Source: Diabrotica undecimpunctata (Eukaryota > Arthropoda > Insecta > Coleoptera > Chrysomelidae). From it: DNA of 64,000 bases. A model generated the notes under the pieces. That model did not search any database and was not told the DNA's origin. It was given only the letters and a program-made list of their open reading frames with translations. This document shows, one piece after another, positions 1 through 64,000 of the stretch. Made by a program: the position numbers and the translations under genes. The stretch lies in contig NC_092806.1 in assembly GCF_040954645.1 (NCBI RefSeq), positions 116,666,458 to 116,730,457 of the forward strand. The letters are read 5' to 3'. Positions within the stretch are counted from its first letter, which is position 1. The number at the start of each line of letters is the position of its first letter.

Positions 1-91
1 TTTTGAACAAAACTGTTTATTATCACTTTTTTTGCAGAATGAACTGTTCGCTCAGAAACAGTGCTTGAAGCAACCGACGATTTTAAATTTG

Positions 92-790
92 TTATACGCC
101 CGAATCTTCCCCGAATTTTCGTGGTCTTCCTATTGGGGAACCGTCTGTTGCAGTCTTTACTACTCTATTTGTTGTCATTCGGCTTACATGATCGTTCCAG
201 TCTACTCTTCTATTTCTTAACCAGTTCTTGATGTTTTCCACCTTGTATCTACGTCGTATATCTGTACTTCTAGCTCTGTCCCATAGTGTCTTACCATCAA
301 TTTTTCCAAGTGTTTTCATCTCTGCTGTTTCTAACATCCTTTTTGTCCTCTCTGTGTCAGGTCTTGTTTCTGCCGCGTATGTCATTATTGGTCTGATAAC
401 TGTTTTGTAAATTCTGCCTTTCGTTTCATTCCCAATATTTTTATTTCTTCATAATGTTTCATTTAGGCAGCCTGCGGCTCGGTTTGCTCTATTCACTTAA
501 TCTTCCACTTCCGCTTCGAGCTTTCCGTAGCTAGATAATGTGATGCCTACATATTAAAACTCCATCACTTGTTCTATTATCTGACCTTCCAGCTCCAATT
601 TACATCTTAGTAAATTTGCTATTGTAACCATGAATTTGGTCTTTTTTGGGGAAATTAACATGTTAAACTTTCTGGCGGTTATATTAAATTGGTGCAGTAT
701 ACGTTGTAAATCATCTTCACTTTGAGAGAGTAGTATTGCGTCATCAATCATCAACTCGACGGTAAAAATTCGATACTTTTTGATCAAAAT
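92..790 (-). pseudogene. LINE reverse transcriptase, C-terminal part, broken
   Basis: This is the 3' part of a non-LTR retrotransposon polyprotein read on the minus strand. The upstream piece (about 787-554) contains the RT motif C region, where the usual (F/Y)ADD has decayed to IDD (LMIDDAILLSQSEDDLQ), followed by a KTKFMV segment. The downstream piece (385-92) carries the post-RT tail with IRPIMTYAAETRP, KTLGKIDGKTLWDRARSTDI and a final GRPRK-like basic patch. The DNA between them (386-554) still reads as the same protein in one frame apart from three stops, so this is one continuous relic rather than two genes. The same family recurs at 18985-19960. Known of the family: RT plus EEP endonuclease drive target-primed reverse transcription; nothing here can be active. 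Confidence 0.85.
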
Positions 791-799
791 GTCCTATCG

Positions 800-1204
800 G
801 CAAATAGTAAAATAAGTTTTAAAGAGGAAGAGTACAGCTTTCGTACTATTTTTTTGCAGTTTGCCGTAAATGAAGTCAGTTTCTATAAAACTGTTAAAAA
901 AAAATGAACGTTGCGTGACTTTTGCCACTTTTTATGATTCTTGTAAAATTTATTACTTTGACCAGCCGCTGTGGAATTCCCATTATTAGAGTTTAATCTT
1001 CAAAATCTCTTTAAAACTGCTTTTTTCTTTTGCATAAGTACGTTTTGCAAAACTACACAAATTCGGCTATAAATTGCCACCTAGCCGTCCGTAGAAGCAT
1101 TTCTTGTGACATGAGATTGATGGTAATGTAAAAAATTGAAACAGTAAGTCTTATCTTAGCTATTTTTTGTATTATTTTACCTATGTTTAAGATTATGGTG
1201 ACAT
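800..1204. other. No recognisable feature
   Basis: AT-rich non-coding DNA between two LINE relics; I see no protein similarity, repeat unit or RNA-like structure in it. Confidence 0.5.
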
Positions 1205-1440
1205 GCCTTTTTTTCTAAGAATATATTTCTTCACCAGAGTTGAATAGTGGTTTAACAGTTCCAGTTTTTATTCTAGAAAAATGCCTAAATTAAGAATGTA
1301 TTTAATATATATGTTAAGGGTTTTAAAATCTGTTTTGTTATTTCTTTGAAAATTTTAGATCTAATATTATCATGTCCTGGTGACTTCTTATTTTTGAAAG
1401 ATTGTATTTCTTAAATCTCATTTTCAGTCTTTGAAAATAG
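1205..1440 (-). pseudogene. LINE RT fragment (fingers region), degenerate
   Basis: Minus-strand translation gives SFKNKKSPGHDNIRSKIFKEI around 1440-1340. This is the conserved K-(S/A)-PG-(H/P/Y)-D-x-I block that opens the RT domain of jockey/CR1-like LINEs. It is followed by a decayed GIFLE-like segment in which frames shift and a stop appears. Only about 75 codons survive and no catalytic motif remains. It abuts the 5' end of the RTE-like element that starts near 1450 on the other strand, so it is probably older DNA into which that element inserted. The clade call is uncertain. Confidence 0.6.
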
Positions 1441-1597
1441 GTACATAGTATTATTTATTTAGGGTGGATAGTTCTCTGTGATCCCGGCAGGGGATAGATC
1501 TACTTAAAAAATAGCACACCTGCTCACGCGAGCTCATGGATTTTTCCAGCCTCCCATTCATGGGGAAAGCATCTCCAAAGCCAAGGCATTCCCATCA

Positions 1598-1649
1598 TTA
1601 TACAATACTAGAACTTATACAATACTAGTACTTCATACAATATTAGAAC
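1598..1649 (+). repeat. Three tandem copies of a 17-18 bp unit
   Basis: TTATACAATACTAGAAC (1598-1614), TTATACAATACTAGTAC (1615-1631) and TTCATACAATATTAGAAC (1632-1649) follow one another directly in the leader of the RTE-like LINE, just before the endonuclease coding region. Confidence 0.85.
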
Positions 1650-1659
1650 TTTTATATCA

Positions 1660-2440
1660 GACCAGAAGATAATAGAACTGAAGCAAGAGCTGAAAAACAT
1701 AAAGTGGAACATCGTCGGCCTCAGTAAAATAAGATGAAGAAGAGAAGCCTAAATTACTCTTAAATCAGGATACGTATTTCATTTTAGAGGTGAGAAGAAG
1801 ACACTTCAAATGGTGGAGTAGGATTCATTATACATAGAAAGCACAGACAAAATATAATTGAAATTATCAGCATAAGCCCTAGGAGTGTATATCTCGTCCT
1901 CGTTAAACTAAATGCAAGATATAACCTTAAGGTTACCATACGATCCAATGACTATGCACTCGAATAAAGAAATTAAAATTTTTTATGAGGAGCTAGACAC
2001 AGCTTTATATGCCACACCAGCATATTATACAATAATTATGGGCGACTTTATTGCGAAAATGGGGTTTAAACAAGACGATGCAGAAGTAGCAATGGGTAAG
2101 TATAGCTATGGCAAAAGAAATGTACGAGGGTAAAATTTGCTGAACTTCTTACATCAGAAAAATTTATTCATGATGAACTCTTTTTTCGATAAAAAGCCTT
2201 AGCATACATGACATGGATCAGCCCAGATGGCACTGTTAAAAATGAAATGGATTATATCATAACAAACAGAAAAAAAAATAATAAAAGACATCGAAGTACT
2301 TAACAAATTTTCAATAGGAAGACCACAGATTAATCCGAGCTAAGACACCATTAAATGTCAAATGGGAAAGAACAAAGATGATCCTAAAAACAAGAAAAAA
2401 AAAATGGATTGCCCCAGAAAACAACGACCTGTATGAAGAT
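1660..2440 (+). pseudogene. EEP (AP-like) endonuclease of the RTE-like LINE
   Basis: N-terminal endonuclease domain of the LINE ORF2. Visible blocks in order: ELKQELKNIKWNIVGLSKIR (the ILGISE-like strand), a decayed RGEEDTSNGGVGF-like block, then an intact 73-codon stretch at 1912-2133 with YYTIIMGDFIAKMG. There the catalytic GDFNA motif has Asn replaced by Ile. KRNVRG and NLFMMNSFFDKKP follow, then an interrupted WISPDGT-like block. At least seven stops or shifts break the frame. In the living family this domain nicks target DNA to prime reverse transcription. The IMGDFIAK change would remove an active-site residue even if the frame were open. Confidence 0.8.
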
Positions 2441-2789
2441 ACGCTAACCAGACGTATACAAGACTTGCAAGACGAAATAGAAGATGTAGATCAAGCTAAT
2501 GATGGCATAATAAAGGCTCAAAAGAAATGGAAAGGGAGTGCTGCCCGACCGTTCTGATCCATAAAGAAAAACTAAGCCAAAATACCAAAGAATGTAAACG
2601 AAGACAGTTGACGGAAAAATACTTCTCAAACTGTACAAGAATGAAGAAGAAGAAGAAAAAACGACGTAAGAGGAAACAATACAAGAGTAATAACTAAAAT
2701 AATTCAAGAAAACAAAAGTTTAAAAGTTTTAAGGCGAAATACGAACAATATAGGCAACAAAAATATGTACAAAATAAAAAACAAAGATG

Positions 2790-4275
2790 GAAACATTACT
2801 ACTGATAGAACCAAAATCCCTTGGTTGAAGGTTGTTGAAACCTTTTATCGTGAAATGAAGGAGAGCACCGACGAAAGGTAACATCAATCCCTGCCCACAA
2901 TCACAAACCAGGGATCAGAATTAATGCCAGAAATAACTTCATACGAAATCAAAACAGCATTTTTAGAAATGAAAAATAACAAATCCCCTGGCGATGACGC
3001 AGTAGTAATCGAAGCGATCAAACCAGGTAGAAATAAAATTATCCAGGCTTTAGCTAAGCTTTTCATCGAACGCATCTACCAAGAGAAAACTTCTTCTTAT
3101 GGGATCAATGCACTTATTATTTTATTACACAAGCAAGGAGACATAACAGATCTAAAAAACTACCGTCACATTAGTTCGCTTTTACACATATCTAAAATTC
3201 TCACAAAAATTATCAAAAACAGACTGGACGATAAATTAAAATTTTACCAGCCTAGAGAACAAGCTGGATTTAGATCTGAATACAATACGAACGACCACTT
3301 AGTGATAAAGAACCTGATAGAGTAGTCTACAGAATACAACAAACCATTGGCACTGATATTTGTCGACTACGGGAAAGCATTCGATACCATAAGGCATCAG
3401 AAAATGTTAAAAACATTGACAGAATGCCGAATAGATCATCGCTACACTAACATAATCAAATATAGCAAGGAGACACCGTCTCTCCAAAGCTATTTAGGAT
3501 GCTTTTAGAACATACTTGTGTATGTAAAAAGGCACATCTGAACGAGCATAGTATCAACATGAATGGAGAGAAGCTCAGTCATTTGAGATTTTCAGATGAC
3601 GTCGTCCTTATAGCCGATCGTATGAATGATGCAATAATAATGTTTGAAAAATTATATCACGCTTCCTTGGAGGTCGGAGTAAAGATTAATATGAACAAGA
3701 CGCAAATAATGACTAATCTAGTGCTAAATCGAAATATTGCTGTTGATGAAGGGGATATTGTGTAGACTACATCGTATAAGTACTTAGGACATGAAACTCG
3801 GTTGAGCAAAGATAACCAGACATGCGAGCTCCCACGTCGCATAGGTCACAAAAAAGGTAGTTAATCAGATTCGCGTGACTCAGAGAGCTATGAAGCGCCA
3901 GATGTTGGGTGTCTCTCTAAGATCTTCTTCTTCAAGTGCCATCTCCGCGGCGAAGGTCGGCAATCATCATAGCTATTCGGACTTTTGAGACGGCTCTCTA
4001 AGATACCGAATCCCAAACGAAGAAATACATCGTAGAACAAAAACAACAGATGCCATCCAAAAAATCGCGTCGTTAAAATGGAATTGGGCAGGACACATCG
4101 CCAGATTATCAAACAACCGATTTTAGAGTGGAAACCAAGACAAGAAGCAATACGGAATAGATGACGCTCACCAACTAGATGAACTGACGACCTGAAGCGT
4201 GTTAGCAGTATTTGGATGCAAGCCGCACAATACAGAGACAGATGTAAAGAGCTGAGCGAGACCTATGTTTAACAT
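2790..4275 (+). pseudogene. Reverse transcriptase and C-terminal tail of the RTE-like LINE
   Basis: The RT domain is best seen in the 133-codon open stretch 2924-3325: EMKNNKSPGDDAVVIEAIK, then a decayed KGD-NYR block (LHKQGDITDLKNYRHISSLL), then QAGFRSEYNTNDHL. After a TAG, motif A follows (LALIFVDYGKAFDTI, about 3345-3395). A second open stretch (3499-3765) holds motif C as FSDDVVLIADR. The tail (WNWAG-like, SNNR, WMQAAQYRDRCKELSETYVQHWTHTG-like) ends near 4275. The tail is interrupted by the 70-bp insertion at 3924. Multiple frameshifts make it non-functional. The DD pair of motif C is retained. Confidence 0.85.
3924..3993 (-). mobile_element. 70-bp extremely 5'-truncated LINE tail with 11-bp TSD
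   Basis: The RT tail of the host element is broken by 70 bp flanked by perfect direct repeats CTCTCTAAGAT at 3913-3923 and 3994-4004. On the minus strand the insert reads AMMIADLRRGDGT-stop followed by (GAA)n, which is the last dozen codons and 3' terminus of another LINE family (compare 22440-22590 and the 3' end at 21480-21524). The TSD, the 3' repeat and the extreme truncation are the classic signature of aborted target-primed reverse transcription. Confidence 0.85.
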
Positions 4276-4570
4276 TGGACGCATACAGGTTGATGATGAT
4301 AATGATTATTTATTTTCAACATATTTTCTCGAAATTCATTTGGCTCGGAATCATTTCTAGTGATTTTGACTATAATCATCAATACATTCTAGAATACTGA
4401 TGCGTTAGAATCGGTCCACGTTCTAGTAATTTATAATGGGTATTCTATGTCCCATAGTATAGGTAGTGTTTTCACTTTTTTCTTTTCATATTTACAGGTA
4501 GCCTCATTGAAGTGAGATTTTTAACTCGATTTGTAAATTTAAATAAAGATGATTGTAACACCATGTTGAT

Positions 4571-4574
<4 letters not shown>

Positions 4575-4662
<88 letters not shown>
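4575..4662. repeat. (TA)44 microsatellite
   Basis: Uninterrupted TA dinucleotides. Apparent ORFs through it that encode (YI)n are artefacts of the repeat. Confidence 0.98.
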
Positions 4663-4665
<3 letters not shown>

Positions 4666-5353
4666 CGTTCGAATTATCGGGTAAAGTGGTCTGTAATGAA
4701 AATCTTTCTTTTTTTCTGAGATACTCAATATTTCGCCATTTATTTAATAGCTTCCTCAGGAGTAAACTAACCTTTAAAACTCAGAAATTAAAAGATTTTG
4801 CAAATAAAAACTGACATTGAAGTATTCGAAATATTGAATGTCAAGATTAAATTGTCTTAAGCACGTTCGTTACAGCTATAAGATAAAAAATTAAAATTAT
4901 TTCAAATGTAAAAATAAAAATAACAATAAAAGAAACTTTAGAAGAATGATATTTCTTTGATGAATTATTAAGGTTAGTTGTTATTAAGATGAATGTTGGC
5001 TATTTTGAATATTTATAAATTTTGTTCAATATGTTACAATATATGTTACTTAACTGTCCATTGTCCGTTTTATAATTTAAAGTGTTTTTATTTTTGTTAA
5101 TGTAATACATCTCAAGAAATAATCTACTTTTGTAGTTATCAGTCTGTGCCAAAATGTGAGCTTTGTTATAGTCTAGCATATGACTAGATTATATTTTTTA
5201 TTTGCGAAAGCTTTTAATTTCTGTGAGTGTTTTAAAATGTATTTGTACGCCATTTTTTGTAATGTTCAAATTGTTTTAGTTTACTCCTGAGGAAGACCAC
5301 TTTACCGATAATTACAACGTATTTATAAATTATTTTTTGGTCTAAATAATCAC

Positions 5354-5358
<5 letters not shown>
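4663..5358. repeat. Inverted-repeat element bounded by two (TA)n arrays
   Basis: Immediately inside the left TA array lies AATACGTTCGAATTATCGGG with TAAAGTGGTC (to about 4692). CTTCCTCAGGAGTAAACTAA follows at 4751-4770. The right side (5276-5322) is the reverse complement of the same text, with the two blocks adjacent (TTTACTCCTGAGGAAGACCA, TTTACCGATAATTACAACGT). The left arm therefore carries about 58 bp of extra sequence between the blocks. The core between the arms is AT-rich with no coding similarity. Both arms point outward into (TA)n, suggesting a foldback-type element whose ends sit in or seed TA arrays. Confidence 0.7.

Positions 5359-5442
<84 letters not shown>
5359..5442. repeat. 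(TA)42 microsatellite
   Basis: Uninterrupted TA dinucleotides at the right end of the inverted repeat beginning at 4663. Confidence 0.98.
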
Positions 5443-5445
<3 letters not shown>

Positions 5446-6415
5446 GTATATATTATATTAATTTATATATAAAATTATTAGTACACTTCTTTTGACAGGA
5501 ATTGCATATGTTCCATTTTTTTGTAAACTATATTCAACACAGATTGAGAAATCACCATTTCTAAGTGTCATAGACCACAATTTTAAAAATACCTGGGTCA
5601 ATGTTAACCATCTCTAGACGAATTATGTGATTTCTTGGCAAATATGTGAACGGAAAATTTAGTGGAGATGATTACAATGTCAAACCTGATAGCTTATTAG
5701 TATGTGAATCATTTTGTGACGCTGACGATTTCATGCGTCACGTATTGGTAATATATTTTGAATAACCTTATTAAGAATAATCTGTAGTTTTTCAAATAAT
5801 TGTAAAATATTAAAACAACCGAAAGTACTTAAATTAAATAAGCGAATAAAATAATTATATTGATAAAAACTAACAGGATACAATGTATTAGATACTGATA
5901 AAGGAAAATATTAGGCCATGACATCATCTGATTTCTGACTATTTTTTCTGGAATATACGCTGTCAACCACCATAGATGTAACCATCTCATTGGAAATTTA
6001 AAGAATGTATTTATTATTACTAGTTCATGCTCTTATTAAAATTTTACTAACCGATCTCTCCTTTCATCTCGCTTCCCCATTGCATAGTGTCGTACCATTC
6101 TTCCAGATCTTCATACTTCACGAAAATATTTATATATTGTTTGGACCAAAGGTCAAAAATAATATAAAAAAGTAGTTAACCTCTAATGGTTTCTGTGCTA
6201 ACGAATATAATGTAAAAGATCAAAGAATTTTACTTTCCTTAGCTTGACAAGAAGTATTTTTTCCATCACTTCAGATAGTGTCTGAGATTTTAAAAATAAG
6301 ATTATTTTTTTATAAATCAATATAATGATCCCTTTTGGCATATGTATAAGGAATTATTTTTTTTTATTATTTAAAGAAACAAAGTCGCATCCACCCAAAG
6401 GTTATTAAAGACATT
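5443..6415. other. No recognisable feature
   Basis: AT-rich DNA. A short open minus-strand stretch near 6125-6050 (KYEDLEEWYDTMQWGSEMKG) is slightly protein-like but too short to assign; nothing else was recognised. Confidence 0.45.
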
Positions 6416-6536
6416 CCTGTAACATTTATTTGTAATAATATGAAATTTAACATTTGTAACAATCAATCATTGTAACAATTAATTACAATTTGTGAACAAT
6501 TGAACATTTGTAACAATTAATTAAGTTAAATTTTGT

Positions 6537-7345
6537 GTAACATATTTATAGATTTTAAGTAACTTAATAAATTGTTCGGAACTAAACTTTTGTTGAGGAG
6601 TGTTTTCAGGTTATTTGGCAAATTGTAAGCTGTCTTTGATTTACACATTTAGGGCAGTCTATCAAGAAGTGCTTTATACTGTCTACTGTATTGCATGTTT
6701 CGCATTTTGGAGGTTCACTATTTGAGAAGAGATAGGCATGAGTATACATGCAGTGTCCAAGTCGTAGACGTGTAATAATAGTTTGGCATCTGCTACTCCT
6801 AGCTGTGGACTTCCATGAAAAAATATCACTTTTGATGGTTCTGAGTTTCGAACTAGAGTCATTCTACTCCCGATTTCACGCACTTAACACCTTATTTTTG
6901 AAATAAACTTTTAGATGGCCTGAGGTACTCCGACACTCTGTTTCTGATGCGTCACTGGTGATAGCGTTACGCGCACTAGTATCTGCTTCTTCATTTCCTT
7001 CTATGCCTATATGAGATGGTATCCATAGGAAGTGGACTCTTCTGAAATTTTCTTGAGCTTTTATTAATTCGGCCCTGATAATTTTCTCAATGGGGAGTTT
7101 AGGGTATACATTTTGCATAGCTTTGACTGCGCTGAGAGAGTCAGAAAGACTAGACAACGAAAACAGTTGGAGTATATTGGTTGTATATTGGTTGGAGTTA
7201 TATTTTTTTGGGGGATTCAGATTAGTTTCCTGTAGGCATATTACATCAGGAGATTGTTCACCAATTAGATGATGGAGAATAGCAAGACGATGGAAAAAAC
7301 TATCAATATTCCATTGAAGTAGAGACTTGAATTTAATGTTGGCTT
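6537..7345 (-). pseudogene. ORF2 deletion fusion: endonuclease N-terminus joined to RNase H C-terminus
   Basis: From about 7345 the minus strand reads NIKFKSLLQWNIDSFFHRLA, then GEQSPDVICLQETNL, the first strands of a LINE EEP endonuclease. At about 7165 it passes without a frame break into SDSLSAVKAMQNVYPKL and FLWIPSHIGIEGNEEADTSA, the last RNase H motifs (His and Asp present). After a frameshift near 6900 the tail continues with RLRLGHCMYTHAYLF and CETCNTVDSIKHFLIDC, a CCHC-type knuckle. Roughly 850 residues expected in between (rest of endonuclease, RT, start of RNase H) are missing. The fused piece is open for about 150 codons, so the deletion created an uninterrupted hybrid. No RT activity is possible. 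Confidence 0.85.
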
Positions 7346-7516
7346 AACTGAGATGTGTCACTTTCCGCTTCCGATGCCTCACTGTTAATATAATTATGGA
7401 TTTTTTCCTTATGGACGTGAATTTACGTTTTATGGATCTTTCCTTTAAATGGAGATAAACTTGACTGAGCAAATGAGACAAAGCTGGTGGGTCTGTAGTA
7501 TATTCTTGAATTGTGG

Positions 7517-8578
7517 TTATAGGATCATGTTAAGTTGATCAACATTTAGAGGGAAAGGTAGAGGATAATTTTGTATGAAGTTTTTAGCAGGGTCAAGTAA
7601 GAGAGAAAATGAGCACTTAGAAGTGCTTGCTGAACTAATTTTAGCTTTTTTAGATTTTACTTGGACTTTAGGTGGTAGAAAAATGTTACATACTTTTGAC
7701 GATGGATCTGCTTCAGGTGAAATAATTTCATCAAAGTTTCTTTTTGGTTGATTAATTATGTGACTGTCCTTATTTGATGCATCTACTTTGTTCGGTATCT
7801 CCAGGATATTAGAAATAGACATTTGTTCACACTGAGAAGGATTTGTATCATTGGATGATGGCAAGGATATATTTGTTGAGCTGGATACCGATGCTTCATT
7901 GTTTTGGTTGGGGTTTAGTTGAGCTAGTGGTTCGGAGCACTGTGAAGCAATGTGTCCTGGCTTCTTGCATCTAAAGCAAACTAAACTGTCTTGAGAAATG
8001 AATATTCTATATGTCGTGTTGTCAAAAACAAGAGTAAATGACTCTGGTATTGTTAGATTGTGAGGAGTGATATAGATTTGTCTTCGAAAACTAAGGATGT
8101 GATTGTACTTAGGCATAGAAGCACTTATTTTGAGGAAGGTCATTTGGGAGACAGGAACTATGCCGATTTTTTGTATCTTATTGATTAGCAAGTCGTGCGG
8201 TATTGAAGGACATACGCCGGAGAGCACAAGCCGTTCCGCTAGTGTAACTAACCTTTTTGCTCTGACAATTTCACCTTGTATTTCTATTTGACCATGATTA
8301 TTCATAAAATCGTCCACTATTTGTTTATTGGATAAATACATACATATGCGATTATTAGATAATCTAGAAGGGAAGATTATATTTTTTGGATGAATTATAT
8401 TTCCAAGTGGGAGAAGGTAGTCTTGAAGTTTGGTGTTGAAGGCACTAAAGATAATTGCTTGGGACTTTAAAGGAAATTAGACTCTCGACGCCGCCGAAGA
8501 GTATGACTGTGATGTGTTTATTTGATTTTGATGGTCTTGTATTGTAGAACTGTTGTGTGATTCCATGTTTGAATTCAT
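7517..8578 (-). pseudogene. LINE ORF1 (Gag-like nucleic-acid-binding protein), one nonsense codon
   Basis: ORF1 protein that coats element RNA in I/jockey-type LINEs. I choose the ATG at 8578 (MNSNMESHNSSTIQDH) because the same frame continues to the stop before 7517 with only one internal TAA (8477-8479). The open remainder (8341-7517) is 274 codons. It has a Lys/Arg-rich N-terminal domain with LAERLVLSGVCPSIPHDLLI, then a single CX2CX4HX4C knuckle (CFRCKKPGHIASQC, about residues 122-135 of that stretch), then a Ser/Asn/Pro-rich low-complexity tail and a basic KVQVKSKKAKISSAS segment. The knuckle residues are all intact. With one point mutation in over 350 codons it is the best-preserved part of this element. 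Confidence 0.8.
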
Positions 8579-8699
8579 TTCGATAAACGTTTGTGAAAAG
8601 TAAGTCTGACCCTGTACACCTGCCAAAACAGGTATATCGGTCTTTACTAAAAGCGGTTATTTGCTGGTAAAACTAGATTTGTTTATTGACAACAATAAC

Positions 8700-9235
8700 A
8701 AATAATTGCAATTTGCTGACTTTAATGCTAATTTAACTGGATATTATGTAAAGAGTTTGTACACTTACAGTTTATTTCAATTTATCACTAAGATTCACAA
8801 TTTATAACTTACATTAAATTTCTTTAATGTTAAAAATATTCGGAGCCCACATTGAATACAACATTATAGTTATCGATGCAGAACCGAACTCCTCATAAGG
8901 AATTCTTATGGTCAAAACTTTCTTCGTTAGCGCGTCCATTATAGATTGTGATATATTGCAAAACGTCCTGTAGAATACTTATAATGAACAGTGCTGATTT
9001 AAGTTAGACAGAAGGTTTTTGTAGTCCCGAATAAATGTACCAAAATGCTGCATAGTTTATCAAACTTCAAAATCTGTTCATAAAATAATTGAGTTACTAC
9101 CATCAAGTTGGGGAAGCAAACGTTTTCTTTGAAATAAGACAAAATAAAAAAAAAACAAATACTTGGTACAATTTTTTCACTTCATCACGATGTATCCACG
9201 TAACAGTAGAAAATGCGAAATAATATAGACATAAA
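8700..9235. other. No recognisable feature
   Basis: AT-rich DNA upstream of the I-like LINE; no coding or structural signal recognised. Confidence 0.5.
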
Positions 9236-9239
9236 ACAA

Positions 9240-9540
9240 CTTTATAGTGATAATGATAATGTCGAAAGGATTAAATTTTAGAGACTAAGGGGGGCAGGAT
9301 ACGTATATAAATAGTAATGAAAAACTTGCAAAACTAATTTGGGAGCGAATTCCTATAGTAAAAAGACACATTGAGATCTCAAAAGAGGTAACATCCACTC
9401 AGACGTATAATAAATAAGTATTCCACTGGGCAGAAGATTGATGGAAGACCGAGCCTTTTCGAAAACAGTTGTAGAGTCATTCAAGACCCACCCAGAGTTG
9501 TAGCGCTATATGATGATGGTGATGATAAATCTAGAGCCTC
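9240..9540 (+). pseudogene. LINE RT C-terminal tail and 3' end
   Basis: Plus-strand translation in shifting frames gives VERIKF..RLRGAGYVYK, SNEKLAKLIWERIPIVKRHI and DRAFSKTVVESFKTHPEL-stop. These match the RLRWAGHV / GRPRKRW / KTHPEL-stop pattern that closes many insect LINE ORF2 proteins. The stop is followed by a (GAT)n tail (tgatgatggtgatgat, about 9511-9526). The copy is 5'-truncated and has several frameshifts. The clade is undetermined. Confidence 0.65.
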
Positions 9541-10960
9541 TATATAAAACGATATTGCTTTTATTGTTAGATCGTTGTAGATGGATATATGTAATGATAA
9601 TTTGAAAAAATTAGTGAAATAACACAAAAAAACCTTACCATCGAGAAGTTACAGAATCTAAAGAATGTTGATTATTAGACTAAAATGGATAGACTCTCTT
9701 CTCAGATAATATGGATTCTCTCATACAATATGGACGAACTTAAAAAATAAAATGTGCTGATCTTAGTGAGAAGCGATAGAAAGTGAGTTAATTTTTTTTT
9801 TATATTTTAGTGTTAAGAAACTTAATTTAATTTTGATTTATTAATTTAAATAATGTAATAACTTTAAGAACTTATAATATTTATTTTTTATTGTATTTTA
9901 ATATTTTTTTGTGGTATTGTAATGTTTTCATTTATATAGATAATTATCCCAAACTTTGTTTACTCAAAAAAGTGTATTTAATCCAGCTTCTTCAGATAAA
10001 ATTTATTTCGCAATATAAAATACCTCTGTATCGCACTTGGCATATTTTTACCGACTTTATTAAATCGTCGACTACTTATCAGTCATCGAAAAATAATGAA
10101 TAAGAAAACATTGGTTGCGGCATGCTATATTGACGCAGATGTCTCTTATTATTGTATTTGGATTATCTTGCGCTAAAAGTATGTGTTAGGTGGTGGAGAG
10201 TATTTGTACTGCAGATTAGCCTGGCTACCGGCTAAAAACTCCCCGTTACGAAAACGACGGGTGATGAATGCGACAGGGAATTACCAAGTGGTAGAGCTAC
10301 AAAGAAAATGTTGTTTTTTTTATCTGGTGGAAAAGTTGAAGTTTTTATTATTGAAAATCGATAATAATTTGGCTTTAAATATTTAATAACGTATCACAGA
10401 AATTCATGAAGGCAATGGCGAATTGAACAATTTTGATGATAATTAAACAATTATCCTATTTACTATTCTTCATAACTTAGAACAAAAACTGTATAATTTC
10501 GAAATAAAAAATAAATTGAAACTGTATAAAAATCTCACTGAAAATAAGAAAAATTATATCCAAAAATAAAGGTAAATAAAATCAAGATATGAAGGGTGCG
10601 AGAACATTACAAAAAACTAGTAAAAGTAGACCAAAGAGAAACATGGGCATTGAAAGAAAAATGAAATGTTTTCAAGGAGTATTGAAAAATCTGTAAAATC
10701 AAGAAATATGATACAAAATTTAAAAGGACAATGACATGGGACAATAAAATGTAGATAAAAGTAAAGAAGAAAAAAGGCACGGAGCATTACATTGAAACCT
10801 GTCAAAGACAAAAAAAAATAGGCGAGACATAAGTCCAATAAAACTAAAGAGGTCAAACAAAAATATAATTAATAAAATAAAAAAGTTAAAGTGAAATAAA
10901 TCAAAGAACGATGTAACAGGTGGTGCAAAACGTAGAATAATTGTTTCTATTTTTTTGGGC
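9541..10960. other. No recognisable feature
   Basis: Mostly AT-rich. A more GC-rich patch at about 10185-10300 (…ctggctaccggctaaaaact…, …cgacagggaattaccaagtg…) stands out in composition, but I recognise no domain. Open stretches here are low-complexity. Confidence 0.4.
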
Positions 10961-10964
10961 TACA

Positions 10965-11560
10965 ATTCATCGCATCTGTTGATGCAGCTTGAATTTCGTT
11001 GCAAATTTCCTGACCGTCCGATACCAGCTGGACAAACACTGCTGCTTTTGGTCACTCGCCTTAAAGAGACTGGGACAACGTAGGATGCTCCCAAGCCTGG
11101 CTGGCCGCGAAGCAAGCGTTCTGCTCAGAATATAGCTGCTGTTAAGATATTAAACAGGAGCCCTGAACATCGACAAGATGACGTGCCATGCAATTGAGCA
11201 TTAACCAGCGATCCATATGCAGAATTTTGTTTAAAAGATTTGAAGATGTTTCCTTACAAACTACAGGCAGTGCATCAGCTGTTGATCGCTAAAAGCGTAT
11301 AACCTACCCTCGAACCATCTTGAATCTCAAGTACCTCAAAGTTACTGCATGGTATGCTGTTTACGCTGGAGGAGTCATCAGGCAATGTTTCTTTGATAAC
11401 GCCGTAGGACAAACAGCTGTAGACGGCGTACGCTACAGAGTCATAATTACCGAATTTTTAATTCCTGAATTAGATGAATTAAAACTGAAGAACATGTGGT
11501 TTACACAGGACATTGCAACCGCCCACACTGCTCGAACCACAACCGATTTTCCAATTTAAC
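10965..11560 (+). pseudogene. DDE transposase (mariner/Tc-related, DUF4817-type helix-turn-helix), N-terminal and middle part
   Basis: The plus strand reads LMQLEFRCKFPDRPIPAGQT, then RLKETGTT and SAQNIAAVKILNRSPEHR, an HTH of the insect Tc3/DUF4817-like families. The interdomain FCLKDLKMFPYKLQAVHQLL follows. The catalytic core is a 79-codon open stretch (11320-11559) with AWYAVYAGGVIRQCFFDNAV and MWFTQDIATAHTARTTTDF. In active relatives the latter is WFQQDGATAHTA, so the catalytic Asp is present as QDIATAHTA. The gene breaks off at about 11560; its C-terminus resumes at 13852 after a 2.3-kb insertion. Stops and shifts in the HTH half confirm it is dead. Confidence 0.75.
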
Positions 11561-11579
11561 CATTTTAGACTGCTTTTTA

Positions 11580-11800
11580 AGGGTCGCAGGCAGTGTAGCC
11601 CAAAATTGGTCTTGGTTTTGCAGTCTTGGTCTTGTTCTTGCGTTTTCCGAAAACCAAGAACAAGACCGCCTAATTTTAGCAACGCTAAGACCAAGAATGA
11701 CCGTGCAAGATTTGAGCAAGAATAAGACTAAGTCTGCGAGACTCTTTCATCTCGCAGTTAGGACTGAGTGTCGTTTTAGGGAGTATAGTAGTTCGGGTAT
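11580..11800. repeat. CAAGACC/GGTCTTG-rich repeat, divergent copy of the 13504/35268 family
   Basis: The segment begins with GGTCTTGGT and GTCTTGGTCTTGTTCTTGCG (one strand sense) and continues with ACCAAGAACAAGACC (opposite sense), so it partly folds on itself. Words such as GCGAGACTC, AAGACTAAGTCT and GATTTGAGCAAGAA are shared with the 3' halves of the repeats at 13504-13836 and 35268-35597. It lies at the left edge of the insertion that splits the transposase gene. Confidence 0.65.
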
Positions 11801-12305
11801 ATGCTTAGAGACTTTATGAAATGTAAAAAAATATGTAACAAAAATTTGGAACATTGGACTTATGCGCATTACGAACAATATTATAAACATACATAGCGAA
11901 TCAAAATATTCATCAAAAGAACAGTTGACACATTTGACACGTACTCAGACGTCATAATTACGATTTCTTCACCCTGAAATTAATTGTCCAGATTTTGAGA
12001 ATAGTCGCCCTCTAATTCTAAAATAATCTTCTTGTGTTAGGACGCTGACAGTAATATCGTATCAAAAACTTTTTAAAAATATGTCACCTTAGCTGATAAA
12101 AAATATAATAAGGTTATAATAATATCATATTTACTGTTAAGGACACCTACTTAATAATTTAATTTTTTTGAAGTTATACTTCTATACGCACGGTCGGCGT
12201 TGGAAATTTGCATGAGAGTGAATCTGTGAAACCATTACATATGTAAGATAATGAGTAAGAGAGAGACAGAAGATATATTTTCTCTCTCTTCCTCTCTCGA
12301 GAATA

Positions 12306-12375
12306 AAAATGTTCCTTTTGTATATATATTTAATATTATATATATTATATGTATATAATATTGTATATATATATA

Positions 12376-12434
<59 letters not shown>
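12306..12434. repeat. (TA)n-rich microsatellite
   Basis: Imperfect then pure TA dinucleotides inside the long-TIR element, preceded by a pyrimidine-rich TCTCTCTCTTCCTCTCTC tract. Confidence 0.95.
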
Positions 12435-12438
<4 letters not shown>

Positions 12439-12582
12439 ATATGTATTAATATTATTATTTATGTGATATGTTTTGTATTATTTAAAATTAAACGTTTATA
12501 ATTATTTTAGGCTTTTGTATTTCAAAATAATCACTGTTTTACCGAGAACTGTCAATTTTGAAATCCGTTAGTGTCATGTCTA

Positions 12583-12650
12583 ATTGGCAAATCCTTTACG
12601 TGTTTGGTTCATACGCTGGTGGTTGTGAGTTCGAATCCCAATTATGAATT
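12583..12650 (+). other. tRNA-like sequence (SINE head or tRNA relic)
   Basis: TGTGAGTTCGAATCCCAA contains a near-consensus RNA polymerase III B box (GTTCGAATC). TTTGGTTCATACGCTGG sits where an anticodon arm would be. An A-box-like TTGGCAAATCC lies upstream. The acceptor stem does not pair well, so I treat it as a SINE head or decayed tRNA rather than a functional tRNA gene. Confidence 0.35.
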
Positions 12651-13503
12651 TCCTTTTTTATTTTTGAAATATTTAAAAACCTCACGTTAATCTTATTAAA
12701 TATATGTAATATACGCAAAAAACATAAATTTTAAAATAAAATGAAAATTTACAACATAATCCAAGTTGTTGGTTTTTTATTTTTATCTTCGTAAAGTAAG
12801 TTATGTATATTGGCAGTTTTAAATACTTATGAATATTACATTTTAATTTATGTTGTATTATTATATTGAATTATGTTGCAGTGTATTTATTGTATTGTAA
12901 TTTTTATATTAATAACAAAATAAACAATGAATTTTACTGCAGAGTATGTGTAAAATTTTTTTTTGCATTCAACTCCTTTTATACATATATAAAAATAAAA
13001 ATATATATTTTCATTAAAATATTGATACAATCCTTCATTTACTATACTCCTATTACAGGTCAAATGTTTATATACAGCAAACGATGCACCATATACCTAT
13101 ATAACTAATTATTTTTCTCTTTCTGCTCTCTCTTACCTATAGCATTACATATGTAATGATTGTGCAGATTGACTCCTATATAAATTTTTAACGGCGAACG
13201 AGTGTATCGAAGTATAACTTCTACCGGCAGTCCCACTGGACTGACACACCCTTTTTTTTCTTATTAATAATTTAGTTAGGAGGAATCTATACCACAAATC
13301 TTATCGGCCTAAGAGTAAACCTTGTTTCTACTGAGTGTGCGATGGGATCATTCGGTTAAACAACATTTTCTGAAAGAGCGCGGCTAATATTCAAAAGTAA
13401 CGAGACAAATTAAAATTAATAACAGATAATGCCAGCTACCATACCGAAATATTTAAAGTAACGAAGTAACGATATATAATTCTCGTGTTGGTATTCGGTA
13501 ATT

Positions 13504-13836
13504 GTTACAGCATAAGCACAGATCACTTAGATTGTGGGTTCAAACCCCACCCGGTGTCAGTTGTTTTGTCATTTATTCATTTGTTTGATCTTTATTATGG
13601 CTATGTTTATTCAAGCTTAAAATGTACCTATTCTGTTACGTTGTTCTAAGATGTAAAGTAACGTTTAATAAATAGCAATAGAGTAATGGGTAGCTGCGAG
13701 ACTTGCAAGACTCTTGCTGCAAGACCAAGACCAAGATCAAGACCGGGAACGCAATACCAAGACCAAGACCAAGACCAGGTGTATTAGCGCAAGACCAAGA
13801 CTATCTAAGTCTCGTCTTGTTCTTGCATTTGAGCAA
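13504..13836 (+). repeat. Dispersed repeat with tRNA-like T-arm and CAAGACC array (copy 1)
   Basis: Begins GTTACAGCATAAGCACAGAT, has a perfect T-arm-like hairpin GTGGGTTCAAACCCCAC (13534-13550, B box included), a unique middle (CAAGCTTAAAATGTACC, GTAACGTTTAATAAATAGCA), then GCGAGACTTGCAAGACTC and an irregular array of AAGACC hexamers. It ends TCTTGCATTTGAGCAAC. Copy 2 is at 35268-35597 in the same orientation with the same order of blocks. The tRNA-like head with a unique body fits a SINE, but I could not find TSDs. Confidence 0.8.
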
Positions 13837-13851
13837 CTAGTCGCAGAGTGA

Positions 13852-14010
13852 AGTTGCAGGTTTCAACAAGCCTCAGACTATTAACGCCTTTAAGAAGAAT
13901 ACTCGCCAGGAATGCGAGAACCTGTCACCTCAAGTTCTAACAAAAGTGATGGAAAATACTCTTAAATGGGCCCGTACGTTCATTAGCTCTGACGGCAGCC
14001 TTACAGGAAT
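13852..14010 (+). pseudogene. C-terminal end of the split DDE transposase
   Basis: Open plus-strand reading NKPQTINAFKKNTRQECENL then SPQVLTKVMENTLKWARTF. This is the conserved C-terminal block (YINKP-T-I-ALK-NI-QE... VM-NT-KRA) of the same insect transposase family whose N-terminal two thirds lie at 10965-11560. Between the two parts about 60-70 residues of the family are missing, including the last catalytic acid, in addition to the inserted 2.3 kb. The insertion was therefore accompanied or followed by deletion. Confidence 0.75.
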
Positions 14011-15510
14011 AAATTCTAATGGAATAAATAAACAAATTTCACAAGCAGAACCAAAGTTTCCATTAAAAAATGACAGCAAAAGGACATTGGTTGGTTACTT
14101 TTGTCCCACCTTGTAGAAGCTTTGGGACAACAATCAGGTATATGAAGACAGGAAAAACGCAAAGAAATAAAAACAGTAACCGATAAAAAATCAAATTTAG
14201 AAATACCATTAAGTAATGTTTTTTCCTTAGACAAGGCGAAAAGCTCATGTTCGTTTAGAAAAATATTCCCATGAGATTTTTTTGACATAATAACTTTTAT
14301 GAGATATCCCAAAATGAGGTTCAAGAGTTCGCCCAGGCGAAAAGTTAAGGAAAGCCGTTCCTGGATTTTCTTCATAGCATGCAATGAAATTACTAACTAG
14401 AGAATTTTTTGCCATGATTAAATACAATGGATTGGGTGGTAGCTTACAGACTGATCATATACTCCGACTATTGTTCTGATAACGATTCTTAAGTTAAGAT
14501 TGATGTCATTTAATCGAATGAACAAATCTTTAACAAAGGCGATCCAGGAATACAAAAACAAGAACCATATCGTTATAAATTTTCTACTTTAAAAAATATA
14601 TAATACATTTAACATGTCATTATAATGAGGCAGATGAAATAAAATTAATTTACTTACAACTTACACAAAGAAATAATGCTTTTAAAGGATAGTCTATTCT
14701 TTTTTGGCCATTTACTTTTTATATTTATTGAATTATACTTTATTTCGTGGTAGATTTCACTAATACATACACCCATACTTGGTTTACTTGCAGGTCTTTT
14801 AGTTTTACTTGTGTTTTCCAGGTTGTATGTAGTTTATAATTTCCTTTAAGATTTTACTCATCCTTACTACTAAATTGTACTCGTTAGAAGTGAATAAAAT
14901 GAAAAAGAAATGTCATATTAAAGAATAAACGTTTCAATTATCAAAACCGACGTATTCATATACGTACGACTACATATGCATCATCCCGAATTTGGTATTC
15001 AATGTGTATTTAGCAAAGTGACAAGGGAAACATGTGTATTAAAGACCTGCCAAGGGCCTTCTGTGCATGTGTGAAGCGCTCAAACAATTTTTGTTTGCTC
15101 TTGGTTTTATCGCCCTCTAACTTCTCCCTTCTCTATTTAGTATTTATGTGTGTACGAGTACAATGGGGAGACTATTTAAGTAGACACCCCTAATCAAACG
15201 AACGACGGGGCAGGTTAATCTCGCACTTTTTATGAGGAAGAGCCAGCCGGGCAATCATTCGGACTCTCTATGAGTATTTCGTAAATGAATGATGGATATT
15301 CTTTTTTTAAGCATTTTTATTGCGTGTCTTGTTTATAGACACTTTTATTAGAAGAACACTTTTAACACTAGATTTGAAATAAGCAAATACTGAATTTTTC
15401 AAAACCTATTTAAAAAAAAAATTAAAACAGGGCTTAAGTATGTTAAAAAAATATTTAATTATTTCACTAGTCCTTTGAAAGATAGAGTTTCAAAGCTACA
15501 ATCCTAAATC
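14011..15510. other. No recognisable feature
   Basis: The longest minus-strand open stretch (14384-14016) is Phe/Leu-rich and overlaps others in different frames, and I recognise no family. A less AT-rich patch lies at about 15040-15250. No repeat structure was recognised. Confidence 0.45.
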
Positions 15511-15516
15511 ATACAA

Positions 15517-16668
15517 TTAGACCAGGGAAGGCGTGTTTTAAGGAGGATGTAAGAGGTGGCATTTTGATTTTTGTAGAAAAAGTTTTGTGATATTTTCAGT
15601 AATACTAATTGTCATGACACGACTGTTTAAAAACGTTTTAATTTATTATCCTTAATGCAAATAGCAGTAAACACAAATAAGGGGAGAAACAAGCCTTTTC
15701 TTATTTAATGGTTTTCAACCTCTTAGATTGCAGTTAGCACCTTCATAATTCGCCTAAAGATCCTTATAATATAATAAAACAGTCCTCCAGATTTCATTAA
15801 AATCCATTAAATATATTTTGCATATTAATTTTGCAATCTTTTTTAAATTAAAATTCTTTTAAATTTTGCACAGTGAAAAATAGACCATGCATAATTTTGT
15901 TGATTTGCATTCTTTTAAAAGGTCTTGCCGAGTATTTTCCAATTCCGCTTTTTCAATTTAATTTAAACTAATAGTTACCGAGATATTCTATTTGTTTATA
16001 AGCCAAAAAATTGTTTATAATTTTAAAACATTCCTAAGGCCACCCAAATAAGGAGATCAATTCTATAAAGTACGTTAGATAGGTGGAGTGCTTTTTTATA
16101 AGGAAACAAATTGGCAAACTTCTCTATGTTCTAGTTTTTGTTGAGCAAAATTTTAAAGAATTTCAATTTAAAAAAATTATTGATTGCAAAGTTATTATGC
16201 GAAATCTATTCAATCGATTTTAATGAAATTTGGTAGATTGTTTTATTATGTTACAAAGATTTTCTAGGCGAATTATAAAGGTCCCTATGTGCAATCTAAG
16301 TGGTAGAAAAACATGTAATAATAAAAGGATTGTTTCCCTCTTTTTTGTATTTATTGCTATTTTAAGGCAAAGGTAATTAATTAAAACATATTTAACTAAT
16401 CGCATATTATAGAAAATTTTATTATGGATATTTTATTTTTTTACGACTTTGCTCCAAAACTAATAGTTTTAAAGTTATAAGCAAGCAAAGTAAAAAAATC
16501 GATGTTTTTAGTAATTTTTAAATATTTTAATTTTTTTATTATTATTATTGCCCTATTTAAGATGGAGGATAAGTTAATTATTATTACTAAAGTAATTATA
16601 CAATTTTTTCTGCAAAAATTATAATACCACCTCTCACATCGCCTCAAAACAGATCCGCCCTAGTCTAA
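15517..16668. mobile_element. Foldback DNA element with very long inverted arms
   Basis: The left arm starts TTAGACCAGGGAAGGCGTGT (15517). The right arm, in reverse complement from 16668, starts TTAGACTAGGGCGGATCTGT. The same blocks then follow in order on both arms: GAGGTGG, TTTTTGTAGAAAAA / TTTTTGCAGAAAAA, AAATAGCAGTAAACACAAAT / AAATAGCAATAAATACAAAA, CTTAGATTGCA, ATAATTCGCCTA, ATAATAAAACA, TTTCATTAAAATC and TTTGCAATC. The arms are each at least 400 bp (about 15517-15950 and 16130-16668), leaving a small core. It encodes no protein. The identity of the mobilising transposase is unknown. Confidence 0.8.
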
Positions 16669-16872
16669 AACTACATAATTTTATAAACAAAATGATTTAT
16701 GATTTAAAATATTGTCTGAATCACCAGTTGAATTAAAGACTATTTCACTCATCTTAAAATTTTCACATAATCTGACCAATCACAAACCAAAGACAGGTTG
16801 TGTTATCGCGAAAACACCAACTGTCTTTCAATTCTGATTGGTCTATCAGCTTCGTGTTTTCAACGACGTAAC

Positions 16873-18064
16873 CATGGATACCGATCGCAAAGCAAAGTTT
16901 GACGTTTGCCAAAAAAATTATTGTAGAACCAAAACATTGAAGAAAATATACCGAGTAATACAAGAAAATCTAAATCCTATATATGGAGACAATTTATGAT
17001 GTTCTGTGTGGATCGCAACTACAAATTAGATGCAGAAAATAACAACGAGAGACTAGCATTCATTCTAAATAACTGGGCCTTCAACATGCGAAAAATTGAT
17101 GGTAGTGATTACAAGGAGAGTGTTATTAAAACCATATGGAACACTACTGCAAAATTGGTACAAGAAAAATATTTCTGTGAGTATCACAGACATATTGATC
17201 CCTTCAAAGATATAACCTTCAAGGAAGCGAGAGCGGCTCGTGATAGTAAGAGAAAATTGTTGCAAACTGTACCCGATAAAAGGAAAATGAGTTCTGTCGC
17301 TATGACTTCGGATGAATATAAAAATATGTGCTTACAATGGGACGAAGACACGCCAGATGGACTCCAAAAGAAGTTTTTTCATATAGCTGCCGTAGAATTA
17401 GATTGGAGAGGTAACGAAGCAAGTTTTCCAAGTTACATTTTTTCAAGGAAGAGACTAACAACAAAGGCTGTTTAACAAACAGAATTGCATATAACCCGAT
17501 ATTCTCCAAAACCCGCCAAGGTGGTGATAAAAACTGTGCAGATAATAAATGGCTTACTCAAAATTTAAAGAATCCTGAAATGTGTCCTGTGAGATTATAC
17601 CGGAAACTTATATCGAAAAGGGAAACTAATACCAATGATAGACTTTTTCTGACTGTGAATGGCAAGTGGAATAAATATAATAATAGTAATTGGTACAAGA
17701 ATTGTCCTATTGGTATTAATACAATATCCAAATGGACAAAAATATCCGCAGAAAAGATAGGATTAGACACTAAAAAAGTGAAAATAACGAATCACTCTAA
17801 TCGTGCCACTGCAGTTAGTTAGTTACTACAATCTGGCGTTAGTGAACAACAAGCTATGAAAATTACTGGACATGGAAGTTCGAACTCGATGAAACCGTAT
17901 TACATCTTAGTGCCGAACATCATTAGAACATAGTGAATACTTTTAGGAATACTCCAAGTACATCAAGTAATAATAGCAACAATACATTGTATCCACCTAA
18001 TAACGGTCATACTATTCAAAATTTTTACAATTGCACCGTTTATAATAATTATAGTCGAGAATAA
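16873..18064 (+). pseudogene. Crypton tyrosine recombinase, broken
   Basis: I start at the ATG 16873 (MDTDRKAKFDVCQKNYC). A TGA at 16996 interrupts, then 160 codons are open (16996-17475). They hold a SAM-like core-binding region, the KTIWNTTAKLVQEKYF helix and the first catalytic Arg in AVELDWRGNEA (residue 138 of that stretch). A frameshift near 17445 leads into CLTNRIAYNPIFSKTRQGGD, MCPVRLYRKLISKR and WYKNCPIGINTISKWTK. The catalytic C-terminus follows: ITNHSNRATAVS, a TAG at 17821, QSGVSEQQAMKITGHGSSNS, and MKPYY with the nucleophile. The R, H-x-x-R, H and Y residues are all visible. The same catalytic fold is found in KIAA1958/ZMYM-type domesticated Cryptons. With two stops and one shift it is non-functional but young enough to reconstruct by alignment. 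Confidence 0.85.
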
Positions 18065-18212
18065 TGTATTTTTTTCTAATTGTGAATTATTCAAAAAATG
18101 GGTAGATTTGGGTTACCTAGATCAAATGTATTATTATTAAATTCCTTCCTCTCATTCTACTGAATTTTTGACCTATCACTTTGTTCATGAAATAGTCTAA
18201 TAAAATACCAAG

Positions 18213-18366
18213 GTGATTTAATTTAGCTTATAAGTCTGTCTTTTATTTCTAAACTCAACTGAGTTTCTTAAAGAAAACACCACTCATCCTACGGACTCGT
18301 GGTGTTTTCAAGCAACTCAATTTCATTTAGAAGTAAATCGACAGACTTATCGCGAAAATTGAATCA
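18213..18366. repeat. 154-bp imperfect hairpin downstream of the Crypton gene
   Basis: The left arm, GTGATTTAATTTAGCTTATA then AGTCTGTC ... GAAAACACCAC, pairs with a right arm whose reverse complement is GTGATTCAATTTTCGCGATA then AGTCTGTC ... GAAAACACCACG. The loop is TCATCCTACGGACTCG. It may be a recombinase recognition structure or a separate foldback repeat. Confidence 0.8.
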
Positions 18367-18710
18367 CTAGTGGTTGATTACTATTGATAATTCAAATAGA
18401 CGCAACGACTTTGTTTTTAATTCGAACTGCTAATGTCTTTACTTGTTTAGTGTTTGATTTGTTAGACATGACCATTTCACCAGTGAAAATCTAGTTGTTT
18501 GGTGAAAGTTGCTTCATAAGTGAGAAGAGCTTTATCCAGAAATGTTTCATCATTATTGTTTTTCCTGTTAAACTACCTACAAAATTCAAGTCCAATTGGA
18601 TAATCTCCTTGATTTTAATTTTTCACAGGTGTAAAATATTCCGGGAAAAAATTGTGCCAAATTTGACAAGTGGTAGATTCTCATCATTATTCGGTAGAGT
18701 AGATGCTTTA
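18367..18710. other. No recognisable feature
   Basis: Between the Crypton and the rRNA pseudogene; no similarity recognised. Confidence 0.45.
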
Positions 18711-18714
18711 AGCA

Positions 18715-18948
18715 GATGTCTGAATCTACGGTTCCTCTCGTATTGAGCAGGATTACTAACGCAACAACGAGGCATTAATAGGTTAAAACTAATCTGTTTC
18801 ATGGCGGTCTTAACCAAGTTTACGTTCTCTATCTATAAGTAAACAATCCATCGCTTGGCGAATTCTGCTTCGTAATGCGATATCAACTCTTGGCCACCAC
18901 AAGCCAATTATCGCTGTAGAAACTTTTCTGACAGCTCTTGTAGAAAAC
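18715..18948 (-). pseudogene. 28S rRNA 3'-region pseudogene
   Basis: The plus strand is the complement of the insect 28S rRNA 3' domain. It reads ACGGTTCCTCTCGTATTGAG (complement of the sarcin-ricin loop AGTACGAGAGGAACC, one change), CAGGATTACTA, GGTTAAAACTAATCTGTTTC, AACAATCCATCGCTTGGCGA, ATTCTGCTTC, then TTGGCCACCACAAGCCAATT, ATCGCTGTAGAAACTTTTCT and GACA. An internal piece between the AATTCTGCTTC block and the TTGGCC block is deleted (about 40 nt). Many transitions show it is not under rRNA constraint. Family knowledge: this stretch lies downstream of the R1/R2 insertion sites in functional 28S genes. Confidence 0.88.
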
Positions 18949-18984
18949 TATTTTGTAAGTAAGTATGGATGTAAGTATTTGAGA

Positions 18985-19960
18985 TCTCTTCTTCTTTTCT
19001 GCTTCTTCTTTTTTTGTAGAAATAACTGTCTGTTTTTCTATGTGCTTCTAGTAAGTTGTCGTTCCATCAATTACGTGGTCTTTTTACTGATCGTCTTCCT
19101 ATTGGGAAACCGTCTCTTGCCGTCTTTACTACTCTATTTGATGTCATTCGGCTTATATGATTGTTTCATTCTACTCTTCTATTTCTTACTCAGTCCTTGA
19201 TGTTCTCCACCTTGCATATTTTGTTCTGCAGCTATTTTCTTGTGGCATTTTAAATTAATTTATATTTAAATGGGAATAAGCCACAATTAAAGGTTAAAAT
19301 ACGTTTATTGACGTTTCAATTTCCACTTCGGAAATCGTTCTCAAAATATAAACATTAGTAAATTAAACAAATTTTGTTTTTTGTTGAATTTTGTTTAAAA
19401 TTTAAAAAAAAAAACAAAATTTGTTTAATTTACTAATGTTTGTATTTTGAGAACGATTTCCGAAGTGGAAATTGAAACGTCAATAAACGTATTTTAACCT
19501 TTAATTGTGGCTTATTCCCATTTAAATATAAATCCACCTTGCATATATTTCGTATATCTGTACTTCTAGCTCTGTCCCATAGTGTTTTACTAATCATTTT
19601 TCTGTTTTCATCTCTGCTGTTTCTAACATAATTTTTATTCTCTCTGTGTCAAGTCGTGTTTCTGCCGCTTATGCAATTACTTATCTGATGACTGTTTTGT
19701 ATTTTTATTCCTCCATATTGTTTCATTCAGGCAACCTGTGGCTCTGTTTCCTCCATTCACTTGATCCTCCACTTCCGTTTCGAGCTTTCCCTAGCTAGAT
19801 TATGGGGTGCCTAATTTAAATCTAAGTAAATTTGCTGTTATAACCATGCATTTTGTCTTTTTTGGGGAACTTAACATGTTAAATTTTCTGGCGGTTTTAT
19901 TAAATTGGTTGAGTATACGTTGTAAATCATCGTCTTTACCTTAAGTTGTTTTTGTCCTAT
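18985..19960 (-). pseudogene. LINE RT C-terminal part (same family as 92-790), split by a foldback insertion
   Basis: Minus-strand translation recovers LTCxVPQKRQNAWL-like, AAETRLDTERIKIMLETAEM and KTARDGFPIGRRSVKRPRN, the same post-RT tail as at 92-790 but more decayed. The 3' end near 18985-19010 is a TTCTTCTT-type (GAA)n tail. The coding text stops at TCCACCTTGCATAT (19206-19219) and resumes at the identical word 19533-19546; the 313 bp between are the foldback element described next. Multiple stops and shifts make it dead. Confidence 0.82.
19220..19532. mobile_element. 313-bp foldback element with perfect 14-bp TSD
   Basis: The insert is flanked by the direct repeat TCCACCTTGCATAT. Outside a short left flank it is a near-perfect palindrome. 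Its left arm (about 19250-19376) is ATTTAAATGGGAATAAGCCA, CAATTAAAGGTTAAAATACG, TTTATTGACGTTTCAATTTC, CACTTCGGAAATCGTTCTCA, AAATATAAACATTAGTAAAT. The right arm (about 19404-19530) is its reverse complement with two changes. Single arms of the same family occur at 23449-23560 and 40924-40985. The long TSD suggests insertion by a target-primed mechanism rather than a cut-and-paste transposase. Confidence 0.85.
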
Positions 19961-20145
19961 TTGGTATCCTTTTTTAGTTCTCACTTTTTTATTTGAGATC
20001 TGAACGTACAAAAGATTAATAAAAATAAAAATCCACAAGGAAACTAAATTCCTGTAGCTGGCTGTATACCATGTATTACAAAAAATTTATTAAAATCCTT
20101 TATAAAAAGTATATAATTAAAATAAAACAATTGGGCTATGTCATA

Positions 20146-20189
20146 AAGACAGAACGTTTTCGGAATCCATATTCCATCATCAGTGTCCT
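20146..20189 (-). ncRNA. Hammerhead-ribozyme-like motif (type I, minimal)
   Basis: On the minus strand, from 20189 down: AGGACA (helix I strand), CTGATGA (catalytic core), T, GGAAT-ATGG-ATTCC (helix II and loop), GAA, AACGTT (self-complementary helix III), C (cleavage position), TGTCTT (helix I partner). AGGACA and TGTCTT pair over six positions with one G-U. The palindromic helix III with no loop is the arrangement described for minimal hammerheads of Penelope-like elements and retrozymes, which are thought to act as dimers. One deviation: an extra U between core and helix II. Flanking sequence (about 20030-20260) has no protein match. A degenerate copy lies at 40716-40759. Confidence 0.6.
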
Positions 20190-20306
20190 AAAAACTATAT
20201 AACCACTTGAGTTAAGAACGTGAAATTTAAATTTTGACCAAGATTAATACAACATGTGGTTAATACTTACTAGGTATACATGTTTAAAGATATTTAGTAC
20301 ACGCGT

Positions 20307-21524
20307 CCTGATCAAATTCCAGTTGAACTGTTAAAAGCCTTAGGTGACGATAATATAAAGAGACTCACCCGAATTCTCAACCACATATATGTAGAGGGCA
20401 ACATCCTGGAAGAATGGCTTAAATCGATATTTTTACCTCTAACCAAAAAACAACAATCCCAAATCATGTAATGACTATAGATTGATAAGCCTAATGTGCC
20501 ACCCTTTAAAGATTCTCTTGTTATATTCTCTATTAAGGCTATATACTGGAACCAGAAAGCCGTAGTAAAGGTGAACTATATAGAAACAAATAATATACCG
20601 ATTGCGAGAGGGGTTAGGCAAGGATGCGTCTTGTCTCCGACGCTTTTCAACGTGTACTCACAGGTCATATTCAGAAAAGCCTTATGGAAAAAAAAGAGGG
20701 AATAAAAATTGGTGGAGAAATCATAAACACCATGAGATTTGCAGGTGACACGGTAATTATGGCTGAGAGTATAGAAGAACTACAAACTTTACTAGATGCA
20801 ATAAATAGTGAATGCATTCAAATGGGACTTGACATCAACACAGATAAGACCAAATTTATGATAGTATCAAGGAGTCCAATAAATAATGAACAACTAATTC
20901 TTGGTGGACAGCAAATAGAGAGAGTGACAAAATATAAATATCTGGGAGCTTACATCAACACAGAATTAGATCCAGACCAAGAGGTCCGGGTACGAATAGA
21001 AATGGCAAGGGCAGCGTTCTTAAAATTCAAGCAATTGTTCTGTGACAAAAATCTGAATGCTGCGCTGAGACTGAGGTTTGTTGAATGTTACATCTGGTCG
21101 CAACTATTGTACGGGGTAAAAACATGGACACTAAAAGCGCAAATAGTTAAGAAGATTGAAGCCTTTGAACTTTGGATATACCGGAGAATGTTGAGAATTC
21201 CATGGACTGCCAGGGTCACCAATGAGGAAGTGCTGAGAAGGATGGGTCGAGACAAAAAATTGTTGAGAACGATAAAAGTGCGCATGACTGCATACCTTGA
21301 ACACATACTGAGAAATAATAAATATAGTCTTCTGCAGGTCATCATGCAGGGTAGAGTCGATGGCAAAAAGGGAATAGGTAGAAAGAGGAAGTCATGGCTG
21401 CGAAATATTCGAGACTGGACAAACATGACTGTAGACGAATTATTCCACGTTGCAAAAGACAGAGAAGCTTTTAAAAATGTGGTCGCCAACCTCCGTTAAT
21501 GGGGACGGCATAGGAAGAAGAAGA
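20307..21524 (+). mobile_element. 5'-truncated LINE with 11-bp TSD
   Basis: Perfect direct repeats AGTACACGCGT at 20296-20306 and 21525-21535 bound the copy. The 3' end is a (GAA)n tail after the RT stop codon. The 5' part (20307-20460) encodes RPDQIPVELLKALGDDNIKR and NHIYVEGNILEEWLKSIFLP. The sequence then jumps to the region just before RT motif B, so about 100 residues, including motif A, are deleted. Confidence 0.9.
20624..21499 (+). CDS. LINE reverse transcriptase C-terminal ORF (291 codons, remnant)
   Basis: This is an open remnant of LINE ORF2, probably not a functional gene. Motif B (ARGVRQGCVLSPTLFN) lies just upstream at about 20605-20660 in the overlapping frame, so a frameshift near 20690 precedes it. 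Inside: motif C as MRFAGDTVIMAES (usual YADD changed to FAGD, losing one catalytic Asp), INTDKTKFMIVSR, KYKYLGAYI, YGVKTWTLKAQIVKKIEAFE, RRMLRIPWTARVTNEEVL, GKKGIGRKRKSWLRNIRDW and a final REAFKNVVANLR-stop. The C-terminal half is unusually intact. The motif C change and missing motif A preclude activity. Confidence 0.82.
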   Translation: MRLVSDAFQRVLTGHIQKSLMEKKEGIKIGGEIINTMRFAGDTVIMAESIEELQTLLDAINSECIQMGLDINTDKTKFMIVSRSPINNEQLILGGQQIERVTKYKYLGAYINTELDPDQEVRVRIEMARAAFLKFKQLFCDKNLNAALRLRFVECYIWSQLLYGVKTWTLKAQIVKKIEAFELWIYRRMLRIPWTARVTNEEVLRRMGRDKKLLRTIKVRMTAYLEHILRNNKYSLLQVIMQGRVDGKKGIGRKRKSWLRNIRDWTNMTVDELFHVAKDREAFKNVVANLR

Positions 21525-21535
21525 AGTACACGCGT

Positions 21536-22439
21536 ACTAAATTATGTAATTATTTCCAAATCGAAGGACCATCCACTGGCGTGTAAATTAGACCACAAGC
21601 AGTTTAAACCATACGTAATTTAATGATTGAATGTTACTACAACTAAGTTAATATCTAGCCAAAGTTTCAGCGCAAAGTTTTTATTGAAACTGCCGATCAC
21701 TGTCCACCTTACACTAGTCCGCGACACACTACACGAGCACTGATACAGATTAAAATGTTACTAATAATTATCACTTCAACTATGGATGTTCTCTTCAATA
21801 ATAATATATTTGATTAAAAATAAGCTTTTAGCTTTTAACTATAAGCTATGTAACAATAACTATTATTAACTAAGCGGCAGTTGAAATTCTGAGAGAATTT
21901 TAACTGCCAAGAATACGCGTTTGCGATACTAACTGATATGTTACACTAAATGCCACGTGTGAGTTATACAAACTATAACCAAGGAATACGTCGATCCACT
22001 TTCTCGAATACTACAATTTTACTGAATACTTAAAATTCTGATTGCAATGGCTGACTATTGCCAAGGCGTTTGCAAGGGACAACTTCGAAATTTCTATACA
22101 GAAGTAGTTAAAAACCACGTTTTGAATTCTTTCTAACAGGAAAATTTTGGGAATTGGTCAGAGAAAGTTAATCTGTGGTAAAAATATCTTTTGAATACAT
22201 TTATCGGCTTTCATGAGAATTTGCTGGAGAATTTACCTCGGTAGATTTTAAGACGTATAAGTTAATTTCTAACAGTGGCGTAGCAACACTTGGACACATT
22301 TCTTACAGAAATTTATCCAATAGTAGTTCACGGTTAAGATAAGGAAGTTACAATATCTGAGTAATATGATCAGAGGAGATAAGTAGGTATTTGTTATTTT
22401 AGATTATTATATTGCAGATTATTGCAGATTATTATAATG
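21536..22439. other. No recognisable coding feature
   Basis: About 0.9 kb with no protein similarity; contains only the small hairpin at 21876-21908. Confidence 0.5.
21876..21908. repeat. 33-bp hairpin
   Basis: GGCAGTTGAAATTCT, loop GAG, AGAATTTTAACTGCC: 15-bp arms with one mismatch. Confidence 0.85.
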
Positions 22440-22590
22440 CAAATTACAAGGAGATAATTATAGGGAGAGGCGACATTTCCTGGTTAAACAATCTAAGAAA
22501 GTTCTATAAATTTAGTTCCGTAAAACCATTCAGATGCAGTGTCAGAAGTATAAGTGGCTAGATGATTACCAATTTCCTTATGGAATACCT
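22440..22590 (+). pseudogene. LINE ORF2 C-terminal tail fragment
   Basis: The plus strand reads RGDISWLNNLRKFYKFSSVK, PFRCSVRSISG-stop-MITNFL. This corresponds to the GRGRR-SWL-NLR-W...SS-ELFR-AV-K...MI-NLR ending of a LINE family whose last codons also form the 70-bp insert at 3924. About 45 codons remain, with one stop. Confidence 0.6.
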
Positions 22591-22599
22591 AAATATTTC

Positions 22600-23440
22600 C
22601 ATCATAATATTATAGAGCCAAAGGCAGATATGAATACAAGGCACTGAACAGTAACAATAAAAATAAATATCATTTTAGTACTCACAACAATGCGAGTGAA
22701 AATATACAAAATTGCTTCTATCTACAAAAAATTTACTACGGCGTATATCTAATAATTATTCTACATTCATAATAATCGTATTTATTTCAGGTTAAATGCT
22801 TTTTTAGGAAAAATTCATTAACAATATCAAACCCAAAATCTGTTCTGTATTTGCGAAAGCCCTCATCGTGAGTAAAGCTACACTGGAAATGAACGAACCC
22901 AAGCGTTCGTTCGCGTGGTTTGACAATAAATAAAAACAGAATTGATTACGCTGATTGCCTCGCGAACTACGTTTAACATAAATAAAACGAACAACGCGAG
23001 AGCAATTTTAATCGGGCCTTCTATGGAAGATAATTACTGTACAGAGTTTTCCGATTCTCTCTCTGTGTTGCCCTTCCATGTACTGTACTGTGGTGATTTA
23101 TAATAACACAAAAAATAGAATAGAGTGTTGGCGAAAAACAATGCGGAAAAATTACAAAAAAATGTTACCTATTTACTCCGTATTATATCTTCAGGTAAAA
23201 ACATGACCTAATGTGTGATTAAATAAAATAGAAACAATATTATCCTTTTAAAGTTATTTGCTTTTGGCATTTTATTTTTCTAATTATTATTTATATATTA
23301 TAATAGATATATTATATCTTCCAGTTTGGTTTTTCGTGTTATGCATTTATTTTCTATAAGTCGTTGTCCTCAGATCTCTTTTTCTCTCGAGATTTATTTA
23401 TTGTTCTCCATATTTTCCTGTTCTGATTTGACAATAACTA
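22600..23440. other. No recognisable feature
   Basis: A CpG-containing, less AT-rich stretch at about 22860-23100 (with cgttcgttcgcgtgg and cgaacaacgcgagag) may be older single-copy DNA; I recognise no gene in it. Confidence 0.4.
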
Positions 23441-23448
23441 TTTTAATG

Positions 23449-23560
23449 GGAATAAGTTACAACTGAAGGTAAAAATAAGTTTCTTAATTTTCACTTCGGA
23501 AATCGTTTTCCAAATACACATTAACATTAACAAACAAATTAAACAAATTTTGTTTTTTGT
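23449..23560 (-). repeat. Single arm of the foldback family at 19220
   Basis: The plus strand AATGGGAATAAGTTACAACT then TTTTCACTTCGGAAATCGTT then AACAAATTAAACAAATTTTG follows the left arm of 19220-19532 block by block with about 20 percent divergence. No opposite arm is present. Confidence 0.75.
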
Positions 23561-24185
23561 TACTTGGTAAAAAATTCTTCTAATAATTTAATTTTATCTG
23601 ATTCATTTATATTGCAAATTAAGACATATGTTACATATTTTATAGTAGACGACTTTAAAATGGTATTACCAATGTTGCTGAGTTGCGTTCCTGGGATAAC
23701 TTCATTGTAAGATAGTTTATTTGATTAAATGAAATCAACTTTAACTGGAGAATATCCGTCAGAAAAAAATCGTAGCATGTAATTCGTCTTTAAAAAAAAA
23801 ACAACCATATGCTATGATGGCACTAAAATTCTCCTGTAACAAAACCACGAAAAAACCTCATAATACTATCCCGACATAGTAAGTATTTGTCTTATACATT
23901 TAGTTTACTATCAATAAACATCAAATTCTGATTTTATATGTTTGTTTTTTAAAAAACATAAACGATGCATCCTCGATATGTTACTAACTTGGTAACAGTG
24001 GTATTTTCTTTTTATTAACTTCCTCTTTTAATATGGGTAACCATATCCTACTACATTCTGTCGAGTAATTTGCGAAACAATTAATCTCATTTAGCATAAT
24101 TAGACCCGCTTCTTTGATTTTTCTCTTTTTACCATCTGTTTCTTTTAGAAATATACTTGAATCATTACATTGATATGTTCATTTT
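23561..24185. other. No recognisable feature
   Basis: AT-rich DNA 3' of the Penelope RT. This is where its GIY-YIG endonuclease would be expected, but no GIY-YIG motif is visible, so the copy is truncated or deleted here. Confidence 0.5.
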
Positions 24186-24189
24186 CTCA

Positions 24190-25440
24190 TGCGTATTTAC
24201 ACATTTGAGATCCATCAAATTTTCTGTTTTTAATATAAGATTGATGCTGAATTTACTTCCTATCTTGATAAGTTTATCTGATAAGCCTTTTATGTATGGT
24301 ATTGTAATTTTCGTCGTATTATTCCTTGTGTATGCTATAGAATCTCGTTCTTAGTTGTTCTGTTCTAGTCGGTCGATTGTTGAAAATTCCTTATTTATAA
24401 ACGATAAAGGATAATCATTTTTTATTAGAACTTTATTAGAATTTTCGTTAGAACAAGTAATTTTGGCTCTGTCGTATAAGGATTTAATGATTTTCTTTTT
24501 AATATTGATATTCTGATTTGATTTGTAATTTATATATCTGTTGGTGTGTGTTGGTTTTCTATACACCTGAATCTCATATCCAGTATAGTTCTTAGAGATT
24601 AAAACATCCAGAAAAGGTAGTGTGTTAATATATTCCTTTTCCATGGTAAATGTTTTGTCTCTTCTTTACAGTTTATGTCATCCAGGAAAGTGTAGTACAC
24701 CTCTAATCCATAAGGCCATATTGATAATACATCATCTACATATCTTCACCATACTGTGGGTTTTAAATTTTGTTTAGAAATAATATTTGTTTTAAAATCT
24801 TCCATAAATATATCGGCTAATAATGGAGATAAACTAGAACCCATTGTTGAACCAAAATTTTGTTTATAAAATTCATTATTTAGTTGAACCCTATGTATTA
24901 TCAGTACATAATGTCAATAAATCAATTATAGCTGATATATTTAGTCGTGTTCTAGTTGCCAATGTATAATCACTCTCTAATTTTGTCTTGATTGTATTCA
25001 AAGTCTTATCTAATGGCACGTTTGTAAATGAACTATTAATGTCAAAACTTACTAAAATATTATTTGAATTAAATTCAATATTTAGTAATATATTTAAAAA
25101 ATGTTGTGTATTTTTTATAATAAATACACAACATTTAAAATGCCACAAAAAATAGCTTTAGAACAATACGATTTGACAAGTTTCACATTTATTTCTTTAC
25201 TTGTTTTTTTTGTCCAATTAGGGTATTGATTATTTTCGAATACTTACCTATAGAAGCTTTTTTTATCTGGTACTTTTGCTTATACATTTAAAATAGACAG
25301 TTTTTGCTATACTTTTACAAAATTAAAACCATATACATTTTTTAATTGTTTACTTTATAAAATTTCCTTACCCTCTTCTTGTTTCCTTAAAACATCTAAT
25401 TTATTTTTCTTAAAGTGTATACATTAGAACAGAATCAACG
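24190..25440 (-). pseudogene. Penelope-like element reverse transcriptase
   Basis: PLE RTs are telomerase-related, distinct from LINE RTs. Minus-strand blocks in order: a Lys-rich N-terminal remnant (about 25440-25170), motif A in NNILVSFDINSSFTNVPLDK, the LLTLCTDNT helix, motif B region FGSTMGSSLSPLLADIFME (two frames), motif C in RYVDDVLSIWP (about 24755-24720), then LPFLDVLISKNYTGYEIQVY and RKPTHTNRYINYKSN. After one stop comes ITIPYIKGLSDKLIKIGSKF, the linker before the endonuclease. Motif C DD is intact, but stops at 24893 and 24353 and several shifts break the gene. No endonuclease follows. A second PLE piece at 28395 has the opposite orientation, so it is a separate insertion. Confidence 0.88.
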
Positions 25441-26774
25441 TCCTCCTAGTAGAAACTCTCCCTGTTCGGTTAACTCAAACTTCCGATTGAACCATTGCAT
25501 TAAATACTGCAAGTATAATTAGTGAAAAGTACCTTTAGATTTTAACGAAGAAGAATTCTATCCAATCAACTATAACTTCACCATAATTGAATTAAATGAT
25601 GCCCTAACTTCAACAAAAAAATACAGCTCCACGGGCTGATAATACACCGGCTATCTTTATACAAAAATTAACGCAAAAACTATTTGCTAACTTTGTATAA
25701 TTACATATGAGCAAATAATATATTTCCCAGTAGTTGGCATAAAGCAAAAATAATTTCTTTACTAAAACTAGATAAACCTAGAACAAAATCGGACTCATAT
25801 AGCCCAATATTCATAAAGCCGTAGACTACTCTGTTACCTTGAGTATAATAAGCTACAAGCTCCTGAACAAAGTGGTGTCTGTCAACACTATCGATAAAAT
25901 CAAATTCACTTTAAATCTGAAATCATTTAAGGATTTGGTAACCAACAATCAAACATCGCAGTGTTTATCGACATCACTAAAGCATATGGTACGGTATGAA
26001 GACATAATATTCTTGAAAATCTAAAACACAGTTTAAAAGGTAACATATTATATTTCATAAAACATTTTATTAGCAAAATAATGTATAGTGTTCGTCTACA
26101 TAACGATACATCTTCTAAAGGGTAGCAAAAGAATGGAATTCCACAAGGCTCAACGATAAGTTCAACATTATTTTTAATAGCTATTCAATACATACTAAAA
26201 AATAATTCCCAAGTAGTTAAAGGGAGATTATACGCAGACTACTTGGTACTTTATCCAAAGGGAAAAATAGCCTATCAGTTTAGAAACACATACAGCATGC
26301 TTAAATAATTTAGAGAATTGTTCCAAGTTAAACGAATTAACATTTTCTTAGTCTAAAACAAACTAAAACGAATTGCATGTTCTTTACAAGAAAACATAAT
26401 CTACCGACATCGAGACTGTGCCTTACTGGAAGATCCTTGAATTTTGTAGACGAAGTTTTAGGAATGATTTTCTACAAAAGACTTACATGGGAAAATCATG
26501 TTTAATATATAAAAAGAAATTGTCAAACTGGTTTGAATTTATTAATAACAATAGCCAGCTACAGTTTGGGGAGCAACTTCTAGATCATTATTCAACCTAT
26601 GAAAAACACTAATCAGTACAAAAATCGATTATTACTTTATTATGTATAATCAGCTAGCCAAAGAATTATAAAGTAAATAGAAAGAAGTCAAAATACCCCA
26701 TTGAGAATTATTGTTACAGAAGCTTTTCGAATACCATGTGTAGAAAGTATTCAATGTCTAACAGGAGAGTTACC

Positions 26775-27928
26775 ATCATCATCATCATTCTGGCTTTACA
26801 ACTCCGCGTGGATTCTCCTCAAGAATTTCTCTCCAGTCGTCCCTATCCATCGCCTTTCTCCGCCAAGCACGTCTTCCCATATTTCCTCATGTATTCATCG
26901 ATGTTATTAAGGAACCCTGTTCTGGATCTTCATCTTCTTCTCTGACCAATGGGTCTATTAATGAGCGCTTTTCTAGCTGGGTCATTTTGTTCCATCCGCA
27001 TTACATGTCCTATCCACCTCAGATGTCCTATTTTAATATGTTTTACGATATCAGGTTCCTGGTATATTCTATAAAGTTCGAAGTTCTATCGTGTTCTCCA
27101 CACTCCATTGCCAGTCACTGCTCCATAGATTCGCCTTAGTACTTTTCTTTCGAAATATTCTAACATGTTTTCATAATTTTTTGTTAAAGTGAAAGTCTCT
27201 GAACCATATGTTAGGACTGGGCGTATTATTGTTTTGTAGAGTTTTATTTTTGTATTTCTCGATATAATTGTGGATTTAAGGAGAAGATTGAGCCCAAAAT
27301 AGCATCTGTTGGCCGTGAAAATTCTGAGGTTTATCTCTGCGGTAATATTATTTTCAGTGTTAAAGAGCGCTCCCAGGTATACAAATTCGTTCACTGCTTC
27401 GATGACTTCATTTTCTGTCACGAGTGGTCGTAGGATTTGTGGTTGCGTACTTATTTTCGTATACTTCGTTTTGTTGGTTTTTGTTATTCATCCCATTTTT
27501 GTGGCTGATTCTTTTTATACTACATACGCCTCTCGTTCAGCGTTTTCCGCTCTCCCAACAATATTGATATCATCAGCATAGACCAGGATTTGCACTGATT
27601 TATTATATATTAAACCAGTAGTTGTGATTTGTGACATACGTATTACTTTTTCCAGAGCCAAATTGAAGAGTATACAGGAGAGTGGGTCTCCCTGGTGCAG
27701 CCCATTAATTGGTTAAAAAGGTTCAGACAGTTCCCCCCTGAATTCGTACTCTACATTAAATTTTTCAAAAGTTAGTTTTGGTAAATTTACCAAATGATTT
27801 GGTATTCCTAGCTCTTTCATTGCTTTGAACATTTCTGTTCTAGTCACAGAGTCGTAGGCTGCTTTGTAGTCTATAAATATGTGATGAGTATCAATGCCAT
27901 ATTCCAGTGTTTTTTCCAAAATTTGTTT
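26775..27928 (-). mobile_element. 5'-truncated LINE with 13-bp TSD inside the I-like LINE
   Basis: Direct repeats CAGGAGAGTTACC at 26762-26774 and 27929-27941 flank the copy. The 3' terminus on the minus strand is (ATG)n (plus strand ATCATCATCATCATC), and the RT is truncated at its 5' side just before motif A. It is therefore younger than the LINE it interrupts. Confidence 0.92.
26790..27925 (-). pseudogene. LINE RT (motif A to C-terminus), frameshifted
   Basis: Minus-strand order: EKTLEYGIDTHHIFIDYKAA, YDSVTRTEMFKAMKELG (motif A, 27919-27713 open), then LKxQGDPLSCILFNLALEKV (motif B), LAYADDINIVGRAENAERDA (motif C intact, about 27590-27545), then an open 111-codon piece (27421-27086) with EAVNEFVYLGALFNTENNIT, YKTIIRPVLTYGSETFTLTK and FERKVLRRIYGAVTGNGVWR. 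The tail runs GHLRWIGHVMRMEQNDPARK then RRRRSRTGF to about 26790. Three or four frameshifts and few stops suggest recent decay. Confidence 0.88.
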
Positions 27929-28394
27929 CAGGAGAGTTACCGCTTCATTTAAAAAGAGTGTTTCTTAGTCTATCTTATATTACAACAGTTCTCTCAACTT
28001 TAAATAATCTTGTCATACATGACACTGAAACTAATCGTTTCATAGAACTCCTTGTCGACAAAAGTAAAAAATATTTCCGTCTATAAAAGAATTTGAAAAT
28101 ACCTAAATACGTTATTAATTCAATTACCATCAATCTTATTCTAAGATAATATTAAGACATTTCAGCTTGGACAATACCTATTCCATATATTAATCTTAGT
28201 CTGTCTGTTTTCAATAAAGATGAAACAAACCACACCAATAGACTTCAGTCTTTCCTCTCAATAATATCACATTATAAAGAGACTTTTTATATACCGACGC
28301 ATCCAAAACTGAAGACTTAGGAAGGCTTCTTAACTAGCCCTAAATTCTTAAATAACATATAAAAAAGAATGGAATTAAACCCCCTTTTAGAATA

Positions 28395-28770
28395 AACAAC
28401 AACTTAGGCAAATATATTAAAAACAACAGGAGCCAAAATAAAAAGCACTTACACAGTGGTGTATACAAACTTAAATGTGACGACTGCCCAAAAACTTACA
28501 TCGGTCATACTGGTAGAACTTTTAACAAACGTATAGCAGAACATAAAAGGGCTTTCAATAAAAAAAACAGATTCTACATACGCACTTCACCTTCTAGATC
28601 ATAAGCATTCTTTTAATGACGAATTTAAAAGTCTTCATCCAAAATAAACATCTTAAGCTATCTTTATTAGAATCTATGTAAATTACCAAATTAAAAAATA
28701 CAGACATAATTCTGAATGACCAACATGAGACAAACAATTCTCCCCCTCCCAACATATTCAGTTAAAGACT
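28395..28770 (+). pseudogene. Penelope-like element GIY-YIG endonuclease
   Basis: The plus strand reads RINNNLGKYIKNNRSQNKKH, then GVYKLKCDDCPKTYIGHTG then RTFNKRIAEHKRAF (about 28454-28560). This has every landmark of the PLE endonuclease: the GIY position (GVY), the PLE-specific CxxC, YIG, the catalytic Arg and EHK. After a frameshift comes TYALHLLDHKHSFND, and after another LKLSLLESM..ITKLKNTDI and ILNDQHETNNSP, the usual C-terminal end. In the living element it nicks DNA for priming. Two frameshifts and stops make it inactive. RT is absent upstream, where an I-like LINE relic abuts instead. Confidence 0.9.
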
Positions 28771-28798
28771 ATAAAATGTAAACACATATCAAAAATAG

Positions 28799-28838
28799 AT
28801 CACTTGAGAAACGCACTCTGCGAAACAGCTGTAGTGAT
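28799..28838 (+). ncRNA. Hammerhead-like remnant downstream of the Penelope endonuclease
   Basis: Plus strand: ATCAC (helix I), TTGAGAA (position of the CTGATGA core, degenerate), AC, GCA-CTC-TGC (helix II), GAA, ACAGCTGT (palindromic helix III), A, GTGAT (perfect helix I partner). The fold and its location just 3' of the PLE coding region match the hammerheads known in PLE terminal repeats, but the catalytic core differs from consensus, so cleavage is unlikely. Confidence 0.5.
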
Positions 28839-28849
28839 AAGATATTATA

Positions 28850-30375
28850 ATAAATTTTGTTGTAGTATTGAAAACAAAGATTTTAGTGTTTTATTGTTAT
28901 ATTTACCTTTCTCTCTAATACCAAACAAACAATTTCATGAAATCCAGCCATATCGTTTGGCATATAACGTTTATGAGTTCTTTAAATATTGTTATTCTGT
29001 ATGGGTGACTGATATTTACAATCCAATGTGCCCAAATCATGCGCAATGATTTGGTTAAGTATTTTGTAGAGTGTAGCGAAACACTGATTGTTTTGTCCAG
29101 TTATCATTTCAGTTTTCCCTCAGCTTCATTGCATATTTTAGGTAATTCTGATTGGGAAAAGCTCTAGTAATTTAATTCGAAGCGTAATAGAGTAGGTACG
29201 AGGCATTTACCAATTGGGGAAATGTTTATTACTGTCGATAATCATTTTTATGCGCGAACGTTTTAAAATGAACCTATTTTGTCTTATTTAAAATGTTATA
29301 TATGTGTTACACTAATAGCAGTGAATATTCATTTATTATCACTACAATTATTGTTAAGTTTAGTTTTACTTTTGTTATTTTTCACAAATTTAAAAACAAA
29401 ATACATACAGATTATAGGTTATTTTAAATGTTAATTTAATTTTTTATTAACTCAAAAATAAAACTGAATATTACTGGAGCCATTTCTTTTAAACAAAAGT
29501 AAAATAAAATTCTGAGAATTCAATAAAACGACAACAAATTATATATATATATATATTTCAGTATTATTTCAAACAACTTGTTCCTTTTGAAATTGGCTAA
29601 AACGGTTATACTATTTAAAATGTGTAGCACGATCGGCGGTAGTATTATTACTTAAATTAAATGTTTGTTCAGAAAAATGAATTTTTGTAAGAAAAGGTGC
29701 ATTTTTTTAATCTAAGGTTTAATTTGCCAAAGTCAAATTAAATTTTTTTTATGAAAAGTCGATGTATCGGAATCAGCTTTTTGTTTTGTTTTGTAATTAT
29801 TTTGAAAATCTTTTTTTCATCCCTTTCCTCATCAAATGTTGACAACCATCAACTTAATATCTTATGATACTCGTATAATTTTGCTGGCCTTAGTGATGTC
29901 GTACCATTGGTGTAAATTTCATAGCCAAGAGAACTTCTTTCGTCCGATGCCTTGTTTTTCTTCAATATTTCCTTGAACGATTTACTACAGAAAACTATAG
30001 TTATCGTGGAAACATATGGCCAAATTAGGCTACTCTTTCTCGCCTAATTGTGGTCAATAGTTCCTTAATTTTGTTTATTCTTTTCAACATTTGATTATTT
30101 GATACACTCTGGTTCCATGGTATTTTCAATAACCACAAGTACAACCACATTATAAAAGAATCCAGACGTGACATGCTTTTAGTTAGCTTTTAACTTTCAT
30201 GCCTTAACTCTGTACAACAGTACGTTACATTTAATAACATTTCATCGAGTCATTAGACTCAGGTGTTGCTTTCTGCGCATACGATGACCTATATAACATA
30301 CGAGTTATATTAACATTTGGTTTGATAATTTTTAGTTTGGTTTTATTTTTATTTCCAGGTTTTATTAATGTAGGT
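28850..30375. other. No recognisable feature
   Basis: AT-rich. An 81-codon open stretch at 28804-29049 overlaps the hammerhead-like remnant and resembles no family I know. A short (TA)n occurs at 29539-29557. Confidence 0.45.
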
Positions 30376-30379
30376 TTTT

Positions 30380-31620
30380 ATTAATGTTTTTGATCTGAAA
30401 ATTGTATGTTTCGCATTATAGCGATTGTCATCTTATTGACAGTTTTATTTGCTGCTTTATCATCAGCTTCAATACCCATTATCCCAACATGTTATAGTAT
30501 CCATAAGAATGTTATGTTTTACCACCATGTAAGGCACTCGGAGAATATGAACAAATAGGAAAAATTATATTATGGTACATTGTTTCAGACTGTTGGAGAT
30601 TTCTTGAAGTTATCCAGTATATATGCCATAGTTATTGACAGAGGGACTGTCTTCGAAACTATTGCTGCTGTTGGAGGCATCAGTAAAAATTAGTTTGAAA
30701 TCAACTTATCTTAAAAGGGTAGACTAAAATAATTGTTTACTTTAGAAAGATTTTTTAATCTTTGAGATAGTTGAGTAAGATAAAATCTATTTGGGCATTT
30801 AAACTTTCCAGGAAGAAGACTAGCATCTATTTGTAGAAGTAGCTCTCAATTGATGTATATTGTATTCAAATAGATTTGGGCGTTTATTGAAAGTAAGTTT
30901 CTAGCAGAGTAATTTAAGTACAGATTTGAGTTTTTCCTTATTAAGCTTGTTATGAAAAGGTTTTCATTTGCCCTTAGCTTTCAATACCCAACATATTGCC
31001 TTCTAAGAATTATTAGCGGTTCTGCTGCTAGCACTTGAAGGCTGCTAATTGGCATGGTTTTGAAAGCTTTAAAAACTATGCGTAAGCCTTTGGATTGGGT
31101 GATGTCCAGTTTGTTCTATTGACTTTTGGTAGCGCTTTTGTAGTTATACATCCGTAATCTAGTTTGCGTCTAATAATAGCTTGATATAATCATTGAGGAA
31201 TAGTTGTGTCTGCACCCGATTTGTGATTAGAAAGGACTTTTTGAGTTAGGAATTAAATGTCATTCCCAAGAATTTGGTTTCGTAAATTGTTTCGCAGATG
31301 GCTTAAACCAGATCTTTGACGGACTCCACTTTCCAATGATTTCGTAGTTGATCGAACTACACCGTTTGTTTAAATTTTTATATTTCTCATCCCCAGAAAG
31401 TTTTTGGTGAAGGCTAGAAATTTGCAATCCGTTAGTTTGTTAGGAGCAAATGATCACAGTTATGTCCCAGCAATCATCAATGTCTAGGAAACTAGCTTAA
31501 TGACAAAGACATCTGTTAGGTCAGTGATCATGATTTTATCTGTAGGATAATAATTTGATCTACCAGTTTATACTTATTTACACCTATGTTCTTTAATAGT
31601 TAGTAAAAACTAAAAAAAAT
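30380..31620 (-). pseudogene. I-like LINE ORF2 relic (RT end and RNase H), heavily decayed
   Basis: The minus strand preserves scattered blocks: KVLSNHKSGADTTIPQ and LYQAIIRRKLDYG (31240-31140), the end-of-RT signature of I/R1-type LINEs. Then come KAFKTMPISSLQVLAAEPLI-like text (ANEPPL region), and the RNase H end NITFLWIL-stop-HVGIMGIEA then DDKAANKT (30525-30435), equivalent to FLWIPSHVGI-GNE-ADKAA. Stops are frequent, so this is among the oldest relics in the window. Both boundaries are approximate. Confidence 0.65.
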
Positions 31621-31826
31621 ATTCTTTTTTAGTCTACTCTAAGGGACTACTAAATTTTGATGCCATGTTTAAACTCATGCTCATTTTGATCTGCACTTAC
31701 AGCATTTCTTAATGATTCTTCTGTTCTCTCGCCACTTGCAGATAATCGATTTCTCTTATAAAATGTTGGCATTATAATCTACAAAGAAAACATCAGTTTT
31801 ATATGATAATAATTAGCATTAACTGG

Positions 31827-31890
31827 GTTCATCATCTCTCCTATTTTAGAGTTCACCATCTATCCCCTTTTCAAGGGAGAGATGGTGAAC
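31827..31890. repeat. Cluster of the 15-mer GTTCACCATCTNTCC including a hairpin
   Basis: GTTCATCATCTCTCC (31827-31841), GTTCACCATCTATCC (31851-31865) and the inverted GGAGAGATGGTGAAC (31876-31890); the last two form a hairpin. A fourth copy, GTTCACCATCTTTCC, is at 32179-32193. Confidence 0.8.
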
Positions 31891-31899
31891 TCTTGTGCG

Positions 31900-34800
31900 A
31901 TTAGCCAAGCACGTTTATGACATTATTTTGAGGTTATAGTACGTAAGTCAACTTTAAACTATAAGTATATTCAAAGATAATTACTTACCTCTTTATAAGT
32001 CCAAATAAATTTTAACTCCTTCGAGATATTATTACTTTATTTACTACCAAACGACCAAATATTCAAGCACATGTTTCAATTACGATGTAGTATATATATA
32101 CTATACTAAAGCGTCGTACTTCATTCCCGGGCACGATTTCCGCCGAACATTATACGAAAAAAGCCGACATGTTACCCGGTTCACCATCTTTCCTCAAGTT
32201 ACTCTATAGCGAAGCAATCTTTAAAACAGTTTTGAAATTTTAAAAATATGAAATCATCATTAGTGGCAAAGTGATATATAAAATTCGGGGATGATACGGG
32301 CATCATTGTCTGTATTGTAGAGGAACTTAAAGATCACTCAACTGTACAAACAGTTTTTGCAACAATTATGGACTAAAACTAAACATTAAACATATGTTAG
32401 AACATTTAATTGGAGGAGATAACTATGAATTATTACATATAGTATTAAACGAAAGACGAAGGGATGTCATGGCTAATAAATTTAGGACTATTTAAAGCAT
32501 CAACTAATTAAATAAAAAAAGCCAAAATAATATATATATATAGACGATACGATACTTGATAAAACGAAGACGAAGAAGAAAACGTACAAAGTGGCACTGT
32601 GTAAACGGAGATAATATCCTTTTTTAAGATCTACAGGTGAGATATTTTATTGGACTATATGATTAAAGGCCTTTAAAAACTAATATATCAAGTGGTCGAA
32701 GTAACCGATTTTTATGAAATGAAATAATCGAAAAAAAAAAAAAACTCATATTTTTGCTGTCATTAAAAATATTATCTACACGACAGTATAAAACTAAGAA
32801 ATATAAATTTCTGCATTTTCAGAGAAACAGAAACCATTACCTGGTAGAACAATCTTTATTTCAAGGCAATGGATAACAATGATAACTAACATTCTGTCTA
32901 GATCAGCTAACAACAAGTTGTTTAGAATGAATGTGATATCGAATTCTCATAAAAGATAGCCAGAGGGAGAAGATGAAAATTTCTTAAAACAGAAATTAAT
33001 GACGTTAGATAATTTAAAAAAGTATAACTAATCGTTTTAATTTTATCCTTTAAGAACGCTAGCAGGAAGATTTGCAGTAATAATTATAGCGTTCTATATT
33101 TCTGCTAAAAAGGGTACCATAAGGAAGGTACAGAAAAGCGCAACAAATCAAATAAATACAGATGACTTAAATAGTCCAGATTTCTTTATAACATTTAAAA
33201 TGATAACTTTAAAATTTCATCATACAGCAAAAATATCTCTAATTCACCGTTTCAAATTTTGCCGACCTACGATTCCTGCAAAACACCAACCATCAGAACT
33301 TTAAAATTCTGTGAACTATTAAAAGCGTCACGTTTTTTACGAATTAGTTAATGAACTAATGTCTAAAAAGTTAATGAAGACGGAAGTTGACGAGTGGCGC
33401 AAGGAAAGAGAGGAACAGATGTGGAATAAAACACGCAAATGCAGCAAGTAAACAGGAGAGTATTTGGTGATATTTTTAACATATCTGTTATATATTTATG
33501 TAGAATAAGGTTATATTAAACGTTTTATCTACATAGTAATTAGCGATTTAGCTAAATATTTATAATAAGAATATAATTAATTGACCTTTTGAACCATACA
33601 AGGGTAAGTTACAAAAAAAATATATAATATGTAGAATTTTTTTCATATAAAAATCAATGCACGTCGTTCAAGATTTCCGACGTCAGAACCCCACAGCGTT
33701 GCCAAAACATTAGAATAGTTAATAAGTGAGGAATTTTAAAAATATCGACTATTTAAGAATACACTAGGCAATTGGATTTTTAAAATGAAGAAAATAGTCA
33801 CATTTTCAAAATTTCTTTTTTTTTACACTTTTCAATAATGTGATTTATGAGATTTCAGGAAAAAACTCAACTGATTTATGAGATTTCAGGAATGGGTTGG
33901 ATAACATTCAGGAGATCCTAATCGAATTGCATTATTCCCTCCAAAAGAAACTAAACAGTGCACCAAAGGTTAATAGCTGGTCTCGCGGTATAAACAACCA
34001 TTTCTTAAAGTTATCTTAACTTTAGAAATGAATAGTAATAAAATTAAAAATAAATAGAAATGGAAACAAAAAGACAGCAAAATACAAATTGAAAAAATTA
34101 CAATAGTCGCTTTACGCTTTGTTTACAAAGATTCTCCAAGCACATATAAATAAATCAAGGTGTATTTTATTACTATTTAGAATCATTCTGTTAATTTAAA
34201 ATTGTTTAACAAAATTACACCTATGAAACTAAAATTTAATTGATTACTATTATGTATACTATATTATGAATCAAACTGTGTAAGAAATCAAAACATATAA
34301 AGAAAATTCTTACTCTAAAAAGGTGACAACACTGTAAACAATTTTTGCAAACGCTGAATTGTCATTGAATTTTGTAGTATTGTAGTATTTCCGTATCAGT
34401 GGCGTACGATTGTCTAATCTATTTAATTAAAATTATTATTTTGTGGAGTATTAAATTTAAACAATTATTTCATAAAATTTATATTATTAATAATAAAAAA
34501 TGTTTGTGTTTATTTGATCAATATAATTCTAAAATTCTCCATATAATCTCCAATCTCTCCATAGCTGTATTAGGGAAATTTGAACTCTAAGATTAATGTT
34601 ATGGAAATTTTAAAACCAAGTGATATCAGTTTGAATAAATCGTGGCGTGTAATGATTTTACTGTGAAAAATACTATACAAACATATGCACATGTACAAAA
34701 ATAGAGAGCAAACCTATGTACGTTCTCACATCCGTAATTACTCCCGCAAAAATTCCTCTACGGAGTAGATCGTTTTATCCAATACATATTCTTTTAGTCG

Positions 34801-35260
34801 TTTTTGAAACCGTTTTTGATTATTAAATATTTTTAATTACGGCGATAAATTACTGTAAAGGAAGGAACCAGGACTTGACATATTTCTACCACTTGGCTTC
34901 CTCAGAGCGAACTCATGATAAGCTCTAACAAAATAAAACATTTTCGGACTATAAAAGTAAATATTTAAAAATATTTACAAACAAACGCTACCAACGACAT
35001 CTATTAATGAGAATATAGCCTAAATCGTCGCCTAAATTTAGCCATTCATCGTCTGCGTGTTTTGCAACGTTTAGGAAACGCAGATTTAGGCTGAATGCTG
35101 AACTCAATTTCCGTTTTTTACTTATCTTGATTAAATTTCTTTAAACGGATTTGGTCTGTTTCTCGTACAATATCAGTGGAGATCACTATTCTTTTAAACA
35201 ATTTGATCTTTTCGAAATAGTTTACGGAAATCAATGCTTAAGTTTGAGTTTTGTTAGCTT
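31900..35260. other. No recognisable gene in 3.3 kb
   Basis: AT-rich throughout. Short open stretches such as HMLEHLIGGDNYELLHIVLN near 32391-32493 and MSKKLMKTEVDEWRKEREEQ near 33359-33450 are protein-like but too short to assign. One copy of GTTCACCATCTTTCC lies at 32179-32193. No element ends were identified. Confidence 0.45.
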
Positions 35261-35267
35261 ATGTTGT

Positions 35268-35597
35268 TACAGCATAGGTACGGATCGGTTAGATCGTGGG
35301 TTCAAACCCCACGCAGTGTCAGTTATTTAGACATTTATTAATTTGGTTGATCTTTATTATAGCTATGTGAATTCAAGCTTAAAATGTACCTAGTCTGTTA
35401 CGTTGTTTTTAGATCTAAAGTAACGTTTAACAAATAGCAATACTCTAATGGGCAACTGCGAGACTTGCAAGACTCGCTGTAAAACCAAGACCAAGTCCGG
35501 AAGCGGAATACTAAGACCAAGACCTAGACCAGGTGTATTAGCGCAAGACCAAGACCAAGATTGTCTAAGTCTCGTTTTATTCTTGCATTTGAGTAAC
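35268..35597 (+). repeat. Dispersed repeat with tRNA-like T-arm and CAAGACC array (copy 2)
   Basis: Same order of blocks as 13504-13836: GTTACAGCATAGGTACGGAT, T-arm-like GTGGGTTCAAACCCCAC (35296-35312, identical to copy 1), CAAGCTTAAAATGTACC, GTAACGTTTAACAAATAGCA, GCGAGACTTGCAAGACTC, AAGACC repeats, TCTTGCATTTGAGTAAC. The AAGACC array is shorter than in copy 1. Confidence 0.85.
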
Positions 35598-35699
35598 ACT
35601 AAGTGTAACACTCATTAAACTGAAGCTACATTCTTTAGCAATACTTTTTTAGAAATATCAAGAAACTATGCTTATAATAAATTATTATAGTTATCTGGT

Positions 35700-36190
35700 A
35701 ATTCGCCACTGTTGTATATATTGTTAAAAAAGTCATTATCGCAATAGTCTCATTATCTAATATTTGTAACAATTCTGTAGGAATCTCATCAGGACCATGA
35801 GGCTATTTTATTTTCACTAGGTAGATAGATAGCACTTTGCACTTCTAAATCAATAATCGGTGGGCCCTTAACTTTTTTAGATGTTTAGTATTGACACATT
35901 TTCTAATCTTTTTAATTAACACTTTTATTTAATTTTTTCATTCGGTATAACATTCCTTATTACTACGTGATATTGCTGCTTTCTTCTCAAATTCTATATT
36001 TTAATTTTTACTTAATTAATTTTTCAATTATCGTTCTTTCGCTGCTTTAATTATTTTCTATATTTCTCTATGTATTTCATTGCATTTTCTTTGATTCTGA
36101 AGTTGTATTTTCTTCTTACGTCCATTACGTCTAAGATATCTTGTATTTTCCACTTCTGTGTAACTGTCCGTTGTCTTAGAACATTTTCTC
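35700..36190 (-). pseudogene. LINE RT N-terminal fragment
   Basis: From about 36185 the minus strand reads KWKIQDILDVMDVRRKYNFR, a basic linker ahead of RT. It continues (about 35870-35715, one frameshift) as GPPIIDLEVQSAIYLPSENK then PHGPDEIPTELLQILDNETI, the GPD-IP-ELLK opening of RT seen also at 20307. No catalytic motifs remain. Confidence 0.65.
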
Positions 36191-36194
36191 GAGC

Positions 36195-36990
36195 CTAATT
36201 ATTGTATAAATAGAACAAGTTCAGGATTATATATATCTGGGTCAAACTATAAAACTTAACAAAGAAAACCAAACAGCAGAGATAAAAAGACGAGTTAGAC
36301 TGGCATGGGCGGCATTTGGCAAACTAAGCTACATTCTTAAAAACAAAAGATATCCACAGCATCTTAAGACCAAAGTATACAGTCAATGCGTACTCCCTGT
36401 TCTCACTTATGGTTCCCAAACGTGGATATTTACAAAAGCAAACATGGACAAAATCATAATAATCCAAAGAGCAATGGAAAGACAAATGTTGCACATAAGA
36501 CTAATGGATAAAACGAGAAACGAGTGGATAAGAGAGAAAACAAAAGTGAGGGATGTTAGACAAGAAGTTGCAAAATTGAAATGGAGATTTGCCGGACACA
36601 ATATAAGACAAAAAGAAGACCGATGGAACAAAATTCTTATAAGTTGGAGACCGTGGAGACTAAAATCTTCATCGGCGTGATCTTGGGATTTAAATTTATG
36701 ATTGGTAACTTATTTAGTCTTTGACAATGCTTTTCCTATGCTATTGTAACATTTTTAAGGTATATTTTCTAAGCGGATAATCACCATACTTACCACTATC
36801 GCCTCTGCCTGGACGAAGACTGCTTATTCAATAGATTCGCATATCTGTGACCCGCTGAGAGTTGAGCCTTAGCTTAGGACTGGTAGAAAAAAAGGCAGAC
36901 GGATAAAAAATATAAAGAAAAAAGAAATTAACAAAGCAGTGGGAGAAAAATTCTGGAACAAAACAATTGGCAACACAAGATAAGAGAATA
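36195..36990 (+). pseudogene. RTE-like LINE C-terminal fragment, interrupted
   Basis: The plus strand reads IEQVQDYIYLGQTIKLNKEN, QTAEIKRRVRLAWAAFGKL, LPVLTYGSQTWIFTKANMDK, RAMERQMLHIRLMDKTRNEW and LKWRFAGHNIRQKEDRWNK up to 36680. After about 190 bp of other sequence it resumes at 36870 with GRRIKNIKKKEINKAVGEKF WNKTIGNTR. The same family lies inverted at 62281-63590; there the YIYLG codons have expanded into a (TA)n array, whereas this copy still has the short gattatatatatctggg. Confidence 0.8.
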
Positions 36991-37048
36991 TAGAGATTGA
37001 TATGTGAGATGTGACAGTAGCACTGAAAATTTGGATTATATATTATAT

Positions 37049-37051
<3 letters not shown>

Positions 37052-37109
<58 letters not shown>
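37052..37109. repeat. (TA)29 microsatellite
   Basis: Uninterrupted TA run about 60 bp downstream of the LINE fragment that ends near 36990. Confidence 0.97.
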
Positions 37110-37113
<4 letters not shown>

Positions 37114-37129
37114 TAAGAAATATTGAAAT

Positions 37130-37600
37130 CTTCCGTATACATTTGTTAAATATATTAATGACTAATTTGACCACTACTTGGCAAGTCCGTACCTGCGATT
37201 AGAAGCAAAAGCATGAGCAACAGAGACTGGTCCCTTGTAAAAAGCTTGTTAGCTGAATTTCCCCCATCAAGCCAATTCGATTCAATCAAACCGGTAAACA
37301 GCGAATGAACAGACCGTGTGTCTGGAATACCGATGACTGTTAATTGTGTGCCAATAAGCCAGAGGTCGCCGCTGTCGGTCGCCTCCAAATCAGTGCCAGT
37401 TGCGACCGTCAGAAGACGATCCTTTGCAAATACCAATCAACCACCACAGAAATTTAACTTCTCCGCGAGGACGTCTTATGCTAATCTATCGATTTTCCAG
37501 AAGTTTCCTTCACTTCTGTTTGTATTCGGCGCTGGAATGAGAAATATAATAAGTGGCAAGAAAGTAGTCTCTACCAAAAATTGAGTCCGCCGAATATTCA
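37130..37600. other. GC-richer unassigned segment, open on both strands
   Basis: Base composition is clearly less AT-rich than the flanks. Open stretches exist on minus 37436-37155 (LLTVATGTDLEATDSGDLWL) and plus 37318-37584 (SKSVPVATVRRRSFANTNQP). I recognise neither. It may be part of a retroelement leader/Gag region, a displaced exon, or neither; overlapping frames on both strands often reflect composition alone. Confidence 0.35.
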
Positions 37601-38129
37601 TTTACTTACTAATTAAATACTCAAAATATATGTTTTTAGAGGGATGATTGCCATTTAATGCTGAATATCATCAAAAAGAGGAAGTCTGATTCCATTGTGT
37701 TTCTGGCTTAAGTTATAATTTTGAAAGAATTATTGAGCCAATACGAAGATGATATAGAATCGTTATATGAGAAATATGAATTTAAACTTCTAGATTACCT
37801 ACTGATAAATTAGGATTGACAAAAAATATTAAATAAGTCAAATATTGCCCATAAAATTAGAGGTCAATTTGCATTGGAATTAGAGTATAGTTAAAAGAAA
37901 AAGTAGCGAGAACAGAATTAACAATTCTTAAAAAAAGTTATAAGCTGAACAAAAAAAAAATAAAGGTTTAGATCAAAAACTTAATAATCAAAAACTTTTA
38001 AAGGGAAAATTCTCAGTAGTTGGCTGTAGGTACATGAAAGTTAAAAAATAAACTTACCAGAAAGTGTCAATCTTCCAGTGTAATTGGTATATTAAATTAA
38101 GAAAGAAAATATCCAAAAGTATCCAAAAT
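37601..38129. other. No recognisable feature
   Basis: AT-rich DNA upstream of the ORF1-bearing LINE. Confidence 0.5.
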
Positions 38130-38420
38130 ATCGTAGTGTGTAGTGTAGTGCCACGTTAACAACACACGTTCCCAAAAATTGTTGCAAAACAGAAGGATTA
38201 AGGCAAATATAATAAATTCAGACTACTGTAAGTTGATATATATTCACTACACTACTTTTTAATGATATAATAAATCTGATTGAACCAGTAATTAATTAGA
38301 TAAAAGCTAAAAACAAGAATAATCCTAACCTACGATACAATAATAATTATCAATTACTAACTTTTTTGTACGAAACAAGAATTCGAACTAAAGGTGGCCA
38401 CGCACGAAAATTTGTAAATT

Positions 38421-39352
38421 ATGCATCAACCTGAACCAGAAAATTTAAAACAACTGGAAGATGCTATAAAGACAGGAAATAATGAAATTTTAAGTAAAAT
38501 CGATGCTAGCGAGGTGAGACTCTCACTAAGAATCGAAGAATTTAAACGAAAAGTGAATGATATTGAAAGAGAAAATTCGCATCTAAGACAACAAATAGAA
38601 CTACTTCAGAGACAAAATAGAAAAAACAGTATTATCATATTTGGATTGGATAGTGCAGAAGAAATTTTCGACTTTCATGCAGTATTAGCGTCGATAAATA
38701 GTCTATTAAAAATAAAAATAAAGGAGCGTGATATAAACAATATCTATAGACTGGGAAGAGGTAAATCTGCACCAATTAAAATAGAGTTTCTGTCGTACCT
38801 CACAAAACAATTAATTTTCCAAAATAAAAAAACCTACAAGGTTCAAAAATAAGCATTGTTAACGACCAATCAGAAATTCAAAGACAAGAGAACAAACTTA
38901 TAAAAAAATATCTACCCAAGTTCAAAGAAAGCAACGAACCAAACTGTTACGTTAAAAAAGATATTCTATTTGTAAATGGTAGAAAGTATACAATAAAAGA
39001 TTTAAAAAATCTAGAACACACCGAAGAAGAGGAACAAAACGAGCATCGTACACAAAGTGAACCTAGCACCCCAATAACATCTTTGGTCGAAAGAGAAGTT
39101 AAAAGTTCACACCTACAAACACCAGTTACCCATAAAACTGGCATGAAACTAAAACAACCGGCAAACCCATCATCTCAGGAAAAACACGGATACAAGAAAT
39201 CACAACCACAACAGGCTGAAATAAAATTAACATCAAATCCAAAATTAACCCATCACGGAACACCAAAAACAGGTAATTCTAACAAAGACAATACGGATCT
39301 CAATATCGCCAATAGAACTAGAAAAAATTCGAAAAGTTCAATCGTTACATAA
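38421..39352 (+). pseudogene. LINE ORF1 protein (coiled coil plus RRM-like), single frameshift
   Basis: This is an RNA-binding ORF1p of the L1-ORF1p/transposase-22-like type. The ATG at 38421 begins MHQPEPENLKQLEDAIKTGN. Residues about 30-75 form a heptad-rich coiled coil (EEFKRKVNDIERENSHLRQQ IELLQRQNRKN). An RRM-like segment follows: SIIIFGLDSAEE, then INNIYRLGRGKSAPIKIEFL. One frameshift near 38848 moves the continuation to the frame of SIVNDQSEIQRQENKLIKKY, LPKFKESNEPNCYVKKDILF and VNGRKYTIKDLKNLEH (the C-terminal domain). A polar, Thr/Ser/Lys-rich tail ends at 39352. Intact length would be about 310 codons. It is otherwise well preserved. Confidence 0.82.
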
Positions 39353-39563
39353 ATTATTAATTTCAGCTCAGTATCTTTGTACAGAAAAAAATCAATAAAT
39401 TAGGCTCAAATAGGATTTATATTTTTTAAGTGTTTTATATTTTTGTAGTTGCATGTACTTTTTAATTATTTTTATCTTATTATTGTCTTTTAACTGTATA
39501 TTGTTATATATTTATATATAACATATTATAGTTGTATTATTAAATAGTGTGTAATCGATTAGA

Positions 39564-40235
39564 ATGGATCAATTTATAGGAGATGTAGATTTTGAACCTT
39601 ATGATACTTACGAGATAAATGAAATAGTGCAACTAAATGAGTTTATTGAACCGAAAAATAATCAAATTAACTTAAAAATAATTCACCAAAATATTAGAAG
39701 CTTAACAAAAAACATTGATGAGTTTAGCGCAGTATTAAGTCAACTAAATTCAGATTTTGATTTGATAGTACTAACTGAAACTTTTAAACTATGTGATGTA
39801 CAATATTACAATAACCATGAATACTTATTCTTCCATAGTAATTCAAAATTCAATAGAAATGACGGGGTAGCAGTATATATAAAAAAAACCATTACTTTTT
39901 CCCATAAAAGGGTAATGATTGGGCATTCTCAAGCAATTGAATTACTTATTCAATTAGAAAGTAATAAGAAAATCTTAGTTACTTGCCTTTATCGTTCACC
40001 ATCTGGTGACGTGGAGGAATTCCTTGAAGACTCAAAACAATATTTAGAACAACAAAAACAAGATCGATTAGCGTGCCATATACTACTCGGGGACATTAAT
40101 ATTAACATTAAGGATATAACTAATCAACGTGTTTACGAATACCTCAATTTAATGTATGAATACCAATTTGAATCTACGGTCAACAAATATACAAGAATAC
40201 AAGAAAATTCTAAAAGTTGTCTTAAAAACTACTAA
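39564..40235 (+). CDS. LINE ORF2 endonuclease domain (EEP), 223 codons, truncated
   Basis: N-terminal EEP endonuclease of ORF2. After an acidic lead (MDQFIGDVDFEPYDTYEI) comes LKIIHQNIRSLTKNIDEFSA (active-site Asn in HQNIRSL). The next blocks are DFDLIVLTETFK (catalytic Glu), DGVAVYIKK, ELLIQLESNKKILVTCLYRS, HILLGDININIKD (catalytic Asp and Asn) and VNKYTRIQENSKSCLKNY. In the family the last block continues into a TR...SCIDHIF motif with Asp and His; here the text is cut after SC. The frame is fully open, but it lacks the last catalytic pair, RT and C-terminus. Confidence 0.85.
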   Translation: MDQFIGDVDFEPYDTYEINEIVQLNEFIEPKNNQINLKIIHQNIRSLTKNIDEFSAVLSQLNSDFDLIVLTETFKLCDVQYYNNHEYLFFHSNSKFNRNDGVAVYIKKTITFSHKRVMIGHSQAIELLIQLESNKKILVTCLYRSPSGDVEEFLEDSKQYLEQQKQDRLACHILLGDININIKDITNQRVYEYLNLMYEYQFESTVNKYTRIQENSKSCLKNY

Positions 40236-40715
40236 TTATACTTTTTTCTTGTATATTGAAATCAATAAACATTATTATTATTATTATTATAAAAGGATTA
40301 CAAAATTTTTCAAAACGTTGCCAGTGCTGTCACACAATCATCAGTGATACCAGAACATTTGCAAAAAGCCGTACGTAACAGCATTTGATTTTTTGAGAAT
40401 CTCTATTAATATTTGAACGAAAAGAATGAATGAGTTTCAGTTCGGTTGCCAAAAAAATTATTGATTTAAATGATGAAATAGTTACTGATGTGAGTTGATA
40501 CTGACTATATGTTGGCCAAAATAAAGACGTGTATTAATATTTCATATTAATTTTTAATTTTTTTTTTTTTTTAATTTTAATTAATTAATTTTTTTTAAAA
40601 GGGGGCGACGTGTTTCAGGATTTACAGTATATACCTTATCCTCAGCGTCAGTAGAAAAATTCTACAGGGTATCAGTATAACCTTATCTTTAGTGGCTTTT
40701 AACATGTACATCGAG

Positions 40716-40759
40716 ATAGCACTGATGATGGAATACTAATTCCGACAACGTTCTGTGAT
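40716..40759 (+). ncRNA. Hammerhead-like motif, degenerate copy
   Basis: ATAGCA, CTGATGA (40722-40728), T, GGAAT-ACTA-ATTCC, GAC (consensus GAA, last A mutated), AACGTT, C, TGTGAT. It shares the core, helix II, palindromic helix III and downstream words (CCTTCTATAAAGG-like) with the minus-strand motif at 20146-20189. The A14 change and weakened helix I predict no cleavage. Confidence 0.5.
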
Positions 40760-40923
40760 GTAGTCCGTTGGGTTTTTTAATATTATACCTTCTATAAAGG
40801 TATAATATTAATAATAAATAATAAATTCCTTAATTTATTTATTAATAATAAATAAATTAGGGAATTTTATAATAAGTTTTTTGCTTTTTTAATAGTTTTA
40901 TTCGTTTTTTTGCCTCAAAAACA

Positions 40924-40985
40924 CAATGTTTGTATTTCGAGAACGATTTTCGAAGTGGAAATTGAAAAGTCAATAAACTTGGCTT
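40924..40985 (+). repeat. Single arm of the foldback family at 19220
   Basis: ACAATGTTTGTATTTCGAGA, ACGATTTTCGAAGTGGAAAT, TGAAAAGTCAATAAACTTGG matches the right arm of 19220-19532 closely but stops after about 62 bp. Confidence 0.8.
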
Positions 40986-41249
40986 AATATCACTAAAATA
41001 ATAATTGTAATTTCTTATGTAACTGAATTGTAGCATTTTCTGATGATGTTGGTGACTACAAATGAAATATTGGAATTAAAGAACAAAGAGAATTCGTACA
41101 CATAGCGTATATACTTTTTTCCTCAAAAAAAGTTTTTTGTCTATTATATTAAAAACTACATAAACCAGACTTACAGTTTTCTTTTTAAAATATTTCCATT
41201 GGTTATCAATAAATTAATAGTATATTTCATGCCTAACTGTTCGAATCAT

Positions 41250-41335
41250 TATCTTCTTCTTAGAGTGCCATATCCCTACGGAACGTCGGCGACTACCATG
41301 CTTATATCATCATTATAATCTGTAAATATTTCTTG
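41250..41335 (-). pseudogene. LINE 3'-end fragment
   Basis: On the minus strand ISMVVADVP-stop-GYGTLRRR followed by (GAA)n (plus strand TCTTCTTCTTAGAGTGCCAT). It parallels the ANLR-stop-WGRHRKKK end of the LINE at 20307-21524, with about 25 codons left. Confidence 0.6.
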
Positions 41336-42778
41336 ATTGTTTGGATGTGCTTCTATTTACTTTTCATTAATATAAGTGGTACAGTCGACGGTACTGTAGA
41401 CTACCTTGAAGCTTCATAATATAATTTTTGAATTTTTAAAACGTAAATAATATTTTAAAAATTGAATAAGCTAATTTTATTATTTATTGATTATTTTTTA
41501 ACTTGCATTTAATCTGCCCAAAACCACATTATATAAAATACAGTTCAGACGGGTACTCTCAGTCCTTTAAAAAAATGTACCGACACATATGGGATACATT
41601 TTCTTATATTAACATTTAGGTACTGCACCAAAAAACATGGTTTAAGTTTTATCCTTAGCATAGGAAAGAAAGACAGGTAACACTCATTTAATAAACCTTC
41701 GCAAAGTGAAAATGTTTTGGTGCCTTTACGTTGCCCATTACTATCTCTGCAGAGTTACCAGGTCTAGTGATTTTTCAGTAGATCTACTGATTTCAACTTT
41801 AATTTACTGATTTATTGAAACACTATATCGATCTACTAAAAATATGTAATGATACAATCATGTTTAAAAAGTAATCATTACATCAGTGTTCTATTATATA
41901 AATTGTGAAAAAAATCTATTTATTGATATACATATATATTCCATTATTCTCATCTACTGAAGAAATAAAATATGACCTGGCTACCTTTCTGGTGCCGGTT
42001 TGGCTTCAGTTAATTCCATACGATTAGGCGTCCTCTCTCTTTTCTTGTCTAAGGTTGTACCCGCCTTTTTGCCGATCCCACAGACAAACGTCAACAATTT
42101 CGAATTTTACAATTAAATTATTCTTTAATTAATCCAACATTTCGCAAATACTAGATTCTTCAGCATCGTTTGTGCTATATTTGTTATATCAATAATAGAA
42201 TACATTGCCATTTTTTTGTCAGATTAAAAGCAAAAATTAAATCAAACTTGTTTTAACTTGTTGTTTCAAATTGCGGAAAAGTTGTTCATTACCTCATTTA
42301 AAATGTTTAACACTTACGACAAAAATTAGCAACCTACCACACACGCTGTCATAATTTAATCCAAATGTCATAGTAAAGACAGCACAATAATAATTAAATA
42401 AATATATACAATAAATCTAATAAAAATTATGAATTATTTCGTAATAATATGACATAAATAGGTTATTAGAAATGTATGGTTTTGTTTTATAATTAAACGA
42501 AATGTTTACATGTTGTATAATGGACAACCGTTGTCGAGTAAATTGACTTTTCGAACTATTTCGTATCATGACGATTTGCTCTGACGTGTCATGACGATCT
42601 GCTCTGCACTTTACTATAGAGAAAAATGGTAAAAGTATATAGAAAGTTCCGGTTAAGTTAGCTACAAATAAAACGTCAAATTTGCGTTTGCGGTATTGCC
42701 ATGGGCCTATTAAGTTATGCCTCAAATATGCTTTGAAACAGTATATTTGTATTAAGTAAATTGTTTTATGGAATCTGG

Positions 42779-42780
<2 letters not shown>
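41336..42780. other. No recognisable feature
   Basis: AT-rich, no coding similarity. A tandem-like TGACGATTTGCTCTGACGTG / TGACGATCTGCTCTG pair occurs at about 42569-42604. Confidence 0.5.

Positions 42781-42782
<2 letters not shown>

Positions 42783-42836
<54 letters not shown>
42783..42836. repeat. (TA)27 microsatellite at the 3' end of a LINE
   Basis: The array directly follows the 3' end of the minus-strand LINE at 42881-44203 (…GTTATTGATTTTATATATA). Confidence 0.95.
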
Positions 42837-42840
<4 letters not shown>

Positions 42841-42880
42841 CAATAACCCTTCTACCCTAAGGTGTTGGGTGTAAAGTCTC

Positions 42881-44203
42881 TTTTTAGGTTTCATATACAA
42901 ACTTCCTCCAATTCTTCTTGTTGCTTGCCAATTTCTTCGCTTGCTCCTTGGTGACTCCTCTCCTGTCTAGGATGGCGGCAATTTCATCGTCCCAGGTCTT
43001 CATGGGTCTGCCCCTCGGTCTTTTCAAGGTTCTTCTCGCTTCCCACACTTGTTTCACTTGGCTTTTTTTATCCATCCTTACCATGTGGCCGTACCATCTC
43101 AGTTGGGCTTCTTCGATTTATTTCTCTATTGATTGGACTTTAAGGCGTTCTCTTATTTCATCGTTCCGTATCCTGTCCATTCTGGTCACCCCTAGTACTC
43201 TTCTTAGATACTTCATTGAAATACTTTGCAGTTTATTTTTTAGTCTGGTGGTGAGCGTCTAGCTTTCACTTCCAAATGTTAAGATAGGTACAAAAACTGT
43301 GTTGTAGATAGCTATCTTTGCTTTTTGGGATACTTCTTTTTTCGATAGGAATGTGCTCTTAATTGCGTGGTATATCCGGGAAGCATTTGCTATTCGATTG
43401 TTTATCTCTGCTTCTTGTGTACCCCTACTCTCTAGTTGCACTCCCAGGTATTTAAAGGTTTCGACTTGTTCTAAAGTATAGTTATTGATTTTAATGTTTG
43501 TATGTTGATCTGTTTTCCCACATACCATGACCTTGGTTTTACTTTCATTAATTCTCAGGTTACGTTTTTCGAGTTTATCTCTCCAGATCTGGAGGTTTCT
43601 CTTAAGTGCGTCCTCGTTTCTTCCAAATATGACGAGGTCATCTGCAAATGCGCACTCCGCTATCTGTATCATTTCCAGGTTTCTATGTCCAACAAATATT
43701 CTTGATGTTTCTTCTCTAGTTTCTTTCATTACATCATCTAGTACAATATTGAACAGGATGGGGCCTAGTACACCTCCTTGCCGTAAGCCATCATTGACTC
43801 TAAACTCTTCTGATTCCATATTATCTGTTCTTACTCTGTTTCTTGTGTTCTGGTATAGGCTCATAATAGCTTTTCTGAGTTTGCTGTCTACTTCTCTGTT
43901 TCTTAGGCTTTTGTCTATTTCGGTTCGCGGGGTTTTATCAAATGCTTTTTCGAGGTCTATGAAGGCTTGGTATAGTTCCGTATTTGTATTTCGTGCATTT
44001 TGTATTAGATGCTTGAGTGTAAAAACATGGTCATGGATGCTTCTTCCCTTCCTGAAACCGCTCTGTGACTGCTCCAGCTTATGGTCTACTTCTTGAAGTA
44101 GTCTTTTCTCCAGTACTCGTTCGTAAACTTTGGAAGGGATACTCAGGAGAGTTATACCTCTGTAGTTGCTGCATTCTCGTGTGTCACCTTTTTTGAAAAT
44201 GTA
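42881..44203 (-). pseudogene. LINE reverse transcriptase with only two nonsense codons
   Basis: The minus-strand frame is open from about 44203 to 43259, then continues to 42884 with two in-frame stops (43261-43263 region and about 43120). In order: IFKKGDTRECSNYRGITLLS, IPSKVYERVLEKRLL, SGFRKGRSIHDHVFTLKHLI, motif A (YQAFIDLEKAFDKT), motif B (RVNDGLRQGGVLGPILFN), motif C (CAFADDLVIFGRNEDALKRN), NLRINESKTKVMVCG, FKYLGVQLESRGTQEAEINN, FVPILTFGSES, RWYGHMVRMDKK and GRPMKTWDDEI. All RT catalytic residues are present. About 440 codons survive; endonuclease and ORF1 are absent (5' truncation). It is the best-preserved RT in the window. Confidence 0.92.
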
Positions 44204-45650
44204 TTTTTTTTTAATTTATATAAAACACGAACGAATGAATATTTGTCTTTCGATATCTTTCGATATTAGTTGCAGTTAGTTATTCGAACAAAAAAAAATA
44301 ATTGCCGTTTGGTAGTTAGCGGATAAACTTGGCAATACTGTCAAAACCTTCAAAACACTAGTTAACAGATTGCAACAGTTCTTCAGCAGATTTCAATTTT
44401 ATGACTATTTTCTTATAATTTTGGGATGAAATGGTACCTAAATACCTTTTTGTTAATGTATTAGTTAGTTGCTGAAATTTGAATTATATTAAATTAAATT
44501 TAAAATATTTAAACTTTATTTAAAAACTTAAAAAAAACAAAATTAATTAATATTATATCGCATGCTCTTTCGCGATTTATTAAAAGGACATGTCAACACT
44601 GCCAAATACAAAACTCTCCTTCAATTGTAGCTAACTTCACTGCAATTTTCTATGTACTTTTGCCAGAAAAATTAATTCAACGCCGGTATAAAAGCTTCGC
44701 TTCAATAATTTGTCTTATTATTGAAGTATTCATTCATTTCAAGAAATTTCTACTTTTGTTAGATAAAATGGAACAATATTTAACATTCCAATTTTTCTTT
44801 CAAAGGAATTCTATCATTGACTACGTACACTCTGTAACACAGAAGCCACCTTTCAAAACCCGGAAAGCAATATTTCAATATGCAGAAAGAGAACATACAT
44901 TCGAGCATACCCTCTAGGTCAAGCCTCGGCGCGTCATGCAGTAAAACCATCAAGTTGTCCGAGCGTGGCGTGACATCTGAATGTGGAAAATAACAAGAAA
45001 AGTCATCCGGGCAATCCACTTTTCCAAAAAGGCTTTACGGAACGAGCTGTCACATCGAAGCAGGTCTCACAAGCGCGCGACATAACCACTGCCTGCTGAA
45101 TTATTAATTTTGGTTAGCTAATGAAGTCGTTCAATTCCAATTTCGGCTGAATAACGTTTTTTTGGAACGTTCTGGGGATTTTCCAGTTGCGCGGAGATTA
45201 TCTGGTGCTAGTGAAAAGTTGTAGTGTGTGTTGTTGTTGAGAGTTTCGGTATGATAAAAGCCTATATTTCATTGGAAGCTTAAAAAACTATACTTGATTA
45301 ATTATCTAACACAGGTTAACCCGATAAGGTATATTAGTTTTCAAATGAACATGAATACAAATTGTATTATAACTACTTTCTTGAGCTATCATGTATTTTT
45401 TAATTACCTATATAATTACAAAAAAAAACATTGATTGAAAAATTATTTTTTACTTAATATCCAAATCTAAACCGTATTCAAAATACAAATATTTAAAATG
45501 TAGTTAGGAATAATTAAGATCACCATATCGTAAATTGTTTTAAAAATAAATTATTTTAAAAAATTAAATAAAATATTTTACTTTGGATACTTGAAAATTA
45601 AAAATCCTTCAGTTTTAACAATGATTTGCTAAATTAGTGGTAAAGTATTT
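44204..45650. other. No recognisable feature
   Basis: AT-rich. The 85-codon plus-strand stretch 44660-44917 resembles nothing I know and its opposite strand is equally open, so I do not call it a gene. Confidence 0.45.
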
Positions 45651-45654
45651 TTAT

Positions 45655-46010
45655 TTTATGGCTCCTTTTAATGCTTTCTGTCGATGTTCTTGCGATGTCG
45701 TTTCTGTCCATCGCCAACCGTTTGCTACGCCGATCTTCCTAGCGTTCTTGTTCACACCATCCCTCCATCTCAGTCTTGGTCTTTAATTTTCATTGGATCA
45801 TAACATGGATATGCACCCCATCGAAGCCTACCTATTTTTATAAAGGATGTTACATCTCTACCATCTTCCTTTATCTTCCTTCCCAAGACGAGCAGACGAC
45901 TTGCGTCTGTTTTGGAGATGACTTGTGATACACATGTCACCATTGGTAGAATGAGTGTTCTATATATCGTTAATTTGGTTTTTTGGCTTAAGGCTGTTTT
46001 AGCAGTTCAA
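45655..46010 (-). pseudogene. LINE ORF2 C-terminal fragment
   Basis: The minus strand in shifting frames gives TKLTIYRTLILPMVTCVSQV, ISKTDASRLLVLGRKIKEDG, RDVTSFIKIGRLRWG, then RLRWRDGVNKNARKIGVANG W. This is the RT-tail pattern (IYRTLI-P-V-Y, FERK-LR, RLRWAGH, RWRDGV). About 110 codons remain. Confidence 0.72.
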
Positions 46011-49000
46011 GCACACTGCGATTTGAAATGGGCGTATCACTTACTTTTCTACACTGCTTACGCGAGACCATGTTTACTCAGTGCCGCCGGCCGACGGGTA
46101 GTTTAATGACAACAAATACATTATTCGCCATTCAAATTAGTTTTAACACGAACTAACTGACCCTACGTTCATGAGATTTGACGTCACGAAGGCGATAACG
46201 ATGAAACTAAGCGCCAATGATGAGTAACACGTTTCACTATTAGATTTCAGTATTTTTTAGCAATTTTCTTTAAAGTTGGAACACGCTTTTCTCGATTATT
46301 ACTGGACACAGAAAGGTGAAACAAAAATCAACGATTACAGAAAAAAAAACTCTTTCGAGTGATGGGCGTAAAAAGTTTGGTTATAATAGAACGTTAAACA
46401 GTATATTCCAATTTTTTCACAGAAATAGAAGTTTCAAAAAAATAAAAAAAGTAAAACCATCAGTTTAAAGGCAACATAATTTCGAATAACGTGTCCAAAT
46501 TTCGAGACATTTTGTCGGTAAATAACAGAGAAAACACTGTCCCTAGGTTTTGGTGCACCGATAAAACAGCCTTATTTCTATTTTTTTAGCTGCTTATTTA
46601 GTCCAAAATAACATTTGTTCGCTATCAGTAACCTTCGTTATAGTTCTTCAAATGTGTCATTATGGCTTGTTATGAGAGAACTCAGATAGGTAAACTTATT
46701 TATAGTGGTCTATGCTAAAATGTTTTTACAGTGTTTCTAGCTTAAAGTAACGAAATTATTTTTGCCTACCACATGGGGTATTACTATTAGGGGTAGAAAA
46801 TTGGGGACAGAAACCACTGGGGGTGAAGATACGGCAAGCAAAATATTCGTTACTTGTGCGAACGGCACTCAGGGTTTGTTAGGAGAGCTGGGGTCGTGGA
46901 TAAGTAAATGACAAGGGGTCGCATTGGGGCAACTACAAAAATATGAAACAAAAGGTCATGAATCTCTTGGGACAAACAAAACAAAAAGAAACAGGAAACA
47001 CCTCTAGTAATTTAAAAAAGGTGCCACTTCGAGGTGCCTAATTATAACCATTACAACAACTAGTTGTAACTAGGGAAATAATTATCAGAAATGCAAAACA
47101 TATCTTTTTCAAATGAAACTCAAAAAAGGGTTAGTTAAAAAATATAAACAAAATGTTAAGAAAAAAATTTAACATTTATTGTGTCTTACCACAAACAGTT
47201 ACAAAATAGACAAACAAATTTACTATATGAATAGTTACCAAGTACAAAAATATAAAGAAAAACTTACATGTGTTCTATCTGTTTACAATCTCTGTTGCTA
47301 CAAAACTTACAAAATTGCATGGAGCTTAACCTTCTTTAACAACAAAACAAATGAATATCAAAAATATTAAAACGAGCTGTCATAAGTTAACATTAAATTT
47401 AAAAAAAACTGAACAAATAAATTGACAGCTAAAGTCAAAACCTAAAATTCAAAATTTTAAATATTACAATTTTTTAAATTTTAATGAAAGCAAATTATTA
47501 TTATTAAAAAAATGTCTGTCTTTACTTTAAAATTTGAAAGTTACCTAAATTTCACTTAAACATTTTAAGTTCCTGAGGTTGGAAACTGGAGTTGAACTCT
47601 CTGGACACGAACACACGAACAAAAGGACTGCATCTCACACTGCGAATTGGACCGACCATTTGAGGCAGAAGCCGGCACTGAGCACAAAACTTATGACTCT
47701 GCCTCTCAAAAAACAGGAACAGGTAAAATTAGACGGCATACACATTATTAACTGCTACTAAAAATTGTTTTCCATAACGTAAGACGAAGATTTCCCTGAA
47801 AAGGGATAAAAAAAGAAAACGCCATAACGCTGGAGACCACCGCTCTTCACCGCGGCTCCAACGAAAGTGACGAAATTATCTTTAAAAATTGATCGCATAA
47901 GTTGGAATAAACAAACGATGGTTGAAACGCAAATCATTTATTAGAAAACACAATATCAAGCAGTTCGAATTAAACATTAAAAGAAATACCGAGGAAGTAC
48001 ACATCTGTTAAATAATAAACAACTCTAAAATGGTTTATATTAACTCGAGTCGACCTAAGAAGGAATTGAAATATATTTCGGGTATTTTAACTTAAAAGAT
48101 ACGAACCAAGAAACATGGAAAAAATTCTTCGTTATTATAATGCATATAATATGAGGGGATTTCAATTTAATTAATATACGAGGGGATTTCAAGAAATTTA
48201 CAAATGCTACAAGCTCTATATCTGTTATGTTACATCAACGTCAACATTTTGGTTTTTTCCTCGTTTATTTTAAGTCCCATATTTTGTGCGGCTGTCAAGT
48301 AGTCGAAAATCATCTCTTTAAGTTCTCGTGTGGGGCAGAAACGGTCCGATTTCCTGAAAAATGTATCCTATTTCCTTATAGAAGATTAGTTGAAAGAAAA
48401 AATGACCAACGCACGTTTCCCAAGAGAAATTAGTAACATCATATGTAAATTCCTAAATTGCGAAGAACAAGAAACTACTCAAAAGTTAAATGACTCATTA
48501 GGCCGCACCGAAAATCGCCTTGGCATTTGTGTAGATTGTAAATGACTTTTTTTGTAAAAAATGTATCTTGTTTTCTTACCAATTCTAATACATACTATTA
48601 TAAAATGTTTGGTGACCAAATGTTTTCTTTAGGTAAAAAATATTAGTTTCAGTATCAAATGTTAATTAATACGCATTAAACACACTTTTTACCGTAACAA
48701 CTAAAGTTATAAATAGCAGGGATTGAAATATATAGAGCGAGTTTAGTGGTCTTACATGTCGCCACCTTGTTGCTAACGTTCCGCAAACTCCACCTTGTGG
48801 TTCTAGGGTTAATGCTCACTGGTTATAACCACATTAAATTCTTATCTGGTTGTAACAAATTTTTTGTAGGTAAATATAAATTAAAAATATGTTGTAAAAA
48901 TCTAAATCTTTTCATAATCTAATTTGTGTGTATTTGTCCCATAAGAATTTGGAAATATTTTTTTTTTAATTGTTTGAATTCTTTAAATCAAAGAATGTAA

Positions 49001-49815
49001 AAAGGAAAGTAGTTTTGAAGTGTTACTACTAGGAGAGATTAGAGTGAAACTTTAAATACTTAATGTCAGTGAACCATTGTAAACTAAATTAGATATTTAT
49101 ACATATCATCGTTCTATTGTAGCATAGCTTTAAAATACTTTTCTTGTCCATTCTTTGATTTGTCATAAATGGGTACAAAAACATATTAGTCTTTTCATTT
49201 ACATTTCCTTTAGCTTTTACCAACTCACATCTTCGACAACCGTATACCTACCACGTTACAAATTTTAAGAGATGGAATTCACGAAGTTTATATCTCTTCA
49301 AAAAGAGACAGGGTCGGTTCGCGAAAATGATATTTTGAAAATGCAGATATAGGTACTTCTATAATTTCTATCCATTTGGTACATTTTTAAAAGTTCTGTT
49401 CGGTAAAGGGTTTCTTCTTTCTTAGTATTTGTAATAGCTTGTGATAAAGATTATGATTTTTTGCATTAAAACTGTTTTCATTGTATTGTCCTCTAGACCA
49501 TTTTTGAACACGGTTATCACAATTTTTTCGGTTACTGAGACCAACAAATTTTCAACTTGTCTATTTACGTCTTTTTTAATTTAACGATATAGCTATTAAT
49601 TTGCTTTGTCGTGTTAATCTCAGCTGACAAAACTGGAACTGATTTCTGAATCAGAAACTTATCACTCACATTGTTTAATTTTCTTTAAGTTCCAATCCAT
49701 TCTAAGCAAAAATACTTTTTCTTATGCTTTTTAATTCTTACTGCCACTTCCTCCACTCCATGTGATGTTCATCATGTAGAGTGGCAAGATGGCATATGAT
49801 ATTAGGTGCCCGTCA
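46011..49815. other. No recognisable gene in 3.8 kb
   Basis: Mostly AT-rich with a less AT-rich block at 46740-47060 and 47570-47900. Open stretches (for example 47579-47761, 48227-48433) are short, lack domains I know and have no supporting context. No element ends were identified. Confidence 0.45.
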
Positions 49816-49844
49816 CTTATTCACATTTCTAAAATGATTACTTA

Positions 49845-50851
49845 ATCTGATCATCGTCATCATCAACCTGTATGCGTCCACTGCTGGACATAGGTCTCCC
49901 TTAGCTTTTTCCATCTGTCTCTGTCTTATGCGATTTGCATCCAGTTATTGCTAACAGGCTTCAGATTGTTAGTCCATCTATTTGGGGGGCATCCTCTGCT
50001 CCGTAGTGTTTCTTTTCTTGTATTCCACTCGACAATACGTTTTGTCCATCGGTTGTCTGATAATCTGGCGACGTGTCCTGCCCAATTCCATTTTAGCGAC
50101 GCGATTTTTTCGATGACATCTCTGCCCAACCGAATTTCATGTCCTAAACAGTTATACGATTTAGTCTGCGCAATATGCCTTCCATCAACAGCAATATTTC
50201 GATTTAGCACCAGATTAGTCATTATTTGCGTCTTGTTCATATTAATTTTTAGCCCTCTAAGTAAGCGTGATATAATTTTTTAAACATTATTATTGCATCA
50301 TTCATACGATCGGCTATAACGACGATATCATCTGCAAATCTCAAATGACAGCTTCTCTCCATTTATGTTCATAATATGCTCGTTCAGATGTGCCTTCTTA
50401 CGAAATCTGTTCTAAAAGCGTCGTGAATAGCTTTGGAGAGATGATGTCTTCTTGCCGTACTCCTCGCTGTATATAGAATTTATTTGTTTCTGTTCAGAGT
50501 GTTTTACGCTAGCTGTGGCATTTTGGTAGCGATGTTAGTGTAGCGATGGTCTATTCGGCATTCTGTCAATGCTCTTAACATTTTCTGATGGTTTATGGTA
50601 TCGAATTCTTTCTCGTAGTCAACAAATATCAGTGTCAATGGTTAGTTGTATTCTGCAGACTTCTCTATCAGATTCTTTATTACTAGTAAGTGGTCGTTAG
50701 TACTGTATTCCGATGTAAATACAGCTTGTTCTCTGGGTTAATAAAAGTCTAATTTAGCGTCCAGTCTTTTTTTGATAATTTTTGTGAAAGTTGATACACG
50801 TGTGAAAACAAACTGATAGAACGATAGTTTTTTAGATCTGTTATTAATCTG
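49845..50851 (-). mobile_element. RTE-like LINE copy (same family as 1450-4310), 25-bp TSD
   Basis: A 25-bp direct repeat with three mismatches (49820-49844 and 50852-50876; TTCACATT … AAATGATTACTTA) flanks the copy. Minus-strand coding: QAVFTSEYSTNDHL-like, LALIFVDYEKEFDTINHQKM (motif A), FADDIVVIADR-like (motif C), the open stretch 50240-49926 with MNKTQIMTNLVLNRNIAVDG, ASLKWNWAGHVARLSDNRWT and NNWMQIA, and a (GAT)n-type 3' tail (plus strand ATCATCGTCATCATC, 49850-49864). An internal deletion joins LGHEIRLGR to DVIEKIASLKW. Confidence 0.85.
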
Positions 50852-50859
50852 TTCACATT

Positions 50860-51516
50860 CTTGAAATGATTACTTAGCCAACATCGAACGAAACGCCATA
50901 CTCAAGAATACAGAGAACTTAATAAAACAATTAGAAAAGAACTAAAACGCGACATGGATCGAGAACTTATTAGAGCGAGTCATTGAAAACAACAGAGGCT
51001 GGGAAACAACTGGGAGTTTAAAAAATCATCAAAATTAAAGACGTCAACAATAAGAAAGAGAAGGACAAATATAAAATAACAAATATTGTCGAAGACTTCT
51101 ACACATCCTTGTACAGCTCGCAAGGCCAGCCCAATGAAACAACAAAGGAATACGTCAAAAGAAAAATAAAAAACGTGGGATCAGAAGTACTACCAAATAT
51201 AAAGGGATTCGAAATAGAAAGAGCTTTAAAGGAGCTTTTTAAAAATAAAAAAGCTCCAGGACACGACACTATAATTGCCGAGCTCTTGAAAACAAGCAAG
51301 ACATTAATAATCCCTGTACTAACAGAGCTATTTAATAGATGTCTCCATAATAGCAAGATCCCTAAAGACTGGAACGAGAGTCTAGTAATACTCTTACACA
51401 AAAAAGGGGACAAATGTGATATACAGAATTATAGACCTATATCGTTGCTCAGTCAAGTATACAAACTATTTATGAGAATTATTAACAACCGGTTAACCTA
51501 CCAAATGGACATTTAA
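50860..51516 (+). pseudogene. LINE RT N-terminal fragment
   Basis: The plus strand is broken until 51109, then open for 135 codons. It carries NPTTKEYVKRKIKNVG-like linker text, ALKELFKNKKAPGHDTIIAE (RT opening), PVLTELFNRCLHNSKIPKDW and LVILLHKKGDKCDIQNYRPI with SLLSQVYKLFMRIINNRLT. It stops at a TAA at 51514 before motif A and nothing of the rest follows. The linker upstream (ENLIKQLEKN, NLLERVIENNRGWETTG) is in the other frames. Its 5' side is the target into which the 49845 RTE copy inserted. Confidence 0.82.
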
Positions 51517-52590
51517 AATTAACAACCGGTTTTTTTAAATTTATTATTATTCTTCTGTTTATTCAATAGTTTTTATTACGTTATAAAATATTTTCTATAA
51601 TTAGGAAATTCAAAAATATTGTTCTATGCAATAAAACTTCTAAAATTTACGCTGCGCTTTTAGTTTTGTTCTCTAAAATGGAATGTTCTTATCAATCTAA
51701 CGTTGGGCCCACTGATATGTGAAGCGGCTCGTATATGAGGATTCTTTTTAATTGTCGATGAACAATTATTTCATTAATAGTATTTATGATTATAAATTCA
51801 CATTTAATTTGATCAATGTCGATTTAAAGTTAGACCTTTGAATAATTTTTTATCCGGAGCGGTAGTTTTTCTACAAAATTTATGGAACTAAACTGGACAC
51901 ATGATCGTTAGGTACGGATCGGTAAAATTGCTGGGCATGTAATCTGTTCGTGATTTTCATGCAGTAATAAACATTTCATCTTTTTGAAATACCGCACCAC
52001 AACGCAAACCCAATCAAGGCTTCCAGCGTAAATCAACAAAATGTGGGGAAAGAATTATACTCGGACATCCACAGTCGACTCTGTAATTCCGACATTATAC
52101 ACCTATATTTTAATTTCAATTATATGTTGTTTATAGTTTTTATAAATGAAATTAATGTTACCAGCATACGGGCTACTAACTTCTTCTTAATATTTTCGAT
52201 ATTGTTTTGAGTCGTTAATATCTTATATTAGAGTATTTTATGGTCAGAGTAATTTGGTAGTTTTGTCGGGCTATGGAATTTTTATTTTATGCAGTAAACA
52301 ATATGGTTTAATAAAGAAATCATTAACAGTAGATGCGATGTACCTAATCTCTAAGAAGCCCAGCTCGGATTTATAGGTAACAGACATTAGGTGCCTGTAT
52401 AGGACTGTATAAAGGCAAAGCTTTTAATTTAAAAAGGCAGAAGTCTAAACATAGGCAATATTGGAAAATATCCTATTATTCATTAAACAAAGTGAATTAA
52501 CTTAATACAAATATATTCACAAAACATAGCATTAGTCACATAATAAATTAATACCTAAATAGTTCTTCATTATTAATTAAACCCTAAGGT
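51517..52590. other. No recognisable feature
   Basis: AT-rich. AGGTACGGATCGGT (about 51910) is shared with the head of the repeat at 35268 but nothing else of that repeat is present. Confidence 0.45.
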
Positions 52591-52806
52591 AACTGTATCT
52601 TTTACCGACCACTTAAGGTTTTCCTTATAAGCAGATTTTTTTTTTTTTTTTTATTTCAACTTTAACGTGCTCGGCTACTATGGCCACTTACACAGGTACT
52701 ATAACATGAATTTTCATCACACAAATATTAAGTGTTACATTAAGAATATGTTACAATAATACGGAATGATAATAATATGTTATACAATGTCTAAATTAAA
52801 ATCTAA

Positions 52807-54093
52807 TTATATTTTTTGATATAAGTGTTCAACTCTAAGGAATTGTAGCACAGCTTTTATTTGGTCAGGGTTGTTTAGGATATCTCGTACTTCACTTTTG
52901 AGTTTGTATTGTAATCTTCTGGCCGAATGTTTATGGCATTCAGTGAGAATATGTTTGATTGTCAAATATGATTGGCAGATTTGACAGGAGGGACGGATGC
53001 TAGAGGACATTAGGTAGCCGTGTGTGAGTTTTGAATGTACTATCCGAAGTCGTCTTATCACAATGAGATCTCGTCTTGAGAGGGCTGAATAGTCAAATGT
53101 AGGCTGACTGGTTATTGACGGTTGTATTTCGTGTAAGATCGAACGGTTAGAGTTCCAATGCTGCTGCCAAAGGAGTCTGGTTCTTCTTTTAATATATGAT
53201 TTTAGGTCCTTACAAATTTGAATTTTATCGGTGATTTCAGGTGATGCTGTAGCAAGTTTAGCATAGTGATCTGCAGTTTCATTGCCTTCTATATCAATAT
53301 AAGATGGCAGCCAGATTATGGTAACTGTTATGTTTTGGGACAAGATAATTTGGTAAGAGTCTAGGATCTTTTGGACGATTGGATGATCAGTAAATATATT
53401 TTTGATAGAATAGATTGATGCTAAAGAGTCGGTGCATATGGCAACCTGCTTATTAGGTGGAGATATATGGCTAAAAGCTTGCAATATACTAAATAATTCG
53501 CCAGTATGAACGCTGCTGATGGCTGGTATAAGTGATGACTTAATTAGTGAATGAGAGGTTATAACAGAGCAGCCTACTCCTGTGTCATTTTTTGAGGCAT
53601 CCGTGTATAATATTAGGTCGTATTTATTTGTATCTATAATGTCTTTAAATTCATTTATAATGATCTCTTTCGGATGTTTATTTTTATCAAAGTTGGTGAG
53701 CGAGGTGTTAAATTTGGGCATGGACATGATCCAAGGAGGAGATGGAGGGAGATAAAGAGGATGGGTATGTGTAAGAGAGATATCATTAAGTGTCTGTGCT
53801 AAAATTAGTGGAATAGGTTTTATTGGTGGTAAGAAATTGGTATTGTGTAAATTATACGTGGACATTACAAATAAGGGATGCACTGGATTAGAGGGGTTAG
53901 CTGATACCGATGCTGCATAAGAGAGTAGCAGTTGTTTTCGTCTTATACAAAGAGGAGGTTCGTTAGCTTCGCAATAAAGATTATCTACAGGACTAGATCG
54001 AAAAGCGCCAATACAAAGACGAAGGGCTGTGTTGTGAATTGAGTTTAGAAGGTTAATATATGTTTTGGAGGCGGATATATATATATGTGACAA
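52807..54093 (-). CDS. LINE ORF2 C-terminal half: RNase H and zinc knuckle (428 codons)
   Basis: Open for 428 codons but only the 3' half of ORF2. Residues 15-75 are the end-of-RT signature (NSIHNTALRLCIGAFRSSPV, EANEPPLCIRRKQLLLSYA). Residues about 160-280 are RNase H: LILYTDASKND (D165), SSVHTGELFSI (E199), AICTDSLASIY (D222), WLPSYIDIEGNETAD. In the last, the conserved His of WxPSHxG is Tyr265 while D275 remains. The C-terminus has RLRIVHSKLTHGYLM and CQICQSYLTIKHILTECHKH (CCHC). RNase H removes RNA from the hybrid during second-strand synthesis. The apparent start at 54093 is artificial: the RT frame enters through a frameshift in a short TA run near 54080. Confidence 0.88.
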   Translation of the reverse strand: MSHIYISASKTYINLLNSIHNTALRLCIGAFRSSPVDNLYCEANEPPLCIRRKQLLLSYAASVSANPSNPVHPLFVMSTYNLHNTNFLPPIKPIPLILAQTLNDISLTHTHPLYLPPSPPWIMSMPKFNTSLTNFDKNKHPKEIIINEFKDIIDTNKYDLILYTDASKNDTGVGCSVITSHSLIKSSLIPAISSVHTGELFSILQAFSHISPPNKQVAICTDSLASIYSIKNIFTDHPIVQKILDSYQIILSQNITVTIIWLPSYIDIEGNETADHYAKLATASPEITDKIQICKDLKSYIKRRTRLLWQQHWNSNRSILHEIQPSITSQPTFDYSALSRRDLIVIRRLRIVHSKLTHGYLMSSSIRPSCQICQSYLTIKHILTECHKHSARRLQYKLKSEVRDILNNPDQIKAVLQFLRVEHLYQKI

Positions 54094-54104
54094 CCATAAT
54101 CTAG

Positions 54105-54800
54105 CTTGGAGCGTATTAGTGATCTGTATATTTTAAGAAGTGAGTTTTCGTCAGATCCCCAATAATGATGTGATAGAGTTTTTATTATGTTTAGTCTTAT
54201 GCTCGTTTCTCCTTTTATGTAAATATATGTTGCTTCCAAGTTAGTCGTGAGTCAAACGTTAATCCGAGAATTTTGCATTGTTTAACAACAGGAAGAGGGA
54301 CATTGTTGATCAAAATAAGTGGAGATGGAGAAGGGGGACGTCTACTAAAGTTTATAATTTTAGATTTTACATAGGATAAAGATAACCCCATGTCACTAGT
54401 TTTTTTTAAAAGTGTGTTAACAGCAGTTTGAATAAGCTTCGAGGTGGTAGAAGAGTTTTGTCCATGATAGTAAATTACTAGATCATCAGCATACATGATA
54501 TGTTTAATAGGGGAAATGAGGTGAGAGCATAAATCACTTATTGCTAGATTAAAAAGTGTAGGACTTAGTACCGATCCCTGAGGTACGCCATCAGTTTGAG
54601 TATGAGTAGAAGATAAAATACCGTTGACAGAGACTCTGAACGATCTAGAAGATAGAAAATTTCGTATGAAGTTAAATATATTACCATTAATATTAAGAAG
54701 GATAGGATAAGTTTGTTTAATATACATTGCCTACTTATAGTGTCAAAAGCACCTTCAATATCAAATATGGCAGCTACGACTTCAAAGATAAGTTTTAATT
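54105..54800 (-). pseudogene. RT part of the I-like LINE (motif A to thumb)
   Basis: Minus-strand order: VAAIFDIEGAFDTISRQCIL (motif A, about 54790-54730), a frameshift, then 170 open codons (54727-54215). These contain FRVSVNGILSSTHTQTDGVP then QGSVLSPTLFNLAISDL (motif B), IKHIMYADDLVIYYHGQNSS (motif C, YADD intact), GLSLSYVKSKIINFSRRP and CKILGLTFDSRLTWKQHI. A second shift leads to LLKIYRSLIRSKLDYGCHIY near 54110. The catalytic Asp residues are all present; inactivity comes from two frameshifts and truncation. Confidence 0.88.
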
Positions 54801-54895
54801 TAGTCGATTCTAGTAATATAGAAAAAATAATATTATCACAGTTTAATTCTTTTTTTAAATGTTTTAATAATTATGTACAATTTCATTAAAATGAT

Positions 54896-56762
54896 CCCTT
54901 TACCGACCGGCTTGAAAAATACTCACTTATCACTTATCACCGACCGATTTTTTTTGCTATTACCGACCACAAGCACCTAATTACCTAATTACCTAATTAC
55001 CACAAGCACCTAATCGTATATACTGGCTCAATTGAAAAAACAAAAGCAGTTGAAGATTTTAATATTTTAAAAAAATATATAAATTCATAATACAAAAAAA
55101 CAAAAATTTAAAGAATGTATTGGGCATGTATAATAGATTTAACTTTAGTATGAAATCATTTTATTTTTTTATTATTATATTTTTTATTGCATCCATCCCC
55201 GAAATTGCATAGATGCCCCATTTATTCACGGATTTTGGAGGATTAATTTTTGAAAATATTTCAGTTTCTGAATATGATAAAATATCCTCTTTCTCCGGCC
55301 ATTTCCAATGTAAACATACTTTATTCGAAGTGAAGACTATGATAAGCCACTTCTTATCATAGTCTTCACTTCGAATCCCGTACCGTCAAAGCCAAGACTT
55401 ATTCCAGAAAAGTACTCTTCTTCATAAATAACCACAGCATATTCTTCCTCTGCAAAATCTTCCCGTTTTAGTTTTTTGCTAGTATTCTTCTTTCCAGGAA
55501 AGTTTAAGAGGCCTAAAAATAGCAACATATAGTAATTGCAATACATGTGTGGAGTAAGGCAGAAGAGCAATTAGTATTATACCTTTGCTTTTGCAGAACT
55601 CAGTTAGATGAAGCCTTAAAGGTGAATAATGGCATTCAACAATCCATTTTTTATAGAAAACATTCATAATCAATTTATAAAAACATTGTCCAGTCATCCA
55701 CCCGGAGTCTGAATGGCCAATACCTCAGCCCAGAGGCATTTTCAAATGAATACTGGCTGGTACTCTTTTATAGGGAAAAAGAACAATAGGTTTCACAACT
55801 TGTCCTTCTGCCGAAACTGTCAAAAGTACCGTGAGGCATTCTTTCTAGTCATTCTGGTATAAACTTTTTTCCAACCTTTTTTTATGGTTACACATTTTTC
55901 TTTTGGTGAAAGAAAAAAGAGAGCTGGCGAAAAAATTTTTGTACCAATGACGACCTGGAATTCCGTTTTTAAATTTATTTGCTCGTTCTAGATGGCGAAC
56001 TAGTTCTCTGCAACACACCCCAACAGTTGATTTTTTGTTACAGGAAAACCAACAGTTTCTAAATATAGAATCCAATCTACTATGGTTTGTTCTCCAGCTG
56101 CAGTCAGGACACAGTGGGCCGCAGTAGTAGTAACTTCTTCATATTTGTTATAAATTTTATCTACTAGGGTACTTTTTGGAATTTTGAATTCTCTAGATGC
56201 TTTTCCAAACGACATTCCATCTCGAATTGAATCCAATGCTTGCTGAAGAATTTCATTGGTATAGTTTTTTCGTTTTTCAGACATATCTCAAAGTTTTTCT
56301 TGAATCTGGAAGAAAACGTTCGTAATATTCTCGGTCGGTAATAGGTCACAATATATATATTTTTTGTACTCTGTCACCGACCGTGAAAAAAATATTATTT
56401 TAGCAGAATACTTTTGAATATTTTAAAATTCATTTATTTCATTCACGTTTAAAACAATGAAGTACCATAAATATGATTATCGTTTCCCGTTCAAAAACAC
56501 ACTTTTGTAAATATGACACTTAATATATTATTCTATTTGAAGTAATTCTTCCAATAAAATACAATTTTGTTCAACTTTCACATTACTTCTTTTAATTGAA
56601 AATTACAAACTAGTCGGTCGGTAAATGCTCAAGTGAATCGTTGGTTTATTACCTTTAAGAAAAAAAATATATTATAAATAATTGTATGCTAAAATATTTT
56701 TAAAATTTCACAATTTTCAATGACTGCATTCCCCTCATTCCGACCGCCCGGCCGGTAAAGGG
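54896..56762. mobile_element. Pogo-like DNA transposon (candidate ends)
   Basis: The 15-bp word CCCTTTACCGACCGG (54896-54910) matches the reverse complement of 56748-56762 (CCCTTTACCGGCCGG) with one mismatch. Weaker similarity extends outward (TTAAAAT on both sides). Between them lies one minus-strand pogo/jerky-type transposase gene. Copies of ACCGACCG cluster subterminally at 54903, 54940, 54961 and, in either orientation, at 56332, 56376, 56615 and 56740. Length 1.87 kb suits a pogo element, but a TA target duplication is not visible at these exact ends, so the true termini may differ. Confidence 0.55.
55340..56284 (-). pseudogene. Pogo/jerky-type transposase (CENP-B-like HTH plus DDE), broken
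   Basis: The ATG at 56284 opens MSEKRKNYTNEILQQALDSI then GMSFGKASREFKIPKSTLVD, a psq-type helix-turn-helix that binds transposon ends. GEQTIVDWILYLETVGFPVT is the second (CENP-B-type) DNA-binding segment. After frameshifts come KTEFQVVIGTKIF, KECLTVLLTVSAEGQVVKP, IVLFPYKRVPASIHLKMPLG, GHSDSGWMTGQCFYKLI and the DDE C-terminal part LTEFCKSKGIILIALLPYST then HVLQLLYVAIFRPLKLSW. The usual VDGHSSH acid region reads VECHYSPLRL and VLQPLD reads VLQLLY, so two of three catalytic acids are gone. Confidence 0.85.
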
Positions 56763-57394
56763 TTGATTTTAAGTTTTAAAGCACCTTTTACCGACCGTTC
56801 TTTAATTGTAAACAAATTTTAATTAGAGAAAATAATTAATCAACGAATACAATCTTTAAAAAAACGTGGTTTTGTGCTATTTCTTGTTATAAAAGTGCAA
56901 TACTGACCTTGATATATTAACAAACGCTTAATAATGGCAACACACATGTGCAATGATTCTTATAACCTTCCTTATGAAGTCTTGCAACTAATCACTTAAA
57001 ATTAATTTTAACAGTGAAAATAAATGTTCTACATTAACAGATGTAATTGGAGCATATTTCAGGGCGGAGAATAAATCTATCTCAATTTTTAATTTTGTAA
57101 AAATGTCCCATTCAAAACTTTATTAAATATAAATAAATAATAATAAATTTTATAAAAATTAGATAAAAACGAAAAAGGTTAATTCTTGCCAAAAACATAT
57201 TTCATTTTTCTTTAATTAATTGACCATTACTTCCAGGTGCGGATTTAATTTATTATCTACAAAATTTACTTACTTACATAAATTTACCTCTTACTTATCA
57301 AATTTATTTTTTGCTTATTAAATGACTAATCTAGGAAACTCTTAGAACTCTTACTCTGGGAAATATCGTCATTAAATTCTTACATCACTAATTC
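56763..57394. other. No recognisable coding feature
   Basis: AT-rich; contains a further CTTTTACCGACCG word (56785-56797) just outside the candidate pogo end. Confidence 0.5.
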
Positions 57395-57706
57395 TACACT
57401 CACCGGCTCAAAAAACAGAGCACTTGCACTTTTAAAATAAAAACTTAAAATTTTTAGTCTCTTTTATCGTTTATTATTATAATAACGTAAAGACAAACGA
57501 AACAAACTGTTTTAAGTAATTTCTAATAACAATTTCATAAAAAAAATCAGAAATAAAAAATATACTATTCTTATGACTTTTAAAAGTGCAAAGGTTGGTA
57601 TTCTATTGTTACTCTTTTGTTCTTCTTGATTTGAGTAAACTGTTAACTCGAATCAAGTGTCAAACATAATTTAATGTTAAATTGCGTTGGTTTAATCTTA
57701 ACAATT

Positions 57707-60331
57707 GAGGAGCATACATGCAAAAACCGATAAATCCACTTTTTCCAATTTCGAGATAAATGCCAAAAACTTATACAGCAAAATCCCATAATAATTTAAA
57801 GAAACATCATATTGGAATTAAATAGTAGTAGTAAGTCATGTATTAAAATCCTAGAATTTTAATATATTATCTTTTTTTACTGTTTTTATTTGTCATTTTT
57901 TTTTTAATTTATCGGGTTTTGTTTGAAAACCGAAATTTATCGGTTTTTGCCTGAAAGATATTTGCAAGAGCACTATATTTTTGTTGTTAATAAAAGAAAA
58001 TAAACGAACTATAATGTAGAAAATTATTTTTATTATTTAACAAGTTGAAAAAAGTAAAAAAGTCAAGTTAAATCTGAAGTGTTGGTTCCTCTTCCTCTTT
58101 CTCCTCATCCTTTTCATTTGAACTTTTGCCATTAAGCAATTCCCGGTACCAGTCAAGTTCTTGTAATTTCTCCCACTCTTTATCGAACTGTTGATTTAGT
58201 AAGTGTTTAAGGGATTTTTTTTTCTTTTCGGGGATACCCCGAGTCAATTCTTTTTCTGAGATGGTTAACTCAATATCGTAAAATTTTGGTTTCCAAAGGT
58301 TTTTAAAATTTTCCAACCCACTGGTAAAATAATAGTTTTGGAATGAACGTATTTTTATGAATTTGCCATTGTTAAATTTTTTTATTACAATTTTCTTTGT
58401 ATCGGCTAGCGATTTACTTTTTTCAAACCAACTTGAAGCTCTTTCACATTAAACAATCTACAATCAGTGCCTATCTTTTTAACAACTCCAATTTGTTTGT
58501 AAATTTCTTCATATTTCTCTCTAGAGAGAATTGTGGCTTTTTTTCTTAGAAGCTTTTCTACTCTCCCAAATACCCTGTCTGCTGGCAAATACGAATGGCC
58601 CCTGACTGGAAATACAAGTAATATTTCTGTTACTTGAACTGGAGCTTTAAATCTAAGCCAGAAGTACAGCGAATGAATAATATGGGTGTTTTTGTTTTGT
58701 CCACCGCACCCGTCGCAAAAGAGGCGAAGTGTCGTAATATTATCGTACTCTAAAGAATCCAAGTAATTAACAAGTGCAGAACCTATTTCAATTGATCCTC
58801 TACCTGCCTGATCTTCAGTCCACGTAAAAAAAGTTGGATGTTTGGACTGGCTATCAACGCAGCAAAAAACATACATACTAATCTGCTGTGCATAAAACGC
58901 ATCATTAATAGGTGTTTTGGGCAAAGGCTGCACCTGCTGCATATCAAAGCAGAATGTAATGGAATTTTCAGGAGTTTCTTTTAGCAGACTATAAAATGCA
59001 TTAGCCCTCTTTTGGTGGATACTCAACTCAGTTCGAAACTCTCTTTTCTTTACCTCGTTAATTTCCGTTCTAATTTTGAATTTAAGTCTGGTACATTGTG
59101 CGCACACATCTGATGCTGGAGTAGAAAACCCAATGTTAAAATCATTAACGAATATCCTTCTAAACATCGAAAAGTTTACATTATGTTCAGGGTCGCATTT
59201 AGTGAGGTACATGCCATGTAATTTCTTTATGCTTAGATCAGCGGCCAAATAAATTCGTCTTACTTTCTTTCTATTTTTATGGACATTTTTGTGGATATTT
59301 TGTGGACACGTGATCTCCATCCCCGATTTTCTTTTGGATTATTTCCATCTGACAATGTTTTAGCAACGTAGTATTGCGATCTTTTTTAATATTCACACAT
59401 TTCAAGAAAAATGCCTGACATACCTGAACTTTTTCTTGCTGACTCTTTTCGACAAGAAGTAGTGTACGGAAAAGTTACGCCCCTTGATTGCTCGTTCTGT
59501 TGTCGATCTTTTCCTTTCAATTGGAACTACTGACATGTAATGACACAATTTAATATCCTGTTCTGACTTCACATTATTTTCAAAAATTTTATTTCAAATG
59601 GCTCGAATGTCACTTTCAGCCATGCTATTGCAGTGATAAGTAGGGCCATTATGTTTGCAAACTATTGTAAAGTTTTCCAAATGAGGATCGCTATCACGAT
59701 ATCTAAAACAAAAAATGGATTAGGTAACGAACGTCTTAATTTATTCTTTACCTGTTACCTTTGCTTTTGCAATTTCTGCCTCTTGGTCTCACTTTTCTGT
59801 TTTTTCCTATTTCCTATACTAATTTCCAACACACTTGCTTCCATTGTTAAAACTTAATAAAATTATGTTAAACAACTGCTTAATACGTAATTCATAAACA
59901 ACATAACATAACCTCTTAATCCTTTGCCCCTAAATTCCGAAAACGTGATTAAGGTAACACAGTCCTCTCGTTTTTAATTTACAAACTACTACCATAGGAA
60001 AAGAAGTATACTTCTTTGTTTATGCTACTACTATAAAACGAAGCCCAAATCAGCATAAACAAACCTGCTATAAGTACGCACTATATTATGGATTTACATC
60101 ATCGATTGCGAATTAATTATTTAAAGATATATCGGGTTTTGCTTGAAATTTGGATTTATCGGCATTTGCTCGAACTGGTGAACTTTGTTCATCATTTTAA
60201 AGGAAAAATATCGGTTTTTGTTGGAATTTTATATTCTAGAAACATAGAGGGCTACTTAATTGATATTAATCCATATTCAGGTTAAAAAATTCAAAAAATG
60301 GATTTATCGGTTTTTGCATGTATGCTCCTCA
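57707..60331 (-). mobile_element. DNA transposon encoding a DUF7869-like protein, 32-bp TIRs, AATT TSD
   Basis: Perfect terminal inverted repeats of 32 bp: GAGGAGCATACATGCAAAAA + CCGATAAATCCA at 57707-57738 and its exact reverse complement at 60300-60331. Both are flanked by AATT (57703-57706, 60332-60335). Joining the flanks restores the Tc1 element right at its ATG. Subterminal copies of TATCGG(G/T)TTTTG(C/T) with TGAAA occur at both ends: about 57909, 57938 and the TIR on the left; about 60131, 60163, 60208 and the TIR on the right. The only gene recognised is the minus-strand DUF7869-like gene at 58068-59844. The GAGG start and 4-bp TSD recall the Sola2 superfamily, but that is recollection, not a search result. 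Confidence 0.88.
58068..59844 (-). pseudogene. DUF7869-like protein, candidate transposase, one intron, few frameshifts
   Basis: Exon 1 starts at 59844 (MEASVLEISIGNRKKQKSET) and ends at 59759. A 56-bp GT-AG intron (59758-59703, ending TTTTGTTTTAG) joins it in phase to RYRDSDPHLENFTIVCKHNG. Then come SVVPIERKRSTTERAIKGRN, VCQAFFLKCVNIKKDR and, after a shift near 59320, 304 open codons (59320-58406). These hold a CxxC pair (DVCAQC, 73-76), FCFDMQQVQPLPK (D126), YVFCCVDSQSK, TFFTWTEDQAGRGSIEIGSA, LRLFCDGCGGQNKNTHIIHS (D203) and PVRGHSYLPADRVFGRVEKL (D248, E255). A frameshift near 58420 leads to the acidic C-terminus ending at 58068. The spaced acids suggest an RNase H-like DD(D/E) nuclease. A TGA (about 59595) and two shifts inactivate this copy. 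Confidence 0.8.
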
Positions 60332-60335
60332 ATTA

Positions 60336-61900
60336 TGGTTGTAAATCCCGAAACAGCGGCTGCTATTGTTGCTTTGCTTCAAGACGGAGGAGTAAGCGAT
60401 ATGTGGTTCAAAAGTATAAGTATCCAATAGTGCACGTATTTTTACACGTTTTTTTGGCAACCGGTGCTTACACTAGACGACCTGAAACCGGTCTCCGACA
60501 AAGAACTCGTGACCGTGATAATCGCTTTATCATCGTACAAAGTCTACGAGATCGTCCTGCCACGGCTGTACGAAATTAACTTCAGTACGTCCGGAATACT
60601 AACGTAAAGTGAACGAACAATTAAACGAAGGCTTGGAGAAACAAATTTAAGCAGTCGCAGACCTGCAACAGGCCTGTAACTTCTCAGGCGCCATCGAGTT
60701 GCGCGGCTTCAGTTTGCCAGAAACCATGCTTATTTTAGTGTAAATAATTGTAGGCACAGAATGGAACGGATGGAACAGAAGAACCAGAAATCCAAAGAAG
60801 AATAATAAAGGGAAACAAAGCTTATTTTTCACTCGATCATGTGTTTCGCTCCAAAAACACAACTGGAGAACGAAAATTAGGGTCTACAAAACTATTATCA
60901 GACCAATAGTATGTTATGCATGCGAGACATGGGTGACGATAGAAGAGACAAAAAGAAAACTGGAAGTCTTCGAAAGAAAAGTCCTAAGAAAGATATTTGG
61001 ACCTATTAACGAAAACGGAATATGGAGATCCAGGTATAACCTTGAACTCTACCAACTGTTCAAAGAGACACCGATCTCAGAATTCGTTAAAATTCAGAGA
61101 CTTCGCTGGGCTGATCATGTAGTAAGAATGGAGACAGAAAGATTGCCGAAAAGAGCCCTAGATAGTAAAATGCAGGGCGCAAGACCAAAAGGAAGATCAC
61201 GGAAAAGATGGGAGGATGAAGTGGCAGCGGACGCGCAAAATTTGCTAGACGTGAGAACCTGGAGAAGATCGGCGCGGGACCGACAAGGTTGGAGGCATAG
61301 TTTGGAGGAGGCCAAGTCCGATTTGGGCTGTAGCGCCATTGGAGATAGAGAGAATTGGATGCACGTTTAATTTACCAATGAGTCCAGGTTTACCTTGTGG
61401 TCTCCAGATGGCCGTGAGAGAGTATGACGAAGACCACATAAGCGTTTTGCAGAATGTACCTTCAATCCTAGGGTAGGCTATCAAGGGGACTCAAATATGG
61501 TCTGGGCTCGAATTTCTCTAGAAGCACGTACATAATTGTACATCGTTCCGAGAGGCTCCATAAGAGCTGCCAGGTACATTGATGAAATTTTCCCCCAAGA
61601 TTTTGGAACCTTATGCTGGTTTTGTTGAAAATTACTTTATCTCTCAACAGTTTTTAAATGAAATAAACATTCCTTTAATTGATTGGCCAGCATTGAGTCC
61701 AAAAGCAAACCCAACCTAACATGTTTGGGATATGCTTGGGCAAAGGATACGAAGTCGTGTTCCTGCCCCTCAGTTACAAGAAGTCCTTTTAGAAAAATGG
61801 AAACTTATTCCCCAATAGGACATTTCTCATTTGATTTTAGGCATGCCAAGGAGAATTCAGGCAATAATTCGAGTACGTGGAGGAAACATTTATTATTAAA
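60336..61900 (+). pseudogene. Tc1-like transposase, interrupted by a LINE
   Basis: The ATG at 60336 directly follows the AATT duplication (MVVNPETAAAIVALLQDGG). After a frameshift come YTRRPETGLRQRTRDRDN and RFIIVQSLRDRPATAV, then TIKRRLGETNLSSRRPATG and RRHRVARLQFARNHAYFSV (bipartite HTH, GRRR-like hook). The LINE at 60758-61352 splits the gene here. Downstream: FTNESRFTLWSPDGRERV (first catalytic Asp changed to Asn), FNPRVGYQGDSNMVWARISL, a deletion removing the HDNARPH region with the second Asp, then NIPLIDWPALSPKANPT-stop-HVWDML. There the Glu codon region has become a stop. It ends RRIQAIIRVRGGNIYY-stop at about 61900. All three catalytic acids are lost. Confidence 0.9.
60758..61352 (+). 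mobile_element. 5'-truncated LINE inserted in the Tc1 transposase, 12-bp TSD
   Basis: AATTGTAGGCAC (60746-60757) and AATTGGATGCAC (61353-61364), 10 of 12 identical, flank the copy at the point where the transposase frame breaks and resumes. The insert encodes the C-terminal part of a LINE RT: EEPEIQRRIIKGNKAYFSLD, VYKTIIRPIVCYACETWVT, then an open stretch (60933-61352) with KRKLEVFERKVLRKIFGPIN, RLRWADHVVRMETERLPKRA, GRSRKRWEDEVAADAQNLLD and SLEEAKSDLGCSAI. The stretch runs without a stop into Tc1 sequence (…HV-stop). Confidence 0.88.
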
Positions 61901-62280
61901 ATCAGTTTGTCTGGACACATGATTTAAGTTTTTATTAATTGAGCGTCATTTTGTTACAACATTTACTTTGGTCTTTATCCTTAATTTTTAATTATTATCT
62001 ACTGAAACAGTTCTTTATTTAAAAGTTAAATTTCTATTAGAAATCTTGTAAAACAGTTTGCTTCGTTTGTGTTAAGAGAATTAAATTTTTAAGTTTTTAT
62101 TTAAAAAATGCAAGTACTCCGTTTTCTGTATCGGTGAGTGTATTTCATTGCAGTGTTAATTAAAAGTAAAAAAAAACTGCTTCGAGCTGTATTTTCTACC
62201 TTGTTATTACTGGTTTAGGTGACAAAGATACACCTTGAGTTCTTTCTTTATATAAATATCTGCACACTCATTATTACATC

Positions 62281-62519
62281 TATCCAATTAGCCTTCTTCG
62301 GTCCATCTTTGGACATAGGCCTCCCCAATCCTTTTCCATTCTTCTCTGTCTGTCGCTACAGTCACCCACCTAGAGCCCACGTGTTTGGTCTTAAGCTGCT
62401 GTGAATATCTTTTGTTTTTAAAAATGTAGCTTAGTTTGCCAAATGCCGCCCATGCCAGTCTAACTCGCCTTTGTATCTCTGCTGTTTGGTTTTCTTTGTT
62501 AAGTTTAACATTTTGACCC

Positions 62520-62590
<71 letters not shown>

Positions 62591-63590
62591 CCTAAACTTG
62601 TTCTATTTTATCTTGTCCGATCCTCATTGTGATGTCTTCATCTGTATTTGTTATGATTTTGGTCTTGATGAAATTTATATTAAGGCCTATCTTTCCAGCT
62701 CCTACGCCCAGTTCTTTAATCATTTCAAATAATTCTTCTTTTTTATCGGTTATCAATGTGATGTCATCAGCTAATCTTAGATGGTTCAAGCGTTGTCCAC
62801 AAATTCTTATACCTTTTTCTTCCCATTCTAATCCTTTAAAAATATCTTCCAGAGCCTGATTGAAAAGTTTCGGTGATATTGTGTCACCCTGTCACACGCC
62901 TCTATTTATTTGGCTTCCTTATATATATTGGCTATTAGTTCCGTATATCTGTGCTTAATTCTGCTGTTAATCTAAGAACTATTCACTGCCCAATGTTCGA
63001 TACTGTCGAAAGCCTTTTCGAAATTTATGAACGCTATATATAGAAGAATGCGGTATTCATTTGCTTGTTCTATAAGTATTTTCATACTTAGAAAATGGTC
63101 ACTTGTGCTGAATCCCTTTCTAAAACCAGCTTGTTCTTTTGACTGGTATCCGTCGAAGTTTATCGTCAATCTATTGGTTAAAATTTTTATTAGGAGTTTA
63201 TACGTTACATTGAGGAGTATTATAGGACGGTAATTTTTTATATCTGCTTTATCCCTTTTTTTGTGTAGGATAATGGTTAGGTACGGATTCCTTCCAGTTG
63301 TTTGGGATTCTTTTTTATTTTAACATCTTGTTTAAAAGGGAATTTAGAGTATTAATTACCACTTTTCCACCATATTTCAGCATCTCTGCAGTTATTCCAT
63401 CTTTTCCAGGCCATTTGTTGTTTTTCATTTCTTTCAATGCCTTCTTTATTTCTGATTTGCTTATTTCTGGCTGTAGCTCTGAGTTGACATTTTTTATTTT
63501 AGCCTTAAGTTGGTTTTTAATTTCTTCTGATGTTTTCCAGATTCCAATTTCTTTCTGAAATTCTACCAGTATTATAAAGTATAATAATAA
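62281..63590 (-). pseudogene. RTE-like LINE RT relic with internal (TA)n expansion
   Basis: The minus strand starts at about 63585 with KEIGIWKTSEEIKNQLKAKI, ISKSEIKKALKEMKNNKWPG then KDGITAEMLKYGG (RT opening). Then come QSKEQAGFRKGFSTSDHFLS with INFEKAFDSIEHWA (motif A, open 63169-62972), LRLADDITLITDKKEEL (motif C, LADD) and LNINFIKTKIITNTDEDITM with KIEQV (62789-62592). It continues through the (TA)n array into KLNKENQTAEIQRRVRLAWA-like and finally VATDREEWKRIGEAYVQRWT then EEG-stop near 62285. Many stops and one internal deletion after LKTK. Same family as 36195-36990. Confidence 0.85.
62522..62587. repeat. (TA)33 microsatellite inside LINE coding sequence
   Basis: The array occupies the position of the conserved DYIYLG codons of the RT relic at 62281-63590; the related copy at 36195 has only TATATATAT there. 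Confidence 0.95.
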
Positions 63591-63718
63591 TCGTATTTCA
63601 CACCTTATTTGTTTACAAATTTTCGTGACCCACGTGTTTTTTTGTAATTAGTTTTTAAAGCGAAGCTTCCATACTGGCGTTATATTACTTTTTATTTATA
63701 GTAAAAGGCTGGGGCGAT

Positions 63719-63799
63719 CGTCACGGAAGTAGTGCCACGATACGGCGTCACAGAAGTAGCGCCACGACATGACGTTACGGAAGTAGGGTCACAAAATAG
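63719..63799. repeat. Minisatellite, three 27-bp units
   Basis: CGTCACGGAAGTAGTGCCAC+GATACGG (63719-63745), CGTCACAGAAGTAGCGCCAC+GACATGA (63746-63772), CGTTACGGAAGTAGGGTCAC+AAAATAG (63773-63799). GC-rich compared with the flanks. Confidence 0.92.
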
Positions 63800-64000
63800 C
63801 AATTCGTGTTTCGCAGTCACAGTAAACAGTTAAAAAAGTCGATTTAAGCGACGACGCGAGTCCGTTATATAACATGTAAACTTTGTCTATTTTATTAAAA
63901 TCTATAAAAATATATATAAAAAATAATAAATAAATAATAAAATTACTTTATTCAATTTAAAATATAATATTTAAATCACTAATGTACCACTTTTATTTTA

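Follow-up and report, generated by a model that had tools for sequence, protein, structure and literature searches.

A DUF7869 protein is very probably the transposase of a multicopy DNA transposon family in Diabrotica undecimpunctata

We analysed a stretch of 64,000 nucleotides (the window) on contig C4 (163,134,084 bases) of the 1.74-Gb genome of Diabrotica undecimpunctata, and describe within it an element that we consider, with a probability of about 0.94, to be a cut-and-paste DNA transposon whose DUF7869 protein is its transposase, a DDD enzyme of the RNase H fold. The window element has perfect inverted ends, a 4-bp target duplication, empty sites and many dispersed relatives (family A), and the DUF7869 protein is very probably the transposase of that family. 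Four further families in the same genome carry DUF7869 genes between inverted ends of their own.

Ends, target duplication and dispersed copies

The element occupies positions 57707–60330 of the window (2624 bp), as delimited by its ends and by its copies across the genome, with its gene on the minus strand. The original prediction had the start right and set the end at 60331, one base too far. The perfect 32-bp terminal inverted repeats (TIRs) that it described were recovered by repeat comparison of the ends, the left one at 57707–57738 (plus strand) and the right one at 60299–60330 (minus strand), within longer inverted arms that include AATT and align over 49 nt at 92% identity. The predicted AATT target site duplication (TSD) is also in place, at 57703–57706 and 60331–60334, read both from the flanks and from the single AATT at three empty sites.

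A search for TATCGGKTTTTG, allowing up to one mismatch, gave six occurrences in the 64-kb window, all six within the element, where 1.03 were expected; none of 100 shuffles reached six. These are the TATCGG(G/T)TTTTG repeats that had been noticed near both ends. One lies in each TIR, and motif searching placed four further copies near the ends on the plus strand, two on the left (57910–57921 and 57938–57949) and two on the right (60130–60141 and 60209–60220), the right side also holding a degenerate copy at 60153–60175 (plus strand). The positions recur in other family A copies, with losses, some copies retaining only two to four, and the subterminal repeats are probable transposase sites. An Rfam search of the window gave no match at the gathering threshold.

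A whole-genome search with the element yielded 119 matches from the best 40 of 193 candidates scored. Besides the window copy, at least 17 matches span at least 2,623 of the 2,625 query bases unbroken, at 87–95% identity and on several chromosomes. Among the 40 scored candidates, 28 family A copies were examined (8 from the search output and 20 hand-picked), and four that lacked one recognisable end were dropped from the TSD count. The expectation that related copies would carry 4-bp duplications was borne out, as the 4-bp flanks are identical in 21 of the 24 copies that retain both ends. The exceptions are L013, flanked by AATA and TAAT, and the pair L017 and L018, without identical 4-mers, whose 12-bp flanks are near-identical in opposite orientation and which may be one insertion assembled twice. 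Control 4-mers taken at least 8 bases further out agreed in 4 of 312 comparisons for family A and in 0 of 160 for family B.

When the window flanks were joined at a single AATT and searched against the genome, the best 40 of 474 candidate places were scored. Two were the window's own halves; the other 38 matched at 78–84% identity, with the junction spanned by stretches of 385–494 bases that leave no room for the element. Three loci of this host repeat were aligned, and in all three the sequence runs continuously across one AATT, making them empty sites: the element inserted into an older repeat and duplicated AATT. Chance or an assembly artefact is an extremely improbable account of the element, in favour of which nothing was found, and it was rejected on the dispersal of copies over several chromosomes, the site-specific duplications and the empty sites.

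The older repeat that the element interrupts occupies 57467–57706 and 60335–60551 of the window, and an ORF in one of its copies (L075:1066–1425) resembles a Tc1-type transposase by eye, with no Pfam match. Other features lie elsewhere in the window. At 16927–17822 (plus strand), two overlapping ORFs in different frames resemble one broken gene; the first has no Pfam match and the second matches DUF3504 (PF12012, E 4.7e-8), a domain known from Crypton-type tyrosine recombinases. Fragments like those of non-LTR retrotransposons lie at 20618–21499 (plus) and 43259–44215 (minus), with reverse transcriptase (PF00078), and at 52807–54132 (minus), with RNase H (PF00075).

The DUF7869 gene and its predicted catalytic domain

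A single gene on the minus strand, interrupted by a 56-bp intron, had been proposed in the original prediction and could be located in full. Exon 1 (28 codons plus 2 nt) lies at 59759–59844 and was placed by its match to P0002, an NCBI protein of the same beetle, with whose first 29 residues it is 100% identical. The GT–AG intron, at 59703–59758, was placed by comparison with the gene of another family A copy, L002, and exon 2 (58068–59702), the broken DUF7869 part of the putative transposase gene, by its ORFs, Pfam and the same comparison. P0002 has 576 aa, is 96% identical to the translation of L002 and is named an uncharacterized protein of Diabrotica undecimpunctata, as are P0120 and P0237. 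Relative to L002, the window gene has lost 44 bp and 24 bp in two deletions and carries several one-base indels; it is therefore broken, and this copy cannot produce the protein. Exon 2 of L002 is open over 573 codons, that is, at least one family A copy retains an open second exon. No other stop-to-stop frame lying wholly inside the window element exceeds 96 aa.

The Pfam profile of DUF7869 (PF25273, cut-off 26 bits) scores 25.6 bits against the window ORF (E 1.1e-5) and 24.5 bits against P0002, to which the precomputed annotation assigns PF25273. Family A lies just under the cut-off and families B, C and D well over it. Relatives that score above the cut-off are P0120 (33.5 bits), P0041 (33.6), P0122 (65), P0123 (63.4) and P0124 (65.1).

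The three acidic motifs and the CxxC quoted from the window protein are present, and the proposal that it is an RNase H-like DD(D/E) transposase is supported by the predicted fold, by conservation of the triad and by the five TIR-flanked families. A fold of another kind had been named as grounds for abandoning that proposal; two AlphaFold models (pLDDT 88 and 89) have a predicted RNase H-like integrase fold. Their best structural matches in Foldseek are retroviral integrases, IstA and TnsB, which share this predicted catalytic fold; only two matches for one model and one for the other pass E 0.001, and the lists also include other RNase H-like proteins (NurA, MutS, Argonaute). The TM-scores of the best matches are low (0.15–0.31) because only part of the model matches, and those VIA rows with wider coverage of the model have an rmsd of 8.6–18. 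Sequence searches of solved structures returned no match with alignment A1 and two weak matches with the window ORF, at E 0.54 and 0.99.

The candidate catalytic residues of P0002 were placed by the secondary structure of its model: D297 in strand 291–298, D374 after strand 368–373 and D419 in helix 417–430. In this predicted model they follow the layout of the RNase H triad (strand 1, after strand 4, and the helix after strand 5). Conservation was counted in an alignment of 267 collected sequences, four of which are our own translations (P0001 and P0122–P0124); P0236, a CUB-domain protein whose match covers 16% of the query, had been excluded beforehand. In ungapped rows the three positions are D in 263 of 263, 263 of 265 and 262 of 262. 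For the third acidic residue the original prediction had offered either D248 or E255 of the window protein, which correspond to D419 and E426 of P0002. By conservation the aspartate stands and the glutamate does not: of 263 ungapped rows, 32 have K or R at the E426 position. The residue is R in family C, with its nearly identical copies, and K in copy L037 of family D. E426 was rejected on these grounds, which leaves DDD as the probable triad. In an earlier pattern survey, 217 of 236 proteins contained the motif, and 208 had E at the E426 place. The third catalytic residue of retroviral integrases, IstA and TnsB is E, whereas here it is D, and these proteins show no sequence match to ours.

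Two other sites of P0002 are also conserved. Of 265 ungapped rows, 264 have E at the E340 position, between the first two triad residues; the CxxC cysteines C244 and C247, just before the catalytic domain, are present in 262 of 262 and 263 of 264.

Five DUF7869 families and their target sites

That DUF7869 proteins are multicopy was confirmed for this genome, in which PF25273 gives 8786 first-look candidates; the best 150 were scored, and all 150 exceed the curated cut-off. The same profile had matches in none of 14 named control genomes. Had other DUF7869 genes never lain between such TIRs, the original prediction was to be given up, and four further families were found flanked by TIRs with 4-bp duplications. 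Family B (ends GAAGCGTGCATTTCC; 2.3–2.43 kb; open frame of up to 539 aa) was sampled at 15 loci, two of which were dropped from the TSD count, and has identical flanks in 11 of 13. Family C (ends GAATCGCAAACTGC; 2751 bp; open frame 619 aa) has identical flanks in all six copies, which are 99.15–99.96% identical to one another, L053 having a shorter frame of 529 aa. Identical flanks were likewise found in three of three insertions of family D (ends GAAGGGGTC) and three of three of family E (ends GAATCACTTATTTGAG; about 2.7 kb; open frame 578 aa; copies 99.6–99.96% identical). The 6, 3 and 3 insertions of families C, D and E were chosen among the listed PF25273 loci, and the assignment of family E to DUF7869 is by its PF25273 match, its protein lying outside the alignment.

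Families C and E look recently active, given their nearly identical copies and long open frames. The pairs L049/L050 (family C) and L072/L073 (family E) are each 99.96% identical, sit at different sites and keep frames of 619 and 578 aa, respectively, which are signs of very recent movement.

Pooled over the five families, the flanking 4-mers are identical in 44 of the 49 insertions that retain both ends, the exceptions being L013, L017, L018, L033 and L045. Forty-three of the 44 matching TSDs are ANNT (33 AWWT and 10 with one G or C) and one is AATA. A pyrimidine stands just outside the TSD in 63 of 64 flanks of families A and B and in 22 of 24 flanks of families C, D and E, the latter read by eye. 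The target is therefore mostly YANNTR.

At the protein level, families A, C and D are 24–26% identical to B, family A is 30% identical to C over 409 residues (E 2e-51), and a profile of alignment A1 finds family B with a probability of 100. A protein search returned 554 homologues; among the 120 listed, most rows are without an organism name, and the names that appear are those of beetles, a bug (whose protein is called a transposon protein) and a butterfly. Searches with proteins of other families listed 112 and 32 matches and added a leafhopper, a cockroach, a wasp, stick insects and a springtail. In two predicted insect proteins a DUF7869 part is fused to further sequence: to PF01156 in P0226, and to a long C-terminus absent from the others in P0021. 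These are either gene-model fusions or real host–transposase fusions.

Alternatively, another transposase could move a non-autonomous element that carries the DUF7869 gene as a passenger. There are precedents for such cargo in transposons, for instance the Fanzor genes reported in Sola2 elements in the excerpts of PMC3627910, and the gene of the window copy is broken. Against this, five families with different ends each carry a DUF7869 gene, the window element has no other long frame inside it, and both the conserved triad and the predicted fold are as in transposases. We rejected the passenger reading as very unlikely.

With the DUF7869 protein as the transposase, the fold, ends and duplications point to the following mechanism. 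The protein would recognise the inverted ends, probably through the subterminal TATCGG(G/T)TTTTG repeats, and, once bound, would bring them together. Acting as a DDD enzyme (D297, D374 and D419 in P0002), it would excise the element, which would then be joined to its target with a 4-bp stagger at the palindromic YANNTR, giving rise to ANNT duplications.

Placement among known transposons

The transposase explanation can be refined, without competition, by asking which superfamily the elements belong to. We lean towards the Sola2 group of the Sola superfamily, in which case DUF7869 would be Pfam's label for a portion of the Sola2 transposase. Sola elements have a DDD transposase and 4-bp TSDs according to the excerpts of PMC10741241, and the Sola2 elements of two slime moulds have TIRs and AT-rich 4-bp TSDs, AWWT in one and ATAT, AAAT or ATTT in the other, according to those of PMC3627910. 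The present elements agree in having TIRs, a triad that is probably DDD, and AT-rich 4-bp TSDs that are AWWT in 33 of 44. In the part of one arthropod survey consulted (PMC6327564), Sola is listed with the DNA transposons present in every arthropod surveyed, which also favours this placement. The elements differ in their duplications, which are ANNT and not only AWWT (11 of the 44 matching TSDs are not AWWT), and in their length, 2.3–2.9 kb here compared with the 7 kb of 5' sequence shared by the Sola2–Fanzor chimeras of one slime mould in the excerpts of PMC3627910.

The likeness is one of descriptions, whereas sequence homology is the defining feature of the group. Slime-mould or Sola names did not appear among the matches listed in three protein searches (120 of 554, 112 and 32), which are mostly nameless rows. 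Ends differ as well: the terminus is GAGG in family A, GAAG in B and D, and GAAT in C and E, and of these only GAGG fits the 5'-GRG terminal motif of Sola2. In the excerpts of a Diabrotica genome-size paper (PMC8982398), where Tc1-mariner and hAT MITEs and Gypsy are prominent, the only match for "Sola" is Solanaceae. Likened by description rather than filed there, the window element probably works like Sola2 and probably is Sola2; the kind of transposon is probably already known.

It is possible, though we hold it tentatively, that the DUF7869 elements form a separate, unnamed superfamily or branch deeply as a sister group to Sola2. Such a superfamily, itself a doubtful proposition, would be defined by the DDD triad, the nearly invariant E340, the upstream CxxC, a GHS-xxxx-DR motif and YANNTR sites, and would be very abundant in insects, having escaped recognition because its genes are labelled as uncharacterised proteins. 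Pfam still labels the domain as unknown, the word DUF7869 was found in no paper among the CC-licensed PMC literature searched, and the GAGG, GAAG and GAAT termini and the YANNTR target are unmatched in the excerpts of published descriptions that we compared. On the other hand, AT-rich 4-bp TSDs and a DDD triad are Sola2 traits in those same excerpts, and a group so abundant in insects would likely already be in Repbase.

Other known systems fit less well. Tc1/mariner elements duplicate TA, whereas the TSD here is a 4-bp ANNT, and membership was rejected on this difference; Mos1 and the SETMAR transposase domain also show no sequence match. The duplications of piggyBac and Kolobok are 4 bp long, as here, but theirs are a fixed TTAA, which occurs in 0 of the 44 matching duplications, and these groups were rejected too.

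Whatever its superfamily, the finding would give a function to a domain of unknown function, one that accounts for the large number of its genes in this beetle (8786 first-look candidates, the best 150 scored). In insect gene sets, including those of beetles, bugs and butterflies, the uncharacterised DUF7869 proteins are probably products of transposase genes, and the YANNTR rule makes insertions of DUF7869 elements easy to recognise.
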